A stretch of 60,779 nt of DNA from a virus, in IMG/VR virus record IMGVR_UViG_3300042982_000029, positions 1 to 60,779 of that record; one strand, 5' to 3'. The position numbers and the translations under genes are program-made. The notes under the pieces were generated by a model. The model had not been told where the DNA came from, searched no databases, and saw only the letters and a program-made list of their open reading frames with translations. Shown here one piece after another: positions 1-60,779 of the stretch (its first letter is position 1; every line of letters starts with the position of its first letter).

Positions 1-9
1 CGGCGGGAC
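1..9. repeat. Left copy of 9-base terminal repeat
   Basis: CGGCGGGAC opens the window and also closes it at 60771-60779. This fits a cohesive end or short terminal redundancy kept at both ends of the assembly. Confidence 0.6.
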
Positions 10-499
10 CGGTCTGCATAGCAGCTCGCCGGCTGTACGGGTATCACATTCTGAGATTAGGTGGCTATACAGACGATCTTGGGGCCCACGCAGCGCCCGG
101 CGTAACGGATCGCCGGCCCGAACCGTTACGGGGCAAACGCCCAGGTCAGGGCTGGGTTAGCAGTGCTAGCGTAACGCGTAACGGATGGTCGCCACCTCGG
201 CTGAGATTTTGCCGTGCGCGTGATGCGCGTGCCCGCGTGCGTATGTATGGATGTCTTTTATCCGTTACAAGAGTTACAAGTGTTACAGAGCCGAATCATC
301 ATGCCTCTGACCTGGGACTTCTTACTCTCCGTGTTGTAACGGATCGACTTTCCGAAGCGTTACAAGCCGTTACGCCCCTGAGGATGGGTGGCGGAGCCGG
401 AGGGCAGGGTGTAGAGTGGTGGAGCTGGCCCGGACTGGAACCTCCGGACGAACGTGGAGCCGTGGACTTAGGGCAGACGGGCCAGCAGTCCAGACATGA
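1..499. other. Gene-free left end with GTTAC/GTAAC array
   Basis: No convincing gene is visible here. Ten copies of the pentamer GTTAC or its complement lie at 102-106, 125-129, 171-175, 178-182, 264-268, 273-277, 282-286, 336-340, 359-363 and 369-373. Three extend to GTAACGGAT (102-110, 178-186, 336-344), and a fourth reads as its complement at 260-268. Three neighbours are spaced 9 bp apart (264, 273, 282). The array lies directly upstream of the primase-helicase gene, so it could be an iteron-type origin or an operator array; that role is inferred. Confidence 0.6.
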
Positions 500-2965
500 A
501 TGACCCCCGACTCGGCGGGAACCGATCGGGGGCCTGAGCAGAGGAGACCTGCCATCAGCGATTCTAGCATCCTCGACGCCGCGCTGCACTACATGCAGGC
601 CGGATGGCGCATCATCCCACTACATCGTGTGGGTCCGGACGGCAAGACGTGCTCCTGCAAGAAGGGCGCCGGCTGCCCGACGCCCGGCAAGCACCCGAAG
701 GCCTTCGACTGGCAGACCGCGCAGCCGATGAGCGCACCGGATGTGTACGCGACATGGGATGTGGCCCGTCCGCCGAACCTGGGCACCGTGACCGGCGAGC
801 CGAGCGGCTTCTGGGTCCTCGATATCGACCCGGGCGCCGGCGGGTTCGCCTCGTTCCGCACGCTGGTCGAGGAGAACGACCGCCTGCCCGCGACCAAGCG
901 GTTCAAGACCGGCTCGGGCGGCTACCACCTCCTGTTCACCCTGCCCGAGGGGTTCAAGCCGAAGACCAAGACCAACGCGTTCGGCCCGGCGTACCCCGGC
1001 CTCGACATCCGGGGCGTGGGCGGCCAGATCGTGCTGCCGCCGTCCCGCTCGAACAAGGGCGACTACACCGTCGCGACCGACGCCGACATCCTACCCGCCC
1101 CGGCCTGGCTGCTCGCCCTCGTGGACCAGGTCGACGACACCGTCGCGGTGGAGCTGGCCGACGACGACCTGCTCGAGCGCTCCGAGATGACCGAGGCCGA
1201 GCTCGCGACCGCCGACCGGTACATCGACCGGGCCATCGACGGCATCGTGAAGGACCTGGAGGCCCTGCCGCGCCCGTGGCGCGAGGGAGCCGGCTGGGAC
1301 CAGGGCGTCCACCGCGCCGCGTGCCGCCTGTTCGAGCTGGCCCAGCAGTCCTGGTCGAAGCTCACGTACCGCGACGCGTTCGCGCTCCTGGACGGCCACG
1401 CTCCGCGCGACGACGCGTGGGGATCGGCTGAGATCGCCGCCAAGTGGGACTCCGCCCAGAACACCGTCGGGAAGAAGGCGCTGCCCCGCCCAAAAGGCGA
1501 GGCGCAGGACGACCGGATGGACGTGTGGGGCTTCGACGAGCAGTCGACCGGGGTCACCACGGTGATCGAGGAGCGTCCGGCGCCCGCGAAGGGCGAGTCG
1601 GAGCCGGCCGGCCCGCGCCGCAAGGTCCGTCTGCGGGTCAAGTTCGACGCTGACCAGGCGTTCAGCGAGCCGGACGACAAGGGCAAGCAGCAGTTCCAGG
1701 CCTTCGACACCGCGATGGCCATCAAGGGCCAGGTCCACGTCGCCAACGGTGACGACGGGTCACTCTGGGCTCACTCGCGCGGCATCTGGACCCCGCAGCC
1801 CAAGCTGGTCCAGGACGCGCTGACCCTGACGCTCAAGAACGCCTACAAGACCACGATGGTCAACGAGGTCACGCACCACGTCGAGTCCCGGTCGCCGCAG
1901 ATGGTGGTCGGCCCGACTCCCGACGTCATCAACTTCACCAACGGCATGCTGCACTGGCAGACCGGCGAGCTCGGCGAGCACGACCCGAACCAGTTCTCGA
2001 CGATCCAGCTCCCCCATGACTGGAATCCGGACGCCGAATGCCCCATGTTCGACCAGTTTCTCGAGGAATCGCTCGAGCCGGAGACGGTTCGGCTCGCTTG
2101 GGAGGCTGTCGCGGTCGCGGTGTACTCCGGCAACCCGATTCAGCGCGCCATTCTGCTCCACGGACTGCCCGGATCCGGCAAGTCGGTGTTCCTGGACGTA
2201 ATTGCCGGCCTCCTGGGCCAGGAAAACGTCTCGCGCGTCACTCTGCAGGGCCTTTCCGGCCGATTCAACGCCGCAGAGCTGTACGGGCGGGCCGCGAACA
2301 TCTGCGCGGACATCGATGCGACCAAGATCAGCGAGACGGGCGCGTTCAAGATGATTGTCGCGGGCGACACGGTGCAGGGCGAGCGGAAGAACAAGGATCC
2401 GTTCACCTTCAAGCCTTTTGCCACGCAATTTTTTTCCGCGAACGAGATTCCGGGGTCCGAGGACCGCTCGGGCGCCTGGACTCGCCGATTCGCGATCATC
2501 CACTTCCCCCGGGCCCGCAAGGCTGACGAGAAGGTCCTCAGCTACCAGGATGTCCTGCTGTCCGAGGCTGAGGGGATCATCGCAAAGGCCGTCCGGATCC
2601 TGCCCGAGGTGCTGCTGCAGGGCGACTACTCGCTGATCCAGAAGGACCAGGAAGACTTCGAGCGCAAGACGAACTACCTCCTGCAGTTCGTCGAGGACGA
2701 GCTCGAGCCGGGCGACCTGACTGACGAGACGTGCTTCGTCCCGACGGGCGAGGTGCGGAACCGGTACAACCTCTGGACGGCCGAGGAGGGCTACGACCAC
2801 CCGGCGACCTGGAAGAAGGTCACCGAGACGCTGACCGCGAAAGGCTTCAAGGCGACCCTGAAGCGGTTCGGCGGCGGCGGCCCGGTCCGGGGGTGGGCCG
2901 GCTTCCGGCTCCGCCCGCGCGCCTCGGTGTCCAACGCCTACGAGCCGTACGATGACGGACACTGA
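500..2965 (+). CDS. Primase-polymerase / SF3 helicase fusion
   Basis: A replication protein that should prime and unwind phage DNA. The N-terminal part (about residues 27-290) looks like a bifunctional primase-polymerase domain: an AGWRIIPL start, a GTVTGEPSGFWVLDID segment with the DxD metal site, and a Cys-rich insertion (CSCKKGAGC). The C-terminal half is a D5/SF3-type helicase with Walker A GLPGSGKS near residue 555, an acidic ADID strand near 600 and FFSANEIPGSED near 644. The fused architecture is common in phages and plasmids without their own DNA polymerase. The start is uncertain: no good ribosome site precedes the ATG at 500, and a GAGGAG at 541-546 lies inside the reading frame. 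Confidence 0.9.
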   Translation: MTPDSAGTDRGPEQRRPAISDSSILDAALHYMQAGWRIIPLHRVGPDGKTCSCKKGAGCPTPGKHPKAFDWQTAQPMSAPDVYATWDVARPPNLGTVTGEPSGFWVLDIDPGAGGFASFRTLVEENDRLPATKRFKTGSGGYHLLFTLPEGFKPKTKTNAFGPAYPGLDIRGVGGQIVLPPSRSNKGDYTVATDADILPAPAWLLALVDQVDDTVAVELADDDLLERSEMTEAELATADRYIDRAIDGIVKDLEALPRPWREGAGWDQGVHRAACRLFELAQQSWSKLTYRDAFALLDGHAPRDDAWGSAEIAAKWDSAQNTVGKKALPRPKGEAQDDRMDVWGFDEQSTGVTTVIEERPAPAKGESEPAGPRRKVRLRVKFDADQAFSEPDDKGKQQFQAFDTAMAIKGQVHVANGDDGSLWAHSRGIWTPQPKLVQDALTLTLKNAYKTTMVNEVTHHVESRSPQMVVGPTPDVINFTNGMLHWQTGELGEHDPNQFSTIQLPHDWNPDAECPMFDQFLEESLEPETVRLAWEAVAVAVYSGNPIQRAILLHGLPGSGKSVFLDVIAGLLGQENVSRVTLQGLSGRFNAAELYGRAANICADIDATKISETGAFKMIVAGDTVQGERKNKDPFTFKPFATQFFSANEIPGSEDRSGAWTRRFAIIHFPRARKADEKVLSYQDVLLSEAEGIIAKAVRILPEVLLQGDYSLIQKDQEDFERKTNYLLQFVEDELEPGDLTDETCFVPTGEVRNRYNLWTAEEGYDHPATWKKVTETLTAKGFKATLKRFGGGGPVRGWAGFRLRPRASVSNAYEPYDDGH

Positions 2966-3089
2966 TCGCTGGGCCGACCGGCCCATGTTCGCCCTGGATG
3001 CGGACGTCACGGTCTACTGGCCGGACGTCCGCCCTTGCTGGGAGGAGCGACCTGATACCATAGGTCCGACGGGAGATCCGTCGACCTGA
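2952..3089 (+). CDS. Small hypothetical protein (45 aa)
   Basis: An ATG inside the end of the primase-helicase gene opens a 45-codon frame (MTDTDRWADRPM... to ...GPTGDPST). It is acidic and Trp-rich (RWADRP, VYWPDV, PCWEER) with no domain I recognise. The 14-base overlap with the gene before suggests translational coupling, but the frame could be spurious. Confidence 0.4.
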   Translation: MTDTDRWADRPMFALDADVTVYWPDVRPCWEERPDTIGPTGDPST

Positions 3090-3105
3090 TGCCTAGGAGG
3101 CTGAC

Positions 3106-3639
3106 ATGCGAACCCTGATCCTTGCTGGATCCTTCCGGGAGGCGAGCACGTACGCTCGCGCTCGCGATCTTCGGTTCTATCGCTTCGCATCGTCGGCCGC
3201 CGCAGTCGAGACCTTCTCCGCCCAGCGGGTTGTCGAGCTGCCCGGGTTCGCCCGGCGTGCAGACCGGCATGCGCTGATCGCCGTTGCCAACCGCGTCACG
3301 CGGCGCGGCGGCGAGTGGGTGAAGGACGAGTACGTTCCGGAGCCCGAGCCCGTCGACGACTCCCCGTTGGGGATCCTGGGTCGGATGACCCGTGAGGATT
3401 GGCTGCTGGCCGGCGCCACGCCGGCCCAGGCCGCTCAGCTCACCCCGCAACTCACTGTTGAGCAGCGGGAAGCCGTCGACCGTGTAAACGCCGAGAAGGC
3501 GGAGCCCAAGCCGGCGGCCAAGCCGAAGCGCACCCGCAAGACCCCGCCCCCGCCCCGCCGGACCAGTTCGGGTAATGCCCGAGTTCCGGTGGCAGCGGAG
3601 AAGACCAGTATCCCGAACACCGACCCCTTCCAGGACTGA
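3106..3639 (+). CDS. Hypothetical protein upstream of terminase
   Basis: 177 residues with an AGGAGG ribosome site 7 bases before the ATG. The N-terminus (MRTLILAGSFREASTYAR) reads like a short beta-alpha unit; the rest ends in a Pro/Lys-rich basic linker (KPKRTRKTPPPPRR). No family recognised. It sits 3 bases before the small terminase gene, so a role near packaging is possible, but this is only position. One GTGTAAACG motif lies inside it (3481-3490). Confidence 0.75.
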   Translation: MRTLILAGSFREASTYARARDLRFYRFASSAAAVETFSAQRVVELPGFARRADRHALIAVANRVTRRGGEWVKDEYVPEPEPVDDSPLGILGRMTREDWLLAGATPAQAAQLTPQLTVEQREAVDRVNAEKAEPKPAAKPKRTRKTPPPPRRTSSGNARVPVAAEKTSIPNTDPFQD

Positions 3640-3642
3640 CCG

Positions 3643-4191
3643 ATGGCAGGAGAGCGCGGTCCGCTGCCGAAGCGGACAGAAGAGCGTCGCCGGCGCAACG
3701 TGCCGGACAAGCCGGTCGACCGCGTCGCGATCGGCGGGGACATCGACGACCTGTTCGGCGACGACATGCCGGACGAGCGCGTCGAGAACCGGATCCAGGC
3801 CGATGGCTTCGCCAAGGTCGTGGCCCCGCCGGTCAACGAGAGCTGGAACCCAATCGCGAAGATGATCTACGAGAGCCTACCCGAGTCCGGCCAGAGCATC
3901 TTCTTCGAGCCGTCCGACTGGGCTGCCGCCTACCTGCTGTGCGAGTCGATCAGCCGCGACCTGGAAGAGCAGGTCGTCGGCACGACGGAGTCCGGCCAGG
4001 TCATCAAGGACTACATCCCGATGAAGGGCGCCAGCCTCGCGGCCTACCTGAAGGGCCTCGGCGAGCTCGGCATGACCGAGGGCGCCCGCCGGCGCCTGTC
4101 CATCGAGCTGACCCGGGCCGACAACCGGCCGGCGGCCGAGCTCCCGGACGGCGTCGTCGACATCAACTCCGCGCGGGAGGGCCTGCTGTGA
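3643..4191 (+). CDS. terS: Terminase small subunit
   Basis: 182 residues beginning MAGERGPLPKR with a run of basic residues, which is the typical start of actinophage small terminase subunits. The helical body (PSDWAAAYLLCESISRDLEEQ) and the MKGASLAAYLKGLGELGMTE helix fit the family. The small subunit recognises the packaging site and recruits the large subunit. It lies directly upstream of the large subunit, separated by one tiny gene. Confidence 0.85.
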   Translation: MAGERGPLPKRTEERRRRNVPDKPVDRVAIGGDIDDLFGDDMPDERVENRIQADGFAKVVAPPVNESWNPIAKMIYESLPESGQSIFFEPSDWAAAYLLCESISRDLEEQVVGTTESGQVIKDYIPMKGASLAAYLKGLGELGMTEGARRRLSIELTRADNRPAAELPDGVVDINSAREGLL

Positions 4192-4340
4192 GCGACGAGC
4201 CGAAGCACTTGACCGTCGAGGAGCTGGCCGAGGCCCTCGGTCACGAACTGCACTCCTGCGGTTACCCCGAGGGTACGTTTGCGTGCAAGATCCGGCACCT
4301 CCAGCTCAACACGGGGGCGGCCAAGGCCGCAAACGACTGA
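4188..4340 (+). CDS. Small protein between terminase genes (50 aa)
   Basis: The GTG start overlaps the stop of the small terminase gene (GTGA) and its TGA overlaps the ATG of the large terminase gene (TGATG), so the three genes look translationally coupled. The product (MSDEPKHLTVEELAEALGH...) is short and helical with two Cys (HSCGYPEGTFACK). Function unknown; a packaging accessory is possible. Confidence 0.65.
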   Translation: MSDEPKHLTVEELAEALGHELHSCGYPEGTFACKIRHLQLNTGAAKAAND

Positions 4341-6274
4341 TGCTGTACGATCCGCGCTGGGACCGCGCTCCCGGCATGTACCACGACCCCGAGGGGCTCG
4401 TCTGCGTACCCCAGACCTACGGGCCGACCTGGCGCCGGAACCCCGACTGGGACGGGCAGAACAAGCTGGACCAGTTCGTCCTGCCCACCCGCACCCTTGG
4501 GTGGCAGGCGCTGAAGTGGATCCGCGACAACCTGCTGTCCGACGATCTCGATGAGAACGACCAGCCGCTCCCGTTCAAGCCGACGTTCGAGCAGGCCCGG
4601 TTCATCCTGTGGTTCTACGCCATCGACGAGAATGGCGAGTTCATCTACCGCGAGTACGTCCTCCAGCGGCTCAAGGGCTGGGGTAAGGACCCGCTGGCGG
4701 CGGTCATCTCGGCCGTCGAGTTCGTCGGGCCGTGCCGGTTTGCGGGCTGGGCGCGGCGAGACATGCCGGAGAAGGGCCTGAAGGCCGGCGACCCGGTCGC
4801 GAAGGGCCACCCTCGCGCGTGGATCCAGGTCGCCGCCGTCTCGCTCGAGCAGACCGGCAACACGATGAAGCTCTTCCAGGGCCTCTTCACCAAGAAGTGC
4901 ATGCAGGAGCACTCGATCGACCCGGGCAAGGAGCGCGTCTACGCGTACCACGGCCAGCGGGTCATCAACGCGGTCACCAGCTCCCCGAAGAGCCTCGAGG
5001 GTAACCGCGCCACGCTCGTCGTCATGAACGAGACGCACCACTGGCAGGCCAACAACTCCGGCCACGACATGGCCGACGTCATCGAGCGAAACGTCACCAA
5101 GTCGAAGGACGGCGCGGCCCGCACGCTCGCGATCACCAACGCGTACGAGCCCTCCGAGGACTCCGTAGCGCAGCGGATGCGCGAGGCCTGGGAAGAGGAG
5201 CAGGGTGACGATCTGATCGACTCCGGCATGTGCTACGACTCGCTCGAGGCACCGCCGGACGCCAAGCTGCGCCCGCCCACGAAGGAGCTCCCGGACGGCA
5301 CGAAGATCGAGCCGACCCGCGAGGAGATCATGGACAACTTCCGGGCCATCCTGGAGGCGGTCCGGGGTGACTCGGTGTGGCTGAACGTCAAGAACATGAC
5401 AAAGTCGATCCTGAACCGACGGAACAAGCCCTCTCGCAGCCGGCGGTTCTGGTTCAACCAGGTCGTCGCGGCCGAGGATGCCTGGATCGACCCGGGCGCA
5501 CTGTTGAAGGCGGTCGACCCGGACGTCGCCGAGATGCGCCAGAACCCGGGGCACGACGTGCTGAAGGTCGGCTGGGACGCGATCCTGCCCGGCGAGGAGG
5601 TCGTGCTGTTCGGTGACGGCTCGAAGTCGCACGACGCGACCGCGATCATGGGCTGCCGGCTGTCCGACGGCTACGTGTTCACGGTCGGCATCTGGGAGAA
5701 GCCGAAGGGTAAGCGCGGCGAGAAGTGGCTCGCGCCCCGTGGCTCCGTCACCAGCCGTGTAAACGAGGTGTTCAAGCGGATGAAGGTCGTCGCGTTCTGG
5801 TTCGACCCGTCGCACACCCAGGACGACGAGGATGGCGGCCGGTACTGGGACGGCACGATCGACCAGTGGTTCCGCGAGCACCGTGACGCGCTCGACAGCC
5901 AGTACTGGCCCCTGAAGAGCGGCAACAACACCCACGGCATCCTGTTCGACATGGCGACGCCGGCCAACCGCAAGCTGTTCGTCGGCGCTGCCGAGCAGTT
6001 CGTCGACGAGCTCGAGACCCTGGACGACATCGAGGAGTTCGCCCCCCAGTTCGCCCACGACGGGCACCCGCTGTTCATGTCTCACGCACGCAACGCGAAG
6101 CGCTTCCCGACCGACGACGGCACCTCGCTGATGAAGGAGGGCCGGGAGTCGCTGAAGAAGATCGACGCGGCCGTCTGCGCGGTCGGTGCCCGGATGCTGC
6201 GTCGCGTCGTGCTGAACCGGCCGCTCGAGGAAGAGGAGCCGCCGGGCGACGTGTGGGGCTTCCGTCGGCGTTGA
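4340..6274 (+). CDS. terL: Terminase large subunit
   Basis: 644 residues, the DNA-packaging ATPase and nuclease. The ATPase half has a variant Walker A (RLKGWGKD, about residue 108) and Walker B with catalytic Glu (LVVMNETHHW, about 228). The nuclease half shows acidic residues in LFGDGSKSHDA (about 423) and AFWFDPSHTQDDED. I chose the ATG at 4340 because it overlaps the preceding stop. An in-frame ATG at 4283 lies within the preceding small gene and is less likely. A GTGTAAACG motif lies at 5756-5765. Confidence 0.95.
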   Translation: MLYDPRWDRAPGMYHDPEGLVCVPQTYGPTWRRNPDWDGQNKLDQFVLPTRTLGWQALKWIRDNLLSDDLDENDQPLPFKPTFEQARFILWFYAIDENGEFIYREYVLQRLKGWGKDPLAAVISAVEFVGPCRFAGWARRDMPEKGLKAGDPVAKGHPRAWIQVAAVSLEQTGNTMKLFQGLFTKKCMQEHSIDPGKERVYAYHGQRVINAVTSSPKSLEGNRATLVVMNETHHWQANNSGHDMADVIERNVTKSKDGAARTLAITNAYEPSEDSVAQRMREAWEEEQGDDLIDSGMCYDSLEAPPDAKLRPPTKELPDGTKIEPTREEIMDNFRAILEAVRGDSVWLNVKNMTKSILNRRNKPSRSRRFWFNQVVAAEDAWIDPGALLKAVDPDVAEMRQNPGHDVLKVGWDAILPGEEVVLFGDGSKSHDATAIMGCRLSDGYVFTVGIWEKPKGKRGEKWLAPRGSVTSRVNEVFKRMKVVAFWFDPSHTQDDEDGGRYWDGTIDQWFREHRDALDSQYWPLKSGNNTHGILFDMATPANRKLFVGAAEQFVDELETLDDIEEFAPQFAHDGHPLFMSHARNAKRFPTDDGTSLMKEGRESLKKIDAAVCAVGARMLRRVVLNRPLEEEEPPGDVWGFRRR

Positions 6275-6335
6275 CAGGCCCCGGTCCGGTACCATGGGCC
6301 TGTACAGACCGCTACCAGGAGGAGAGCCGCCAGCC

Positions 6336-7835
6336 ATGATGAGCGTCGGCGCAGTAAAGGGGCTGGCCACGGAATTCTTCCCGGATTTCCTGGAGCAGCG
6401 CAAGAAGGTCATCATCCTCGACAAGTGGATGGCCGGCAAGCAGTACGACCTCACCAACGAGGACGACCTCACCGGCCGCGTCTACGTGCCCGAGGGCGCC
6501 ACGAACGAGCTCGCCAATCTGGCCAAGCTCGCCCCGAACAACTTCGCCTCCCTGCTCGTCACCGAGCTGGTCCAGACGGCGTACGTCGAGGGCGTCCGGC
6601 TCCCCGGCTCCGAGGACAACATGGAGTCCTGGGACGTCTGGCAGGAGAACCGCTGGGACGCCAAGCAGATCGCTCTGCACCGCGCCGCGATTGGCCACGG
6701 CCTGTCGTTCGGCGTTGCCATGCCGGCCGTGAACCGGCTCACCGGCAAGAAGACCGTGCTGATGCGCGGCGTCTCCGCGAAGCGCATGGCCGCCTGGTAC
6801 GACGACGACGACGACGAGTGGCCGCTGCACGCCATTGAGGCCCAGCCGGTCGTCGACACCCGCCTCGGCTCGGCGCATGCCGGCAAGTGGACCGTCCGCG
6901 TGTACGACGAGGAGGCCGTCTACTACCTGTCGTGCGAGAACAACGGTCGCGAGGAGGCGGACTGGACCTTCGAGTCGGCCGAGTTCCACGGCGCCCCGGT
7001 CCCCCCGATCGTCCGCTACCCCAACACCCTCGACCTTGACGGCGTCGCGACCGGCGTCATCGAGCCCGTCCTGCCGATGCTGCGGCGTGTCGACCAGACC
7101 ACCTACGACCGCACGATCGTCCAGCGCTTCGGCGCCTGGAAGGTCCGCTGGATCGCCGGCCTGGCTAAGCCCAGCGACGAGATGCAGGCGAACATGCAGG
7201 CTCTCGAGCTGTCGATGATGGACATCCTGGTCTCCTCGAACAAGGACACCAAGTTCGGCACCCTGGACTCCAGCTCGACGGCTGACTACATCCAGGGCGG
7301 CGACACCGACCTGCGCTACCTGGCCGCGATCACCCAGACCCCGCCGCACCACCTCCTGGGCCTGTCCGACAACCTCCAGGCGGAGGCGCTCGAGACGGCC
7401 GAGAAGGGCCTGCAGCGGAAGTCCCAGGACTTCAAGACCCTGGCCGGCGAGAACCACGAGCAGATGTTCCGGCTCGTCGCGATGATCATGGGCAACACCA
7501 AGGAGGCCAACGCCACCGGCATGAAGGTCCGCTGGCGCGACACGGAGTCGCGCTCGCTGGTCCAGACCGCCAATGCGCTGACCCTCCTGGCCACCGGCCT
7601 CGGGATCCCGTCGCAGATGCTGTGGGAGAAGCTGCCCGGCTGGGACGACGCCGACAGCGAGCGGGCCAAGCGCCTGATCGAGTCCGGCGACTCCATCGAC
7701 CAGCTTCTGCAGGAGATCGCGACCGCCCAGGCCATCGAGGTGGCGCAGAAGACGGCGCCGGCGACCTCGGACAACGGCGGCAAGGGCGGATCGGACAACA
7801 ACCCGAACGATCAGCCGGCGAAGAAGAAGAGCTGA
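6336..7835 (+). CDS. Portal protein
   Basis: 499 residues, forming the ring through which DNA enters and leaves the capsid. Position (just after terminase, just before a MuF-like gene), length and segments such as LLVTELVQTAYVEGVRLPG and DLRYLAAITQTPPHHLLG fit SPP1 gp6-type portals. The ATG at 6336 or 6339 follows AGGAGGA; an in-frame ATG at 6294 has no ribosome site. The stop overlaps the next start (TGATG). Confidence 0.9.
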   Translation: MMSVGAVKGLATEFFPDFLEQRKKVIILDKWMAGKQYDLTNEDDLTGRVYVPEGATNELANLAKLAPNNFASLLVTELVQTAYVEGVRLPGSEDNMESWDVWQENRWDAKQIALHRAAIGHGLSFGVAMPAVNRLTGKKTVLMRGVSAKRMAAWYDDDDDEWPLHAIEAQPVVDTRLGSAHAGKWTVRVYDEEAVYYLSCENNGREEADWTFESAEFHGAPVPPIVRYPNTLDLDGVATGVIEPVLPMLRRVDQTTYDRTIVQRFGAWKVRWIAGLAKPSDEMQANMQALELSMMDILVSSNKDTKFGTLDSSSTADYIQGGDTDLRYLAAITQTPPHHLLGLSDNLQAEALETAEKGLQRKSQDFKTLAGENHEQMFRLVAMIMGNTKEANATGMKVRWRDTESRSLVQTANALTLLATGLGIPSQMLWEKLPGWDDADSERAKRLIESGDSIDQLLQEIATAQAIEVAQKTAPATSDNGGKGGSDNNPNDQPAKKKS

Positions 7836-8644
7836 TGGCGTCCAGCCCGGCGGCGGCGACCCTGACGCGCGCTGAGCAGCAGGCCGAGACCAAGCTTGGC
7901 CTGCTGTACGCCGCGCTCGCCGTGAAGCTCTGGCAGAGCTACGTCAAGCCCGACGACATCGATGGCGCCGGCTACGAGCGGTTCCTCGAGCTGCTCATCC
8001 CGAACATCCTGAAGGCCCGTACCCAGGCCGCCAGTAATGGCCGGACGTACTACCAGGCCTTCCGGGTCCTGGAGACCGGCGACCGCAACGTTTACACGCC
8101 GAAGACCGAGCTGATCACGCTCGACCGGTCCGTCGTCGAGACCAGTGCCCGCGTGACGGGCCCGGTCGCGTTCAAGGCGCGCGTCGCCGCGATCAAGCAG
8201 GTCGATCTGAAGCCCGAGGTCGAGAAGGCGCTCCTGGACAAGTTCTACAAGCAGTCCGCCGAGGGAGTCGCCGGCGCCATGATGCGCCACGTCATCGACG
8301 GCGCCCGCCAGCAGGTCCAGGAGGACGTCAAGACCGACGAGGTCGCCCTGGGGTACATGCGGGTCCTGAAGAGCATCGACCCCTGCTACTACTGCGCGAT
8401 GCTCGCCAGCCGGGGCCCGGTCTACAAGCAGGACAGCTTCGCAGCCTCCGACGCGCGGTTCACCGGTGGCGGCACGGAGAAGGTCCATGACCACTGCGCC
8501 TGCGGCATGGAGCCCGTCTTCCGCCGCGATTCCGACTGGACTCCGGGCGCGCGCGACGCCGCGAAGGTCTGGGGCGCGACGACCGCCGGCAAGTCCGGCC
8601 GGGGTGCGATCGCCGCCTTCCGGGCGGCCTGGGAAAGTCGCTGA
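7835..8644 (+). CDS. MuF-like capsid/head morphogenesis protein
   Basis: 269 residues coupled to the portal gene by TGATG. The C-terminal signature CYYCAMLASRGPVYK followed by HDHCACGMEPVF is characteristic of actinophage MuF-like proteins (often labelled capsid maturation protease/MuF fusion), with Cys/His residues likely to bind zinc. The N-terminal two-thirds is helical. It is probably a minor capsid protein near the portal. A CGTTTACACG motif lies at 8089-8098. Confidence 0.85.
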   Translation: MASSPAAATLTRAEQQAETKLGLLYAALAVKLWQSYVKPDDIDGAGYERFLELLIPNILKARTQAASNGRTYYQAFRVLETGDRNVYTPKTELITLDRSVVETSARVTGPVAFKARVAAIKQVDLKPEVEKALLDKFYKQSAEGVAGAMMRHVIDGARQQVQEDVKTDEVALGYMRVLKSIDPCYYCAMLASRGPVYKQDSFAASDARFTGGGTEKVHDHCACGMEPVFRRDSDWTPGARDAAKVWGATTAGKSGRGAIAAFRAAWESR

Positions 8645-8669
8645 CCACTTTCTGTTCGTGAGACGCCCC

Positions 8670-8699
8670 TTGACGGACGGGGCTGATGTATGCTAGGTG
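8670..8699 (+). promoter_or_regulatory. Possible sigma-70-like promoter before scaffold
   Basis: TTGACG (8670-8675), 18-base spacer, TAGGTG (8694-8699), about 50 bases before the scaffold start. The -10 is only a moderate match, so this is tentative. Confidence 0.4.
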
Positions 8700-8748
8700 C
8701 TGTAGGGCAGCCGAGACGGCCGCCCCCGACGCCCTAGGAGGGCAAGCA

Positions 8749-9294
8749 ATGCCGAAGCTGCCGGAGTTCAAGGACTGGAAGGCACCTTGGGAGAAGAGTG
8801 GGACGGAGTTCTCCGCCGACGTGGCGAAGAAGTTCATCTACGACCTTCACAAGGACGTCGAGACCCGGGACGAGACGATCACGGGACTCAAGACCAGCAA
8901 CAGTGAACTGCAGACCAAGGTCGACGAGGCCGAGAAGGCCAACATGACCGACGCAGAGAAGGCCGCCGCCGAGCGCGCGGATCTCGAGAAGAAGCTTGCC
9001 GAAGCCGGCGAGACCTCCCTCGAAGTCGCTCGACTGGAACTGGCTCTCGAGCATGGTCTGACGAAGTCGCAGGCGAAGCGTCTTGTGGGCAAGACCCCCG
9101 AGGAGCTCAAGGCTGATGCCGAAGAGCTGATCTCGGATCTGGGCCTCAAGAAGGACGAGACCAACGAGAACAACGACGACCAGAGCAACAGCGGTCGCCA
9201 GCGTCCCCGTCAGGTACGCAACCCGCTTCAGACCGGCGACGCGGACACCGGAGTTTCCACCGAAGAGCTCCTGAAGGTTGTACCCCGACTGTAA
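8749..9294 (+). CDS. Scaffolding protein
   Basis: 181 residues, strongly charged, with a coiled-coil centre (DLHKDVETRDETITGLK... KAAAERADLEKKLAEAG) and a disordered acidic/Gln tail. Such a protein directly before the major capsid gene is the usual scaffold, which shapes the procapsid and then leaves. AGGAGG lies 7 bases before the ATG. A second helical repeat (LELALEHGLTKSQAKRLVG) is typical of actinophage scaffolds. Confidence 0.85.
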   Translation: MPKLPEFKDWKAPWEKSGTEFSADVAKKFIYDLHKDVETRDETITGLKTSNSELQTKVDEAEKANMTDAEKAAAERADLEKKLAEAGETSLEVARLELALEHGLTKSQAKRLVGKTPEELKADAEELISDLGLKKDETNENNDDQSNSGRQRPRQVRNPLQTGDADTGVSTEELLKVVPRL

Positions 9295-9352
9295 ACCACA
9301 AGCTCCCTGAGGCATAAGGCCGAGGGGTTGAGAAGCCCCGGAGGCTACGACA

Positions 9353-10357
9353 ATGGCTGTTATCAAGCCGAAGCCGGAGAAGGTCGTCGACTTCTTCCTG
9401 GCGATGCTCCAGCGAGAGCTGGTGATCCCGAACCTCGTGACCCGCGTGGGCGACGAGTTCTTCACCGGCGCCAAGGACGACACCGTAACCCTGCGCATCC
9501 CGGGGCTGTACGCCACGGCGCATGACTACGAGTGGCGTACGCGGACCGCCGACATCGAGTTCGACGACATCTACGGCGGCGACGGCGTCACCGTGCGTCT
9601 CGACACCCACTCGTACTCGGCGACCGAGCTGACCGACGAGCACATGACCCTGGACGAGGTCGACTTCGCGTCCGAGGTGCTGGCTCCGCAGGTCGCGGCC
9701 GTCACGAACCGCTTCGAGGCCAAGACCCTCGCCGGCTTCCGTGGCGCCAACGTCAAGCACAGCCTCACCTTCGGCGCCGGGGACGACCCGCACCTGGTGG
9801 CGCTCGAGGCCAAGCGCCTCATGGACTCGGACAAGGTCGCCCCGACCTCCGGCCGCAGCTTCCTGGTCGGCTCCGACATCGCGGCGCAGTTCCTGGCGTC
9901 CGACCGTCTGTCCCGGGCCGACTCGATCGGTGAGTCCGGCGCGAACAGCGCGGTCCGCGAGGCCGTCATCGGCCGGCTCGCCGGCGCGAACGTCGTGGAG
10001 TCCAGCTCGCTGGCCCCCGACGAGGGCTACTACTTCCACAAGACGGGCATCGTGCTCGGCTCGGTGGCCCCGAAGGTCCCGCGCGGCGCGGTGCAGGGTG
10101 CTCGGCTCTCGCGGAACGGCTTCGCCGTCCGCTGGATCCAGGACTACTGGGCCAACCAGCTCGTCGACCGCTCCATCGTCTCGGCCTTCCTGGGTGTCAA
10201 CGACGTGCGCGACGAGCGCAACGCCGACGGCACCATCCTGGAAGAGGGCCCCGGCCCGGACACCATCGAGGGCAACGCGGACGACGTGGTTCGCCACAAC
10301 GTCCGGATCGTGAAGCTGACCGGCGAGGCCGGCCCGGTCTTCACCCCGGGCGTCTGA
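9353..10357 (+). CDS. Major capsid protein
   Basis: 334 residues following the scaffold gene and followed by a strong terminator, as expected for the most abundant head protein. Segments such as AVIKPKPEKVVDFFLAML and EVLAPQVAAVTNRFEAKTLA resemble actinophage coat proteins of the HK97/P22-type fold. A short hairpin (GGGG-TTGAGAA-CCCC type) and GGAGG lie before the ATG. Confidence 0.9.
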   Translation: MAVIKPKPEKVVDFFLAMLQRELVIPNLVTRVGDEFFTGAKDDTVTLRIPGLYATAHDYEWRTRTADIEFDDIYGGDGVTVRLDTHSYSATELTDEHMTLDEVDFASEVLAPQVAAVTNRFEAKTLAGFRGANVKHSLTFGAGDDPHLVALEAKRLMDSDKVAPTSGRSFLVGSDIAAQFLASDRLSRADSIGESGANSAVREAVIGRLAGANVVESSSLAPDEGYYFHKTGIVLGSVAPKVPRGAVQGARLSRNGFAVRWIQDYWANQLVDRSIVSAFLGVNDVRDERNADGTILEEGPGPDTIEGNADDVVRHNVRIVKLTGEAGPVFTPGV

Positions 10358-10375
10358 TCCACCCAGCTCCACAAC

Positions 10376-10410
10376 GAGAGGCCCTGACCCGGTGAGGGTC
10401 GGGGCCTCTC
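10376..10410 (+). terminator. Intrinsic terminator after major capsid gene
   Basis: A 15-bp stem (GAGAGGCCCTGACCC at 10376-10390 with GGGTCGGGGCCTCTC at 10396-10410) and a 5-base loop. Three bases later comes a CGTTTACAC motif rather than a long T-run. Confidence 0.8.
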
Positions 10411-10412
10411 CC

Positions 10413-10422
10413 CGTTTACACC
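10413..10422 (-). repeat. GTGTAAACG motif, intergenic copy
   Basis: CGTTTACACC on the plus strand, between the capsid terminator and the connector gene. It stands four bases before a TAGGAT sequence that could be a -10 element. Confidence 0.7.
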
Positions 10423-10438
10423 GAGTAGGATGGGACCC

Positions 10439-11296
10439 ATGACGAACCTCTTCACGCGCGACGAGTTCGCGACCTGGTGCCAGACCACCATCGCGCCCGA
10501 CGACGCGTTCGCCACGATGGTCATGGATCAGGCCACCGTGCTGGTCGTCGATGCCGCCAACGCGCCCGGCTGGGAGCTTGACCCGAGCACTGCGCCGCGC
10601 CTGGCCAAGCTGATCGCACTCCGCGTCGCCCGCCGGACCTACCTGAACCCCGACCAGGAGCTCTCGAGCACCGTTGGCCCGATCTCCGCGTCGATCCTGA
10701 AGGACGCAGCGGCCGGCATGACCCTGACCGAGACCGAGCTGGCCCAGCTCCTCGACCTGGCGCCCGATGGTGACCCGAACGACGGCGTGCTGTGGGTCCA
10801 GAAGGTCACGCGCGGTACGGCGGACACGCTGCCCATCATCGAGCTGCCGTCCGAGTATGGCCCGATCCCCTACGCCTACGAGGGCGAGACGTCCGCGTTC
10901 GATCCGCTCGTCGACGACGGCGGCAGCGGCTCGTACGACGGCCCGACCATGGCCGCCTTCAGCGCGCTCGCGGCGCAGGTCGCCGGCCTGACCACCACCA
11001 AGGCTGACGTTACCGCAGTCACGCCCAAGGCCGACAAGACGTACGTCGACGCCCAGGACGCCACGAAGGCCGACGCCGCAGCCACGACCGCAGCCCTGGC
11101 CGGCAAGGCTGACGCTGCCGCCACCACGGCCGCCCTGGCCACCAAGGCGGACCAGGCGGCCATCGACGACCTGTTCGACGACGTCAACGCGGAACTGGCC
11201 ACGAAGGCCAACACCGCCGATCTCGGTGTCCAGATCCGCACGACGCAGCCCGAGAGCGGCTCCGGCGAGCTCTGGGCCGACACGACGGGCGCCTGA
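10439..11296 (+). CDS. Head-tail connector with fibre-like repeat tail
   Basis: 285 residues. Residues 1-120 (NLFTRDEFATWCQTTIAPDD, LAKLIALRVARRTYLNPDQE) are a typical head-tail adaptor that docks on the portal. From about residue 185 the sequence turns into repeats of TKAD and AAATTAALAGKAD type, like the coiled or triple-stranded shafts of tail fibres, ending in a short globular segment (DLGVQIRTTQPESGSGELW). Such an extension is unusual on a connector and may carry the next gene's product or a neck whisker. The stop overlaps the next start (TGATG). Confidence 0.75.
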   Translation: MTNLFTRDEFATWCQTTIAPDDAFATMVMDQATVLVVDAANAPGWELDPSTAPRLAKLIALRVARRTYLNPDQELSSTVGPISASILKDAAAGMTLTETELAQLLDLAPDGDPNDGVLWVQKVTRGTADTLPIIELPSEYGPIPYAYEGETSAFDPLVDDGGSGSYDGPTMAAFSALAAQVAGLTTTKADVTAVTPKADKTYVDAQDATKADAAATTAALAGKADAAATTAALATKADQAAIDDLFDDVNAELATKANTADLGVQIRTTQPESGSGELWADTTGA

Positions 11297-12039
11297 TGCC
11301 CGGCGACCTGGTGGCCGCCTGGTCGTTCGATTCGGCCCCGTGCGTCGACCATACCGGCAACGGCAACACGATCACCCCGACCGGAAACACGGTCGTCGCG
11401 GCGGGCGGAGCGCACGGCTCCGCCCTCACGCAGATCACGTCGTCCGAGACCTTCACCGCGTTCACGATGCCGTCGGCCTTCAACTCGCCGCAGCGCACCT
11501 GGATGGCTACCGTGAAGTGGGGCGGGTCCGGCGAGGTGGGCTGGCTCGGGGAGTTCTACAACCAGTCCGGCAATACCGGCGTCTGGGGACTGCTCTGCCT
11601 CGGCGGCGCGCTGCAGTTCAGGGCGAAGGACTCCAGTAGCCAGGAGCGGCACGTCGATCTGACCAAGCCGACGGTCTACACGACCGTGACGGCTACGTAC
11701 GACGGCACCAACCTCTCCGTTTACACGGACGACACGCTCATCAGCACGATCCCAATCCCGGCCATTTGGACCGCGACTCACTTTCGCCCCATGGATTTCG
11801 GCTCCGGCGGCCCGACGACGTTCATCGACGACCTGCGGCTCTTCAACGGAGCGCTCACTCCGGAGGAGATCGAGGCCTGGCGTGTCCTTCCGGCCGACCA
11901 GATGCCGGCCGAGGGCGGTAAACTGAAGTACGAGTCGGCCCCGGGCGTCTGGACACCGGTGCCCCTGAAGACGGAGACCGGCGAGCCGCTGGTCGTCAAG
12001 TCTGAGACCAGTCCGGGGACATGGGAGGTACTGCCGTGA
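11296..12039 (+). CDS. LamG/concanavalin-like neck or decoration protein
   Basis: 247 residues. DLVAAWSFDS near the N-terminus, a WMATVKWGGSGEVGWLGEFYN stretch and ATYDGTNLSVYTDD followed by FIDDLRLFNGALTPEEIEAW form the pattern of LamG-like jelly-roll domains, which often bind sugars. The C-terminus has two Trp-containing units (ESAPGVWTPVPLK, SETSPGTWEVLP). Located among head-tail joining genes, it may be a capsid or neck decoration that binds host or soil glycans; the role is inferred. A CGTTTACACG motif lies at 11718-11727. Confidence 0.7.
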   Translation: MPGDLVAAWSFDSAPCVDHTGNGNTITPTGNTVVAAGGAHGSALTQITSSETFTAFTMPSAFNSPQRTWMATVKWGGSGEVGWLGEFYNQSGNTGVWGLLCLGGALQFRAKDSSSQERHVDLTKPTVYTTVTATYDGTNLSVYTDDTLISTIPIPAIWTATHFRPMDFGSGGPTTFIDDLRLFNGALTPEEIEAWRVLPADQMPAEGGKLKYESAPGVWTPVPLKTETGEPLVVKSETSPGTWEVLP

Positions 12040-12347
12040 GGGGCTCCGAGGACGTCATCGTCCACCCGTACGGCGGCAAGGACCGCCAGGGCGTCGACTC
12101 GTGGGGCGCGGACATCCTGCTCGAGCGGGCAGGCATCCCGTACCCCCGCAGCTCGACCGACCTGGAAGAGGGTGGCACGATCATCGGCGAGAACGTCTTC
12201 ATCCCGGGCGACGCCGGCGCGGCCATCACGTCCGAGGACAACATCACCCTGCGCGGAGTTCGCTATCACATCGAAGGGCGCCCGGAGGACCTCCGTAAGT
12301 CCGGGCGCCGAAAGGGCATCCTGGTCCAGCTTGGCGGTGTCGTGTGA
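12036..12347 (+). CDS. Head-tail stopper-like protein
   Basis: 103 residues from a GTG that overlaps the preceding stop (GTGA), with GGGAGG just upstream. The order connector, this gene, HK97 gp10-like, tail terminator, major tail protein and the small beta-rich sequence (VIVHPYGGKDRQGVDSWG) fit a head-closure protein. Confidence 0.65.
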   Translation: MRGSEDVIVHPYGGKDRQGVDSWGADILLERAGIPYPRSSTDLEEGGTIIGENVFIPGDAGAAITSEDNITLRGVRYHIEGRPEDLRKSGRRKGILVQLGGVV

Positions 12348-12676
12348 GCACCTACAAGCCCAATCACCGGTCGTTCGGTGAGTTCATGCTGTCCCAGCAG
12401 ATCCGCAAGCCGGTCCGCGAGATCGCCGAGCTCATCAAGACCGACGCGGTCGCCGGTACCCCGGTCCGCACTGGCGAGCTGGCCGGCTCGTACGAGGTGA
12501 ACGACGTGACGCCCGTGGTCGCCGGCGGCAACCCGCGCGCAGCGTATGAGGTCCGGAACAGCGACCCGGCGGCCGTTCCGCAGGAGTTCGGCAACAAGCA
12601 CGTCCGTGGCCACCGCATGCTCGGCAAGGCCGCCTCCAAGTTCGGCGACCAGCGTGGCGAAGGAGTGACCGACTGA
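12344..12676 (+). CDS. HK97 gp10-like head-tail protein
   Basis: 110 residues, GTG start overlapping the previous stop. TPVRTGELAGSYEV is the hallmark of gp10-type neck proteins (TPVdTG-L--S). It should help join tail to head. The TGATG junction with the next gene indicates coupling. Confidence 0.75.
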   Translation: MSTYKPNHRSFGEFMLSQQIRKPVREIAELIKTDAVAGTPVRTGELAGSYEVNDVTPVVAGGNPRAAYEVRNSDPAAVPQEFGNKHVRGHRMLGKAASKFGDQRGEGVTD

Positions 12677-13062
12677 TGAAGACGTTCCCCGATGTCGAGG
12701 AGGCCGTGATGGCGTTCCTCGACCGCGACGTGCCCGCGATCGCCGAGAAGTCCCGTACCGAGTGGCCGTCCCCGCTGGAGTACCCGGCAGTCAGGATCGA
12801 GCGGCTGCCTGGCCGGCGGAACCGCCTGAACGACTATCCGTGGGTCGATATCGAGGTCCTGGACGAGGGCGTGAACGGCAAGTTGCTTCTGGAGGCCATC
12901 GACACGGCTCTGGCCAGCTATCCTAGGGGTGTAGCAGTCGGCGACAGGTTTGTCAAGCTGGAGCTCGTTCAGGTAATCACGGGTCCTCGGCGACTTCCTT
13001 GGAGCGACGATCGCGTCCGGCGCTACGCCGCGACGTATCAACTACGGACCACCCGTTCCTGA
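12676..13062 (+). CDS. Tail terminator protein
   Basis: 128 residues located between the gp10-like gene and the major tail protein, the usual place for the protein that caps the tail tube. LPGRRNRLNDYPWVDIEVLDEG and the alternating strand pattern agree with the family. Confidence 0.7.
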   Translation: MKTFPDVEEAVMAFLDRDVPAIAEKSRTEWPSPLEYPAVRIERLPGRRNRLNDYPWVDIEVLDEGVNGKLLLEAIDTALASYPRGVAVGDRFVKLELVQVITGPRRLPWSDDRVRRYAATYQLRTTRS

Positions 13063-13076
13063 AAGGTAGACACACC

Positions 13077-13748
13077 ATGGCAGGTTTTGCCGATCTTCGC
13101 GACAAGAAGACCGAGCTGATCCGCAAGGCCACCGACGGCTCGCTGTTCGTGGCCGAGGGCACGGCGGATCTGATCGACTCGCTGACCACGTACACCGCCG
13201 GTCCCCCGGTGACCATCGTCCCGACCCCGCTGCCGGTAGGCTACGAGGACGTCGGCTGGGTCACCTCGGACGGCTTCGGCACGTCCCGCGACGTCAACAA
13301 CTCGGAGATCACCAGCTTCGGCTCGGTGTCCCCGACGCGTACCGACGTCACGTCCGACACCACGACCCTGACGGGCACCATGCAGGAGACGAAGCTCCTG
13401 ACGCTCGGCCTGGCCACCGGCGCCGACCTCGCGGCCATCACGGCCGACGCGAACAGCGGTGAGGTCGTCATCAAGAAGCCGACCCGGCCGCGCGCCAAGA
13501 ACTACCGGGGTCTGCTCCTGGTCGTCGACGAGAACGAGTCGGGCGAGATCTACATCGCGCGCTTCTTCCCGCGCCTGAAGGTGACCAACTTCGCGGAGCA
13601 GAACTTCACCTCCGGCGACGAGGCCGTCACCTGGGGCGTCACCTGGACGGCCGAGGAGGACAGCGACTACGGCGCGTCCGAGGCGTGGCTGTTCGGTGGG
13701 CCGGGCTGGAAGGCGATCCTCACGGATATGGGAATCGCCTCCGCGTGA
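13077..13748 (+). CDS. Major tail protein
   Basis: 223 residues, forms the tail tube. Features are the position, size, and sequences VGWVTSDGFGTSRDVNNSEI and VTNFAEQNFTSGDEAVTWGVTW common to actinophage tail tube proteins. The ATG at 13077 has GAAAGG upstream. Confidence 0.85.
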   Translation: MAGFADLRDKKTELIRKATDGSLFVAEGTADLIDSLTTYTAGPPVTIVPTPLPVGYEDVGWVTSDGFGTSRDVNNSEITSFGSVSPTRTDVTSDTTTLTGTMQETKLLTLGLATGADLAAITADANSGEVVIKKPTRPRAKNYRGLLLVVDENESGEIYIARFFPRLKVTNFAEQNFTSGDEAVTWGVTWTAEEDSDYGASEAWLFGGPGWKAILTDMGIASA

Positions 13749-13771
13749 CCAAAGTCTGATAGTCTGGTCGC

Positions 13772-14350
13772 ATGACCGAGACTGAAGACGCAACGGACTC
13801 CCCTCGTGCATACTCTGTGCATCGAGGGGAGTCCTGTTCTGTGGGTGACTGCATTCGACCCGCAACCCGCCGCGAGTGGTGTGATCCGCACTATCGCCGC
13901 TGGAAGAAGTACGGCGACCCGACCGCTGGCGGGGTCCTGAAGCAGTCGTACCGCACCGGTGGCCAGTGCTCAATCGATCAGTGCTCGACCCCCGCTCGCA
14001 AGCGCGGCTGGTGTCTCCGCCACTACGACCGATGGAGGGCGCACGGAGACCCGCTCTGGACCCCGCGTCTCGAGGGGCATCGTCGGCCCCATGCCGATGG
14101 CTACGTCTACGTTCAGTTTGCCGGCCAGACCTGGCTGGAGCACCGTCTCGTCATGGAGGCGCGCCTTGGTCGCTCGCTCACCCTAACCGAGAATGTCCAC
14201 CACAAGAATGGTGATCGCGCGGACAACCGGATCGACAACCTCGAGATCTGGAACACGGCGCAACCTTCCGGTCAGCGCCCCGAGGACAAGGTGGAGTTCG
14301 CGCTTGAGATGTTGCTCCTGTACGCTCCTGAGCGACTGGCCGCCGGATAG
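13772..14350 (+). CDS. HNH homing-type endonuclease
   Basis: 192 residues. Two zinc-finger-like units come first (CSVGDCIRPATRREWC-HYRRW and CSIDQCSTPARKRGWC-HYDRW), then the HNH core with WLEHRLVMEARLG, NVHHKNGDRADNR and IDNLEIW. It separates the major tail gene from the tail assembly chaperones, a common site for selfish endonucleases. Its own terminator follows. A truncated relative is found at 23624-23767. Confidence 0.85.
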   Translation: MTETEDATDSPRAYSVHRGESCSVGDCIRPATRREWCDPHYRRWKKYGDPTAGGVLKQSYRTGGQCSIDQCSTPARKRGWCLRHYDRWRAHGDPLWTPRLEGHRRPHADGYVYVQFAGQTWLEHRLVMEARLGRSLTLTENVHHKNGDRADNRIDNLEIWNTAQPSGQRPEDKVEFALEMLLLYAPERLAAG

Positions 14351-14372
14351 ACTGGAGACCTGAGGTACGAGA

Positions 14373-14407
14373 GGGGCGCACTGCCTGGGCGGGCCGGTGC
14401 GCCCCTC
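14373..14407 (+). terminator. Intrinsic terminator after HNH gene
   Basis: Ten-bp perfect stem AGGGGCGCAC (14373-14382) / GTGCGCCCCT (14398-14407). A TGCTATGAT sequence that could be an extended -10 element follows directly. Confidence 0.7.
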
Positions 14408-14425
14408 CTGCTATGATGTTGTGCT

Positions 14426-14629
14426 ATGACCGATGTATACCGCAAGGACGGCCGGCCCGACCGGCTGGTCGACACCGAGACCGAGCGGACTGCCGCCGTC
14501 TGGGACGGGTTCACGCTCGTCAAGGACGAGAAGCCGTCCGACGCCAAGACCGAGGGTAAGCCCGAGGCCCGTTCGAACGCCGCCGGTACCAACACCGGCA
14601 GCACCAAGCCGCCGACCGCCACCAACTGA
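14426..14629 (+). CDS. Small hypothetical protein before tail chaperones
   Basis: 67 residues, Thr/Asn/Lys-rich and probably disordered at the C-terminus. MTDVYRKDGRPDRLVDTETER at the start resembles small proteins often found just before tail assembly chaperones. No function assigned. Confidence 0.6.
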   Translation: MTDVYRKDGRPDRLVDTETERTAAVWDGFTLVKDEKPSDAKTEGKPEARSNAAGTNTGSTKPPTATN

Positions 14630-14649
14630 GCAAGGAGCCCGCCCACACC

Positions 14650-15003
14650 ATGGCTACTACACGTCGCCCTCAGGACCGCAAGCCCGCGTCCAACGTGACC
14701 GCTCTCCCGGAGAAGGTCCACTACTCGCTGCTCGTCGACAACGAGGAGCCGGCGGAGCCGTTCCGGCTCGAGCTGGACGAGGACACCATCGTCGAGCTGA
14801 CCGACCCGACTGAACTGCCGGTCGAGGAGCTGGCCGCCATGCGCGAGCCGCTCGCCTTCCTCCGCTCGACCGCGCCCGACCAGGAGACCCTGGACGTGCT
14901 GCGGAAGCTGTCCGCGAAGAAGTTCGGCAAGGTCATGCGGGCCTACTTCGAGCACTTCGGGATCGATGACGCGCCGGGAAAATCGAACGGCTTGGGTTTC
15001 TGA
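14650..15003 (+). CDS. Tail assembly chaperone, short form
   Basis: 117 residues. The gene lies between the major tail protein and tape measure and contains the acidic ELDEDTIVELTDPTELPVEEL region and the LDVLRKLSAKKFGKVMRAY helix seen in actinophage chaperones. It is the lambda G counterpart and ends shortly after a slippery site. Confidence 0.85.
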   Translation: MATTRRPQDRKPASNVTALPEKVHYSLLVDNEEPAEPFRLELDEDTIVELTDPTELPVEELAAMREPLAFLRSTAPDQETLDVLRKLSAKKFGKVMRAYFEHFGIDDAPGKSNGLGF

Positions 15004-15476
15004 TCGATCGGTACTTCCCGCAGATCGAGGTCGACTTCGCCCGTCACTACCCTGGGATTGATCCCGGCGAGTTGTGGCGGGCGAGGCGTTTCCGGCGCCT
15101 GCTCAACCTGATCGACCATCTGCCGAGGAACACGTACTACTCCCAAGCCGTGATGAACGATCCCGAGCACATGGCGATGCTCGACCGCGTGAAGGAGCAG
15201 GGCGACCCCGGTCCGCCGCCGCTCCCGCCGCTGGCCACCTGGTCAGCCGAGGTCGACATGGGCGCCACGATCAACGACTCGATCCAGCAGCTCATGGACG
15301 CCCTGATCCGGTCGAACGTCGACAAGGCGCACCAGAAGAGCGTGCCGCCGATCAAGTGGACTCCGCGCCCTGGCCGGCCGGTCGACTCGGTCAAGAAGGA
15401 CATGCTTACCCCCGAAGAGAAGAAGGCTCGTCACCAGCGCGCCGTGGAGCTGTTCAAGCCCCGTCCGGTCGACTGA
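14650..15476 (+). CDS. Tail assembly chaperone, -1 frameshift product
   Basis: The heptamer GGGAAAA at 14976-14982 sits in frame as G-GGA-AAA. Slipping back one base continues the reading frame through KIERLGFLIDRYFP, ELWRARRFRRLLNLIDHLP and on to the TGA at 15474-15476, giving about 275 residues. The downstream frame has no good start of its own. This is the conserved lambda G-GT arrangement; the two products bind the tape measure during tail assembly. Confidence 0.85.
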
Positions 15477-15492
15477 TAGACTGTCTGTGACC

Positions 15493-15502
15493 CGTTTACA
15501 CG
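15493..15502 (-). repeat. GTGTAAACG motif before tape measure gene
   Basis: A full CGTTTACACG copy, intergenic, 15 bases before the tape-measure ATG and just before its GAGAGGA ribosome site. Confidence 0.75.
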
Positions 15503-15517
15503 CGAGAGGACCGGCCG

Positions 15518-18500
15518 ATGGCTGACGACGGCTTTGACGCCGGTTCGATCTTCGTCCAGGTCGTGCCCTCGTTCCGGGACACGCAGCGGATCATCGAGAA
15601 GGAGTCGAAGAGCTTCGGCGACCGGCTCGAGAAGGATCTCTCCGAGGGCATGGAGCGCGGCGCCGAGCGCGGCGCCAAGAAGGCCTCCGAGAAGCTGTCC
15701 GGCCTGACCGACGAGGTCGGCAAGAACGCCGACAAGTCCGGTGAGAAGGCGGCCGACGAGTACGCCGGCGCGTTCCGGACCAAGCTGCAGAACGCGCTCC
15801 GCTCCATGGAGAAGGAGCTCAAGCCGATCGAGTTCAACACGGGCTCGACCAAGGCGCTCGCCGACCTGGACCGCATCAAGGCCAAGATCGCGGAGCTGAA
15901 CGACGCCGAGATCAAGCCCGGCATGTCGACCACCAAGATCCGCAAGGACATGGACGACCTGCTCCGCGACCTGCAGAACCTCGGCAAGGACTCCGAGATC
16001 GAGGTCAAGGCCGACTTCAACGAGGCCCGCCGCGCGGCGGAGGCCTTCAAGAAGTACGTCGAGTCCATCGACCCGAAGGTCGAGCTCGAGGTCGAGACCA
16101 AGACGGCTGAGCGGCAGCTCGGTGAGTTCGAGTCGAAGATGAAGGCCTCCATCAAGGGCGCCATGAAGGCGATCGGCGACCAGTCCGGTCCCGAGCTGGC
16201 CAAGCTGAAGAAGCGCCTGGAATCCCTGAGCGACGCCGACATCGACATCGACATCTCGGCCGCCGACGCCCTGCGGGAGCTCGAGGACATCCACCGCGAC
16301 CTCGCGCAGATCAACGGCACCACTGCCACCGCGCGCGTTCGGGTCGACTCCGGCAAGGCGCTCGCCGAGCTGATCCTGCTGAACCGCGAGGTCGACAAGC
16401 TCGACGGCCAGACCGCGAAGGTGAACGCCCGCACGAAGGGCCGGGGCCTCGTGTCCTGGCTGATCGGCGGCACCGGCACCGGCGGTCGCGGCGGCGAGGC
16501 GGCCACGGCGTTCCGTACGTTCAACGGCGTCCTTCTCACGGCCGTCACCCTCGGCCCCGCGCTGATCCCGATCCTGGCCGGCATCGCTGGCGGCCTCCTG
16601 GCGATCGGCCCGGCGGCCCTGTCCGGCGTCGCTGGCCTGGGCACGCTGCTGCTCGCCTTCGGCGGGATCGGTAACGCCCTCCAGGCTCTGAACCAGGCAG
16701 AGACTAAGTCCGCGAAGGACTCGGTCACCGCTGCCCGTACGATGCGCAACGCTGCGCAGGGTGTCGAGGATGCCCAGCGCTCACTGACTCGCGCACGGCG
16801 AGACGCAAAGCAGGCCGGCCTGGACGCGGCGAAGGCTGTCGCGGACGCTGAGGAGGAGGCGGCCCAGCGTAACGCGGACGCTGCTCGCCGTGTCGCTGAC
16901 ACGCGCGAGCAGGTCGCCCGCCAGACCGAGGCTGCCCTGAAGCGTCAGCAGGACGCTGAGGAGCGCCTGGCCGACACGCAGCGCGACGCCACTCGGGCGC
17001 AGGAGGATCTGGCCGCAGCTCGCCTGCAGGCCCAGAAGGACCTCGACGACATCGCGGACAAGAGCCGGCAGAACGCGCTCGACATCCGGCAGGCCACCAT
17101 CGACCTGTTCGACGCGACCACCGCGAACAACGCGGTCCAGGCTGACCCTGGCGCGACGAACAAGGAGAAGGAGCAGTCGGACATCAACCTGAAGCAGGCC
17201 CAGCTCCGGCTTGAGCAGCTTCGGGACACCGAGAAGGACCTGGCTGAGCAGAAGGCCAAGGGCGACAAGGGCGGTGTAAACGGCACTGATCGGGTCATCC
17301 AGGCCCAGCAGCGGCTGAACGACGCCCTGAAGGCCCAGAAGGATGCCCAGGACGATGTGGCCGACTCGGCCGCAGAACTGCGCCAGACCCAGACGGACGG
17401 CCTGCAGGCGGTCGCTGACGCCCTCAAGGCGCAGAAGGACGCGGCGAAGGATGGCCAGGACAGCATCGCGGCTGCTGTAGAGGCTCAGCGACGCGCGCAG
17501 GTCTCGGCCGCCGAGTCCATCGGCGACGCGCAGCGCGGCCTCCAGCGCGCCCAGCAGTCCTACAGCGACGCGCTCTACGACACCGGCGAGCAGGGCTCTG
17601 CGGCGATGCAGAAGGTCCGCGACGCCATGAGCAAGCTGGGCCCCGACGCCCAGCGCTTCACCCTGTTCATCTTCGGCCTGCGCGACGAGTTCTATAAGCT
17701 ACGCAACGTGGCCGCCGCCGGCATCCTCCCGGGTGTCCAGGAGGCGCTGCAGACCCTGATCACGACCTACGGGCCGTCGCTGTTCAAGTTCGTCGGCGAC
17801 ATGTCCAAGGTCATCGGCGACTTCGCGGTCAAGCTCGGCCAGGTCCTCTCGACCGGCGTGATGAAGGACTTCTTCGGGATCTTCGCGCAGACCGCCCCGC
17901 TCCTGGCCGGCGAGTACGGCAAGGGCTTCCTGCAGTGGATGCAGGTCATCGCCCGGCTGCTCATCGTCTCGACCCCGCTGGCGCTGAAGTTCGCCGGCTG
18001 GCTGACCGACATCGGCAAGAAGGCCAACGAGTTCCTCGACAGCCCCGAGGGCATCAAGATCATGGGCGACTTCTTCCGGTACATCGACCGGATCGCGCCC
18101 AAGGTCGAGAAGTTCTTCAAGAACCTCGGCGCGGCCGTGATCGCCGTCGCTGTCGCGATCGCACCGGTCGGCGAGGACATCCTGACCGTGCTGACGAACG
18201 TGCTCGGCTGGATCGCCGCGATGGACCCGAAGACGCTGCAGCTCATCGTCACGGCGATCCTCGCGATGGCCGCCGCGTTCCAGATCACCGCGATCGCGGT
18301 CGTCGTGCTCTACGCCGCGATCAACTTCTTCGCGAGCCCGCTGCAGCTCATCATCGTCGCGATCCTCGCGGTCGCCCTCGGCCTGTACCTGCTGTACACG
18401 CGCAGCGACACGGCGCGCAAGATCATCGACGCGGCGTTCAGGGGCATCGCGGCCGTGGCGACCTGGCTGTTCGACAACATCCTGAAGCCGGCGATCGCCT

Positions 18501-20539
18501 ACACGATCTGGATCTGGGGCGTCATGGGTAAGGCGTTCTCGGACGTCTGGAACACGATCCTGAAGCCGGTATTCACCGTGCTCGGCGGCATCATCGTGTG
18601 GCTGTGGAAGAAGGTCTTCCTGCCCTACCTGAAGTTCATCATCGACTACTGGACCGTGCTGGCCAAGACCTTCTCGTGGGTGTGGAACAACCTGCTGTGG
18701 CCGGTCATCAAGGTCATCGCCAAGATCGTCTGGGAGCTCTGGCTGCTCGGCTTCAAGGTCGCGTTCGCCGCGATCGGTAAGGGCTGGGAGCTGCTCTCGA
18801 ACGCCTTCAAGTGGGTCTGGGACCACGCCCTGAAGCCGCTGTTCGACCTGTTCATGAAGTACATCGGCGACGACCTGGTGAAGGTCTTCAAGTCCGCCGT
18901 CGACCTGATCAAGAAGCACTGGGACACCATCAAGCAGATCGCGATGGCCCCGATCTCGTTCGTGATCGACATCGTCATCAACAAGGGCCTGATCGCCGGC
19001 TTCAACAAGCTGGCCGACGTGTTCCAGATGGACAAGGTCGACCCGATCCCGTGGCCGCCCAAGGGCTTCGCCCGAGGCGGTGTCTACCCGGGCTACACGC
19101 CGGGCCGCGACATCGGCTACATCGGCATCTCCGGCGGTGAGGCGATCATGCGCCCGGAGTGGACCCGCGCCATGCAGCAGATGGACCCGTCGTACATCGA
19201 CGAGGCCAACCGTCGCGCGCGCCTCGGCGGCGTGCAGGGCGTCCGTCGGTTCCTGGGCGGCTTCAAGAACGGTGGCGAGGTCGGCAGCGGCAGCGGGACC
19301 AACATCTTCGCCCGGACCACCTGGCGCGGCAAGCAGTTCGACTACTACACGATCCAGATGATCCAGGCCGCTGAGAAGCTGCTGGGCCGGACCGTGGACA
19401 TCACGCAGGGCTCGTTCAGCACGAGCGTCGCGGCGTCGGGCTCGACCCACGCTGGCGGTGGCGCGCTGGATATCTCGGTGCGGAACCTGTCTACCGCGCT
19501 GCGTCAGGCGACCGTCGCCGCGTTCCGTTCGGTCGGCTTCGCGGCGTGGCTGCGTAACCCGTCGCAGGGCCCGTGGCCGTTCCACATCCACGCGATCGCG
19601 GCCGGCGACCCGACCGCGTCCGACTCCGCCAAGCGGCAGGTCCAGGACTACTACAACGGCGGCAACGGCCTCGGCGGCAAGGACGACGGCCCGGACGTCA
19701 AGAAGGACCCGTCGCTGCTGCACCGGATCCTGGGCGGCATCGGGGACCTGGCCGGCTGGGCGAAGGACGCTCTGGCCGACCCGGCGAAGTGGCTGAAGGC
19801 TCAGATCGGCGAGAAGCTCGGCCAGATCAAGGAAAAGTTCGGCCAGAACAAGCTGACCGACCTGCTCACCAAGATCCCCGAGCGGTTCATCGACGCCATG
19901 GTCGACCGAATCAAGGGCTTCAACCCGTTCGGCGGCGGCGACTCGAGCGACCTGAAGTCGATGGCGCACGAGATGATCAACGCCCAGGGCTGGGGCGCCT
20001 ACTGGAACGACTTCGACTGGCTGGTCAACAAGGAGTCGTCCTGGAACCCGAAGGCGAAGAACCCGACGTCGTCGGCGTACGGCCTGATGCAGTTCCTGGA
20101 CGGCACCTGGGAGAACGGCCGCACCGATGACCCGCGCGAGCAGCTCCGCCAGGGCATCAACTACATCAAGAGCCGGTACGGCAACCCGGCCGAGGCGCGT
20201 CGTTTCCACGAGGCGCACGGCTGGTACAAGGACGGCGGTGTCGTTCCGGACACCCCGGCCGAGCTGTTCTCCACGCCGACGTACTTCCGCGACAGCGGCG
20301 GCACGATCCCGCAGGGCCTGTCGCAGGTCCTGAACCTGACCGGCGACAACGAGCACGCGGCCGTGTTCACCACCGACCAGTGGGAGCACCTCCAGACGGG
20401 CGCCGGTGGCGACATCAACATCAACGTGCCGATGTCCCCGACCCGGTCCACGCCGGCTGAGGTCGCCGATGAGGTACTCTTTGCTGCACGGCGTATCCGC
20501 CGTGGCGGGGCGTACCTTGGCGCGAATGGGAGCGACTGA
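15518..20539 (+). CDS. Tape measure protein with wall-hydrolase domains
   Basis: 1673 residues; sets tail length and probably helps DNA entry. The N-terminus has VVPSFRDTQRIIEKES, typical of actinophage tape measures. Hydrophobic segments lie near residues 336-390 and 870-960, and a long coiled coil near 406-695. Two domains near the C-terminus look like cell-wall enzymes: an M15-peptidase-like segment (STHAGGGALDIS then WPFHIHAI, about 1308-1370) and a transglycosylase-like segment (WLVNKESSWNPKAKN then SAYGLMQFLDGTW, about 1496-1540). They could open peptidoglycan at infection. Motif copy at 17273-17282. Confidence 0.95.
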   Translation: MADDGFDAGSIFVQVVPSFRDTQRIIEKESKSFGDRLEKDLSEGMERGAERGAKKASEKLSGLTDEVGKNADKSGEKAADEYAGAFRTKLQNALRSMEKELKPIEFNTGSTKALADLDRIKAKIAELNDAEIKPGMSTTKIRKDMDDLLRDLQNLGKDSEIEVKADFNEARRAAEAFKKYVESIDPKVELEVETKTAERQLGEFESKMKASIKGAMKAIGDQSGPELAKLKKRLESLSDADIDIDISAADALRELEDIHRDLAQINGTTATARVRVDSGKALAELILLNREVDKLDGQTAKVNARTKGRGLVSWLIGGTGTGGRGGEAATAFRTFNGVLLTAVTLGPALIPILAGIAGGLLAIGPAALSGVAGLGTLLLAFGGIGNALQALNQAETKSAKDSVTAARTMRNAAQGVEDAQRSLTRARRDAKQAGLDAAKAVADAEEEAAQRNADAARRVADTREQVARQTEAALKRQQDAEERLADTQRDATRAQEDLAAARLQAQKDLDDIADKSRQNALDIRQATIDLFDATTANNAVQADPGATNKEKEQSDINLKQAQLRLEQLRDTEKDLAEQKAKGDKGGVNGTDRVIQAQQRLNDALKAQKDAQDDVADSAAELRQTQTDGLQAVADALKAQKDAAKDGQDSIAAAVEAQRRAQVSAAESIGDAQRGLQRAQQSYSDALYDTGEQGSAAMQKVRDAMSKLGPDAQRFTLFIFGLRDEFYKLRNVAAAGILPGVQEALQTLITTYGPSLFKFVGDMSKVIGDFAVKLGQVLSTGVMKDFFGIFAQTAPLLAGEYGKGFLQWMQVIARLLIVSTPLALKFAGWLTDIGKKANEFLDSPEGIKIMGDFFRYIDRIAPKVEKFFKNLGAAVIAVAVAIAPVGEDILTVLTNVLGWIAAMDPKTLQLIVTAILAMAAAFQITAIAVVVLYAAINFFASPLQLIIVAILAVALGLYLLYTRSDTARKIIDAAFRGIAAVATWLFDNILKPAIAYTIWIWGVMGKAFSDVWNTILKPVFTVLGGIIVWLWKKVFLPYLKFIIDYWTVLAKTFSWVWNNLLWPVIKVIAKIVWELWLLGFKVAFAAIGKGWELLSNAFKWVWDHALKPLFDLFMKYIGDDLVKVFKSAVDLIKKHWDTIKQIAMAPISFVIDIVINKGLIAGFNKLADVFQMDKVDPIPWPPKGFARGGVYPGYTPGRDIGYIGISGGEAIMRPEWTRAMQQMDPSYIDEANRRARLGGVQGVRRFLGGFKNGGEVGSGSGTNIFARTTWRGKQFDYYTIQMIQAAEKLLGRTVDITQGSFSTSVAASGSTHAGGGALDISVRNLSTALRQATVAAFRSVGFAAWLRNPSQGPWPFHIHAIAAGDPTASDSAKRQVQDYYNGGNGLGGKDDGPDVKKDPSLLHRILGGIGDLAGWAKDALADPAKWLKAQIGEKLGQIKEKFGQNKLTDLLTKIPERFIDAMVDRIKGFNPFGGGDSSDLKSMAHEMINAQGWGAYWNDFDWLVNKESSWNPKAKNPTSSAYGLMQFLDGTWENGRTDDPREQLRQGINYIKSRYGNPAEARRFHEAHGWYKDGGVVPDTPAELFSTPTYFRDSGGTIPQGLSQVLNLTGDNEHAAVFTTDQWEHLQTGAGGDININVPMSPTRSTPAEVADEVLFAARRIRRGGAYLGANGSD

Positions 20540-20540
20540 C

Positions 20541-21437
20541 ATGTGGGACCTGGCAGATCACCAGTTCGAGCTCCTGCCCGACGAGGACCTCCCCGACGGG
20601 CTCGAGTTCGGCATCTACCTGGACCTGTCTGTCGATGACGGCGGCTTCGACCCGGGGTCCGCCGAGTGGATCGTGCAGGACGGCACCAACCCGCTCGACG
20701 GCACCACCCAGTTCGGCCGCGACTCGCTCGCCGGCGAGACCTGGGCGTGGAACGCGCATGTCAACCGGACCGACGAGACCGAGGCGCTCGAGACGCTGCG
20801 CCGCGTCCGGAAGGCCTGGCGCGCCCGCGCGACCGCGAAGGACCCGGGCAAGATGTCGGTTATCCGGTACCAGATGGACGGGAAGCGCCGCCGTACGTAC
20901 GGCCGGCCGCGCCGCCTGGCCGCGCCGCCCGACAACAAGATCCTGACCGGCTACGTCCCGGTCACCATGGACTTCAAGACCGTCACGCCGCTCACGTTCG
21001 ACGACCTGGAGCAGATGACCACGGTCAACTTCAACTCCACGTCCAACGGCGGCCTGCGGTTCCCGGTCGCGTTCCCGGCCAGCCCGCTCCCGCCCGGCGA
21101 GCGGCAGGGCTCGATCCTGGTCGGCGGCGACGCCCCTACGTACCCCGTTTACACGTTCGTCGGGCCGATCGTGAACCCTTGGATCATGTGGGACGATCGC
21201 AAGTGGACGTTCAACGCCTCGCTGAACGACGGGATCCGCATGACGGTCGACACCCGGCCGTGGAAGCGGACCATCGTCGCGAACGGCTCGTACGCGCCCG
21301 GTGCGCTCGGCCGGCGCCAGTACCTGCAGGACATGACGATCGACCCGGGTGGCCACGAGGTCGTCTTCGGCGGCCTGTCGAGCTTCGGCACCGCCCAGCT
21401 CGAGTTCCGGTGGCGCGACGCCTACGAGGGATTCTGA
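20541..21437 (+). CDS. Distal tail / minor tail protein
   Basis: 298 residues directly after the tape measure, the usual place of the distal tail (Dit-like) protein. WIVQDGTNPLDGTTQFGRDSL, MSVIRYQMDGKRRRTYGRPRR and the LEFRWRDAYEGF end match the actinophage minor tail type. A CGTTTACACG motif lies at 21146-21155. Confidence 0.8.
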   Translation: MWDLADHQFELLPDEDLPDGLEFGIYLDLSVDDGGFDPGSAEWIVQDGTNPLDGTTQFGRDSLAGETWAWNAHVNRTDETEALETLRRVRKAWRARATAKDPGKMSVIRYQMDGKRRRTYGRPRRLAAPPDNKILTGYVPVTMDFKTVTPLTFDDLEQMTTVNFNSTSNGGLRFPVAFPASPLPPGERQGSILVGGDAPTYPVYTFVGPIVNPWIMWDDRKWTFNASLNDGIRMTVDTRPWKRTIVANGSYAPGALGRRQYLQDMTIDPGGHEVVFGGLSSFGTAQLEFRWRDAYEGF

Positions 21438-21481
21438 GCGAGGACTGGTAGACTCGACGTGACGACGACCGGAGGAATCTG

Positions 21482-22480
21482 ATGCCGAACAACACCGCGT
21501 GGCTCATCGATGGGCCCCTGACTGAGGCTGAGCTCGCTCGACGGGCGCAGTTCGCCGCGTCCGGCGGTGCCGAGGGTATCGCGTCCCTGACCGACCTCAA
21601 GGTCATCACCAACTCGACGCCCGGCAACGGCGTCCGGGTGATGCCCGGCTCCGCGTCCATCCTGAACCGCTACGTGACCCCCGTCAACCAGACGTACGTC
21701 GCGACCGAGCCGTCGATCTGGGCGATCCCGTCCAGCGACATGCCGGCCAGCAACCCGGCCGCCAAGAGCCACCTGGTCGCCATGGTCGTCGGCGACCCGC
21801 AGTACTCGGCCACCGGCCACCCGTTCATGCCGTCGACCGAGATCCCGGCCGAGGACGTCGACACCTTCCAGTACGTCCGGTACGTCGTCATCCCGAACGT
21901 GCCCGCGACCACCACGAAGTTCTCCGACCTCGGGCTGAACTATCCGGGCATCGAGTTGGCTCGCCTGGACGTGCCGGCCAACACGACCACGATCACGTCC
22001 GACATGATCAAGGACCTGCGCAACGTTGCGCGGCCGCGCACCAAGGACGTCCAGTGGCACGTGTGGGCCACCGACAACGACGTCCTGAACGTCACCCCGC
22101 TGACCTATGAGGTCTGGCCCGACGCCTCGATCAAGCAGGTCGAGGTCCCGTCCTGGGCGAGCATGTGCTACGTCGACGGATTCATCAACGGCTTCGTCGA
22201 CGGCAACGACCTGCAGACCCGCGCGCGGATCCGGGTCTCCTCGCTGTCCGCGCCCGGCGGCGCGATCGCGACCTCGTACACCCAGTACGACGAGTCCGAG
22301 CTCGGCAAGAAGAACGTCAACCTCGGCGGGACGATCAAGATCCCCGCCGCGATGCGTGGCACCACGCAGCAGTTCGAGATCTCCGCGACCACTCTCGCGG
22401 CCGGCGACAACAGCGGCCTGGCGACCGTGGTCACGACATCCTGCATGGTCCACCTCCGGTTCGTCGAAGAGCCGGACTGA
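21482..22480 (+). CDS. Minor tail protein
   Basis: 332 residues, second gene after the tape measure. NNTAWLIDGPLTEAELARRA then VMPGSASILNRY resembles baseplate/minor tail proteins of actinophages, with a beta-sandwich-like C-terminal region (ARIRVSSLSAPGGAIA). GGAGG precedes the ATG; TGGTAGACT 30 bases upstream could be an extended -10. Confidence 0.7.
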   Translation: MPNNTAWLIDGPLTEAELARRAQFAASGGAEGIASLTDLKVITNSTPGNGVRVMPGSASILNRYVTPVNQTYVATEPSIWAIPSSDMPASNPAAKSHLVAMVVGDPQYSATGHPFMPSTEIPAEDVDTFQYVRYVVIPNVPATTTKFSDLGLNYPGIELARLDVPANTTTITSDMIKDLRNVARPRTKDVQWHVWATDNDVLNVTPLTYEVWPDASIKQVEVPSWASMCYVDGFINGFVDGNDLQTRARIRVSSLSAPGGAIATSYTQYDESELGKKNVNLGGTIKIPAAMRGTTQQFEISATTLAAGDNSGLATVVTTSCMVHLRFVEEPD

Positions 22481-22483
22481 CCC

Positions 22484-23611
22484 ATGGGCTGGCACTTCGA
22501 GGCGGAGCGGCTCGACGGTGACGGCAACGCTGACCTGCTGGCCAGTGACCTGCCGCTCCAGGACGTCTCTCTGACCCAGACGCTCTCCGGCGCCGATTCG
22601 TTCACCGCGACGGTCTCGCCGGAGATCGGTCGACTGCTCGGCCCGGACGGCAACCCGCTCCTGGCCGGCAACTGGTCGACCGCCATCTACGCCGTCACCG
22701 ACGAGTTCGAGGTGTACGGCGGCTACGTGCTGGACGAGCCGAAGTTCAACGGCCCCCAGTGGTCGCTCGAGGGCACCGGCTTCATGGGGTACATGTACGG
22801 CATGCCGTACACCGACTCCAATTTCTGGGTCGGGATCGACTCCATCGACGCGGCCCGCCAGATCATGACCCACCTCGCCGCGAAGCCCGGCGGCAACCTC
22901 GGCGTTATCGTCGACGCGACCACGATGTCCGGCGTCAAGATCGGCACCGAGCTCAAGCAGGGGCAGTTCGACACGATCAACGGGCCGCTCACCTTCGAGC
23001 AGGGCCCGTTCCGTCTCGCCTGGTACCAGACGCAGGACCTCGGCAACGAGTTCGACACCCTGGCCAAGAACACCCCGTTCGACTGGCGCGAGCGGCACAT
23101 CTACGTCGGCGACGTCATCGAGCACCACCTGGACTTCGGCTACCCGAAGATCGGCCGCCGGCTCGAGAACCTGCGCTTCGTCGTCGGCGAGAACGTCGCC
23201 CTGCCGCAGGTCCAGGACCACGGCGGCGAGTTCGCCACGGAGATCCTGGTGCTCGGCGCCGGCGAGGGTGCCGCGATGATCCGGGGCAGCTACTCCGGCC
23301 CGCGCCCCGGCGTACGCCGTGTAAAGGTCGTCCAGGATCAGACGCTCAAGACCGTGGCCGCCGCGAACGCCCGCGCGAAGGCCGAGTGGCAGAAGGCCCA
23401 GTCCATCCGGGACATCACCGACATCTCGCTGTTCGACCACCCCAACGCCCCGCTGGGCTCCGTGGCGGTCGGTGACGAGCTCTATCTGGAGGGTCGAATC
23501 GATTGGATGGAGGTCGGCATGTGGGTTCGTGTCACCTCTCGGACGATTCGCCCCGCAGATCTATCGGCAGTTCAGCTTACAGTCACCCGAACTGACCGCA
23601 TGATGGGCTAG
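22484..23611 (+). CDS. Minor tail protein, hub-like
   Basis: 375 residues. GWHFEAERLDGDGNADLLASD, LTQTLSGADSFTATVSPEIGRL and the C-terminal repeat of NARAKAEWQKAQ type resemble phage tail-hub proteins (ReqiPepy6 gp37-like), which join the tail tip to fibres. It follows the previous gene by 3 bases. A near match (CGTGTAAAGG) to the dispersed motif lies near 23320. Confidence 0.7.
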   Translation: MGWHFEAERLDGDGNADLLASDLPLQDVSLTQTLSGADSFTATVSPEIGRLLGPDGNPLLAGNWSTAIYAVTDEFEVYGGYVLDEPKFNGPQWSLEGTGFMGYMYGMPYTDSNFWVGIDSIDAARQIMTHLAAKPGGNLGVIVDATTMSGVKIGTELKQGQFDTINGPLTFEQGPFRLAWYQTQDLGNEFDTLAKNTPFDWRERHIYVGDVIEHHLDFGYPKIGRRLENLRFVVGENVALPQVQDHGGEFATEILVLGAGEGAAMIRGSYSGPRPGVRRVKVVQDQTLKTVAAANARAKAEWQKAQSIRDITDISLFDHPNAPLGSVAVGDELYLEGRIDWMEVGMWVRVTSRTIRPADLSAVQLTVTRTDRMMG

Positions 23612-23623
23612 TATAGACATGGA

Positions 23624-23767
23624 GTGAAGGACGATAATCGCCCCGAGAACCTCGAGCTCTGGTCCAGGAGTCAGCCTGCAGGGCAGCGCGTGGCCGACAA
23701 GGTAGAATGGGCACGACAGATTCTCGCCCTCTACGGCGACGACTACCCGGCCGAGGAGAGCAACTGA
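23624..23767 (+). pseudogene. HNH endonuclease remnant
   Basis: A GTG-initiated 47-codon frame encodes VKDDNRPENLELWSRSQPAG then VADKVEWARQILALYGDDYP. This is the end of an HNH enzyme from just after the HKNG motif onward, closely matching the C-terminus of the intact gene at 13772-14350 in pattern (IDNLEIWNTAQPSGQRPEDK). The catalytic half is missing; the upstream minor tail gene ends 12 bases before. Its TGA overlaps the ATG of the fibre gene. Confidence 0.75.
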
Positions 23768-26700
23768 TGAGCGGCATCGAAGAGCTTGCCCGGCGGCTCC
23801 TGTCGCTCGAGAAGGCCCAGATGGCCCGCTCCACCCCTCAGCTCGCGTACAGCTCGATCGAGAACGGCGCCCTCCGCGCTCACGACGACCTGTTCGGCGA
23901 GACCATGCAGATCGGTCTCCAGTGGGACGGCACGTACGCGCCCACCGTGACCAACGGCCCGACTCCGCCGACCCCGTCCGCGCCGCAGGTCCTGGACGCC
24001 ACTGAGGGCATCGTCGTCGGGTGGGACGGCTCGTTCGCCGGCGGCCTCATCCCGACCCCCATGGACTTCCTCCGCGTCGACGTGCACGTCGGCGCGACCA
24101 GCGACTTCATCCCGGACCACAACAACCGTCGGGCCTCGTTCGCGTCGCCGCAGGGCGGCTTCGCCAGCATCACGCTGGGCTACGGGACGTACTGGGTCAA
24201 GCTGGTGCTGTGGACCCTGGCCGGCAAGGTCAGTGCGGCGTCCACCGCGACCGAGGGCGACTCGTGGCCCGTCGAGGTGAGTTCGGACGGCTTCGCGCCG
24301 GCCAGCTCTCCCGACCCCACCGTCATTGGCGCCTACGAGACCCTCGTCGTCAAGTGGTCCCCGATCAGCAACGCCGACCCGGTCCGCTATCAGGTTCACG
24401 TCTCCACGACCACCGGCTTCACGCCGGGCCCGGACACGCTCGTCGACACCGTCCAGGGCGGCCAGTTCAGCATCAAGACACTGCCCGGCGAGGCGCCCGT
24501 CAACCCCGGCGACGTGGACCCGCGCAAGCTGCAGTACGACACCACGTACTACGTCAGGCTGGTCGCCGAGGACGACGACGGCACCGCCGCCCCGTCCGCC
24601 GAGGCTTCCGACCAGATCTTCCGCATCAACGGCGGCATGATCGGCGCGGAGACCATCGTCGGCGCGAACATCCTCGGTGGCACGATCACCGGCGACCTAC
24701 TGAGCTCCACGATGGTCATCTCGTCGGCGTTCTGGACGGCCCTGACCGGCCAGCGCGCCGGCTTCACCCCGGACGGCTTCTTCGCATACAAGCCTGACAA
24801 CTCGGCCATCCTGAAGATCCCGACCGATGGCAGCAACGCGCTGTACGACGGCGAACTCGTCGTGCGCGGCGCCACGATCCTGGGCGGCATGTCCATCCAG
24901 TCCGACGAGAACGAGCTGACCGCCGACGCCCGGATCACCCTGATGCGTGGCATCGTCTCGCCGACCGCGTCGCCCCAGATGGCCTTGGACTACGAATACG
25001 TCACGCCCAGCACGGCCGGACTGTCCAGCGCCCTGAAGACCGACATCCTTGGGACCTTCGACTTCGACGCGAACCAGATCTCCTGCATCGAGTGGCGAAG
25101 CACGCTGAACTTCTGGTCGATGTTCCAGGTCCGCCCTGGAGGCACGCGCGAGTGGTGGATCAACCCGGACGGTACGCCGCACGACATCACCGGCGCCGGG
25201 GACTACTTCCTCGACTGGAAGGACTGGGAGATCTGGTCGGCGACCGAGCTCCTCACGTCCACCAATCCGGCGCTCAACGGTCACTACCTGATGTTCCGAT
25301 TCATGCCGTCCGGAGACGACTACTGGGTATGCGCGCCGTCGGGAAACTATCGGTACTCGCGCCAAAACGGTATCCAGCCTCCGGTGATCGGGAACAACGG
25401 CCAGAGCATCTTCGTGGCCGAAGTGCCGACCATTGTGACCCCGCAGACCCATCTCCGCATTCGATACTACGAGCCGCTGCTGGACAATGGCGTCATGCCG
25501 GCGCCGACGACAGCGTACGAGTCGACCACGGGCTTCAGCTCGGGCACCGCCCTGGCCAACGTCCGGTACAGCACCACTGGATTCGACGTGTCCGGGGGCT
25601 CCGGCGCTCGCTACCTAGCGGCCGAACGAGGCAACTCGACGAACAACAAGATCCTGGTCACCTCGGGCACGAACGCCGACTCGATCTTCCCATCCGGCTC
25701 GGGCAACAACTGGTCGTCGGCCAACAAGGAGGCCCACTCCTTCGAGGCTCCGGCGTCGAACCGGCGCGGCTGTGACTGGGACGGTACGCAGTTCTGGACG
25801 CTGTCCGGCGATGGTCGGCTGTACAAGCACACGAACCAGTTCTGGGATCCCGCCACGACGTCCTCGACCCTCTGGGGCCAGACCACGTTCCGCGACGGTG
25901 ACTCTGGCGGAACCGGCACGCACGAGACGACTCCCGGCGCGGCGAAGTCCTTCACCTGGAAGCGTCGGTCCCGGTTCACGTTCGTCTCGCCGGACGTGCC
26001 TGACAATGGCGGCCCGGACGACCCGGACCGCGTGCGGTTCTACGTCGGCCGTGGCTTGACCAAGCCGGCCAACTCGGCCATGTTCCAGCAGTACGAGGGC
26101 ACCGGCACGGCGACGATCAGCACGCTCGCGACGTCCGGCAACGTTCCCCCGACCATCAACACGTTCCCGTCGGCCAACCCAGCCAAGATCCGCACCGATG
26201 ACGACGCCCTGGTCATCTCGGGCGACGGCACGATCAAGATCAACGGCGTCGACGTCGCGGTTGGCTCCCCCGTGCGTCAGATCTTCACGAGCTCGGGCAC
26301 GTGGACCAAGCCGGCCAACATCAAGGCCGTGCGGGTTCAGGTGCAGGGCGGTGGCGGCGCGGGTGGCGGTGCGGCTGCACTGTCGGCCGACGGCACGCAC
26401 TCCATGGGTTCCGGCGGCGGCGGCGGCGGGTACGCGGAGAAGTGGTTCCTCGCAGCCGACCTGGCCAGCTCCATTCCGGTCAGCGTTGGCGGCGGCGGCG
26501 TGGGTGCTTCGGCGGCAACCGGCGGCGGCGGCGGTGCATCGAACTTCCAGCACACCACGAACGTCGTCGGCAACGGTGGCGGCGGCGGCGGGCTCTTCGG
26601 GGCGACCGCCCTGGCCCTCGGCCCGGCTGTTGGTCAAGGTGGCTCGGCGACCGGCGGCGACACCAACCAGCAGGGCGGGGGGGGCGTGGCTGGCTGGGGC

Positions 26701-26928
26701 AACGCGGCCTGGGGGGTCGGCGGCGCTGGCGGCAATGCGATCCTGGGGACTGGCGGCGCTGGTCGCGGTACGGCAGCGCAGGGTCCGTACACCGGCTTCG
26801 CAGGGAACAACTACGGCGGCGGCGGCGGCGGCGCTCTGACGGCCCGGACGAACAGCTCGGCTGCCGCAACGGCGGTCGCTGGCGGTAACGGAGCGCCGGG
26901 AATCGTCATCGTCACGGTATACTACTGA
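23767..26928 (+). CDS. Tail fibre/minor tail protein with Gly-rich tip
   Basis: 1053 residues. N-terminal attachment region (EELARRLLSLEKAQMARS), then fibronectin-III-like segments (GIVVGWDGS, ETLVVKWSPISNADPVRYQV, YYVRLVAEDDDG) and a central beta-rich part. From about residue 858 it becomes a polyglycine domain with many GGGGG runs, resembling glycine-rich adhesin tips. It is probably the receptor-binding fibre. The ATG overlaps the HNH remnant's stop. Confidence 0.85.
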   Translation: MSGIEELARRLLSLEKAQMARSTPQLAYSSIENGALRAHDDLFGETMQIGLQWDGTYAPTVTNGPTPPTPSAPQVLDATEGIVVGWDGSFAGGLIPTPMDFLRVDVHVGATSDFIPDHNNRRASFASPQGGFASITLGYGTYWVKLVLWTLAGKVSAASTATEGDSWPVEVSSDGFAPASSPDPTVIGAYETLVVKWSPISNADPVRYQVHVSTTTGFTPGPDTLVDTVQGGQFSIKTLPGEAPVNPGDVDPRKLQYDTTYYVRLVAEDDDGTAAPSAEASDQIFRINGGMIGAETIVGANILGGTITGDLLSSTMVISSAFWTALTGQRAGFTPDGFFAYKPDNSAILKIPTDGSNALYDGELVVRGATILGGMSIQSDENELTADARITLMRGIVSPTASPQMALDYEYVTPSTAGLSSALKTDILGTFDFDANQISCIEWRSTLNFWSMFQVRPGGTREWWINPDGTPHDITGAGDYFLDWKDWEIWSATELLTSTNPALNGHYLMFRFMPSGDDYWVCAPSGNYRYSRQNGIQPPVIGNNGQSIFVAEVPTIVTPQTHLRIRYYEPLLDNGVMPAPTTAYESTTGFSSGTALANVRYSTTGFDVSGGSGARYLAAERGNSTNNKILVTSGTNADSIFPSGSGNNWSSANKEAHSFEAPASNRRGCDWDGTQFWTLSGDGRLYKHTNQFWDPATTSSTLWGQTTFRDGDSGGTGTHETTPGAAKSFTWKRRSRFTFVSPDVPDNGGPDDPDRVRFYVGRGLTKPANSAMFQQYEGTGTATISTLATSGNVPPTINTFPSANPAKIRTDDDALVISGDGTIKINGVDVAVGSPVRQIFTSSGTWTKPANIKAVRVQVQGGGGAGGGAAALSADGTHSMGSGGGGGGYAEKWFLAADLASSIPVSVGGGGVGASAATGGGGGASNFQHTTNVVGNGGGGGGLFGATALALGPAVGQGGSATGGDTNQQGGGGVAGWGNAAWGVGGAGGNAILGTGGAGRGTAAQGPYTGFAGNNYGGGGGGALTARTNSSAAATAVAGGNGAPGIVIVTVYY

Positions 26929-26929
26929 C

Positions 26930-27235
26930 ATGACTTACCAGACCCCCGCGCGCTCGGGCGAGCAGCAGTACAAGGCCGCTTTCTCTTCGTACTTCAATGA
27001 CGAGAATGGCGCCTACGGCGAAGCCGCGATCATCGACATCCAGTTCAGGTTCGAAGCAGCCGTCCATGGCCCCAACTGGGAGGCTGTGGCCGACGAGCAG
27101 TGGCAGAGCTTCGTCGACTACGTGCGCGACTGGCCCGGTTTCGCGACCAGTGACCCGAGCTACGGCATCGTTGGTCCGACCACCTTCTCGGCCGGCAAGA
27201 CCTATCCGGTCACCGAAGAGGTTACCACCCCGTGA
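26930..27235 (+). CDS. Hypothetical protein after fibre gene
   Basis: 101 residues, acidic and aromatic (WEAVADEQWQSFVDYVRDW). It starts one base after the fibre stop and overlaps the next gene. It may be a small fibre-associated or chaperone protein; no family recognised. Confidence 0.6.
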   Translation: MTYQTPARSGEQQYKAAFSSYFNDENGAYGEAAIIDIQFRFEAAVHGPNWEAVADEQWQSFVDYVRDWPGFATSDPSYGIVGPTTFSAGKTYPVTEEVTTP

Positions 27236-27852
27236 CTAACTACGGATCCGGCATCTATCCCGGCCCGACCACCTCTTCCATCCAGGACGCTGGCTGGGCC
27301 GACCCCGACCTCAAGTGGGGCATGCTCGGCGACTCGATCACGTACCGCTCAGCTCCCAAGCTGCGCGCCGCGTTCGCCCAGGCCGGCGTGGACAGCTTCG
27401 CGATCCGGGCGCACTCCGGGCAGAACTGGGCCGGCTCCAACACCTGGCTCGACTCGCTCACCTACCTCCCCGACAACCTGATCGTGTTCCTCGGCGCCAA
27501 CGACGTCCAGAACCCGTTCGGCGTGCCGGAGCAGATCGCCCGGACCAAGTCGATCATCGGCGAGGGCGTCAACCTGTTCCTCGTCGACACCTACGTCAAC
27601 CGGCCGGCGTACCCGAACCACGACCTGCGCAACTCCGGCCAGGTCAACGGGTACATCCGCCAGGCCGTCGATGCCGCGCACACCGTCAACTGGGTCGCCG
27701 CGATCACCTCCGCCGTCGGCCGGGGCATCCAGCCGGGCTACTACATCCAGGACGGCGTGCACCCGTGGGTGGCCGCCGAGAACGGCCACGGGGACGGCAC
27801 CGCATTCCTCGCGGCGACCGTGATCCAGGCCATTCAGCCGTTCCTCGTGTAA
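27232..27852 (+). CDS. SGNH/GDSL hydrolase
   Basis: 206 residues from a GTG overlapping the previous stop. The SGNH blocks are visible: MLGDSITYRS (nucleophile Ser), VFLGANDVQ (block III Asn) and DGVHPW (block V Asp/His). The family removes acyl groups from polysaccharides or lipids. Between fibre and lysis genes it could trim acetylated surface glycans during adsorption, or aid lysis. Its stop codon lies within a CGTGTAAACG motif. Confidence 0.85.
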   Translation: MTNYGSGIYPGPTTSSIQDAGWADPDLKWGMLGDSITYRSAPKLRAAFAQAGVDSFAIRAHSGQNWAGSNTWLDSLTYLPDNLIVFLGANDVQNPFGVPEQIARTKSIIGEGVNLFLVDTYVNRPAYPNHDLRNSGQVNGYIRQAVDAAHTVNWVAAITSAVGRGIQPGYYIQDGVHPWVAAENGHGDGTAFLAATVIQAIQPFLV

Positions 27853-27855
27853 ACG
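27846..27855 (+). repeat. GTGTAAACG motif supplying a stop codon
   Basis: Full CGTGTAAACG copy; the TAA inside it terminates the SGNH hydrolase. Confidence 0.75.
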
Positions 27856-27932
27856 TTCCAATCAGGCGGCCGGGTTGCGTCAGTCAGCTACCATGGGGTG
27901 ACAGACAATCGCCCCCAAGACTGGACGGCTTC

Positions 27933-28403
27933 ATGACCACAAAGCAGCCCGGCCAGCCTAACCGCTTCTGGCTCGCCTTCACCGTCTCGTCATTCGAGAT
28001 GCCCATCACGCTCGCGTTCGGCCTGTACGGCCTCGCCAGCCTGATCTTCAGTGACTTCATCACCCCGCCCTCCGTCGATCTCACGTACAGCGTGTGGCTC
28101 GTTATCATCTGGCATCTCCTCATGGCCCTGGGCGGCTTTGGCTCTGCAATCGGCCGGCTCTTTGAGTGGGAGAGGCTTGAGATGTCAGGCCTCTCCGCAC
28201 TGGGCCTGTCGTGCGTCTACTACATGATCGCGACCTACCTGATCAACCACGAAGCAGCGTTCGGTCTCACCGTGCTCCTGCTGGCGCTCGCCATTGCGTG
28301 CGCGATCCGAATGTACGTCCTACGAAAGTCTCTCAAGGCTCAGGATGTCGTCCGCAACGTAGTGGAGGCGCTCCGACACAATCACAACGGAGACGACTCG
28401 TGA
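27933..28403 (+). CDS. Membrane protein (about 4 segments)
   Basis: 156 residues with hydrophobic stretches at ITLAFGLYGLASLIF, YSVWLVIIWHLLMALGGFG, LSALGLSCVYYMIATYLI and LTVLLLALAIACAI. The C-terminus is basic and cytosolic-looking. It lies at the head of the lysis region, so it may be a holin or accessory. GTGA coupling with the next gene. Confidence 0.7.
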   Translation: MTTKQPGQPNRFWLAFTVSSFEMPITLAFGLYGLASLIFSDFITPPSVDLTYSVWLVIIWHLLMALGGFGSAIGRLFEWERLEMSGLSALGLSCVYYMIATYLINHEAAFGLTVLLLALAIACAIRMYVLRKSLKAQDVVRNVVEALRHNHNGDDS

Positions 28404-28861
28404 TCACGCTACTTCTCATCCTCGCGGCTGACCCGACCACCTGGGACACCATCATCGGCACGGGCGGCTGGGCCGGCGCGCTCGGCATCATCGCATTCAT
28501 CGCCAAGCAGGGCGTCGACGCCTGGGTGGCCCACCGACGCGACAAGCGGGAGGGCATCGACGCTGAGCAGAAGGAAGTGCTCGGCGAGGTCGGCGCGGCC
28601 GTCGGCAATGCCTCGACCGTCAACGCGCTCATGCTCAAGTCGCTGGAGAACCTGGCGCAGGAGAACGAGCGGCTCCTGGCTCGCAACTCCCACCTCGAGG
28701 ACCTGAACGCCCAGAAGGACGCGAAGATCGACGAGCGGGACAAGACGATCGAGCAGCTCAAGGCCAACCTGGAGGAGTGGGTGTCTCGCGGCCAGCAGTA
28801 CGTCGAGCAGATCACTAACTACCAGCGGCTCCTCCGCGAGCAGGAGGGCGAGGTAGACTAG
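28400..28861 (+). CDS. Membrane-anchored coiled-coil protein
   Basis: 153 residues. One hydrophobic N-terminal region (ITLLLILAADP, WAGALGIIAFIA) is followed by a long coiled coil (NLAQENERLLARNSHLEDLN). GTG start overlapping the previous stop. In the lysis region a spanin-like or holin-partner role is possible; not demonstrated. Confidence 0.7.
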   Translation: MITLLLILAADPTTWDTIIGTGGWAGALGIIAFIAKQGVDAWVAHRRDKREGIDAEQKEVLGEVGAAVGNASTVNALMLKSLENLAQENERLLARNSHLEDLNAQKDAKIDERDKTIEQLKANLEEWVSRGQQYVEQITNYQRLLREQEGEVD

Positions 28862-28895
28862 CAGGGATAAGCCCGCTCGTCTACCCGGAGAAGCT

Positions 28896-29771
28896 ATGCC
28901 TACCTCACAGAACGGCTGGCCCGCGAACGACGTTTCGCGCACCGCCAGCTACAAGATCGCCGGCACCACTCGCGCGCTGCGACTCGTCAAGGGTCCGGCC
29001 GGCGAGCTGCTGGCCCTGCTCGCCGCCTGGATCGACGCCAACGTCGAGGTCATGGACAAGGACGCCGAGCTCGACGACTGGGGCTACGCGGAGCGGCCGA
29101 TTCGCGGCTCCACGACCACCCTGTCGAACCACGCGTCCGGCACGGCCTTCGACTACAACGCCACCCAGCACCCCCTGGGCACGACCGGCAACTGGTCGTA
29201 CGCGGAGAAGTCGAAGATCAACGCCAAGCTGAAGCAGCTCGGCAACGTCGTGCGCTGGGGCGAGAACTACTCCGGTCGCAAGGACCCTATGCACTTCGAG
29301 ATCAACGTGCGCCCGACGGCGGCCGGCCTGGCCGCGATCAACCGGGCGATCACCGCGATCAAGGGCGCCCCGGCGCCGGTCAAGGACGTCCCGAACGACG
29401 GCATCGATATGACGGTCGTGGCGGCCTCGATCCGGTACGGCGCGAACGGCGGCTACTTCCACGCCGGCCAGACCACCGGCCCCAACTCGGCCGGCGCGGA
29501 CATCGACATCTTCCTCGCCTGGTGGCTGCGGCTGAACCGGAACGTCAACGCCGACGTGAAGGCCAAGGTCGAGCGCGACGTGCGCGTGTATCGTGCGCTC
29601 CGGGCCATCGCGGCCAGGAGCGACGCGGCGGCGGACTGGAAGCGCGCCGGCGCTCAGCTCACCGGCATCATCAAGTCGTTCCAGGCGCGGTACCGCCTGG
29701 ACGTCGACGGCATCTTCGGCCCGCAGTGCGCTGCCGTGATGCGCCACGACAACTACGTCGTCATCCTCTGA
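28896..29771 (+). CDS. Endolysin, M15 peptidase plus wall-binding domain
   Basis: 291 residues. The peptidase has the zinc motif SNHASGTAFDYN and a downstream DPMHFEINV, as in VanY/M15 L-Ala-D-Glu peptidases. The C-terminus (IIKSFQARYRLDVDGIFGPQ) is a peptidoglycan-binding domain of the FQxxxGLxxDGIxGPxT type. It should cut wall peptides at lysis, after holin action. GGAGAAG precedes the ATG. Confidence 0.9.
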   Translation: MPTSQNGWPANDVSRTASYKIAGTTRALRLVKGPAGELLALLAAWIDANVEVMDKDAELDDWGYAERPIRGSTTTLSNHASGTAFDYNATQHPLGTTGNWSYAEKSKINAKLKQLGNVVRWGENYSGRKDPMHFEINVRPTAAGLAAINRAITAIKGAPAPVKDVPNDGIDMTVVAASIRYGANGGYFHAGQTTGPNSAGADIDIFLAWWLRLNRNVNADVKAKVERDVRVYRALRAIAARSDAAADWKRAGAQLTGIIKSFQARYRLDVDGIFGPQCAAVMRHDNYVVIL

Positions 29772-29790
29772 CAGGGAGAACCACATCACC

Positions 29791-30303
29791 ATGAACACCT
29801 CCGTGAAGCTGTTCGGCAAGGACCCGGCTCTGGTCGGCGCCTTCCTGCAGTCCCTCCTGGCCGCGCTGCTGGGCCTCGGGGTCATCCCGGGCCTGAACAG
29901 CGAGACCGCCGCGCTGATCTCGGTCGCCGGTGCGGCCGTGTTCGGCGGCTACGCGGCGTTCGCGATCAAGCAGAACGTCCTGCCGGCCGTGGTCGCGGCC
30001 TTCCAGGCGCTGGCGGCCGTCGCGGTGGGCTTCGGCCTGGGCGACGTCCTGGCGGCGCATGGGTACGACGCGACCCTGCTGACTGGCCTCGCGACTGCCG
30101 TACTGACCGCCGGCCTCGGCCTGTTCCTGCGGACCCAGGCTGACCCGAAGGCCGGCTCGCCGGCCGACCCGGACCCGGTCACTCCTCAGCCGGTCGTGGT
30201 CAACGTCGCTGCTGCGCCGTCCCTGGCTCAGCACAGCGCTGACGACGAGCCGGAGTTCGTGAACGGCGAGGCCCTCGACGGGGAGCACGACCACCTCGCC
30301 TGA
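29791..30303 (+). CDS. Holin
   Basis: 170 residues right after the endolysin. About four hydrophobic segments (FLQSLLAALLGLGVIPG, LISVAGAAVFGGYAAFA, VVAAFQALAAVAVGFGLG, TGLATAVLTAGLGLFL) and a long acidic, Pro-rich C-terminus fit an actinophage holin. Confidence 0.8.
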   Translation: MNTSVKLFGKDPALVGAFLQSLLAALLGLGVIPGLNSETAALISVAGAAVFGGYAAFAIKQNVLPAVVAAFQALAAVAVGFGLGDVLAAHGYDATLLTGLATAVLTAGLGLFLRTQADPKAGSPADPDPVTPQPVVVNVAAAPSLAQHSADDEPEFVNGEALDGEHDHLA

Positions 30304-30317
30304 CCGATCCCCCGGAG

Positions 30318-30345
30318 ACCCCCGCAGCCTGTTGACTGCGGGGGT
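30318..30345 (+). terminator. Intrinsic terminator after holin
   Basis: Stem ACCCCCGCAG / CTGCGGGGGT with an 8-base loop, followed by TCTTC. Confidence 0.85.
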
Positions 30346-30366
30346 TCTTCATGTCACGATGGGTAG

Positions 30367-30546
30367 ATGGCTACACATCCGAAGAAGGCGAAGTCGCCGA
30401 AGAAGGTGAGCAAGGCCAAGGTCGCCGAGGCGGTCAAGGTAAATGGGCAGTGGCGGGTCAAGTGCTACAAGTGCGGCCTGCTTCAGCCGCACTACGGGAG
30501 CTGGACGACGGCCGCCACGGCGGCCTGGAAGCACGGGAAGCACTGA
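30367..30546 (+). CDS. Small basic zinc-ribbon-like protein (59 aa)
   Basis: A short frame: MATHPKKAKSPKKV, then QWRVKCYKCGLLQPHYGSW and a helix ending in WKHGKH. The Lys-rich start plus CxxC and His residues suggests nucleic-acid binding. It is the last rightward gene, between two terminators. Confidence 0.6.
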   Translation: MATHPKKAKSPKKVSKAKVAEAVKVNGQWRVKCYKCGLLQPHYGSWTTAATAAWKHGKH

Positions 30547-30567
30547 GAGCCGATCTGAGCGCCTGAA

Positions 30568-30599
30568 AGGCCCCGGGGTCCTACTGGACGCCGGGGCCT
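30568..30599. terminator. Bidirectional terminator at the arm junction
   Basis: Stem AGGCCCCGG / CCGGGGCCT with an inner GTCC/GGAC, between the convergent ends of the rightward and leftward arms. Confidence 0.85.
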
Positions 30600-30606
30600 C
30601 CGCACG

Positions 30607-31506
30607 TCAGACAGGGGCGGCAAGGCGCTCGTTCTGGCCGGCAATCTGGTCCTGCCTCTCGCGGGCCAGCCGTAGCCTGATCTCCCAGACCTTCGGGTCG
30701 AGCCGATCGGGCACCGCGTGGAAGATGTCGAACGGCCCGTCGTGGTCCTTCGGGAACCGCCAAAAGTCGCCGTCCGAGTAGTGCCCGGTCCGCGACCGCC
30801 GAGCTCGAGCCTCGATGGCATCCTCGGCCTGCTGGCGGAGCAGGGCCGGAAGGCCGCTCTGCTGGCCGCTATCGACGTTGATGCGCGACCGGCCGGCCAT
30901 TACGCCGCCCGTCGCCGACACGTCCTCCAGCGGCAGCTCGCGGCCCTCGCGCACGCGCCTGGCCGGTGGGTCCTCCAGGTAGCTCACGATCCGCTTGGCC
31001 ATGTCGAGCGAGGTGATGTTCCCCAGGACGTCGTGGTTGCAGGACCGGGTGCCGGTGCACAGCAGGCCGCGCACCTCGTTGGTCTCGTGGTTGTGGTCGA
31101 CGGCCAGGCGCTTCGTGCGGGGCTTCTTCCGGCAGATGTAGCACGCCCCACCCTGCGCCTGGTAGATCGCCAGGTAGGTGTCGTACGAGATCCCGTACGT
31201 CTTCAGGATGTGAGCTGAATACGCCGCCTCGGAGGTACAGGCCTTGCAGCGGCTTCCCTGGACGTACCAGAGCGGCACGTAGAAGTTGCAGCCGGAGCAC
31301 CAGCGTCGGCCGGCCGGCCAAGCGCTCGACGGCCGGGTGGCCGCCTCGCCCCACTTCACGATGCCCTTTGGTCGGCGCTGTTTCGCCTCGGCGATCTGGT
31401 CGTCGATGAGCAGGCGGTCGACCCGGTGCCAGTAGCAGAAGTGCGACGGGGCATCCTTGCGTAACTCACAGCCGGGCTGTTTACACGGCTTCGGGGCAGC
31501 AGGCAT
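30607..31506 (-). CDS. Endonuclease VII family nuclease
   Basis: 299 residues, last gene of the leftward arm. Zinc-type pairs (CSGC, CKAC, CYIC) precede the core LAVDHNHETNEVRGLLC and SCNHDVLGN, the endonuclease VII signature. The enzyme resolves branched DNA before packaging. N-terminal CKQPGCE and FCYWH form another finger; the C-terminal 100 residues are unfamiliar. The ATG at 31506 is favoured over a TTG at 31524 at the edge of the terminator. CTGTTTACACGG at 31477 is a motif copy with one end base changed. Confidence 0.85.
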   Translation of the reverse strand: MPAAPKPCKQPGCELRKDAPSHFCYWHRVDRLLIDDQIAEAKQRRPKGIVKWGEAATRPSSAWPAGRRWCSGCNFYVPLWYVQGSRCKACTSEAAYSAHILKTYGISYDTYLAIYQAQGGACYICRKKPRTKRLAVDHNHETNEVRGLLCTGTRSCNHDVLGNITSLDMAKRIVSYLEDPPARRVREGRELPLEDVSATGGVMAGRSRINVDSGQQSGLPALLRQQAEDAIEARARRSRTGHYSDGDFWRFPKDHDGPFDIFHAVPDRLDPKVWEIRLRLARERQDQIAGQNERLAAPV

Positions 31507-31524
31507 GGATCCAGGGTACGACAA

Positions 31525-31558
31525 AGGACCCCCCAGCCTTGCGAGGCTGGGGGGTCCT
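31525..31558 (-). terminator. Intrinsic terminator
   Basis: Perfect 14-bp stem AGGACCCCCCAGCC / GGCTGGGGGGTCCT with a 6-base loop, between the SSB-like gene and the endonuclease VII gene. Confidence 0.85.
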
Positions 31559-31581
31559 GGGCGATCCCCCTGATCAGGCGA

Positions 31582-32184
31582 TCAGAATGGGGGCTCCCCG
31601 TCGGACGGGCCGTCGGCCGGAGCCGAGTCGCCGCCACCGAACGGGTCGTCCTGCGGCGCCTCGGCCTTCGCGCGCTTCGGGTAGTGCCCGAGAGCGATCT
31701 TGGCCTCGAAGCCGTTCTGGGCCCGCTTCTCCGGCTGCGACGGGTCCTTCTTCTTCTCGACGAGCTCGACCTGGATCAGGGTTCCCTCGTCGATCCGGCC
31801 GCCTGCCGCCTGCTGCGCGTAGGCCATCTGGTTGAACAGGGCCTTGGTGGCGCCCTTGGCAGCCTTGCCGGCCCAGAGCGACTGCTCCTCGGAGCCCTTG
31901 TGCTGGTGGACCTTCACGGGCGAGTCCTTGCCAGGACCCTCGTGCTCGATGACGCGGATGACGGCCGCCATCTTCGGCTGCGGCTCCTCGCCGTCCCGAG
32001 CGGGCCAGAACGCCGGCTTGCCGGTGTTGAAGTCCCGCTGCTGGACCCAGTCAGCCTTGCCGAGCGCCTCGAAGTAGCGCTTGGTGCCCACGGGGTAGAT
32101 GACGTCCGGGTCCTCCGGGGTCGTCCACGACACGGTCGGCGTGCTGGAGATGTCGAACGGGTCGAAGTCGTCGGTGTTTGCCAT
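31582..32184 (-). CDS. Putative ssDNA-binding protein
   Basis: 200 residues. The middle part mixes strands and charged helices (KMAAVIRVIEHEGPGK, GFEAKIALGHYPKRAK). The C-terminus is flexible and acidic (DDPFGGGDSAPADGPSDGEPPF region) and ends in Pro-Pro-Phe, like the acidic tips by which SSB proteins recruit partners. It has its own promoter and lies close to a RecB-like nuclease gene. Function is inferred from the tail and context. Confidence 0.5.
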   Translation of the reverse strand: MANTDDFDPFDISSTPTVSWTTPEDPDVIYPVGTKRYFEALGKADWVQQRDFNTGKPAFWPARDGEEPQPKMAAVIRVIEHEGPGKDSPVKVHQHKGSEEQSLWAGKAAKGATKALFNQMAYAQQAAGGRIDEGTLIQVELVEKKKDPSQPEKRAQNGFEAKIALGHYPKRAKAEAPQDDPFGGGDSAPADGPSDGEPPF

Positions 32185-32204
32185 GGTGGCTGGTTCCTCC
32201 TGTG

Positions 32205-32230
32205 GTTGATGTACCAGTTGATCAGTTGAT
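32205..32230 (-). repeat. Three GTTGAT repeats in the leader of the SSB-like gene
   Basis: GTTGAT at 32205-32210, 32217-32222 and 32225-32230, between the -10 element and the ribosome site. They could be a binding site for self-regulation. Confidence 0.5.
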
Positions 32231-32239
32231 CTGAGAAGT

Positions 32240-32268
32240 ACTATACAGGGCGCCGCCGACAAAATCAA
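32240..32268 (-). promoter_or_regulatory. Sigma-70-like promoter for SSB-like gene
   Basis: On the minus strand TTGATT (32263-32268), 17-base spacer, TATAGT (32240-32245). Confidence 0.65.
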
Positions 32269-32276
32269 CGGCGCCC
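32248..32276 (-). terminator. Hairpin after dNTP-hydrolase-like gene
   Basis: Stem GGGCGCCG (32248-32255) / CGGCGCCC (32269-32276), just after the stop of the gene at 32282. It overlaps the promoter above. Confidence 0.6.
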
Positions 32277-32281
32277 CGCTT

Positions 32282-33187
32282 TCAGAGTTTGGTGATGTAC
32301 TTCGGGTTCACGAACGTGGCTCGGTTGACCTGGCCACACAGGCCGTAGTACGCCGTGTCGTAGTTGACGTCGTACCGGATCTGGCCGTCGACCTTGCGGA
32401 TGCCGGAGATCGCGCCGGTCCGCACGGGGGCGTCCGGAAGGCGGAGCTCGACCTGGTCGTCCAGCTCGAGGGTCGGTTCCTTCTGGACGAGCCGGGCGGC
32501 GATGGAGTACGAGCCGTTGCCGTTGTCGGTGATCTTCGGGTTCGGGATGTAGGTCCGGATGAACGACCCGTCGTCGCCGGTGTGCTCGATGAGCAGTGGC
32601 CAGCCGTCCAGCAGGGGGGCGGGCTCGATCTCCTCGGTCGGCGCCACTCCGGCCTCGTTGCTTTCTGGGTCCGGATCCGACCAGCCGACGTGGCGCATGG
32701 CCGCTTGCCAGCCGTTGTAGAATTCCTCCGACTTCTCGTCGTCGGTCAGGCGTTCCTCGGTCGGCGCCACGCCGGCCTCGTTGCGCCGGACCACCGTGGA
32801 CGGCCGGTCGTCGAGCTCCGGGTGCGTCTCCAGCCACTCGAGCAGCGCGAAGGCGTGCCAGGCGACCGCCGCCAGGTGCGACGTACCGGGTCGCGGGACG
32901 CCGTCGATGATCGCGCGCGGGTCGTCGGTCCCGGCGTACGCGGCCGGGTCGACGTCCTCTCCGGCCCAGAAGGCGTTGGCGTGCCCGAGCAGTGCCCGGT
33001 ACGACCACGACCACTGGTAGCCGTTCCGCCAGTTGTCCAGGCCGTTGACCTGGTCGTACTTCAGCGAGCCGACGCCGTACCGGGCGGCCAGCTCAGCGAG
33101 CGGGCCGGCGGGAATCTGGTCATACCGCTCGATCTTGAGGTCCTTGGCACCGCCGGTCTTGCTGACGTGCCGGGTGGGTTCACTCAT
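32282..33187 (-). CDS. dATP/dGTP diphosphohydrolase-like protein
   Basis: 301 residues. The N-terminal 130 residues (GAKDLKIERYDQIPAGPL, RYGVGSLKYD, NWRNGYQWSWSYRALLGHA, FWAGEDVD, SHLAAVAWHAFALLEW) match the domain labelled dATP/dGTP diphosphohydrolase N-terminal (former DUF5664), as I recall it. Such enzymes reshape the dNTP pool. A linker with the decapeptide NEAGVAPTEE twice joins a second beta-rich domain of unknown role. No PurZ-like gene is seen, so base substitution in phage DNA is not supported. Confidence 0.65.
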   Translation of the reverse strand: MSEPTRHVSKTGGAKDLKIERYDQIPAGPLAELAARYGVGSLKYDQVNGLDNWRNGYQWSWSYRALLGHANAFWAGEDVDPAAYAGTDDPRAIIDGVPRPGTSHLAAVAWHAFALLEWLETHPELDDRPSTVVRRNEAGVAPTEERLTDDEKSEEFYNGWQAAMRHVGWSDPDPESNEAGVAPTEEIEPAPLLDGWPLLIEHTGDDGSFIRTYIPNPKITDNGNGSYSIAARLVQKEPTLELDDQVELRLPDAPVRTGAISGIRKVDGQIRYDVNYDTAYYGLCGQVNRATFVNPKYITKL

Positions 33188-33404
33188 GCTTGTCGTGCTC
33201 CTTCCTGTAGGTCTTGCGCGTGTAAACGGTGGAGAGCTCGAGGCCGACCTCCAGGGCGTCCGCGTGCATCTCGGCGATCGTCCCCATGGCCTCCTGGAGC
33301 GACTCGCAGTCGACGGTACCGCTAGATCCGTCGGCCCACCAGAGCCATTCCACCCTGTGAGACACGCCAAGGTCGTGGTTGGAGAGGTCCGGGAGCGCGC
33401 TCAT
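33180..33404 (-). CDS. Small hypothetical protein (74 aa)
   Basis: Trp-rich start (VEWLWWADGSSG) and a helical acidic middle; overlaps both neighbours by a few bases. A CGTGTAAACG motif lies inside it (33219-33228). Confidence 0.6.
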   Translation of the reverse strand: MSALPDLSNHDLGVSHRVEWLWWADGSSGTVDCESLQEAMGTIAEMHADALEVGLELSTVYTRKTYRKEHDKHE

Positions 33405-33571
33405 CCGCCGAACCTTTTCAGCAGCGCGTCGAGCAGCGCGTTCGTGGTGAGCTGGGCTGCGAGCTGTTCCTTGGACACCTGGAGTTGCTCGGCCGCGATC
33501 TCGCGGATCTTCTTCGTCTCCCGGGCCTGCTCGAGCTGAGCAGACTTCACCAGGTTGTCGATGGCGCCCAT
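33401..33571 (-). CDS. Small coiled-coil protein (56 aa)
   Basis: MGAIDNLVKSAQLEQARETK and KEQLAAQLTTNALLDALLKR form a helical heptad pattern. Overlaps both neighbours (ATGA-type junctions). Possibly a partner of the exonuclease; unknown. Confidence 0.55.
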   Translation of the reverse strand: MGAIDNLVKSAQLEQARETKKIREIAAEQLQVSKEQLAAQLTTNALLDALLKRFGG

Positions 33572-34638
33572 CAGATCCCCTGCTCGGCTTCCTGGAGTTC
33601 GTCGCGACGCTTGCGGGACGCCTCGGTCATCTCGTCGGTCCAGATCGGCTGGTACTGCGACCAGATCGCCTTCAGCTCCTCGTACGTGATCGCCGCAGCG
33701 AGCCGGTCGAGGATGGCCTGGGTGGCGAGCTGGCGGGCCCGCTTGCCCTTCACGTGCTTCAGCCGCTTGGACTGCAACACCTTGCCGGCCGTCTCGTACC
33801 GGGCGTCGCGGACCTGTGCGGCCAGCTCGCAGTTCTTGTAGCCCCACTCGATGTCGACCTCGGACACCTTGACCTCGCCGACGCCGCCGTTCTGGTCGGC
33901 CTTGACCGACAGGAGCAGCGCGAACTCCTGGTTCACCGGGCCCGGGTCGAACCCGTAGTTCCGGATGACGTACTCCTGGAGCGTGATGCGCTCGCCGGTC
34001 TCCGGGTCGTACACGAGGCTGTGGGCGTAGTTGGCGAACTGACAACCGAAGCCCAGGTTGTTCTGGTTGCGCCCGTTCTTCGTGTCGCCGATGATCAGCC
34101 CGAACCCGTTGATGTAGAACAGGTGGTCGAACGTGCCGGCGACCCGGAGCGCGTCGTTGACGACGAAGACCTCGGAGCCGCAGCGGCGTACGTCGTTGAT
34201 CGCGAGCCACTCGTTGAACGAGGCGAGCTCGGTGATCACGGAGATCGGCACGAAGCCGGCGTAGTCCTCCTCGGTGACCGCGTGGACCACGGTGCCCCGG
34301 TCGGCACGCTCGGTGATCCGGACGGAGTCGAGAGCCCGCTCGATGAAGCCGTCCAGGCGCTTGCCGGACGCGGTCTTGATCGGCTTGTCGGGCTCGTCGA
34401 AGCCGGTGGTGTACGGCTCGAGGGCGCACATGTCGGCCAGGTCGCGGCGCCGGCCCAGCGCGACGGCGAGGTTGCGCATGTGCCACGTCTCGAGGAAGCG
34501 GTCGTCGGTCAGGTAGCCGCCCAGGGAGCTGGACCGCGTGTAGACCTGCGTGGAGCCGTCTTCCTGGAGGATCAGCGGGCCGCCGCTGGACGGGTCGCGC
34601 TCGATCGGGTCGAGGGCGAACGGATCAGTCTCAGACAT
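33571..34638 (-). CDS. RecB/Cas4-like PD-(D/E)XK exonuclease
   Basis: 355 residues. RADRGTVVHAVTEEDY, VAGTFDHLFYINGFGLIIGD and the following TKNG provide the G-x-x-H, Asp and D-x-K residues of RecB-family nucleases; KNCELAAQVRDARYE and later helices complete the fold. It probably resects DNA ends for recombination together with the SSB-like protein and endonuclease VII. The ATG at 34638 is favoured over an upstream start because it follows the neighbouring gene's overlap. Confidence 0.75.
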   Translation of the reverse strand: MSETDPFALDPIERDPSSGGPLILQEDGSTQVYTRSSSLGGYLTDDRFLETWHMRNLAVALGRRRDLADMCALEPYTTGFDEPDKPIKTASGKRLDGFIERALDSVRITERADRGTVVHAVTEEDYAGFVPISVITELASFNEWLAINDVRRCGSEVFVVNDALRVAGTFDHLFYINGFGLIIGDTKNGRNQNNLGFGCQFANYAHSLVYDPETGERITLQEYVIRNYGFDPGPVNQEFALLLSVKADQNGGVGEVKVSEVDIEWGYKNCELAAQVRDARYETAGKVLQSKRLKHVKGKRARQLATQAILDRLAAAITYEELKAIWSQYQPIWTDEMTEASRKRRDELQEAEQGI

Positions 34639-34972
34639 CAGTCTCCCTTGCAATGTGACGCCGGAGCGTCGTGATGTGAATGCCCAGCCTACTCGCGATC
34701 TGGGCGTCTGTAAAGCCCTCGCCGCGCCGGCCGAGGATCTCGTACTCGTCCATGATGTCCTCGTGTGTCAGGCGCTGGCGCTCGTGGTCGATCAGGCCAT
34801 CCGGATCACCGCCGCGCCGGGCTGCGTCGATGGGCTTCTGGTAGCACCGGCTGCAGAGCCCCCTGGCGTGCGCGCGGGCGTGGGTCATCTTGAAGAGCCG
34901 GGGGTTCGTGGTCTCGACAGATTTCCAGGCGCGCACGGGGACCAGGCGGCGCTGGCAGTCGGTGCAGTTCAC
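34631..34972 (-). CDS. Zinc-finger/HTH DNA-binding protein
   Basis: 113 residues, GTG start. CTDC near the start and LCSRCY later could bind one zinc; the C-terminus GFTDAQIASRLGIHITTLRR is a helix-turn-helix. Probably a regulator. The next gene upstream has the same layout. Confidence 0.65.
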   Translation of the reverse strand: MNCTDCQRRLVPVRAWKSVETTNPRLFKMTHARAHARGLCSRCYQKPIDAARRGGDPDGLIDHERQRLTHEDIMDEYEILGRRGEGFTDAQIASRLGIHITTLRRHIARETDV

Positions 34973-35589
34973 GCTGCAGTGTACCCGTTCCGGTAGACCA
35001 TGATGTCGTGGGTGTCGAGCCAGGTGAGGTCGTAGTCGACGTACCCCTCGGTCTTCCAGTGCCGCAGGTTGCGGGACAGCTCCTCCTCGGTTATGCCGAG
35101 CTTGTCGGAGATCTCGCGGATCCCTCGGCCCATCGAATGGAAGAACTGGACCTCTTCGATGATGGCCTGGCGCCGGAAGACGCGCTCGTCGCGGCGCTCG
35201 TAGGCCTGGCCGGCGCGGCGCAGGAACCGCTGGATCGAGCCGATGTCCATCTGCAGCATGAAGGCGATCTCGCCGATCGGGTCGCGGAAGCCCTCGCGGA
35301 CCAGGCCCCGGTACATGCCGGCGACCTTCTGGGCGCGCTTCTCAGCCTCGGCCTTGCGTGCGGCGTTGTGCTCCTCGGGCGACCGGCGCTCCATGTGGAG
35401 GCGGCACTGCCCGGCGGACTCGTTGCGGTAGTAGCCGGCGTTCTGCCAGAGCCGACGCTGCGCCTTGCCCGCCTTGTCCCAGATGCCGCCGGTGACGAGT
35501 TTGCGGTCGCAGTCGTCGTCCGTGCAGGTCCCGACAGTCTCAGGGTAACTGTCGTCCAGGTCGGCGAGGTCATATTCGGTGATCGTCAT
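34969..35589 (-). CDS. HTH regulator with N-terminal Cys region
   Basis: 206 residues. GTCTDDDCDRK and GQCRLHMERRSPEEH suggest a metal site; two helical regions follow (PIGEIAFMLQMDIGSIQRFL and GIREISDKLGITEEELSRNL), each reading like a helix-turn-helix. It has its own promoter with an 8-bp inverted repeat at the likely transcription start, which suggests self-control. Confidence 0.65.
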   Translation of the reverse strand: MTITEYDLADLDDSYPETVGTCTDDDCDRKLVTGGIWDKAGKAQRRLWQNAGYYRNESAGQCRLHMERRSPEEHNAARKAEAEKRAQKVAGMYRGLVREGFRDPIGEIAFMLQMDIGSIQRFLRRAGQAYERRDERVFRRQAIIEEVQFFHSMGRGIREISDKLGITEEELSRNLRHWKTEGYVDYDLTWLDTHDIMVYRNGYTAA

Positions 35590-35608
35590 GGGTCTCCTCC
35601 CGTTCGGG

Positions 35609-35633
35609 GTTCGGTGCTGGTCGGACACCGAAC
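35609..35633. promoter_or_regulatory. Inverted repeat, candidate operator
   Basis: GTTCGGTG (35609-35616) and CACCGAAC (35626-35633), directly downstream of the -10 of the HTH regulator's promoter. Confidence 0.6.
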
Positions 35634-35663
35634 ATGATGGACCGCCCGCCTGGCAGTTGTCAA
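35634..35663 (-). promoter_or_regulatory. Sigma-70-like promoter for HTH regulator
   Basis: Minus strand: TTGACA (35658-35663), 18-base spacer, CATCAT (35634-35639). Confidence 0.65.
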
Positions 35664-35684
35664 GCGGGCGGTCGCGGGGTGTAG

Positions 35685-35978
35685 CTATTCGGGTGCTGCT
35701 GTGAGCTCGGCCGCCGGGGCGTGCCGGCCGAACCGGAACACGAACTCGACGGTCTCGCACGGCCATGCCGAGGCGCAGGCGGTGCAGTACAGCGAGGGCT
35801 CGCCGACGTCCTGAGTCATCTGGGCGTGCGGCTGGTGGAGGGCGAGGATGCCGCCTCGGATGTCGTCGGCGCGCTTGGCCCGCTCGAGGGCGTCGCGCTT
35901 CTCGCATTCGAGGCGATGATTGTGCTCGATGGCTTCGGCCACCTTGGTCTCCAGGTGCCTGCGGCTTCGGAATGACAT
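35685..35978 (-). CDS. Hypothetical protein with Cys pair (97 aa)
   Basis: Helical N-terminus followed by YCTACASAWPCETVEF, a CxxC-x4-WPC pattern seen in small actinobacterial proteins that may bind zinc. No function known. Confidence 0.6.
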   Translation of the reverse strand: MSFRSRRHLETKVAEAIEHNHRLECEKRDALERAKRADDIRGGILALHQPHAQMTQDVGEPSLYCTACASAWPCETVEFVFRFGRHAPAAELTAAPE

Positions 35979-35998
35979 GGCTCCCCCGAGCGCTTCCG

Positions 35999-36418
35999 TT
36001 AGCCGTCCAGGCCGAGGCCCGTGCGCAGGGCGGCGACAACCTCGTCGACGTCCTGGCCGAGGATCGCGGCCTGCTGCGTGAACTGGGCGACAACGCGGTC
36101 GCGCTGGCGCTCGGTGCCGATCTCGCCGCAGAAGATCCGGACCTGCTGGCGCAGTGTGCTCGCGGCCATCTGGTTGGCGCGGTGCTGCCGGAAGCGCTGG
36201 CGGTTCAGGACCTTCAGGGCCTTCTTCTGGCCGCGCTCACGGGTGCGGCGGACGCGCCGACGGTGGGTGCCACCAACGGGTCCGACGAACGCATCCTTCC
36301 AGGAACGCTGGAAGTTGACGACGGGCGCGGTCGGGAAGTCTTCGACGAGATCGCCAGTGTTCTGGTCGTCGAGCTCGCCGCGAAGCTCGGCGGCCTCGGT
36401 TGCAGTCAGTTCACGCAT
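35999..36418 (-). CDS. Hypothetical basic protein (139 aa)
   Basis: The middle is strongly basic (THRRRVRRTRERGQKKALK), suggesting nucleic-acid binding; flanking parts are acidic/helical. Overlaps the gene upstream by 8 bases. Confidence 0.55.
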   Translation of the reverse strand: MRELTATEAAELRGELDDQNTGDLVEDFPTAPVVNFQRSWKDAFVGPVGGTHRRRVRRTRERGQKKALKVLNRQRFRQHRANQMAASTLRQQVRIFCGEIGTERQRDRVVAQFTQQAAILGQDVDEVVAALRTGLGLDG

Positions 36419-36662
36419 GTGTGGGGATCTCCTTGATGATCGTTGCTCCCAGAGTACTCTTCAGTAGCTCGGCAGCGGTGTGGATTGGCGGGATGTAGCG
36501 GATCTCGACCGGCCGGTCTCCAGCCGGCCGGTCGATCACCTTTTGCTCGCCGGCGGCGTCGATCAGGAAGACTTTCGTCTTGCCCGAGTGCGTCACGCGC
36601 CAGGTCTTGCCGGTGAGGTCGTCGATGTAGAAGTCCTTCGCGACCTCCGCCCAAGTGCTCAT
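36411..36662 (-). CDS. Hypothetical protein (83 aa)
   Basis: Beta-rich: DFYIDDLTGKTWRVTHSGKT and KVFLIDAAGEQKVIDR. No family recognised. Confidence 0.55.
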   Translation of the reverse strand: MSTWAEVAKDFYIDDLTGKTWRVTHSGKTKVFLIDAAGEQKVIDRPAGDRPVEIRYIPPIHTAAELLKSTLGATIIKEIPTHA

Positions 36663-36671
36663 GGTGTGAGC

Positions 36672-36866
36672 CTAGACGATGGTGTTGCCGTTGTCAACGC
36701 GGAACCCGAGGTGGTCCGCGATCCGCTGGACGAGCTCGAGCTGCCGCGTCATGCCGGCCCAGCCGTCGTCGTCGTGGTTCGGCTCGGCGATGATGATGCC
36801 GTCGAGCTTGATCTGCAGGGCTTCGTCGTTGATCTCGACGATCTGGAAGCGGGCCGGCGTGCTCAT
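36672..36866 (-). CDS. Hypothetical protein (64 aa)
   Basis: STPARFQIVEINDEALQIKL then a helix MTRQLELVQRIADHLGFRV. The start is placed at the ATG that overlaps the stop of the ligase gene (ATGA). Confidence 0.55.
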   Translation of the reverse strand: MSTPARFQIVEINDEALQIKLDGIIIAEPNHDDDGWAGMTRQLELVQRIADHLGFRVDNGNTIV

Positions 36867-37624
36867 CCGAGCCACACCCCGTTCGACTTCGTCAGCGGCT
36901 CCGGCGGGGTGAACGGCGTGCCCTTCGGGGCCGGATCGAACGGCCACTTGAAGAGCTGCTGGGCGGCCTCGTGGAAGATGACGACGCCCTCAGCCGGCTT
37001 GAAGCCCGGGGCTGCGTGGGAGCCGTGCTCGTCGAGGGCCTGCATGCAGTCCTCGATCTCCTTCTCGTCGAACGGGCCCTCGTACAGGACGGGGACAACG
37101 TCGAGCTCGGGGAGCAGCTCTTCGCCGGTGGCCGGGTCGATCTCGTCCTCGCGGGCGTGGTCGGGATCCCACAGGTGCGGGTACCGGGTCCGGTTGAACA
37201 GGCTGAACCGCCTCTCGCCCTTCGGCAGGCCGTAGCCGCGCTGGATGCCGGAGCCCCACCATTCGCCGTAGTGCCGGCCGACCCCGAGGGTCACCAGGAG
37301 CTGCTCGGCGTTCTCGAAGACCCAGGCGGCGAACCCGAAGTTGTCCTTCTCGGGCGTGATGAGCTGCTTGCGAGACTGGGCGCCGACCAGGAACAGCTTG
37401 GCGTTGGCTCCCTCGCCGCGCCGGAACGATCGGGCCTCGTACCGCCCCTCGCCGGGTCCGCCGAGCCAGGTGGTCAGCGTCGACCGGTCGGAGACCTCGA
37501 GGTCCGGGCGCGGGTCGGGGATCGCCTCGATGATCACGGCCGCGTTGGTGCCGTCGATCTTCTCGGTGACGACGATGTCCTTGTGGAGTCGGGGCAGCTT
37601 GGGCCAGGCGACGAAGTCCATCAT
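36863..37624 (-). CDS. RNA ligase, Rnl2-like
   Basis: 253 residues. Motif I is VVTEKIDGTNAAV (nucleotidyl Lys about residue 22), followed by GEWWGSGIQRGYG (motif III region) and PAEGVVIFHEA (motif IV), then LFKWPFD with a candidate motif V Lys. This is the covalent nucleotidyltransferase fold of T4 Rnl2-type ligases, which seal nicked or broken RNA. With the polynucleotide kinase and the second ligase it forms an RNA repair set. Confidence 0.8.
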   Translation of the reverse strand: MMDFVAWPKLPRLHKDIVVTEKIDGTNAAVIIEAIPDPRPDLEVSDRSTLTTWLGGPGEGRYEARSFRRGEGANAKLFLVGAQSRKQLITPEKDNFGFAAWVFENAEQLLVTLGVGRHYGEWWGSGIQRGYGLPKGERRFSLFNRTRYPHLWDPDHAREDEIDPATGEELLPELDVVPVLYEGPFDEKEIEDCMQALDEHGSHAAPGFKPAEGVVIFHEAAQQLFKWPFDPAPKGTPFTPPEPLTKSNGVWLG

Positions 37625-37830
37625 CCGAGTCCCTCCGTCTCCCAGGCAGCGTACTGCTTGTCGTCGTCGTACTCGTGGTCGCCGAACTCGATCTCCGACG
37701 CGGCCACGCCGGTCCGGTCGGCCAGGTAGTCGAACGCCTTGGCCAGGGCGTTCAGCTCCTGGCCGTTGGTCGGCCGGTTGAACGTGACCCGAATGTCGAG
37801 CTTGTCCGGCTTGTTGTCCGGGATGCCCAT
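37621..37830 (-). CDS. Hypothetical protein (69 aa)
   Basis: MGIPDNKPDKLDIRVTFNRP then a helix and acidic tail (FGDHEYDDDKQY). It is coupled to the Rnl2-like ligase by ATGATG overlap and has a promoter just upstream. Confidence 0.6.
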   Translation of the reverse strand: MGIPDNKPDKLDIRVTFNRPTNGQELNALAKAFDYLADRTGVAASEIEFGDHEYDDDKQYAAWETEGLG

Positions 37831-37868
37831 GGGTGCTCCTCTCGCTGGGAAAGTATCTGCTGAGTGGT

Positions 37869-37897
37869 ACTTTGCCAGCTTTCCCCGGGCATGTCAA
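37869..37897 (-). promoter_or_regulatory. Sigma-70-like promoter before ligase operon
   Basis: Minus strand: TTGACA (37892-37897), 17-base spacer, CAAAGT (37869-37874). It drives the 69-aa gene and the Rnl2-like ligase. Confidence 0.65.
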
Positions 37898-37929
37898 GAG
37901 GCCCTGTCCAGATCATGGACAGGGCCTCT
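37897..37929 (-). terminator. Intrinsic terminator
   Basis: 13-bp perfect stem AGAGGCCCTGTCC / GGACAGGGCCTCT after the stop at 37951. The next promoter begins at its foot. Confidence 0.8.
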
Positions 37930-37950
37930 CGGGTAGCGCTCAGGGGACGA

Positions 37951-38187
37951 TCAGGCGCCGGCGACCGGCTGGCCCTTCTCGTCGTAGTTCTCGTTGCCGG
38001 CGAGCGGCTCCGGGTTGTTCGCCGGCGTGGTCGGGTCGAACGGGTTGATGCCCGGGTGCCGGCCGTTGAAGATCACGGAGCTGCGCGGGGCCTTGCCCAG
38101 CGGGACAGCGGTGGACGCGCTGGCCGCAGCGAACTCAGAGTCCGCGATCTCGCCAACGATGCGGCTCGGGCCATCGGGTGCGGCCAT
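37951..38187 (-). CDS. Hypothetical protein (78 aa)
   Basis: Low-complexity Ala/Pro/Asn-rich sequence (EIADSEFAAASASTAVPLG, INPFDPTTPANNPEPLAG). It is probably disordered; between two hairpins it may form its own short transcript. Confidence 0.55.
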   Translation of the reverse strand: MAAPDGPSRIVGEIADSEFAAASASTAVPLGKAPRSSVIFNGRHPGINPFDPTTPANNPEPLAGNENYDEKGQPVAGA

Positions 38188-38234
38188 GGTTTCCTCCAGT
38201 AGAATCGAGTGGTTCTCAACCCCCAGGGTACCAC

Positions 38235-38534
38235 TCAGTGGTTGGGGTGCTCCTCGCCGGGACGGAACTTCTCGGCCTTGCGAGCGGCTCGAGCCGCCCG
38301 CCCCTGCATGGAAGTGCGCTTATTGTGATGAAACGAGCACAAAAGGCGAAGCTTGTGTAAACGGTGGTCGTCCGGGTCGCCGACGTGGTCGACGTCCGTG
38401 CCCTTCCGGGGGCACCGCTTACCGGACGGAAGGCGCCAACGACACCGACCATTGTCACGTTCCTTGATCGCGGGGACGATCTCCGACTCCCAGTTGGGAG
38501 GGAGATCGCGCCCCTTCTCGTCGCCCCAGGTCAC
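38235..38534 (-). CDS. HNH nuclease
   Basis: 99 residues from a GTG overlapping the previous gene's stop. CRWRLPSGKRCPRKGTDVDH, PDDHRLHKLRLLCSFHHNKR and an MQGRAARAARK tail are the classic small HNH of actinophages, often helping terminase to cut. Here it lies far from terminase. One motif copy lies inside (38354-38363). Confidence 0.8.
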   Translation of the reverse strand: MTWGDEKGRDLPPNWESEIVPAIKERDNGRCRWRLPSGKRCPRKGTDVDHVGDPDDHRLHKLRLLCSFHHNKRTSMQGRAARAARKAEKFRPGEEHPNH

Positions 38535-39682
38535 GGCCGACCCCGGAACCGCCGGACCGGCCGCTCCTGGCCGAACGCGTAGATCTCGACGTCATCGCTC
38601 GCCCGCAGGTGCTGCCGGGCCCGCGCGGTGTCCACGGCCGTCCAGCCTGGGATCTGCTCCCAGAGCCTCTCGTGCGACAGCCCGGCCTGGGCGGCCCGGA
38701 CCAGCGCGTCCGCCTGGGCGGCCGTGAGCCGTCCGACGACGTCCGGCGGTACCCCGATGAGCTGGGCGATCTTCTCGGTCAGCCTCTTCGCCTCCCCGAC
38801 GAACGTCTCGCCGACACCGTCAGCCGTGAACGACCTGATCCCACCCGGGCCGACCTTCACCTTGCGCCGGCCGGCCTGGAAGTCATCGTACGGGATGCAC
38901 GAGCCCCACCAGCGCCCCGCGTCGGCCTTGGTGTCGAACCGCAGCCGCGACACACGGCCGGGCCAGGCCTTATGGAACAGTTGGAGGACGTACTGCCCGA
39001 TGCTGTGGTCGTAGTTCGAGTCGAGGATCTCCGTGGACCAGCCGCGCCGCCGGTAGTCGTCGGCCGACCAGTTGTCCACGGGCGACTCCAGGTTCGGGCC
39101 GGACGGGATCATCGGTCGGACCTCAACGTAGTGATCGGCCGCATTGAACGCCTTCTCGTGCTCGAGCTCGCCGTCCCACAGGCCACCGAATCCCCGGTAC
39201 CCCATGAAGGCCTCGAGGGCGCGGTTGTCCTCGAAGATCACGCGGATCTTGTGCTTGCCGTTCCGGCTCTTCGTGCAGACGAAGTGCGCGAGCATGTTGT
39301 GGCTGCCGGGGACCTTCGACTTGCCGGACCACCGGAAGCCGAGCTTCTCGACCGCAGCACGGCTGACCTTCCGCCGGGCCGGGTCGACGTGATCGGCCGG
39401 TGCGTCCAGGGCCGCGAGCTCGTCGTCGAGCTTCTTCTGCCAGAGCTCCGGGCCGAGCTGGACGTCGCACGTGATGCACAACGTTGCGACCAGTTCGTTG
39501 GGTTTGAACGCGTTCGACCGGATGTCGACGAGCCCGTGGTCGGCGTGCCGGGAGTCGGACTCCAGCAGCTCGAGCTTCGCCCGCTCGCCGGCGCGGTCAG
39601 CGCGGACCCACTTGATCAGGGCCACCCAGCAGGCGGAGAGCGCCCCGCTGGCCCCGAGGACGGCGAGTGTCTCGACGATCAT
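38531..39682 (-). CDS. Large membrane-anchored protein of unknown function
   Basis: 383 residues. One N-terminal hydrophobic segment (ETLAVLGASGALSACWVALI) then a charged cytosolic body with CITCDVQLG, KSKVPGSHNMLAHFVCTKSR, RWWGSCIPYDDFQAGRRKVK and a helical C-terminus (PPDVVGRLTAAQADALVRAA). No family recognised. Confidence 0.65.
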   Translation of the reverse strand: MIVETLAVLGASGALSACWVALIKWVRADRAGERAKLELLESDSRHADHGLVDIRSNAFKPNELVATLCITCDVQLGPELWQKKLDDELAALDAPADHVDPARRKVSRAAVEKLGFRWSGKSKVPGSHNMLAHFVCTKSRNGKHKIRVIFEDNRALEAFMGYRGFGGLWDGELEHEKAFNAADHYVEVRPMIPSGPNLESPVDNWSADDYRRRGWSTEILDSNYDHSIGQYVLQLFHKAWPGRVSRLRFDTKADAGRWWGSCIPYDDFQAGRRKVKVGPGGIRSFTADGVGETFVGEAKRLTEKIAQLIGVPPDVVGRLTAAQADALVRAAQAGLSHERLWEQIPGWTAVDTARARQHLRASDDVEIYAFGQERPVRRFRGRP

Positions 39683-39918
39683 TCGACCCTCCGGGTCTCC
39701 TCGATGGCCTCCTCGAGCATGCCGCGCGCCGCCCAGCTCGTGATGTCGGACGACGAACGGGTCGTGAGCCACTGCCCTCCGGCGACGTCGGACCACTCGG
39801 CGATGCACAGCCACTTCGTGCACATGACCATGTCGACCCCGAACTGCTCGGCCAGCGCGCTGGCCGCAGCCTGGACGGCCTCGTTCATTAGTTCCTGCAG
39901 GTTCTTCGTCTCCGCCAT
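39679..39918 (-). CDS. Hypothetical protein (79 aa)
   Basis: Helical start (LQELMNEAVQAAASALAEQF) then CTKWLCIAEWSDVAGGQWL. Overlaps the next gene by ATGA. Confidence 0.55.
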   Translation of the reverse strand: MAETKNLQELMNEAVQAAASALAEQFGVDMVMCTKWLCIAEWSDVAGGQWLTTRSSSDITSWAARGMLEEAIEETRRVE

Positions 39919-39919
39919 A

Positions 39920-40081
39920 TCAGGCCTCCTCGTCCTCGATGATCCAGTGCGCCGGGATCCAGCGGTCCTTACCGGACTCGGGTCGAATGTACACGCAGTC
40001 CCCGAGGTCGCGCAACACCTCGGCCATCTCCGGCTCGCGGCCGGGAGCGGTCGATGGGCGCCACGTGATCAGTCTGCTCAT
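39920..40081 (-). CDS. Small hypothetical protein (53 aa)
   Basis: MSRLITWRPSTAPGREPEMA through RWIPAHWIIEDEEA. Overlaps the gene upstream by 4 bases. Unknown. Confidence 0.55.
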   Translation of the reverse strand: MSRLITWRPSTAPGREPEMAEVLRDLGDCVYIRPESGKDRWIPAHWIIEDEEA

Positions 40082-40338
40082 ACGCGGTGTCCAGCGCGGA
40101 TCGCGGCGGCCTTGCGGCGGGCCTCACGGGCCTGGTACTCGCTCTGCTCCATCCCCCGGCGGGCCAGGAGCTGCAGGGCTGAGTTGGCCTCCAGGCCGGC
40201 CGAGAGGGTCAGCGTCAGCCGGTACGCCGAGGCGGCCATGTCGCACGAGCTCGCCTCCGCGTCCAGCACGCGGGCTCGCCTCTCCCGCCGGGCGTCGCGC
40301 ATCCGGCGGTACAGCTTCAGGATCGCGTTCTCGAGCAT
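40078..40338 (-). CDS. Hypothetical basic helical protein (86 aa)
   Basis: Starts LENAILKLYRRMRDARRERR and is helical and Arg-rich throughout. No family known. Confidence 0.55.
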   Translation of the reverse strand: MLENAILKLYRRMRDARRERRARVLDAEASSCDMAASAYRLTLTLSAGLEANSALQLLARRGMEQSEYQAREARRKAAAIRAGHRV

Positions 40339-40340
40339 GG

Positions 40341-40973
40341 TCAGCCCTCCAGGATCATCGGCTCGGAGTGGCACGGGCAGATCGGGAAGCCGACCTCGTC
40401 CAGCCATTTCTGAGTGGTGCGGACCTTGTAGATCTTCTTCTTGTCCCGGCCGGCGGCGACGCCTTCCTCGCACAGGACCAGGAGCTGCCGGTTGGTGTCG
40501 CGCTTCGGGGCGATCGGGGTGCCGGACGCGCCTCCCTTGGTGAGTTTGCCGTGCGGGTACTTGCCGAGCTTCTCCGCGATCCGCTTGAAGATCTCGGCCA
40601 GCTCCTCGCCGTACGCGACCTCGGTGGCCTTGCCGGTCATGCCGACCGCGCGGAAGGTCCGGAGGAACGCGCCCTTGTGCCCGCTCGCGCAGTCGTCCCA
40701 GGCGTGGATCATCTCGTGGGTCAGGCAGGCCAGGAGCTCCATGACGTCCTTGAGGACGGGGGAGATGAAGATCGACGGGTCCCCGTCCTCGTTCCAGGCC
40801 CGGTTGAAGCACTGGCCGATCGTGGAGGAGCGGGTGCCCTTGCCGGCCGGCCAGCCAACGCTGACCTGGAAGTCGGGGACCTCGAAGTCGTTCGGGGCGA
40901 ACACCTCGGCGCGGAGCTCGTCGGCGGCGGCCGTCAGCCACTGCTCGCGGGTGGTCCACTTCACGTCGGTCAC
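40341..40973 (-). CDS. SprT-like zinc metalloprotease
   Basis: 210 residues, GTG start with GTGA overlap. The active-site helix LLACLTHEMIHAWDDCAS carries HExxH, followed by GHKGAFLRTF; the C-terminus PICPCHSEPM is a zinc-ribbon fragment, as in SprT/Spartan-like proteins that cut DNA-bound proteins. The phage role is unknown; removing host proteins from DNA is a guess. Confidence 0.75.
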   Translation of the reverse strand: MTDVKWTTREQWLTAAADELRAEVFAPNDFEVPDFQVSVGWPAGKGTRSSTIGQCFNRAWNEDGDPSIFISPVLKDVMELLACLTHEMIHAWDDCASGHKGAFLRTFRAVGMTGKATEVAYGEELAEIFKRIAEKLGKYPHGKLTKGGASGTPIAPKRDTNRQLLVLCEEGVAAGRDKKKIYKVRTTQKWLDEVGFPICPCHSEPMILEG

Positions 40974-41203
40974 TTGGTCACCGGCTTTCCGCTCGGGTCG
41001 AACTCCATGTCGACCGCAGCCTCCCAGGAGCGCCGCTCGGTGTTGTCCAGGCCGTACTCGTGATCGAAGGTGGCGACCTGGATGATGGTCTGGGCGGCCA
41101 TGAAGTGCCCGTGCGCCAGGCCGATCAGCCGCTCTGGTGCGCGGGCGGTCTCGGCCTTCTTCATCAGGACCTTTGCCTCTTTGAAGTGCTCGTAGGCTTC
41201 CAT
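40970..41203 (-). CDS. Hypothetical protein (77 aa)
   Basis: Helical (YEHFKEAKVLMKKAETARAP, LAHGHFMAAQTIIQVATF). Upstream of the SprT-like gene, overlapping it by four bases. Confidence 0.55.
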   Translation of the reverse strand: MEAYEHFKEAKVLMKKAETARAPERLIGLAHGHFMAAQTIIQVATFDHEYGLDNTERRSWEAAVDMEFDPSGKPVTK

Positions 41204-41224
41204 CGTGGTGCTCCTCTCGCTCGT

Positions 41225-41234
41225 CGTGTAAACG
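41225..41234 (+). repeat. GTGTAAACG motif, intergenic copy
   Basis: Full CGTGTAAACG, 22 bases upstream of the ATG of the 77-aa gene. Confidence 0.75.
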
Positions 41235-41294
41235 ACCCTACACGCACCTCGGCTCCGGGTGCAATACCCGGGGCCGGATGTCTCACGATGCGGA

Positions 41295-41507
41295 CTACTT
41301 GCCTTGGTTGCGGCGGCGCATCTTCGCCTCGCGCTCGCGGCGCTCCTTCTCCGCCTTCTTGCCGGCCTTGTAGGCCTTCATGACCGCGCGGTCCTGGGCC
41401 TTCTTTTTCTTGGCAGCCTCACGGGCGGCGCGCTGCCGCATCTTCTTGATCGCGGCCTCCTCGCGCTGCCGCTGCTCCCGTCGCCGAGAGACCTCATCCT
41501 TAGCCAT
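41295..41507 (-). CDS. Small highly basic protein (70 aa)
   Basis: Almost entirely Lys/Arg/Ala/Glu helix (VSRRREQRQREEAAIKKM, KKKKAQDRAVMKAYKAGK). Possibly binds nucleic acid. Confidence 0.6.
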   Translation of the reverse strand: MAKDEVSRRREQRQREEAAIKKMRQRAAREAAKKKKAQDRAVMKAYKAGKKAEKERREREAKMRRRNQGK

Positions 41508-41545
41508 GTGCTGAACTCCTAACTCTCGGTGAAATGTTGCCGTAC

Positions 41546-41578
41546 AACCTGGACTATGGTCAGCCCTTATTCCAGGTT
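41546..41578 (-). terminator. Hairpin at the end of the kinase gene
   Basis: AACCTGGA (41546-41553) / TCCAGGTT (41571-41578), overlapping the stop of the kinase gene. It may terminate or stabilise the transcript. Confidence 0.5.
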
Positions 41579-42554
41579 AGAACGCGCCCGGGGCGACCTG
41601 CAGGCAGGTCAAACCCAGCGAGCGCCACATCTCCACGACCTGGTCGCGGTCGTCCAGTACGAACTGGACGTCGTAGATGTGACGGACGTGCTCGTTGAAC
41701 AGCTCCAGCTTGACGACCGAGTCGCGCCGGTTGTCCCCCTCGGGCCGCATGAACAGCTCAACATTGCGGTCCAGGCGCTCGTCCGGGTCGTCGAAGGTGT
41801 CAGCCTCCAGGATCAGCTCAGCGTCGCGCTCGAGCCAGAGCAGCGTGTCCGCGCGGCAGACCTCGTCGCGGCCGGACATGAAGATCACGTGCGCGTCGTC
41901 GCCCCGGTCGGTGTACGAGAACTTGTACCGCTCGACGAGCTCGGCGATCGGGATGTTGACGTCGTCCTCGAGTACCCGGTCCCAGTCGTACGCCTTGCGG
42001 CCGTTCATCAGGGCCAGCGTGCCGTCCAGGTCCACCAGGATCGCCTTCGGCGCGCCCTCGACCGGCACGTACGGCTTGGAGTCCTCGCCCAGGACAGGCT
42101 CGTACGGCGGCACCGGTGGCAGGCCGCCGGCGATGTTGAACCGGACGAACTGGTTCTGGATGACGTGCGCGCCGACGCGGTGGAGCACGTCTCGCTGGGC
42201 GTCCTGTGCCTTGCAGAGCTCGATCGGCACGTGGAGGAAGTGGTCGACGACGTCGAACTCGGCGCCCTCCTCGTACGCGATCTTCGAGAACTGCCGGGCG
42301 TGCTTCAGTGCCAGGTTGGTGTCGTCGACCACGACGGTGTGGCCGCGCCGGAGCAGCGTGCGGATCGTGTCCTGCTGGATCTTCGTGACGGTCACTTCGA
42401 ACTCGTGGCCGTGCTGGTACCCGCCAAACAGCATCGCCCGAAGGTCGTCGCGGTTCACGCGGTGCCGGTTGGCGATGTCCTGCGCGCAGAAGTCCTTCGC
42501 CCAGGTGGTCTTGCCGGATCCGGACGGGCCTCGCGTGATGATCAGCTTGCTCAA
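41577..42554 (-). CDS. Polynucleotide kinase / 3'-phosphatase (T4 Pnkp-like)
   Basis: 325 residues. P-loop TRGPSGSGKTTW (residues 8-18) and RVNRDDLRAMLFGG then VVVDDTNLA form the 5'-kinase; the C-terminal half has the acyl-phosphatase motif ILVDLDGTLA (about 175) and IFMSGRDE, the 3'-phosphatase. The enzyme heals RNA ends for ligation. Same domain order and size as T4 Pnkp. Its neighbours are Rnl1-like and tRNA genes. Confidence 0.9.
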   Translation of the reverse strand: MSKLIITRGPSGSGKTTWAKDFCAQDIANRHRVNRDDLRAMLFGGYQHGHEFEVTVTKIQQDTIRTLLRRGHTVVVDDTNLALKHARQFSKIAYEEGAEFDVVDHFLHVPIELCKAQDAQRDVLHRVGAHVIQNQFVRFNIAGGLPPVPPYEPVLGEDSKPYVPVEGAPKAILVDLDGTLALMNGRKAYDWDRVLEDDVNIPIAELVERYKFSYTDRGDDAHVIFMSGRDEVCRADTLLWLERDAELILEADTFDDPDERLDRNVELFMRPEGDNRRDSVVKLELFNEHVRHIYDVQFVLDDRDQVVEMWRSLGLTCLQVAPGAF

Positions 42555-42574
42555 GATGAGCTCCTCTCGTTGGC

Positions 42575-42604
42575 GTGCCCCCGATCCTCGCAGATCGGGG
42601 GCAC
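42575..42604 (-). terminator. Intrinsic terminator upstream of kinase gene
   Basis: 12-bp perfect stem GTGCCCCCGATC / GATCGGGGGCAC with a 6-base loop, just after the stop of the 64-aa gene. Confidence 0.8.
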
Positions 42605-42608
42605 CGTG

Positions 42609-42803
42609 TCAACCTCGGCCGGGACCGTGTTTCAGATGCCGGCCCCGCTTGCCGCACCGCTTCTCGGTCCCCCACCGGTCGCGGTACGACGCGTTGCACT
42701 TCGGCTTGGACGGGTCGTGCAGGTCGCGGCCGTCATCCTTCGGGCCGAACGACTTGGGCGTCGGATTGCCCCGCTTGCCGGGCTTCTTCGGTCCGCCAAC
42801 CAT
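42609..42803 (-). CDS. Small basic protein (64 aa)
   Basis: MVGGPKKPGKRGNPTPKSFG and KCNASYRDRWGTEKRCGKRG; Lys/Arg/Gly-rich with two Cys, perhaps nucleic-acid binding. Confidence 0.55.
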   Translation of the reverse strand: MVGGPKKPGKRGNPTPKSFGPKDDGRDLHDPSKPKCNASYRDRWGTEKRCGKRGRHLKHGPGRG

Positions 42804-43015
42804 CAGTAGAAGAACTTCCCGGCAGCTTTGGCGGCGGCCTTCTTGTCCTTCTTCGCCTGCTTTTTGTACAGCTCCTTGTCGCGCTTGTCCTCGTGATTCG
42901 GGCGCGAGCTCGTCCTGAATCCGACGATGTCGCGACGGTGCTGCGTCTTGTCCGTCTTGGTGTCCGCGTCCCACTTGGAGTTACCGCCCATCAGGGCGTC
43001 CCAGATAGCTCCCAT
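42803..43015 (-). CDS. Small charged protein (70 aa)
   Basis: MGAIWDALMGGNSKWDADTK then a Lys/Ala-rich helical tail. It abuts the downstream start by one base. Unknown. Confidence 0.55.
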   Translation of the reverse strand: MGAIWDALMGGNSKWDADTKTDKTQHRRDIVGFRTSSRPNHEDKRDKELYKKQAKKDKKAAAKAAGKFFY

Positions 43016-43031
43016 AGGTATCGGGCTCCTC

Positions 43032-43205
43032 TCAGTTGCCGTGCCGGTGCGGCACGTTGGCGTTCTTCGTGCAGTACAGGGTGACCTTCGAGCCGTTCGG
43101 CATCGTCTTGGTCTTGAAGGCGACGCCGCACTTGCGGTACTGCGCCTTCTTGTTCTTGTCCCGCTTCTGCGAGACCTCGTCCTTCTTCTTGCGGCCCCAG
43201 GCCAT
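43032..43205 (-). CDS. Small Cys/Lys-rich protein (57 aa)
   Basis: MAWGRKKKDEVSQKRDKNKK then YRKCGVAFKTKTMPNG and LYCTKNANVPH. Resembles the two small basic genes downstream, so this may be a local family of small basic proteins. Confidence 0.55.
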   Translation of the reverse strand: MAWGRKKKDEVSQKRDKNKKAQYRKCGVAFKTKTMPNGSKVTLYCTKNANVPHRHGN

Positions 43206-43206
43206 G

Positions 43207-43440
43207 TTAGACCTCCGGTGGTTTGTGCGACTCGAGCGGCACCTCGTAGAGGAACGTCGCTGGCTCGAACTGACCTTCGTACTCCGGGTAGCGTAGCGCG
43301 GGCCGACCGTCACTGTCAACGATGATGCCCAGAATGCGGACACTTCCCGAGTCAACGTCGGCCGTCAGCGCGACGACCGGGTTGCGGACGCCGTACTCCC
43401 CGACGGCGTCCGCGAGCAGATTGCCCAGTGTCTTGCTCAC
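43207..43440 (-). CDS. Hypothetical protein (77 aa)
   Basis: GTG start overlapping the stop of the Rnl1-like gene (GTGA). SKTLGNLLADAVGEYGVRNP then a beta-rich part (VVALTADVDSGSVRILGIIV). Translational coupling suggests a functional link to the ligase. Confidence 0.55.
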   Translation of the reverse strand: MSKTLGNLLADAVGEYGVRNPVVALTADVDSGSVRILGIIVDSDGRPALRYPEYEGQFEPATFLYEVPLESHKPPEV

Positions 43441-44591
43441 TTGATGTACAGCTTCGGCTCGTAGGAACCCGGGGTCTGGCCGGCCGGCGGCTGCAGGTCC
43501 TTCCAGATCCGCTTCGTGATGTCCTTGCCGTCGAGCTGCGCGAAGAACGCCCAGGCGTCCTCCTCGGCCTCCTGGAACAGCCGCGCCAGGGCGCCACGCT
43601 TGTCCCGGTCGACGTACCAGCCCTCCTCCTCGTCCAGGCCGACCAGACCGCCCTTGAATGCGTACGACATGGTGTTCTGGTACGAGTCGACCAGGTCGCG
43701 GTATCGGCGCTTGAAGTTGTTCTGGATCTCCGTGTAAACGCCACGGGTCCAGGCGTGGAACTCGTCCGGCAGCGGCTCGAGGATGTCGCCGATGACCTGG
43801 CCGTCCAGGATCGCCTCGTAGACGCGGCGGGTCGACAGGCCGAACACGATCCGGTGCAGCAGCAGGTAGTCCTCCTGCTTCAGCTTCACCATCTTGTCGG
43901 TGCCGCGCTGCCGTACGACGTAGCCCTCGGCGTTCGGCCGGGGCGGGGCCGCCAGGGCGTCCGCGAAGGTCGCGAAGTGGAAGTGATCGGCGCGCGGGCC
44001 GGTCCAGCCGTGGAAGTTGGCCGTGACGCGAGTGTTGTTCACGAACCCCGTCTCGAGCTCGACCGAGCCCAGCAGCACCAGCATGTCGGCGTCGCCGTAG
44101 TCCAGCACGATCCGGTTGTCCGGGTAGACGATCTCGAACAGGATCGTGTCGTCGTCGGCCGGCACGAAGTCGCTGTACTCGCGGTCGAACAGCTCGGTGG
44201 CGTGGACGGCCTGGTCGGACGTGAACGACCCGCGCGTCGCGATCGCGTAGCCGCCCGCGTTCGGCCGGCGGTACAGGATGCCGAGCGAGCCGTCGACCTT
44301 GTCCTGGACCTCGACCTCGGCGTCCAGTGGGATCTGCGCGGCCTGCGGCTGGCCGTGGTTCCAGAACTTCGGGAACGGCCGGGCGACGATCGTGCCATCC
44401 GTCGTGTTCCAGATCAGCCCACGGCAGTAGTTCAGCGAGGGGACCTGCTCGAATAGCTCGGGCTTGGTCTGCGCACGGTCGGTGTAGTTGATGATCCGCA
44501 GCGGCTCGGTCGGGTGGGTCTGCTCGCGGATGTAGCCGTTGGCCAGCAGCCAGCCGAGCTCGTCGGCCGGGGTCAGGTCGTACAGGTGCAC
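43437..44591 (-). CDS. RNA ligase, T4 Rnl1-like
   Basis: 384 residues, GTG start. The nucleotidyl motif is EVQDKVDGSLGILY (Lys near residue 99); FEIVYPDNRIV, NAEGYVVRQ and MVKLKQEDYLLLH supply motifs IIIa, IV and V. The N-terminal RGLIWN and C-terminal helical domain (YAFKGGLVGLDEEEGW) resemble T4 Rnl1, which reseals tRNA-Lys cut by host anticodon nuclease. It lies next to the tRNA array whose first-encountered gene is tRNA-Lys(CTT). One motif copy lies at 43731-43740. Confidence 0.85.
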   Translation of the reverse strand: MHLYDLTPADELGWLLANGYIREQTHPTEPLRIINYTDRAQTKPELFEQVPSLNYCRGLIWNTTDGTIVARPFPKFWNHGQPQAAQIPLDAEVEVQDKVDGSLGILYRRPNAGGYAIATRGSFTSDQAVHATELFDREYSDFVPADDDTILFEIVYPDNRIVLDYGDADMLVLLGSVELETGFVNNTRVTANFHGWTGPRADHFHFATFADALAAPPRPNAEGYVVRQRGTDKMVKLKQEDYLLLHRIVFGLSTRRVYEAILDGQVIGDILEPLPDEFHAWTRGVYTEIQNNFKRRYRDLVDSYQNTMSYAFKGGLVGLDEEEGWYVDRDKRGALARLFQEAEEDAWAFFAQLDGKDITKRIWKDLQPPAGQTPGSYEPKLYIK

Positions 44592-44620
44592 GATGTTCTC
44601 CTCTCGTCGGTGTGCGCACT

Positions 44621-44650
44621 ATTCTGCCGGTATGCGCACACGAGTGTCAA
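44621..44650 (-). promoter_or_regulatory. Sigma-70-like promoter for Rnl1-like gene
   Basis: Minus strand: TTGACA (44645-44650), 18-base spacer, CAGAAT (44621-44626), then GAGAGGAGAAC as ribosome site. Confidence 0.75.
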
Positions 44651-44664
44651 CAGCCTGTCCCGAT

Positions 44665-44715
44665 GTCTCAAGAAATGAGACAAGCCCCGGCGGGTGTCGG
44701 CCCGCCAGGGCTTGT
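44665..44715 (-). terminator. Terminator of the tRNA array
   Basis: Long stem ACAAGCCC-GGCGGG / CCCGCC-GGGCTTGT (44680-44715) followed by a second small hairpin GTCTCA-AGAAA-TGAGAC (44665-44681). It separates tRNAs from the Rnl1-like promoter. Confidence 0.75.
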
Positions 44716-44902
44716 CGGTCCGGGTTGGATTTAGAGGGCCCGTACCCCTTGACGGCATGCGCTCCGGCGAGGCGGGCATTTGCGGGTGCCAGCCGGGCAG
44801 TAAGGTGCCAGCTAAGGGTCGAACCTTCCGGATTTGGCCGAACGATAGCGCCCCCGTGAGCACGAACTCGTCCTGCTGGTCCACCGGCCAGACGTTACCC
44901 TG

Positions 44903-44977
44903 TAGGCCCCGTGGGACTCGAACCCACAACCCTCCCGGTAAGAGCGGGATGCGCTAATCCAATTGCGCCAGAGACCC
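44903..44977 (-). tRNA. tRNA-Lys (CTT)
   Basis: Acceptor GGGTCTC/GGGGCCT (with wobble pairs), D-stem GCGC/GCGC, anticodon stem TCCCG/CGGGA with loop CTCTTAC, T-arm GTGGG-TTCGAGT-CCCAC, discriminator A. CCA is not encoded. Confidence 0.85.
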
Positions 44978-45070
44978 TCGCGGGAGTGCCGGATCGGGGT
45001 CATCACTCCGCCGCCGGCTGGCCAGTCGATGATCCCCGGAATCCCTTCCGAGGTACTGGCCCTCCCTCGC

Positions 45071-45142
45071 TCCGAAGGCAGGACTCGAACCTGCAACCCT
45101 GGGATCAACAATCCCCTGCTCTACCAGTTGAGCCACTTCGGA
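45071..45142 (-). tRNA. tRNA-Asn (GTT)
   Basis: Acceptor TCCGAAG/CTTCGGA, D-stem GCTC/GAGC, anticodon loop TTGTTGA, T-arm GCAGG-TTCGAGT-CCTGC, discriminator G. The anticodon stem has one G.A mismatch at its top. CCA is not encoded. It starts one base after the mini-tmRNA ends. Confidence 0.85.
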
Positions 45143-45143
45143 A

Positions 45144-45226
45144 TGGTGGAGCTGTCGGGAATCGAACCCGCGTCCTGCCCGTTCCGCAAGCGGTCTTACG
45201 GGCAGTCGATGCCAATGCTCAGCCCC
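45144..45226 (-). ncRNA. Mini-tmRNA: tmRNA tRNA-like domain without mRNA-like region
   Basis: 83 nt. The 5' end GGGGCTGAGCATTGGCATCG, then AC, and the 3' end GGACGCGGG-TTCGATT-CCCGACAGCTCCACCA follow the conserved ends of bacterial tmRNA. The acceptor GGGGCTG/CAGCTCC has the G3.U70 wobble and A73 that alanyl-tRNA synthetase reads, and CCA is encoded, unlike in the neighbouring tRNAs. Where tmRNA has pseudoknots and the tag-encoding region (about 270-300 nt) there is only a P2-like hairpin: TGCCCGT/ACGGGCA capped by CCG-CTTG-CGG. There is no tag reading frame ending in Ala-Ala nearby. It should be alanylated and might bind SmpB; function unknown. Confidence 0.75.
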
Positions 45227-45306
45227 TCGGGCCTACCTTGCCACTGTCCGGCTGCATGCTCCCCGGCCTCTCGGCGGTCGAACCGGCCATCGTTCCGACT
45301 CTTTCG

Positions 45307-45379
45307 CGGTCGAGACGGGACTCTAACCCGCAACCGACGCCTCGACAGGGCGCTGCTCTCCCAATTGAGCTACTCGACC
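45307..45379 (-). tRNA. tRNA-Asp (GTC)
   Basis: Acceptor GGTCGAG/CTCGACC, D-stem GCTC/GAGC, anticodon stem GCGCC/GGCGT with loop CTGTCGA, discriminator G. The T-loop reads TTAGAGT: the normally universal C56 is A, which should weaken the elbow pair with G19. Confidence 0.8.
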
Positions 45380-45493
45380 AATGCCGCTGGTGGGTGCACC
45401 CTGTCGGGATCACTCAGGCCGGCCTGATTCTCCCTGTAGACCCCGAGCCGCCAACGGACTCTCCAACTCGGGCGCTGAATGAGTCAGCTCTCG

Positions 45494-45566
45494 TGCGCGA
45501 TCCCGGATTTGAACCAGGGACATCCGGCGTTTGGGCCGGCGCTCTACCAGGCTGAGCTAATCGCAC
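45494..45566 (-). tRNA. tRNA-like gene with six-base anticodon loop, identity unclear
   Basis: Acceptor GTGCGAT/ATCGCGC, D-arm GCTC-AGCCTGGTA-GAGC, T-arm CCTGG-TTCAAAT-CCGGG and discriminator A are normal. The anticodon stem CCGGC/GCCGG closes a loop of only six bases, CCAAAC, without U33. A base may have been lost (CCA, Trp-like, or CAA, Leu-like), or the RNA is no longer a decoding tRNA. Confidence 0.65.
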
Positions 45567-45644
45567 AGCGGCTACCATGTCTCCGCTTACCCGAGGATCA
45601 ATTTCACCGATCTGACCTTTCAGCCAAACCCCTCGGCCCTTCCG

Positions 45645-45716
45645 CATCGGACGAGGGATTTGAACCCTCACTACGGGGTTGAGAACCCCGCGTGCTGCCG
45701 ATTACACCAGCCCGAC
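45645..45716 (-). tRNA. tRNA-Glu (CTC)
   Basis: Acceptor GTCGGGC/GTCCGAT (two wobble pairs), D-stem GTGT/GCAC, anticodon stem CGGGG/CCCCG with loop TTCTCAA, T-arm GAGGG-TTCAAAT-CCCTC, discriminator G. Confidence 0.85.
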
Positions 45717-45818
45717 TCGACGGCACCGCGAGGGTTTGCCCAACAGGGGTTGACACCCTGTCCAAGCCGCGTTGCACCGTCTTTCGCTCAGGGCCCACCC
45801 CTGGGATCCCTTCGCTAG

Positions 45819-45891
45819 TGGCGGGAGTCGGACTCGAACCGACAAACGCTGGGTCATGAGCCCAGTGTGCATTCCATCGCACCATCCCGCT
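45819..45891 (-). tRNA. tRNA-Met (CAT), initiator-like
   Basis: Anticodon loop CTCATGA on stem CTGGG/CCCAG. The three G-C pairs next to the loop, and an unpaired first position (A1.C72), are hallmarks of initiator tRNA. The D-stem (T11-A24) and T-loop TTCGAGT are elongator-like, and G37 is unusual. It could also be an Ile-CAT type read after lysidine modification. Confidence 0.75.
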
Positions 45892-46061
45892 ACTACGAAC
45901 CCGCGTGCCGATTGCTTCGCCCAGATCGACACCGTCGCACCTCCCCCTCCGCCAGGGGAGCTCCACAAGACTATCCGGCTCTAGGGCCCTCGCAGGGCCG
46001 TTCGGTGTGACCGTGTCCGTGGAAGTTCAGATTGAGTTGTCAAGTCCTGCCGACGAGAACT

Positions 46062-46092
46062 ACTCTACCAGCAGGCCCCGGTAGGTTGTCAA
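46062..46092 (-). promoter_or_regulatory. Candidate promoter of the tRNA array
   Basis: Minus strand: TTGACA (46087-46092) and TAGAGT (46062-46067) with a 19-base spacer. A second TTGACA at 46038-46043 has a poor -10. Confidence 0.5.
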
Positions 46093-46331
46093 GGCCTGGG
46101 CCCGAACAGTTCCCGAACCCGCCGCCGGATCCGCCGCTGGTCGGCAGCACGCGCCCACTCCCACTCGTCGAGCAAGCGGTTGATCTCCTGGTGCGTCCAA
46201 TCGTAGTGCTCCCACCAGCGCGGGTGGCGCGCGGCCAGCTTGCCCTGCGCCGTGATCGCCTGCTCGAGCTCGACCTGAGTAGGCTTGTGCGCGAACTTGC
46301 CGTACTTCTCGTGGATCTCCTCGTCGCTCAC
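46089..46331 (-). CDS. Hypothetical protein (80 aa)
   Basis: GTG start overlapping the stop of the phosphoesterase gene. Helical, Trp-rich (HPRWWEHYDWTHQEINRLLD) with a basic end (RRIRRRVRELFG). Unknown. Confidence 0.55.
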   Translation of the reverse strand: MSDEEIHEKYGKFAHKPTQVELEQAITAQGKLAARHPRWWEHYDWTHQEINRLLDEWEWARAADQRRIRRRVRELFGPRP

Positions 46332-47554
46332 CGGCCGAATCCAGCCGGCTCGGTCCGGTACGTCTGCTTCGGCGACAGGATCTCCAGGTCGCCGTAGTTC
46401 AGCGGCAGCCACTTGTCCAGCCGGAGCGTCAGCAGGCCAGCGGGCGTCTCCTCGCCCGAGCCGAACCGGAACCACTGCGAACCGGGGTCCATCGCGGGCG
46501 CCTGGATCGCCGTGCGACGGCCGTACGTCACCGCGCTGAAGTGGTGGAAGTGCCCCGACAGCAAGATGTCCGAGCCGGACACCGGTTGGAGCCCGAACTC
46601 CTGGTTCTTCCACCACTCGTGGGCCTTGGCCTGCACCGTCGACCCCTTGCGGAACATGTGCCCGTGAGTCATGCCGACGTGGACGCCGCCGAGCGGGATC
46701 GACATCGACAGCTCTTCGTCCGGGATGAACCAGCGGAGACCCTCCGTGCCGGCGCGTGTAAACGCCTCACGAACGGCCTCAAACGCAGCTACGTCGTCGT
46801 TGTCGCCGGGGTTGGTGAAGGACTTGCCGTCGTGCCTGTTCTCGCCGTGGTTGCCCGCTACCGTCGCGATCACGAACGTCTCGAACAGCGGGTGGATCTC
46901 GTCGATGATGTGGGTGATCAGCTCGCGGGTGATGCGGCCCTGCTCGCGACGCGTACGGTCGACGTTGAACTGCTGCGCCGGGTAGAACCCGATGCACCCC
47001 TCGACCAGGTCGCCCAGGCCCAGCAGGGCGCCGGTGGGCATCTGGCGGCCGATGCGCCGCAGGTCCTTGATCCGCTGCTTGGTCATGTCGACCGCCTCGA
47101 GGATCCGGTCCACGGTCTGGTCGGTGCCGCTGCCGCCCTCGGCCTTCCCGATCTGCCAGTCCGACGCGACGACCGCGAACGCGTCGCCCTCGGTGAACGT
47201 CGGCCGGGTCGCGACCCGGCGCCGGCGGATGTGCTTCACCAGGTCGTCGACGTGCGCCTGGACCGCTGCGGCCGACTCGGCAGCCGTGACACTGAACTTG
47301 AAGTAGTTCAGCCACCGGCCGTCATAGGCCTGCCACTTGCGGAACTGGATCGTGCCCGGGGTGATGCGCCACTCGTCCGGGTCGAACCCGGCGCCGAGGA
47401 GCAGGTCGTGCTCGGTGGCCTTGGGGTTCGGCAGGCGGACGATCGCCGAGCCGACCTGGTCGTGGATCTCGGTGTATTCCTTCCACGCCGCCGGGACCGT
47501 GTCACCCTTGCGGTACGCCGCTTCCAGGTCCTTCTTCAGATCCTCGTCGCTCAT
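46328..47554 (-). CDS. Metallophosphoesterase, SbcD/Mre11-like
   Basis: 408 residues. Metal-binding motifs are in order: ASDWQIGK, LGLGDLVEG, TVAGNHGENR, MTHGHMF and LLSGHFHHF. This is the calcineurin-type phosphoesterase fold; the placement in early DNA genes suggests a nuclease. The N-terminal 100 residues (AATEH-type linker, LLLGAGFDPDEWRITPG) may contact DNA. A motif copy lies at 46755-46764. Confidence 0.85.
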   Translation of the reverse strand: MSDEDLKKDLEAAYRKGDTVPAAWKEYTEIHDQVGSAIVRLPNPKATEHDLLLGAGFDPDEWRITPGTIQFRKWQAYDGRWLNYFKFSVTAAESAAAVQAHVDDLVKHIRRRRVATRPTFTEGDAFAVVASDWQIGKAEGGSGTDQTVDRILEAVDMTKQRIKDLRRIGRQMPTGALLGLGDLVEGCIGFYPAQQFNVDRTRREQGRITRELITHIIDEIHPLFETFVIATVAGNHGENRHDGKSFTNPGDNDDVAAFEAVREAFTRAGTEGLRWFIPDEELSMSIPLGGVHVGMTHGHMFRKGSTVQAKAHEWWKNQEFGLQPVSGSDILLSGHFHHFSAVTYGRRTAIQAPAMDPGSQWFRFGSGEETPAGLLTLRLDKWLPLNYGDLEILSPKQTYRTEPAGFGR

Positions 47555-47817
47555 GCAGTGTGCCCCTCTTCCCGGTGGCGAGCCACCGTCGGCCTGCCGA
47601 CCAGGACCCCGTGGTCTTGCAGGATGTTCGTCAGCCGGATGATCCCGACCTCGCTGCGGATCCCAGCCCGGATGATGTCGGCCCTTGCCGACGGCATCTT
47701 CTCCAGGATCTCACACAGCTTACACGGCCGGCGCCCTACGGCCCGCTCGGCCGCTACGGAGAGTGCTTGAGCGAGCTGGAAGTCGGCCTCGGTCGCCTTA
47801 CTCCGCTTGGTCGCCAC
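47551..47817 (-). CDS. HTH-type hypothetical protein (88 aa)
   Basis: GTG start. RPCKLCEILEKMPSA then EVGIIRLTNILQDHGVLVGR with PTVARHREEGH reads as a helix-turn-helix, like small DNA-binding phage proteins. Overlaps the phosphoesterase start by four bases. Confidence 0.6.
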   Translation of the reverse strand: MATKRSKATEADFQLAQALSVAAERAVGRRPCKLCEILEKMPSARADIIRAGIRSEVGIIRLTNILQDHGVLVGRPTVARHREEGHTA

Positions 47818-48091
47818 GCTCGTGGGCCTCCCGGTTCGCGATGTACTGGGCGTCCGACTCCTTCGTCAGGTGCCACCGGTCACAGACCTTGTGGTGGTAG
47901 ACCCGCTTCTCGAGCTGGTCCTCGTCCGCGCCGGCCGAGATGCGCTTCTCGCGGATGTCAGCGAGTGCAGCGGTGGCCTCGGGCTCGGTCTTGTAGCCGT
48001 ACTTGCCGGTCTGCCAGCAGCGACCGGACGGGCGGACGGTGTTGCGGAGCTTCTTGCGCTTGCGCTGTGCGTTGCCGTTCTTTCGTGGCAC
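47798..48091 (-). CDS. Small zinc-ribbon-like protein (97 aa)
   Basis: GTG with AGGAGG seven bases upstream. Basic start (PRKNGNAQRKRKKLRNTV), CWQTGKYGYKT then KRVYHHKVCDRWHLT: paired Cys/His residues at spacing typical of a small zinc ribbon. Role unknown. Confidence 0.6.
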   Translation of the reverse strand: MPRKNGNAQRKRKKLRNTVRPSGRCWQTGKYGYKTEPEATAALADIREKRISAGADEDQLEKRVYHHKVCDRWHLTKESDAQYIANREAHERGDQAE

Positions 48092-48159
48092 GATGACCTC
48101 CTGTAGACTTGGGACAGGCAGCTTGCGCCTGCCGTGGGGCCGCTGGAGGTCCCGCTGTA

Positions 48160-48567
48160 TCAGCGGTCTGTACCTCCGGCGGCCTTCGCTTGCTTGGCCC
48201 GCTCGTCGCGGTCCTTCACAATCTTCTGACGTTCGCTCGCCGTGTAGCCAGCTCGGATACCGTACTGCAGAGTGACGCCCGGCGTCAAGCCCTCCGCGAG
48301 ACATTGCGTGCGGACAGACTGCGGGCAGTCCAGCTTGCAGGCCCACTGGGCGCGCGCCGCGACGGGCGTGTGGGCGGCCACGGCGGCCTGATACTCGGCG
48401 TCGCCGGCCGCTCCGGGGGCGTACTCGGCGCGGATGGGCTCAAACCAGTCATCCGGATGCAGCCGGTTGAGCGACTGATCCGGATGACGGAAGGTGTGCG
48501 TGCAGTTCTCAGGATCCGGGCATCGCAGCCCGACCTGGCATGGGATGGGTTGGTCGGCTCGGCTCAT
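48160..48567 (-). CDS. WhiB-family regulator
   Basis: 135 residues. WACKLDCPQSVRTQCLAEGL followed by YGIRAGYTASERQKI is the WhiB iron-sulfur signature (C-x-x-C-P-x(4)-C then G-x-x-G-x-T-x-x-E-R). Earlier Cys residues (IPCQVGLRC, ENC) can supply the fourth ligand. Actinophage WhiB proteins can bind host sigma-A and alter transcription. It has a promoter overlapped by an inverted repeat. Confidence 0.8.
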   Translation of the reverse strand: MSRADQPIPCQVGLRCPDPENCTHTFRHPDQSLNRLHPDDWFEPIRAEYAPGAAGDAEYQAAVAAHTPVAARAQWACKLDCPQSVRTQCLAEGLTPGVTLQYGIRAGYTASERQKIVKDRDERAKQAKAAGGTDR

Positions 48568-48574
48568 ACCACAC

Positions 48575-48604
48575 AGGGTAGGCGCCGGCTGACAACGGTG
48601 TCAG
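48575..48604 (-). promoter_or_regulatory. Promoter of whiB-like gene with inverted repeat
   Basis: Minus strand: CTGACA (48599-48604), 18-base spacer, TACCCT (48575-48580). A perfect repeat GCTGACA-ACGG-TGTCAGC (48588-48605) overlaps the -35. Confidence 0.55.
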
Positions 48605-48897
48605 CGACCCGGCTGGTCCTTGGGGTCGAGCAGGTCGTGCAGGGCGATGAACTTCTTGCCGAGTGCCCAGGTCCAGAACACCTGAGTGGCCGCGCCGTAC
48701 GCGAGCGCCACCCAGACCAGGAACGGTACGTCCCATCCGCCGCCCCAGATGTAGCCGAGGACCAGGAGCGTGCCAGCGAGGTTGGCCAGGACGATGATGA
48801 AGAAAGACAGGCAGGTCTGGTGCGCCCTGATCTCGGGGTCAGCCTCGATCCGCCTGGTCATCCGGTCGAACGCCTTGCTGAAGTTGCTGTCCGTCAT
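48601..48897 (-). CDS. Membrane protein (98 aa)
   Basis: Two hydrophobic segments (CLSFFIIVLANLAGTLLVLG and VPFLVWVALAYGAATQVFWT) with charged ends. GAGAGGAG lies upstream. Early membrane protein of unknown role; superinfection exclusion is one possibility. Confidence 0.65.
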   Translation of the reverse strand: MTDSNFSKAFDRMTRRIEADPEIRAHQTCLSFFIIVLANLAGTLLVLGYIWGGGWDVPFLVWVALAYGAATQVFWTWALGKKFIALHDLLDPKDQPGR

Positions 48898-48979
48898 GTG
48901 GTGTGGTCTCCTCTCGTAGCTCCGCAATCCATCGGTCGATGATGGCGCGGAAGCCGGCGATGATTTCGGTGTTGGTCAG

Positions 48980-49009
48980 ATTCTGCATGAGAGAGGACCC
49001 CAGTGTCAA
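48980..49009 (-). promoter_or_regulatory. Sigma-70-like promoter
   Basis: Minus strand: TTGACA (49004-49009), 18-base spacer, CAGAAT (48980-48985), the same layout as the promoter at 44621-44650. Confidence 0.75.
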
Positions 49010-49042
49010 GCGGGCCCGCCGCCCCCGAGGGGCCCTCTCTCA
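48988..49042. terminator. Inverted repeat flanking a -35 box
   Basis: TGAGAGAGG (48988-48996) pairs with CCTCTCTCA (49034-49042) across a 37-base loop that holds the -35 box. It may end transcription of the 414-aa gene or act as an operator. Confidence 0.5.
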
Positions 49043-49056
49043 ATCGTACGCTTGCG

Positions 49057-50301
49057 TTACTTGGAGTGCGTGATCGTGACGAGCTGCTCGAAGTCGCCCG
49101 ACACCCGGACGTCGCCCATGATCGCCGTGTAGGTGACCGTGTCGCGACCTTCCTTCAGCCGCAGCTTCTTGCCGGCGAGGTCGCCGTCGGTGAATGTCAG
49201 CCAGTACGTGCCGCCCTGGTCCGCCTCGACGTACGCGTTGCCCTTGGCTGTCAGGTATGACGGCTTCCAGACGTGGTTCGCCGGGACGAGCCGGGTTACC
49301 GTCACCTCGACAGGCTTGCGGCGCTCGGACAGCAGGCGCTGCTTCTGCAGCCGCAGGACCTTGGTGATCTTGTACGCGTCGTACCGTGTGTGGCTGGACA
49401 ACTGCAGCTCGCACCAGTGCTTCCCGGCGTCCGCGCCGAACGTGTAGCCCCTGTTGTAGACCACCTCGGACGTCCTCGAGTTGCTGATCGCCACGCCGGC
49501 CCGCTCGGTACGGTGCGTAGCCGTCACGACGTCCCCGACCTCCACGGCCGCCCAGGAGCCCCTGACCTTGTCCGTCACGTCGACGTAGGCCGGCGACTCG
49601 GTCGGCTTGTCCGCACTCGCCAGGTCGGCCCGAAGGTCAGCGCCAGCCGGTGCCTGGTGGTTGCTCGGCGGCTGAACCGGGCGAGGGGATCCTCCAGCGC
49701 CGACGTGGATGTGCGCGCTGCCCCCGTTGCCGCCGCGCCCGCCGACCGCGCCCGGACCGATCGCCACGCCACCCTGGCCGCCTTGACCGCCGAAGGCCCC
49801 GAAGGCGTTCGCGATGTTCTCGTAGAACCCGTCCAGCTTGACGCGCGGGAACTGCCCCGGAGTGTTCTTCGCCTGCCGCAGGTACGACGGGTCCGTGTAA
49901 ACGACCTCACCGACCTGCAACTTGCCGTCCGCGTAGATCCCGCGCGTCTTGACCTGCACTGGCACCTTGTCAGTGCGGCTGATGCCCTCGGCGTGCGGGT
50001 CGCGGTCGACCACCACGCCAGTGATGTGCAGCCCGGCCGACAGGACCTCGTCGCCCTCCCAGAAGTCGCCGGCGAACTTGCGCTGGAGCTGGTCACGGCT
50101 GACCATGCCGCCCGTGTCCTGCTCCGGCAGGGCCACGCGGATGTCCCCGTCCGCGTCAGCCTCGTCGATCACTGTCAGCTCGGCCGCCGCCTTCAGCGCG
50201 CGGTGTGCGTTGGCGTTGATCAGGGTGTCCGAGTCGAACAGGTGGAACCCTGCCTGGCCCCCTTCCTTGACCCGTACGGTGTCGCCTACCTTGATGCTCA
50301 T
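49057..50301 (-). CDS. 414-aa protein of unknown function
   Basis: Beta-rich with an N-terminal KOW/SH3-like strand (SIKVGDTVRVKEGGQAG), a Gly-rich middle (GGQGGQGGVAIGPGAVGGRG) and a long C-terminal beta region (TYWLTFTDGDLAGKKLRLKE). No signal peptide. It is the last and largest gene of an unknown early module (49-54.3 kb). A motif copy lies at 49894-49903. Confidence 0.65.
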   Translation of the reverse strand: MSIKVGDTVRVKEGGQAGFHLFDSDTLINANAHRALKAAAELTVIDEADADGDIRVALPEQDTGGMVSRDQLQRKFAGDFWEGDEVLSAGLHITGVVVDRDPHAEGISRTDKVPVQVKTRGIYADGKLQVGEVVYTDPSYLRQAKNTPGQFPRVKLDGFYENIANAFGAFGGQGGQGGVAIGPGAVGGRGGNGGSAHIHVGAGGSPRPVQPPSNHQAPAGADLRADLASADKPTESPAYVDVTDKVRGSWAAVEVGDVVTATHRTERAGVAISNSRTSEVVYNRGYTFGADAGKHWCELQLSSHTRYDAYKITKVLRLQKQRLLSERRKPVEVTVTRLVPANHVWKPSYLTAKGNAYVEADQGGTYWLTFTDGDLAGKKLRLKEGRDTVTYTAIMGDVRVSGDFEQLVTITHSK

Positions 50302-50993
50302 GTGATCTCCTCACCTCGGATGAATTTCTTCAGGTCGTTCCCGGCGACCTTGCCGTTGGCCGCGACCTGCAGGTCGGTCGGCTCGGCGTGGTACTTGCCG
50401 TCGGAGCCGAGCTTAGACCCGCCCGAGCCGCCTGTCAACCGCTCAGGCGCCGGGCGAACCTGGGCGTACTCGAGCTGATAGCCGCCCGCGCCCGCCGAGC
50501 TGTCCTCCTTCTGGCCGGCCTTGGTCCACGGCTTCCGCAGCCACATCGCCGCGAATGACCGGTCGCCGAGCCAGCCGCGTACGAGCACCGAGTCGGCCTG
50601 GCCGTGCTTCGTGAGCACGTCGTCCCCGTCGTCGTCGTTGTGCTCGGTCTGCATCGACCACGGGCCACGGCAGTACGACACCGCGACGTTCCAGCCGTGC
50701 TCCTCGGCGAGCTTCACGACCTGCTTGGCACCGCCCGGCATCACTGTCCCCCAGATGGTCTCGTTCGCCGTGATCAGCGCGGCCGGGTACTCGGGCACCG
50801 GTGGCGGCAGCACGACCTTCTGCGCGGCCTTGTGCGGTGTCGCGGTGGACGGGATGAACCGCAGGTCACCGGCCGCCCGCATCGACCACGACGTGCGGCC
50901 GACGTCGGACAGCCCGGTCCACTGGTCATCCCCGTCCCGGCCGGTCACCTCGACGAAGAGGCGCCGGCCGGCCTCGAAGTCCAGCTCAGCCAT
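50298..50993 (-). CDS. 231-aa protein of unknown function
   Basis: LDFEAGRRLFVEVTGRDGDD, then TPHKAAQKVVLPPPVPEYP, VSYCRGPWSMQTEHNDDDGD and a Gly/Ser-rich linker before a basic end. No family recognised. Overlaps the 414-aa gene by ATGA. Confidence 0.6.
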   Translation of the reverse strand: MAELDFEAGRRLFVEVTGRDGDDQWTGLSDVGRTSWSMRAAGDLRFIPSTATPHKAAQKVVLPPPVPEYPAALITANETIWGTVMPGGAKQVVKLAEEHGWNVAVSYCRGPWSMQTEHNDDDGDDVLTKHGQADSVLVRGWLGDRSFAAMWLRKPWTKAGQKEDSSAGAGGYQLEYAQVRPAPERLTGGSGGSKLGSDGKYHAEPTDLQVAANGKVAGNDLKKFIRGEEIT

Positions 50994-51183
50994 TCAGCTC
51001 CTCCTCCAGCTCGGCCACGGTGACCTTGAGCGCCTCGATCCTATCGCGCTCCTTGGCCGGGATCCAGCCGCCGATCGCCTCGACCCCCTCGGCGTCGACG
51101 ATGTCCGACTTCATCCACGCGATGCGGTACCGCAGGGCTCGACGAGCCCTGCGGCAAGAGCACCACGGCCAGCAGACGCTCAC
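50986..51183 (-). CDS. Small protein (65 aa)
   Basis: GTG overlapping the previous stop (GTGA). N-terminus is Cys/Arg-rich (VCWPWCSCRRARRALRYR), followed by an acidic helix (DRIEALKVTVAELEEELNG). A later ATG at 51114 would give 42 residues. Confidence 0.5.
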   Translation of the reverse strand: MSVCWPWCSCRRARRALRYRIAWMKSDIVDAEGVEAIGGWIPAKERDRIEALKVTVAELEEELNG

Positions 51184-51326
51184 CGGTACAGCGACGGCCA
51201 GTTGTACGGGTCCGTCGGGTCGAACGGCTTGTTGAACTGCGACCAGTCGATCGGCCCCAGAGTCTTGCGCACGATCAGCCAGATCGCGAGCTCCTCCAGC
51301 GCGAGGACCACGAACGCCCACATCAT
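51180..51326 (-). CDS. Small membrane protein (48 aa)
   Basis: MMWAFVVLALEELAIWLIVR forms one membrane segment; the tail is DWSQFNKPFDPTDPYNWPSL. ATG overlaps the stop of the 296-aa gene. Confidence 0.6.
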   Translation of the reverse strand: MMWAFVVLALEELAIWLIVRKTLGPIDWSQFNKPFDPTDPYNWPSLYR

Positions 51327-52213
51327 CGACGGCTCCGACGCAGCACGCCCTTGCCGTCGACGTACACGACGGAGTACTCGGCCGGGTCGAACGTGATCTC
51401 GCCCTCGGAGTTGGGAGCGAACTTCGCGCGGACGTGGTCCAGCCGGCTCAGCCGAGCGGTCTCCTCGGCCTCGTCGACGAACTCCAGCCGGTCGACCGTA
51501 GGCCCCGGGTCGGTGCCCGGGGCCAGCTCGAAGACGTCGTCGACAGCCTCGGTCGCCTCGTGCGCGGCGGTGCCCGGCACGGCCAGGTTCACGCCATCGT
51601 CCCCGCCGCCCAGCTCCTTGCGGACCCACGGCAGCCGGAGATGCGTGGAGCCCCGGACCTTCGACGCAGCGACGTACCCCTGCTCGACCAGGCCAGCCTC
51701 GGCCAGCGCGTCCAGCAGCCGGAAGTACTCGATCTCGCCGACCGGCTTGTCGATGTACAGGTGGTAGTGCCCGGCCGTGCTCGACGGCAGCACCCGCACC
51801 GGGTGATCGATGTCAATCATGACCGTGTGGTAACCAGTCCTGTTACCTTCGGCGTCCACGAGCTCCGACGACCAGGTCTGCGCCCGGCTTAGCTCGGCCT
51901 GTGGGCGCGACACCGGCTGGTTGGGCTCCTCGGAGATCTGGCCCGGCCGGAAGTCCACCGAGTAGTACTTGTGCTGGTACGCCGACAGCTCGTCCAGGCG
52001 CGGCGCGGCCGGCCGCATCGGGCCGAACAGGTCACCCTCGGACCACACCTCGCCGGAGACCTTCACGCCGACCGGCTGGATCCCCGGCTTGCCGTCCGAC
52101 TGGATGTGCGTCTCGCCGGTCACCAGCGGCGTACCGTCCAGGCCGCCGGTCCAGTCGACCTCGTCGAACCCGAAGGAGCTGAGCACCTCGGCCCGCTCGT
52201 TGTTGTCACTCAT
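51323..52213 (-). CDS. 296-aa protein of unknown function
   Basis: MSDNNERAEVLSSFGFDEVD, then GTPLVTGETHIQSDGKPGIQ, HTVMIDIDHPVRVLPSSTAG and HYHLYIDKPV; the C-terminus is acidic and ends VVYVDGKGVLRRSRR. The MIDIDHPV and STAGHYHLYID segments resemble a DxD/HxH arrangement, so an enzyme is possible; no family assigned. Confidence 0.6.
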   Translation of the reverse strand: MSDNNERAEVLSSFGFDEVDWTGGLDGTPLVTGETHIQSDGKPGIQPVGVKVSGEVWSEGDLFGPMRPAAPRLDELSAYQHKYYSVDFRPGQISEEPNQPVSRPQAELSRAQTWSSELVDAEGNRTGYHTVMIDIDHPVRVLPSSTAGHYHLYIDKPVGEIEYFRLLDALAEAGLVEQGYVAASKVRGSTHLRLPWVRKELGGGDDGVNLAVPGTAAHEATEAVDDVFELAPGTDPGPTVDRLEFVDEAEETARLSRLDHVRAKFAPNSEGEITFDPAEYSVVYVDGKGVLRRSRR

Positions 52214-52500
52214 CAGTAACCTCGCATCCTGCGGCCGTACGCCGCGTCGTCCTCGACTTGCTGCCTGCGCTTCTGCGCCTCGTACGCCGCCTGGTTGCGG
52301 CGCCGGACCTTGATCACGATCCACGCGATCGGCGGGACCAGCAGGATCAGGCCGCCCGTGAGCGGGATCCCGATGATGGCCACCAAGATCCCGAAGATGA
52401 TCAGGCCACCCTTGCAGGCGCTGTGGTCGTCTACCCCGTTCAGTTTTCCTCCGTTTCCAGCCCTGCTGAACGCCGAGCTGCGCTGAACATCTCGCGGCAC
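52213..52500 (-). CDS. Membrane protein (up to 95 aa)
   Basis: One or two hydrophobic segments (GGLIIFGILVAIIGIPLTGG and LILLVPPIAWIVIKV) and a basic, Gln-rich tail. The start is uncertain: GTG at 52500 lies within the upstream gene; no better start with a ribosome site is seen. Confidence 0.5.
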   Translation of the reverse strand: MPRDVQRSSAFSRAGNGGKLNGVDDHSACKGGLIIFGILVAIIGIPLTGGLILLVPPIAWIVIKVRRRNQAAYEAQKRRQQVEDDAAYGRRMRGY

Positions 52501-52823
52501 GTGGGGCAGATCGCCGGCACGTGAGGCAAGACTACCTGCAGATAATCCATGGCGTCAAGACCCTGCAGACGCAACATCGTAGCGCCGAACGCCACGACCT
52601 CCCAGCCCTCGCCATGGATCCACCGGCCCGGCCGCACCCAGGCGACCTCGAACTCCGAGCCCTCCGGCGGCCGATGCTCAGCGTTGAAACCCCACTCCGA
52701 ATCGTTCGGCACCCACAACGACTCGCCACGCTCGAGCGCCCACACCGGCCGGATCCCGATCATGCCGTGCGGGCGCTGCGCCGAGTAGTCCGGGACGTCG
52801 AACTTGCCGGTAGCCTGGATCAC
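52440..52823 (-). CDS. Hypothetical protein (127 aa)
   Basis: GTG overlapping the metzincin's stop. DVPDYSAQRPHGMIGIRPVW, HRPPEGSEFEVAWVRPGRW and CPTCREMFSAARRSAGLE (CxxC). Similar start pattern to proteins that work with the metzincin is unknown. Confidence 0.55.
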   Translation of the reverse strand: MIQATGKFDVPDYSAQRPHGMIGIRPVWALERGESLWVPNDSEWGFNAEHRPPEGSEFEVAWVRPGRWIHGEGWEVVAFGATMLRLQGLDAMDYLQVVLPHVPAICPTCREMFSAARRSAGLETEEN

Positions 52824-53575
52824 GGGATCTGCTTCCTGGTGACCGTCGGGTACAGGCCCGCGATCATCTTGATGTAGTACTTGTCGTAAGAGTCCAGCGT
52901 GTGGCCCTCGCGCATGATCGATGTGACGCGTGGCTGCGCGTGAGACAGCCCGAACGCGTGGCCCAGCTCGTGCGCCCACACGTCCTGCCACTCGTTGCCG
53001 CCGCCGCACGGGGTCAGCTTGGACCCTGTCACGTTGACCTTGATCATCGGCAGCCCCAGGTAGCCGTCGTCAGCGTACGCGCCGTAGTTGCGCGGCAGCG
53101 TCATGCCGCACGTCGACGGGTTCGCGTTCTTGTCGTGCGTCGTGAACGCGTAGTACGTGATGCGCCGGTTCGCGGGGAAGCCGTGCGCCTTGCACTGTCC
53201 AGCGCCGATGTAGGCCGAGATCAGGATCCGCGAGTCGATCTGGCGGAACAGGTTCGCGACACCGGCCAGCGGTGCGCCCGCGATGCTGGAGTCGATGCAC
53301 ACCCAGGTGCGGCCGTCGGCCAGCGTCGGGAAGCGCCACCCCTGGTACCAGCAGTAGCCGTACGGATTGCCGTCGTTTACACACGACGTGGCGGCCGTCG
53401 CGGCACCGGTCGTCAGGTGCTCGGCGGGAGGCGCGGTGACCGTGACGGTCGGCGCCGGCGTCGGCCCGTAGTCGTCGTGCTGCGGCACGAACGAGATCCC
53501 CAGGAAGTACAGCAGGAGACCGATGATCATCCCCAGGCTGACGTTACGCGCGATGCGCAGTTGGTACTCGGTCAC
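52820..53575 (-). CDS. Membrane-anchored metzincin-type metalloprotease
   Basis: 251 residues, GTG start. One N-terminal membrane segment (VSLGMIIGLLLYFLGISFV), a Thr/Pro/Ala-rich linker, then an extracellular domain with several Cys and the zinc site WAHELGHAFGLSH (HExxHxxGxxH, about residues 201-211) followed closely by the Met-turn SIM (about 219). This is the metzincin signature. Streptomycete snapalysins are related but end in Asp. The protease should lie outside the membrane; expression in the early arm suggests a role at the host surface. A motif copy lies at 53374-53383. Confidence 0.8.
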   Translation of the reverse strand: MTEYQLRIARNVSLGMIIGLLLYFLGISFVPQHDDYGPTPAPTVTVTAPPAEHLTTGAATAATSCVNDGNPYGYCWYQGWRFPTLADGRTWVCIDSSIAGAPLAGVANLFRQIDSRILISAYIGAGQCKAHGFPANRRITYYAFTTHDKNANPSTCGMTLPRNYGAYADDGYLGLPMIKVNVTGSKLTPCGGGNEWQDVWAHELGHAFGLSHAQPRVTSIMREGHTLDSYDKYYIKMIAGLYPTVTRKQIP

Positions 53576-53576
53576 T

Positions 53577-53891
53577 TCATGCCTCCCGGCTGGACGTGTA
53601 GTTGAGGATCGCCTGCTCGACCGTGGACCACTCGCTCGCCGAGTTGTTCCAGATCAGGTCGCCGGTCTTGAGCGAGAAGACGTACGAGTAGCCGCCGAGC
53701 CGCCGCACCTCGGCCGCGATGGTGAACCGCGAGTCGCTGCGCTTGAGGACCTTGGGCCGGTAGTTGCCCTTGTGCGTCTTCGTGTGGTTGGCGACGAGCT
53801 GGACGATCGCGAAGCGCCGATTGCTCTCGCAGCGGATGCTCAGTGCGTGCGCCTTGGTCGCGATGGTCTGCGGGATGGTCAGTGTCGGCAT
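53577..53891 (-). CDS. Hypothetical protein (104 aa)
   Basis: TKAHALSIRCESNRRFAIVQ, then KTHKGNYRPKVLKRSDSRF and WNNSASEWSTVEQAILNYTS. A mixed alpha/beta small protein; unknown. Confidence 0.55.
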   Translation of the reverse strand: MPTLTIPQTIATKAHALSIRCESNRRFAIVQLVANHTKTHKGNYRPKVLKRSDSRFTIAAEVRRLGGYSYVFSLKTGDLIWNNSASEWSTVEQAILNYTSSREA

Positions 53892-53892
53892 G

Positions 53893-54195
53893 TCAGGCCT
53901 CCTGTCCGGGGTAGATGATCTCCAGGATCTTGCCGCGCGGCTCATCGGCCCAGTCGTACGTGCCGTTGTCCTTCGCGATCATCCAGGCCAGCGACTGCGA
54001 CTTGTCGTCGGCCCGGATCCAGATGCCCTCGGCCGTGCGGACGACCGCCTGCTTGTTGTTCGGCACCGACAACCCCGGACGCTGGAGCTCCATGTCGTAC
54101 GCGATCCGGTTGGCCAGCTCGCCGCCGAGTCCCTCTCGCAGGTCGTTGATATGGTCGGTGAGCTCGTCCTGCGTGAGATTCAGGTTGAATTGCAT
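53893..54195 (-). CDS. Hypothetical protein (100 aa)
   Basis: MQFNLNLTQDELTDHINDLR, then VVRTAEGIWIRADDKSQSLA. Unknown; three bases of spacing to neighbours suggest one transcript. Confidence 0.55.
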   Translation of the reverse strand: MQFNLNLTQDELTDHINDLREGLGGELANRIAYDMELQRPGLSVPNNKQAVVRTAEGIWIRADDKSQSLAWMIAKDNGTYDWADEPRGKILEIIYPGQEA

Positions 54196-54196
54196 G

Positions 54197-54334
54197 TCAG
54201 TTCTCCTTCAGGTAGCTGTACAGGTCGGATGCGAAGAACGACGCGAGGACGAGAGCGGACAGCGTCCACCCTGCCGTGATCGCGCCGATCAGCGCGACGA
54301 ACGTGGCGATGAAACAGAACCGATCCCAGTTCAC
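54197..54334 (-). CDS. Tiny membrane protein (45 aa)
   Basis: GTG three bases after the upstream stop. NWDRFCFIATFVALIGAITA then GWTLSALVLASFFASDLY form one or two membrane passes; ends LKEN. Confidence 0.55.
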   Translation of the reverse strand: MNWDRFCFIATFVALIGAITAGWTLSALVLASFFASDLYSYLKEN

Positions 54335-54337
54335 CGC

Positions 54338-54649
54338 TTACCCCTCCGTCCGCAGGATGGACACGATCGTGTCCAGGATCTCGGCGTAGGTCTCGTTGAG
54401 CGTCGACTGCAGCTCCTCGACCTCGTCGCCCGAGATGTCAGCCTCGTCCGGCTCCGGCCCCCAGGTGTCCTTCCAGACGTAGCTCCCGTAGTCGCCCAGG
54501 ATCGCCTTCTGCGCGACCAGCTTATCCTGGTCGTCCTGCATCTCGTCGTACCGCCGCAGCGCGGCGCGCAGGTCGCCGGCGGAGTCCGTGAGGACCGCGC
54601 CCGCCCGCGTCAGCTTGCCCTGCTCGATCAGGTCCAGAATCGTGCTCAC
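54338..54649 (-). CDS. Hypothetical acidic helical protein (103 aa)
   Basis: STILDLIEQGKLTRAGAVLT then DLRAALRRYDEMQDDQDKL and an acidic loop. GTG start. Unknown. Confidence 0.55.
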   Translation of the reverse strand: MSTILDLIEQGKLTRAGAVLTDSAGDLRAALRRYDEMQDDQDKLVAQKAILGDYGSYVWKDTWGPEPDEADISGDEVEELQSTLNETYAEILDTIVSILRTEG

Positions 54650-54650
54650 T

Positions 54651-54866
54651 TCATGCCTCGCTCACCCAGCGCACACCGATGATGGCGCTGATCAGGTAGA
54701 TGGTTTCCTCGGGAAGGTCGACGTTGACCGCGACGAGCGGTCCCGTCATGAACAGGCTGATCTGGCCGGACACCTTCTCGCCGGTCGACAGCGTCACCTC
54801 GACCACATCGCCGTCCCAGTCGCTCAAGATCGTCGCGATGCTCATCTCACGCACAGGCTCACTCAT
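54651..54866 (-). CDS. Hypothetical protein (71 aa)
   Basis: Beta-rich: ILSDWDGDVVEVTLSTGEKV, PLVAVNVDLPEETIYLISAI. Could be a small Sm/SH3-like fold; unknown. Overlaps the upstream gene's stop by four bases. Confidence 0.55.
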   Translation of the reverse strand: MSEPVREMSIATILSDWDGDVVEVTLSTGEKVSGQISLFMTGPLVAVNVDLPEETIYLISAIIGVRWVSEA

Positions 54867-55201
54867 CGGGCAGCCAGCCGATCCCGCAGGTAGCCCGCTG
54901 CGGACTCCAGACGCTCGGCGAGCTGCTTCTCAGCCGCGTCGCGGATGCGCTTGGGCGGCAGCATGCCGGGCCGGGGAAGGACACGCGAGTACAGCACGCG
55001 CTTCTTGTCGGTCGCGACGCGGACGATCACGCCCGCCTGCGCGTCCTGGTCGATGTCGGTGAACTCGGTGGGGCCCACGCCGTCGGGCAGGGTGATGCCG
55101 TACTGCCACGACCCGATCGCCGGGTCGTGACCGATCAGCGTGTTGACCTTGCAGCCCAGAGCTCGGAGCTGCGCGATGGGCAGACTCGTCGGGTTCGCCA
55201 T
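54863..55201 (-). CDS. Hypothetical protein (112 aa)
   Basis: ANPTSLPIAQLRALGCKVNT, then DIDQDAQAGVIVRVATDKKR and a helical basic C-terminus. The ATG at 55201 has GGAGG upstream. Unknown. Confidence 0.55.
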   Translation of the reverse strand: MANPTSLPIAQLRALGCKVNTLIGHDPAIGSWQYGITLPDGVGPTEFTDIDQDAQAGVIVRVATDKKRVLYSRVLPRPGMLPPKRIRDAAEKQLAERLESAAGYLRDRLAAR

Positions 55202-55203
55202 GA

Positions 55204-55893
55204 TCAGGCCTCCTTCTTCGTGCGACGCCACGCGGTCCACGTGACCGCCTGCACCTCGGCCGGCGTGATGCCGGGAAACTCTTTCTGGAGCTGGTCGGCG
55301 GCCCGCTCGTATGCTCGCACGAAGCTCTCGTACGCGCCCTTCCTGCCCAGCACGATGCCCCGCGTCCGGTCGTCCATGACCCGGCCGACAGCCACGTCGA
55401 ACGCGTGCCGGTCGATCACAATGCCGCGCGGGTCGTTCGGGTTGGCGATCGCGTGGTAGAACGCGGTCACCTTCGGACCGGACACGACCTCTTCGGGCGG
55501 GACGCCCTGCAGGATCAGTTGGGCCTTGGTGCCGTTCACCTTCAGGCCAGGCCAGGCCCAGTCGACAACGACCTTCTCGGCGACCGGAGGCATGACACCG
55601 TCACGCTTGGAGTCGGCGTTGATCTCGTACGCCAGTCGCGCCAGCTCGACGTTTTTCGCCCAGGACAAGCGCGGGGAGATGACCGCGATGACACCGACCG
55701 CACGCTCAACGGCTCGTTCGACCGAGTCGTTCGGCGTGACGAAAAAGGTGCCGTACTGCTCGACTAGGTCGAACGCCAGGTTCAACGCGGAGCGATACCA
55801 GGCGCGGCCCTCGTGGATCTCGTCCAGCGTGGCCGAGCCGAACGCCTTCAGGATGTTCGGGGTGGTCGGTCGTGCGGTGACTCTCGTGTTCAT
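55204..55893 (-). CDS. Conserved-looking phage protein, possibly HhH DNA-binding
   Basis: 229 residues. VGVIAVISPRLSWAKNVELA, KAQLILQGVPPEEVVSGPKV, AFYHAIANPND and VIDRHAFDVAVG recall actinophage proteins of a DUF with a helix-hairpin-helix-like arrangement, as in DNA glycosylases; the link is weak. The gene follows the hairpin element at 55918-55975. Confidence 0.6.
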   Translation of the reverse strand: MNTRVTARPTTPNILKAFGSATLDEIHEGRAWYRSALNLAFDLVEQYGTFFVTPNDSVERAVERAVGVIAVISPRLSWAKNVELARLAYEINADSKRDGVMPPVAEKVVVDWAWPGLKVNGTKAQLILQGVPPEEVVSGPKVTAFYHAIANPNDPRGIVIDRHAFDVAVGRVMDDRTRGIVLGRKGAYESFVRAYERAADQLQKEFPGITPAEVQAVTWTAWRRTKKEA

Positions 55894-55917
55894 GCTCGTT
55901 CAGCTCCTCGGTTGGTA

Positions 55918-55975
55918 GGCCTTGATGCCCCGGCAACACCACAGACCGTAGTCTGTGGTGCTCCCAGATGTCAAG
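55918..55975 (-). promoter_or_regulatory. Hairpin-containing promoter element, copy A
   Basis: Flank GGCCTTGATGCCCCGGCAA, a 10-bp perfect hairpin (CACCACAGAC/GTCTGTGGTG, loop CGTA), flank CTCCCAGATGTCAAG. On the minus strand TTGACA and TACGGT stand 18 bases apart, the -10 lying in the hairpin. Copy B is at 58030-58093. Confidence 0.65.
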
Positions 55976-55976
55976 A

Positions 55977-56270
55977 TCAGACCGTGGCGGCCGGTTGGCG
56001 CGGCGGGTAGACCGTCGGCACAGCCGGAGCGTGGAAGATCTGGATCACGCGCAGCGCCAGACCAGCGCCGCCCGGGTTGAAGTGCCGCCACGCGACCAGG
56101 TAGTCGGGCGCGTCCGGCCCCGCCATGACCTTCTCGGCAGACTTCACCATCGACTCGTACGAGCGGAACGTGCGAGTCTTGAAGAACGGGCCCCGCAGTT
56201 GGTAGGGGTGGCTGTAGTTCGAGTAGCTGACGTAGCTACCATCCTCGCGGGTGTGGTTCGTCTCATGCAT
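55977..56270 (-). CDS. Hypothetical protein (97 aa)
   Basis: MHETNHTREDGSYVSYSNYS, then FKTRTFRSYESMVKSAEKVM and a Pro-rich C-terminus. Start overlaps the stop upstream. Unknown. Confidence 0.55.
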   Translation of the reverse strand: MHETNHTREDGSYVSYSNYSHPYQLRGPFFKTRTFRSYESMVKSAEKVMAGPDAPDYLVAWRHFNPGGAGLALRVIQIFHAPAVPTVYPPRQPAATV

Positions 56271-56727
56271 TGTAGATGCTCCGTCCGTTGGCCTCGTCTG
56301 CGTGGATTGCGAGCGCCAACCCGGCCTCGCTCTTGTCGCCGCCCGTGCCGGATCCGAAGACCTCACCGCACCGGCACGTCTCAGTGAACTCACCGAGCTC
56401 GTAGTCCTGGCCCGGCCCGGGCCACACCTCGCCGGTCTTGCGATACCCGGCGCCGTCCTGAGTCCAGCCGTGCGCCGGGACGATCACGATCTGACCGCTG
56501 TGGTCGCTGTGCTCGTCCAGCTCGATGTGTTCGGTGAACGGGTAGTCCTCACGCTTGAGCGACAGCGCGCCGCGCTTGAGCACGCGGGCCTTGGCCACCT
56601 TGTGGCGACCGCCGAACGCGTCGAAAACCCAGTCACCGGGCCGGAGCTGGTCGAAGTCCACGCGGACCGCGTCCAGATGCACGATCGTGATGTCGACCAT
56701 TGCCAGGTTCGATGTGACTTGACTCAC
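56263..56727 (-). CDS. Hypothetical protein (154 aa)
   Basis: GTG start. Beta-rich first half (FDQLRPGDWVFDAFGGRHKV) and TCRCGEVFGSGTGGDKSEAG, a CxC that might bind metal. Unknown. Confidence 0.55.
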   Translation of the reverse strand: MSQVTSNLAMVDITIVHLDAVRVDFDQLRPGDWVFDAFGGRHKVAKARVLKRGALSLKREDYPFTEHIELDEHSDHSGQIVIVPAHGWTQDGAGYRKTGEVWPGPGQDYELGEFTETCRCGEVFGSGTGGDKSEAGLALAIHADEANGRSIYNA

Positions 56728-56730
56728 TGC

Positions 56731-57075
56731 TCAGCCCTCCTCGGCTGCCCGCAGGATCAGCTCGCGCTGGTCGGCGGGTACTTTCTGACTGGTCAGGAAC
56801 GCCTTGATCGGGCGGACAGCCGCCCGCAGCTCAGCATCCGTGATGTCCTCGCGCTCTTGCAGCTCGTCCGCTGCGTGCGTGGTGGACTGAATGTGTCGCA
56901 TCGCCGACTGCGCAGCTCGGGCAGGCTTGGGCCAGTGCGCCCAGCCGTCCGAGTGGTCGTCGGCCCACGTGGCCAGGTTGCGCACGATCAGCGCCAGAGC
57001 CAGCCGGTTAGGCTTGCTCGCACGGATGAACCTGTGGATCGCGCCGGTATAGTCCCACTCGTTCATGTACAGCAC
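56731..57075 (-). CDS. Hypothetical helical protein (114 aa)
   Basis: YTGAIHRFIRASKPNRLALA, WADDHSDGWAHWPKPARAAQ and a helical C-terminus. GTG 57075 or ATG 57066 could be the start. Confidence 0.55.
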   Translation of the reverse strand: MLYMNEWDYTGAIHRFIRASKPNRLALALIVRNLATWADDHSDGWAHWPKPARAAQSAMRHIQSTTHAADELQEREDITDAELRAAVRPIKAFLTSQKVPADQRELILRAAEEG

Positions 57076-57078
57076 GGC

Positions 57079-57258
57079 TCACGCCTCCCGGATCTGGTCG
57101 CCGGACAGGCCGAGCTCGACCAGCTTGCGTGTGGCCTGCGTGCGGTCCCGCCGGGTGTTGCGCGGCGCGTGGACCGTGGACTGACGGAACCGTCCAGCCG
57201 TCGGACGGGTGATCCGCTCGAAACCGGCCTCGGTGTCATCGTACTTGTTGACTCGCAT
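57079..57258 (-). CDS. Small hypothetical protein (59 aa)
   Basis: MRVNKYDDTEAGFERITRPT, basic middle, and KLVELGLSGDQIREA. ATG chosen for GGAG at good spacing; a GTG two codons earlier is possible. Confidence 0.5.
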   Translation of the reverse strand: MRVNKYDDTEAGFERITRPTAGRFRQSTVHAPRNTRRDRTQATRKLVELGLSGDQIREA

Positions 57259-57296
57259 GATCACTCCAGTGATCTCGTGTGCTAGGCCTTGTGCCC

Positions 57297-57365
57297 AGCA
57301 CCCTTGGAACTACCCGGCTCCCGCATCGCTCGTGGCGGAGAGAGCCGGGTAGGACTAGGGGTGCT
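57297..57365 (-). terminator. Nested hairpin terminator
   Basis: Inner stem CTACCCGGCTC/GAGCCGGGTAG (57310-57320, 57342-57352) with nested CCGC/GCGG, and an outer AGCACCC/GGGTGCT. Its left edge (GGCCTTGTGCCC) resembles the left flank of the hairpin elements A and B. Confidence 0.65.
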
Positions 57366-57541
57366 CAGTACGTGCCGGACATGAAGTCCTTGAGCTGTGG
57401 CATGGGGTGGTCTCGCTTGTACTCGGCGAGCTCGGTCTCGTAGAGGCTGGTTGCCGCCTCTGCAGCGTTCAACCAAACCTCCTTGGCCAGGTCGAACGCG
57501 TCCATCATCCTGCCGTGTCGGCAAGTGCAACGGACGCCCAT
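57365..57541 (-). CDS. Small hypothetical protein (58 aa)
   Basis: MGVRCTCRHGRMMDAFDLAK with a CTC pair and helical remainder. ATG overlaps the preceding gene region by close spacing. Unknown. Confidence 0.5.
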   Translation of the reverse strand: MGVRCTCRHGRMMDAFDLAKEVWLNAAEAATSLYETELAEYKRDHPMPQLKDFMSGTY

Positions 57542-57542
57542 G

Positions 57543-58007
57543 TCAGTCGACCGGGATGAGGCGCAGCTCGCCGTCATCGCCGAGCTCGGCGATCGCGCCG
57601 CCCTCGACCTCGAACATCGGAGCGACCATCCGGATCTCTTCCTGCCGTGCGAAATCCCAGATCGCGAGCTGGTTGCGATCGTAGCCCAGAGCCTCGGCGT
57701 GGGCCCGCTCGGCGTGCACCTCAGTGATGTCGAGATACACGATGCCGTCGTCGATCCACGCGCCCAGGTACCGGCCGGGCTGTGCCAACCAAGAGCGCTT
57801 GGACTCAGCGTAGTCCGCGATCGCCTGCTGCAGCCCGAGCCATCCGACCTGCAGCGGCACGCGCTGCTCGTGGCCGGGCAGGCTCACGCCGTACCCGCTG
57901 GACACGGTCGGCACGCCGACGATGGCGGACTGAGTCGAACCGCTGAAAGCGTCGAGATCGTTGTAGACGTTCTGCGCCAGAACGTCGAAGCTGATGAGAG
58001 TGGTCAT
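57543..58007 (-). CDS. Hypothetical protein (154 aa)
   Basis: TTLISFDVLAQNVYNDLDAF, WLGLQQAIADYAESKRSWLA and YLDITEVHAERAHAEALGYD. Mixed alpha/beta; unknown. Driven by hairpin element B. Confidence 0.6.
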   Translation of the reverse strand: MTTLISFDVLAQNVYNDLDAFSGSTQSAIVGVPTVSSGYGVSLPGHEQRVPLQVGWLGLQQAIADYAESKRSWLAQPGRYLGAWIDDGIVYLDITEVHAERAHAEALGYDRNQLAIWDFARQEEIRMVAPMFEVEGGAIAELGDDGELRLIPVD

Positions 58008-58029
58008 GATGTCTCCCGGTTGTGTGGTG

Positions 58030-58093
58030 GGCCTTGATGCCCCGGCAACTTGCCGTGCTCACACTCAAGCACGGCAAGCTCCCAGATGTCAAG
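58030..58093 (-). promoter_or_regulatory. Hairpin-containing promoter element, copy B
   Basis: The same two flanks as copy A enclose an unrelated 11-bp perfect hairpin (CTTGCCGTGCT/AGCACGGCAAG, 8-base loop). TTGACA is kept; the -10 (TTGAGT at 18 bases) is weaker. Confidence 0.65.
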
Positions 58094-58095
58094 GT

Positions 58096-58311
58096 CTACG
58101 GCCAGAGTTGGCCGCACACGTCATCGAAGGTGTAGCGGTCGTTCGTCGCGTCCAGCTCGTCGCGGAACTGTGACGCCGCGTCATCCTGCAAAAACTGCGT
58201 GTCGCCGTCAGAGCCCTTGCGTACGATCTCGTACGCCGAGCCGTTGCCGTACGACAACACACGGTAGTTCTCGTTGTCGTGCGTGACGACCGGTCCGGAT
58301 CGGAAGCTCAT
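58096..58311 (-). CDS. Hypothetical protein (71 aa)
   Basis: SFRSGPVVTHDNENYRVLSY then EIVRKGSDGDTQFLQDDAAS. Unknown; one-base overlap with the upstream gene. Confidence 0.55.
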   Translation of the reverse strand: MSFRSGPVVTHDNENYRVLSYGNGSAYEIVRKGSDGDTQFLQDDAASQFRDELDATNDRYTFDDVCGQLWP

Positions 58312-58652
58312 CAGTGACCCCTCGGGTCGTTGCAGTGCTTGCAGCAGATGCACGAGCGCCAGCTATCGCCCTCGTCGTCGTCATCGTGCGTCTCGCGGAA
58401 CTCCTTATGCCCCTTGCACTGCTGGCAGATCAGGTGCCCGCACTCGCCCCGCTTGAACGACCGTGCGTCATCCTCGGGACGCTCCGGCGCTGCGGTGGAC
58501 AGGGTCGGCGACCAGATGGACTCACCAGCCTTGACGGCCACACCGTCACGGCGTGGGGAGATGGACACCTTGCGCCCAGCCTCGACCGCCTGCTTGACGG
58601 CCAGGAAAGCCGGGCTGCCCGGCTGCATGATGATCGTGTCGAACATGTCCAT
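58311..58652 (-). CDS. Cys-rich zinc-finger-like protein (113 aa)
   Basis: ATG overlaps the upstream stop (TGATG). The C-terminus has CGHLICQQCKGHKEF and SWRSCICCKHCNDPRGH, eight or so Cys/His arranged like a RING or double zinc ribbon. The N-terminal half (AVKQAVEAGRKVSISPR) is beta-rich. Possible regulator. Confidence 0.6.
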   Translation of the reverse strand: MDMFDTIIMQPGSPAFLAVKQAVEAGRKVSISPRRDGVAVKAGESIWSPTLSTAAPERPEDDARSFKRGECGHLICQQCKGHKEFRETHDDDDEGDSWRSCICCKHCNDPRGH

Positions 58653-58945
58653 CACCACCACGTCCGAGTCAGCTCGTCCACGATCGGGTCGAGGTTGGTC
58701 GTGTAGTCGCACACAACCTCCTCGGGGTCGTTGCCGAGCACGAAGAGCACGTAGCCCAGCACCAGACCGCGCCGGACGTACAGCCACGACTGGTCAACCG
58801 CAGTCAGTGCCGCGATTGCCTCGTTCTCGTCGGTCGTGGCAATCTCCTCCTCGCCGTCGTCGACATGGTGGATCGACCAACCAGCGTCAAGCAGGGCATG
58901 GATCGTCGCGCGAATCGCTTCAATGTCGCTCTTCGGTGCCGTCAT
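58652..58945 (-). CDS. Hypothetical protein (97 aa)
   Basis: SDIEAIRATIHALLDAGWSI, HHVDDGEEEIATTDENEAIA and a hydrophobic segment YVRRGLVLGYVLFVLGND. Unknown. Confidence 0.55.
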   Translation of the reverse strand: MTAPKSDIEAIRATIHALLDAGWSIHHVDDGEEEIATTDENEAIAALTAVDQSWLYVRRGLVLGYVLFVLGNDPEEVVCDYTTNLDPIVDELTRTWW

Positions 58946-58998
58946 GATGTGTCCTCTCAGGCAAGTCCGACAGCCCTTGTGGCTGCGGGACCAACTCA

Positions 58999-59029
58999 GG
59001 GCACGGACTCGGCCGGCGAGCCCGTGCCT
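58999..59029 (-). terminator. Hairpin between early genes
   Basis: GGCACGG-CTCG/CGAG-CCGTGCC stem just after the stop of the 105-aa gene. Confidence 0.6.
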
Positions 59030-59039
59030 GACACTTCAC

Positions 59040-59357
59040 CTATCGACCGATCCACTCACTCGGCACGATGTGCCATGCAGCGATCTGGTCGACGTAGTAC
59101 TTCAGTGACTCCATGGAGTCAAGCCACAGGTTGTAGAGGATGTGGCCAGAACCGTCACCCGTCGGGTCGTTCCACTCCGGGTACGCTGCGTTCAGCGCTG
59201 CCAGGAAAGCGCGCTGCGACCGATTGTAGAGCTCGACGTCCTCTTGCGCTGCGGCGTGGTGGTGCGCCTGTCGTGCCGCCTCGGCGATGATTCGCCAGGA
59301 GGATTGCGCCAGCTCGGTCTCAGAGACCTTGGGCGCGGGCTTCCACTGCATCACCAT
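59040..59357 (-). CDS. Hypothetical protein (105 aa)
   Basis: VSETELAQSSWRIIAEAARQ, then YNLWLDSMESLKYYVDQIAA. Helical, His/Ala-rich. Unknown; second gene of the early operon. Confidence 0.55.
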   Translation of the reverse strand: MVMQWKPAPKVSETELAQSSWRIIAEAARQAHHHAAAQEDVELYNRSQRAFLAALNAAYPEWNDPTGDGSGHILYNLWLDSMESLKYYVDQIAAWHIVPSEWIGR

Positions 59358-59358
59358 G

Positions 59359-59643
59359 TCAGATCATCTCCACGTTCAGCGTCTCGCCGATGCCGGACAG
59401 GAAGGACTCGGCCCACTCGAGCAGCGCGTTGGACTCGGAGTCCTCGTACTGGCTCGCCATCTCGCAGTACGACGCCAGAGCCTCGACCAGGCATTTCGCG
59501 TCCGTCGCGTTCAGCTTCAGATCGTAGCCGTCCTCGTACTGTGCGTGGACAGCGATCCGGCCCATGATCGCAAGGATCGCGTCGCCGGACATCGCCGTGA
59601 AGGACACTCGATCCGTGCCGAATGCCGCGTTCAATCCGCTCAT
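59359..59643 (-). CDS. First early gene, hypothetical (94 aa)
   Basis: MSGLNAAFGTDRVSFTAMSG, then LKLNATDAKCLVEALASYCE and an acidic helix. The first leftward gene after the right-end promoters, so likely expressed at once. A CACACAC/GTGTGTG hairpin (59665-59681) lies in its leader. Confidence 0.6.
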   Translation of the reverse strand: MSGLNAAFGTDRVSFTAMSGDAILAIMGRIAVHAQYEDGYDLKLNATDAKCLVEALASYCEMASQYEDSESNALLEWAESFLSGIGETLNVEMI

Positions 59644-59768
59644 CTCACGTCCCATCATCCAAACCACACACCTCGTGTGTGTGATCAGGAATGGACACGG
59701 TGCGAAAGTCACTCGATCCCAGACCCTGTCTGGTCATCGTCGCGCCGTGTCACAGTCCGTGACTCGGT

Positions 59769-59777
59769 ATATTACCA
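59769..59777 (-). promoter_or_regulatory. Extended -10 promoter candidate
   Basis: Minus strand TGG-TAATAT with no good -35 (GAGCTG). Confidence 0.45.
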
Positions 59778-60166
59778 TCCGAGAATGGCGTCAGCTCGCG
59801 TTCGTCACTGGACTAGCCCCGTTTGGGCCGTCTACCGGCCGCACCTATCCTGATGCGCCGTTTTCCCAGCACTCTTTTCCGTCCGGCCGTTTAGGAAGTA
59901 GGCCTGGAGCGGGCATAGTACGCCCTCGGTATCAAAGCTGCTCTCTCTATTCAGTTTCCAAGTTGCGAGTGCTACCTCACCGCGCCCTCTCGGGTTTGGC
60001 AAGTGCAACGCTGGCACTCATCCGCTGGGATGACCGGGGAGATACCGCAGCCCTTTTGTAGACGAGCCGCCCTCTCCGTCAGGGTCGCGACCGGATCGTT
60101 CGCCCTGCCGTCCACGCGGGTTCCGCGCTTCCGAGTACCGATGTTCAGTTTGACTTGCTGACCAGA

Positions 60167-60195
60167 AACTTACCGGAGATTCGAGCCCTTGTCAA
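60167..60195 (-). promoter_or_regulatory. Early leftward promoter 1
   Basis: Minus strand: TTGACA (60190-60195), 17-base spacer, TAAGTT (60167-60172). Confidence 0.7.
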
Positions 60196-60351
60196 GCTCC
60201 CGATTCGGCGAGTTCGGCGAGTTGCGCGGTCAGTGTAGAGGAGCTCCCTAGGGCCCTTGCACGTCAGTTGCGCTGCCGTACGCGCCATGGTGGGAGCCTT
60301 ACTGGCCTGCCCTCCGGCGGTTTCCGCTCTGCAATTTTCAACCTGGGCACC

Positions 60352-60380
60352 AACCTACAGGCGACCTGCCTGCCTGTCAA
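60352..60380 (-). promoter_or_regulatory. Early leftward promoter 2
   Basis: Minus strand: TTGACA (60375-60380), 17-base spacer, TAGGTT (60352-60357). Confidence 0.7.
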
Positions 60381-60436
60381 GGGCCGATCCCTCCGGCCCC
60401 TCCGGCCCCTCCGTGCCCTGCTTCGTTCTGAGGACA

Positions 60437-60465
60437 ACTCTGCCTGAGATCCGGCCCTAGGTCAA
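60437..60465 (-). promoter_or_regulatory. Early leftward promoter 3
   Basis: Minus strand: TTGACC (60460-60465), 17-base spacer, CAGAGT (60437-60442). Confidence 0.6.
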
Positions 60466-60535
60466 GCCCTACAGGGAATGTTCCCACATGCTGAGACAAG
60501 GGCCCTTCCCAGCTCCCCTCACATGGGCCCTGACC

Positions 60536-60594
60536 TGCATATATAACCCTGCCCTTATATGCATGACCATGCATCGCACTGCATAGCCATGCAT
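60536..60594. repeat. Phased TGCAT array
   Basis: TGCAT at 60536, 60560, 60570, 60580 and 60590; the last four are exactly 10 bp apart. CTGCATAGC at 60579-60587 recurs at 14-22, across the genome end. Confidence 0.6.
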
Positions 60595-60770
60595 CTCATG
60601 ACGCGAGACAAGGGGAACGCATGTGCGGATACCACAGGCATACCGGAGTCGCAACCCTCACTTTGGTGCCAGCAGCAGCTTTTCCGCATCGCGGAAGTCC
60701 GATGGCACATTGGTGTCACGGCACTCCTGTGTCTTGACATGCCAGGGGAGGGGTCCCCGACAATCGCGCG

Positions 60771-60779
60771 CGGCGGGAC
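60771..60779. repeat. Right copy of 9-base terminal repeat
   Basis: CGGCGGGAC, identical to bases 1-9. Confidence 0.6.

What the first reader, a model, noticed from the sequence alone, without database searches (positions are those of the whole stretch)
45144..45226. A phage 'mini-tmRNA': tmRNA ends with the tag-encoding region replaced by a hairpin
Seen: an 83-nt minus-strand RNA starts GGGGCTGA and ends CAGCTCCACCA, pairs as a 7-bp acceptor with G3.U70 and A73, and encodes its own CCA. Between the conserved ends lies only TGCCCGT/ACGGGCA with a CCG-CTTG-CGG cap. Known: bacterial tmRNA shares these ends, is charged with alanine through G3.U70, and rescues stalled ribosomes with SmpB and an internal tag reading frame. 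Inferred: this RNA could be charged and enter stalled ribosomes but could not tag or release them, so it may be a decoy blocking host trans-translation, or a new rescue or regulatory RNA. I know of no natural counterpart.
Basis: partly seen in the sequence, partly recalled or inferred. Interest (0 to 1): 0.9.

Follow-up and report, generated by a model that had tools for sequence, protein, structure and literature searches.

The report
Phage tmRNA reduced to tRNA half
This bacterial virus carries a tiny tmRNA with the tag-coding part cut out, one member of a widespread viral family found here that probably jams the host's system for rescuing stuck ribosomes; a single phage example was already known.

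Summary
At 45144-45226(-) lies an 83-nt RNA that Rfam's tmRNA model matches end to end (59.8 bits, cut-off 47) with 302 model positions replaced by 9 nt. It keeps the 7-bp acceptor with G3.U70, A73 and CCA, the tmRNA D-loop and T-arm, and a short P2 hairpin; no tag frame, pseudoknots or second tmRNA piece. It sits 1 nt upstream of tRNA-Asn in a tRNA array.

It is not alone. Pattern scans of IMG/VR gave 53 distinct sequences of 61-81 nt (this one included), and five cultured Streptomyces phages carry unannotated ones. P2 covaries strongly (6 of 6 pairs change on both sides; 0/500 shuffles as high); G3.U70 is kept in 57/57, and in 34/34 found without demanding U70. No tested record encodes SmpB or a full tmRNA.

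A counterpart was already known: mycobacteriophage DS6A has a 'TLD only' ssrA, and a similar molecule strongly inhibits tmRNA (PMC4131195, PMC11915505). Best reading: a TLD-only tmRNA that uses host AlaRS, SmpB and EF-Tu and blocks host trans-translation. Conserved G3.U70 suggests charging matters, which simple SmpB titration would not require.

Verdict: new member of a known but almost unexplored kind.

The parts
45144..45226 (-). mini-tmRNA (TLD-only tmRNA), 83 nt with encoded CCA
   Evidence: Rfam RF00023 59.8 bits, model 1-374; model R1 81.2 bits
45220..45226 (-). 5' strand of acceptor stem GGGGCTG; G3 at 45224
   Evidence: sequence; G3.U70 in 57/57
45205..45219 (-). tmRNA-type D-loop region AGCATTGGCATCGAC (no conserved D-stem), with the equivalent of SmpB-contacting U17
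   Evidence: alignment to RF00023; U17 position kept in 52/53
45198..45204 (-). P2 stem 5' strand TGCCCGT
   Evidence: covariation in 58 distinct sequences
45194..45197 (-). A-rich internal loop AAGA between P2 and its cap
   Evidence: columns mostly A or G
45184..45193 (-). apical hairpin CCG-CTTG-CGG
   Evidence: fold; weaker, variable pairing in relatives, 69.9% of cells
45176..45182 (-). P2 stem 3' strand ACGGGCA
   Evidence: covariation
45172..45175 (-). GGAC linker; its A is the equivalent of E. coli A334 in the SmpB pocket
   Evidence: A in 53/53; pocket described in PMC8363625
45155..45171 (-). T-arm GCGGG-TTCGATT-CCCGA
45144..45154 (-). acceptor 3' strand CAGCTCC (U70 at 45150), A73 and encoded CCA; the six neighbouring tRNA genes encode no CCA
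45818..45891 (-). tRNA-Met(CAT), first tRNA of the array
   Evidence: ARAGORN, Rfam
45644..45716 (-). tRNA-Glu(CTC)
45493..45566 (-). tRNA with a 6-nt anticodon loop (CCAAAC), identity unclear
45306..45379 (-). tRNA-Asp(GTC), upstream neighbour
45069..45142 (-). tRNA-Asn(GTT), 1 nt downstream of the mini-tmRNA, so both should come from one processed transcript (inferred)
44902..44977 (-). tRNA-Lys(CTT), last of the array
44679..44716 (-). terminator-like 16-bp hairpin and T-rich tail after the array
   Evidence: consensus scan only
43437..44591 (-). T4 Rnl1-type RNA ligase gene next to the array
   Evidence: phrog_562 1.5e-59; PF09511 1.2e-11
41577..42554 (-). polynucleotide kinase/phosphatase (RNA repair)
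   Evidence: phrog_505 9.8e-90; PF25109

Best explanation
It is a tmRNA reduced to its tRNA-like domain plus a short capped P2. It is made as part of the phage tRNA transcript and trimmed like a tRNA (inferred). Host AlaRS charges it through G3.U70, and host SmpB and EF-Tu bind it (inferred from conserved determinants). The complex competes with host tmRNA for SmpB and for the A site of stalled ribosomes. Having no resume codon it cannot switch the ribosome to a tag frame, so it inhibits host trans-translation during infection. Shown here: the anatomy, the family and its conservation. Reported by others: inhibition by a similar molecule. Not shown: expression or activity of this RNA.
For: Full-length tmRNA model match with the coding domain deleted. 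53 distinct viral sequences of 61-81 nt with P2 covariation (score 0.583 against 0.121 in shuffles, 0/500). G3.U70 in 57/57, and in 34/34 from scans that did not demand U70, while pair 5-68 varies freely and 4-69 somewhat. SmpB-pocket nucleotides U17 and A334 kept in 52/53 and 53/53 (pocket in PMC8363625). No SmpB in 21 records, no full tmRNA in 40 records. [quoted passage not shown] PMC11915505).
Against: The inhibition experiment was done with another molecule and is read here second-hand. Inhibition there did not need alanine, yet G3.U70 is invariant here, so pure SmpB titration does not explain all conservation. No expression data. Many records are fragments, so absence of SmpB or a full tmRNA is weak evidence.
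Confidence: 0.6

Rival explanations
1. Tag-less rescue: the alanylated RNA with SmpB enters stalled ribosomes, takes over the nascent chain and is then lost or hydrolysed (for example by peptidyl-tRNA hydrolase), freeing ribosomes without marking phage proteins for destruction.
For: G3.U70, A73, T-arm and SmpB contacts are all kept, as expected if the charged form is what works. Tag-less mitochondrial tmRNAs are conserved with a mitochondrial SmpB and thought to help with incomplete mRNAs (PMC11915505).
Against: No known step would release the ribosome without a stop codon, and a similar molecule inhibits tmRNA.
Confidence: 0.22
2. A regulatory RNA or alanine donor that uses the tmRNA fold for something other than trans-translation, for example through the recurrent apical loop.
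For: The cap sequence AAAGCCGCAYGCGG recurs and is nearly unchanged in five Streptomyces phages although P2 varies.
Against: The cap is absent in the 61-65 nt forms and its pairing holds in only 69.9% of cells.
Confidence: 0.1
3. Decaying remnant of a full phage tmRNA, without function.
For: The copy in phage Alone3 has mismatches in P2 and the T-stem.
Against: Strong covariation in P2 and invariant G3.U70 and A73 across many contigs; sizes cluster at 61-81 nt: 45 loci with spacer 10-40 nt, 4 with 41-71, 4 with 72-102, at least 120 at full size.
Confidence: 0.05
4. An attachment site: a copy of the 3' end of host tmRNA used for phage integration.
For: Phages often integrate at tmRNA genes; Gordonia phage Ruthy has a tmRNA 3'-end fragment at its integrase gene.
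Against: The window has no tyrosine or serine integrase. The 5' half and P2 are present and covary. The Ruthy fragment scores only 28 bits with model R1 against 58-89 for the 61-81 nt forms.
Confidence: 0.03

Closest known systems
TLD-only ssrA of mycobacteriophage DS6A (Hudson 2014, PMC4131195; Mao 2009, cited there)
   Same: Phage tmRNA consisting of little more than the tRNA-like domain, no tag frame; inhibition of tmRNA by a similar molecule reported.
Tag-less tmRNAs of mitochondria (jakobids, oomycetes) and ~65-bp plastid forms of Mallomonadaceae (PMC11915505)
   Same: tmRNA tRNA-like domain without tag frame.
   Different: Mitochondrial genes are usually permuted; they serve their own organelle rather than a parasite of a cell with intact tmRNA.
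Full-length phage tmRNAs (for example mycobacteriophages Bxz1, Wildcat and Kumao)
   Same: Same kind of ends and G3.U70, often near tRNA genes.
   Different: They keep the tag frame and pseudoknots (about 350-410 nt).
Bacterial tmRNA, Rfam RF00023
   Same: Acceptor stem, D-loop, T-arm and base of P2.
   Different: 302 of 374 model positions are replaced by 9 nt.

Membership tests
tmRNA (RF00023) | Score above the curated covariance-model cut-off, both ends | tested here: met
   59.8 against 47 bits, model 1-374
tmRNA (RF00023) | G3.U70 and A73 alanine identity elements | tested here: met
   sequence; 57/57 relatives
tmRNA (RF00023) | Internal tag reading frame and pseudoknots | tested here: not met
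   only a 29-nt hairpin between the D-loop region and the GGAC linker
TLD-only (CDS-less) tmRNA, as in phage DS6A | tmRNA tRNA-like domain without tag frame | tested here: met
TLD-only (CDS-less) tmRNA, as in phage DS6A | Inhibits host tmRNA activity | not testable with these tools
   reported for a similar molecule (PMC4131195)
Two-piece or permuted tmRNA | A second RNA piece or circular permutation in the same record | tested here: not met
   one tmRNA match only in the record; permuted model only 26.5 bits, below 47
tRNA | Cloverleaf with D-stem and anticodon arm | tested here: not met
   ARAGORN reports none here; the tmRNA model wins in the clan
Integration attP at tmRNA | Integrase in the element, only the 3' tmRNA end present | tested here: not met
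   no integrase; 5' end present

The most novel reading that the evidence does not exclude
A broad family of virus-specific mini-tmRNAs acts in the charged form on stalled ribosomes, either trapping them or freeing them without a tag, and so is a dedicated viral counter to (or substitute for) bacterial trans-translation rather than a passive SmpB sponge.
Probability: 0.35. Interest if true: 0.8.

Novelty: new member of a known kind. Interest (0 to 1): 0.55.

Why it matters
Until now one phage, DS6A, and a few organelles were on record with a tag-less tmRNA of this form; the 2025 tmRNA database counts only nine 'standard, no CDS' sequences (PMC11915505). The 53 distinct viral sequences of 61-81 nt found here, and five cultured phages that carry such genes, make the question 'do phages attack trans-translation, and why?' open to direct test. 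The invariant G3.U70 suggests that the charged state is selected, which bears on how such RNAs act. ARAGORN missed every one it was run on, so they are likely absent from most phage annotations.

Tried and rejected
One search used a pattern one base out of register and found nothing; kept as a negative control. The genome-contig scan returned 117 loci, but nearly all are an internal GGGGCTGAGAAAA stretch in the 3' half of ordinary actinobacterial tmRNA, not minis; sampled ones score 36-49 bits with model R1 against 58-89. L177 was dropped: it is a permuted tmRNA. DS6A could not be fetched, and the papers of Mao 2009 and Jacob 2004 are not held, so their content is cited second-hand. Other isolated phages whose tmRNA 3'-end BLAST matches were checked (Kumao, SlimJimmy, SM1, Rb1, QDWS595, BUCT628, QDWS359, S-CRM01) carry full or permuted tmRNAs. 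The idea that UAA/UAG/UGA at the A-rich loop is a built-in stop codon was dropped: several members lack it (for example L010 and L186). No mini matched the strict pattern in 396 genomes of the phylum of Streptomyces naganishii.

Full report
What was checked. Rfam's tmRNA model RF00023 aligns to it from first to last position with 59.8 bits against a cut-off of 47; the alignment shows the ends of tmRNA joined by a short hairpin where 302 model positions are replaced by 9 nt. The RNA folds to the expected structure. Chance is excluded: no match in 200 shuffled windows.

Setting. The record is a 60.8-kb viral contig with terminase, portal, capsid, tape measure, endolysin and primase genes. Its distant protein matches are to phages of actinobacteria and it has a weak WhiB-like match below that family's cut-off, so an actinobacterial host is inferred. 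The RNA lies in an array of six tRNA genes on the minus strand, 1 nt upstream of tRNA-Asn, which implies a shared, processed transcript (inference). A terminator-like hairpin follows the array. Next to it are a T4-type RNA ligase gene and, further on, a polynucleotide kinase and a second RNA ligase, the usual tools of phage tRNA repair (own knowledge). The RNA alone among the seven encodes its CCA.

A family. Pattern scans of IMG/VR found 22, then 45 and 41 loci in overlapping sets. A covariance model built from 28 of them found a match in each of 69 sources, 58 distinct. One, L177, is a permuted tmRNA. Fifty-three distinct ones, the window included, are 61-81 nt long and four are 100-120 nt. 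Sizes are not a continuum: with closely similar patterns, spacers of 10-40 nt gave 45 loci, 41-71 gave 4, 72-102 gave 4, and 290-320 (full-length tmRNA) at least 120. The loci range from about 35 to 68% G+C and include contigs of 111-180 kb. All 40 records searched have exactly one tmRNA match above cut-off, the mini itself, and none of 21 encodes SmpB. No match to the strict pattern occurs in 396 genomes of the phylum of Streptomyces naganishii.

Cultured phages. Streptomyces phages Alone3, LuckySocke, GiJojo, BRock and pSt2308 each have one downstream of a tRNA-Val gene, not annotated as an RNA; in GiJojo a hypothetical CDS is drawn over it. Their acceptor stems covary (GGGGCUG/CAGCUCC, GGGUCUG/CAGAUCC, GGGUUUG/CAAAUCC) and all keep G3.U70.

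Selection. In 58 distinct sequences all six modelled P2 pairs show changes on both sides, 92.5% of P2 cells pair, and no shuffle of 500 reaches the covariation score; sliding the partner by one base drops paired cells from 93.9% to 60% or less. The alignment was fitted to the model, which leans the counts towards the structure. G3.U70 holds in 57 of 57. Two scans demanded G3 but not U70, and there 34 of 34 distinct sequences have U70, while pair 5-68 changes freely and 4-69 somewhat. A73 and the A of GGAC are invariant and U17 nearly so; U17 and A334 line the pocket for SmpB Trp122 in E. coli (PMC8363625). Caveat: the patterns demanded CGA or TCGAC and part of the T-arm, so invariance of those letters is partly by construction.

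Mechanism. A tmRNA fragment with SmpB and EF-Tu is enough to occupy a stalled ribosome in a published structure (cited in PMC8363625). Without a resume codon the switch to a tag frame cannot happen. A molecule like DS6A's strongly inhibits tmRNA, whether or not chargeable, perhaps by titrating SmpB (PMC4131195, PMC11915505). A competitor of host tmRNA is therefore the best reading. The strict conservation of G3.U70 adds something: if titration of SmpB were all, the alanine identity pair should drift like its neighbours. Charging is probably used, so action on the ribosome itself (trap or tag-less rescue) deserves a test. Expression is not shown here; [quoted passage not shown]

Comparison and novelty. 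What is new is the breadth of the viral family, the conserved capped P2, the cultured carriers and the evidence on charging.

Noticed in passing
window 45493-45566 (-): A tRNA gene with a 6-nt anticodon loop (CCGGC-CCAAAC-GCCGG); ARAGORN cannot name it. Either a lost base, perhaps U33, or an unusual tRNA.
   Followed up: no
window 36863-44591 (-): A T4-like RNA repair set: Rnl1-type ligase, polynucleotide kinase/phosphatase and a second RNA ligase beside the tRNA array, suggesting defence against anticodon nucleases.
   Followed up: partly
L147, L149, L158, L164, L168: Even shorter forms of 61-65 nt in which P2 has only a small, mostly A-rich loop; most lie in contigs near 35% G+C.
   Followed up: partly
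L024, L025, L026, L027: Four longer forms (100-120 nt) with an extra stretch in the hairpin; not checked for a very short tag frame.
   Followed up: no
L321 502-582 (Streptomyces phage GiJojo): The mini-tmRNA is annotated over by hypothetical CDS 44, which may be spurious.
   Followed up: no
minis in L005, L006, L010, L161, L162, L170, L171, L184, L320-L323: The cap CCGCAYGCGG, often preceded by AAAG, recurs almost unchanged although P2 varies; its role is unknown.
   Followed up: partly
window 25965-26029 (+): Marginal Rfam match to the L31 leader of Actinobacteria (36.8 bits, cut-off 35) inside a tail fibre frame; probably chance.
   Followed up: no
L028-L144: Many actinobacterial tmRNAs contain an internal GGGGCTGAGAAAA about 50 nt before the GGAC and T-arm, which mimics a tmRNA 5' end in pattern searches.
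   Followed up: yes
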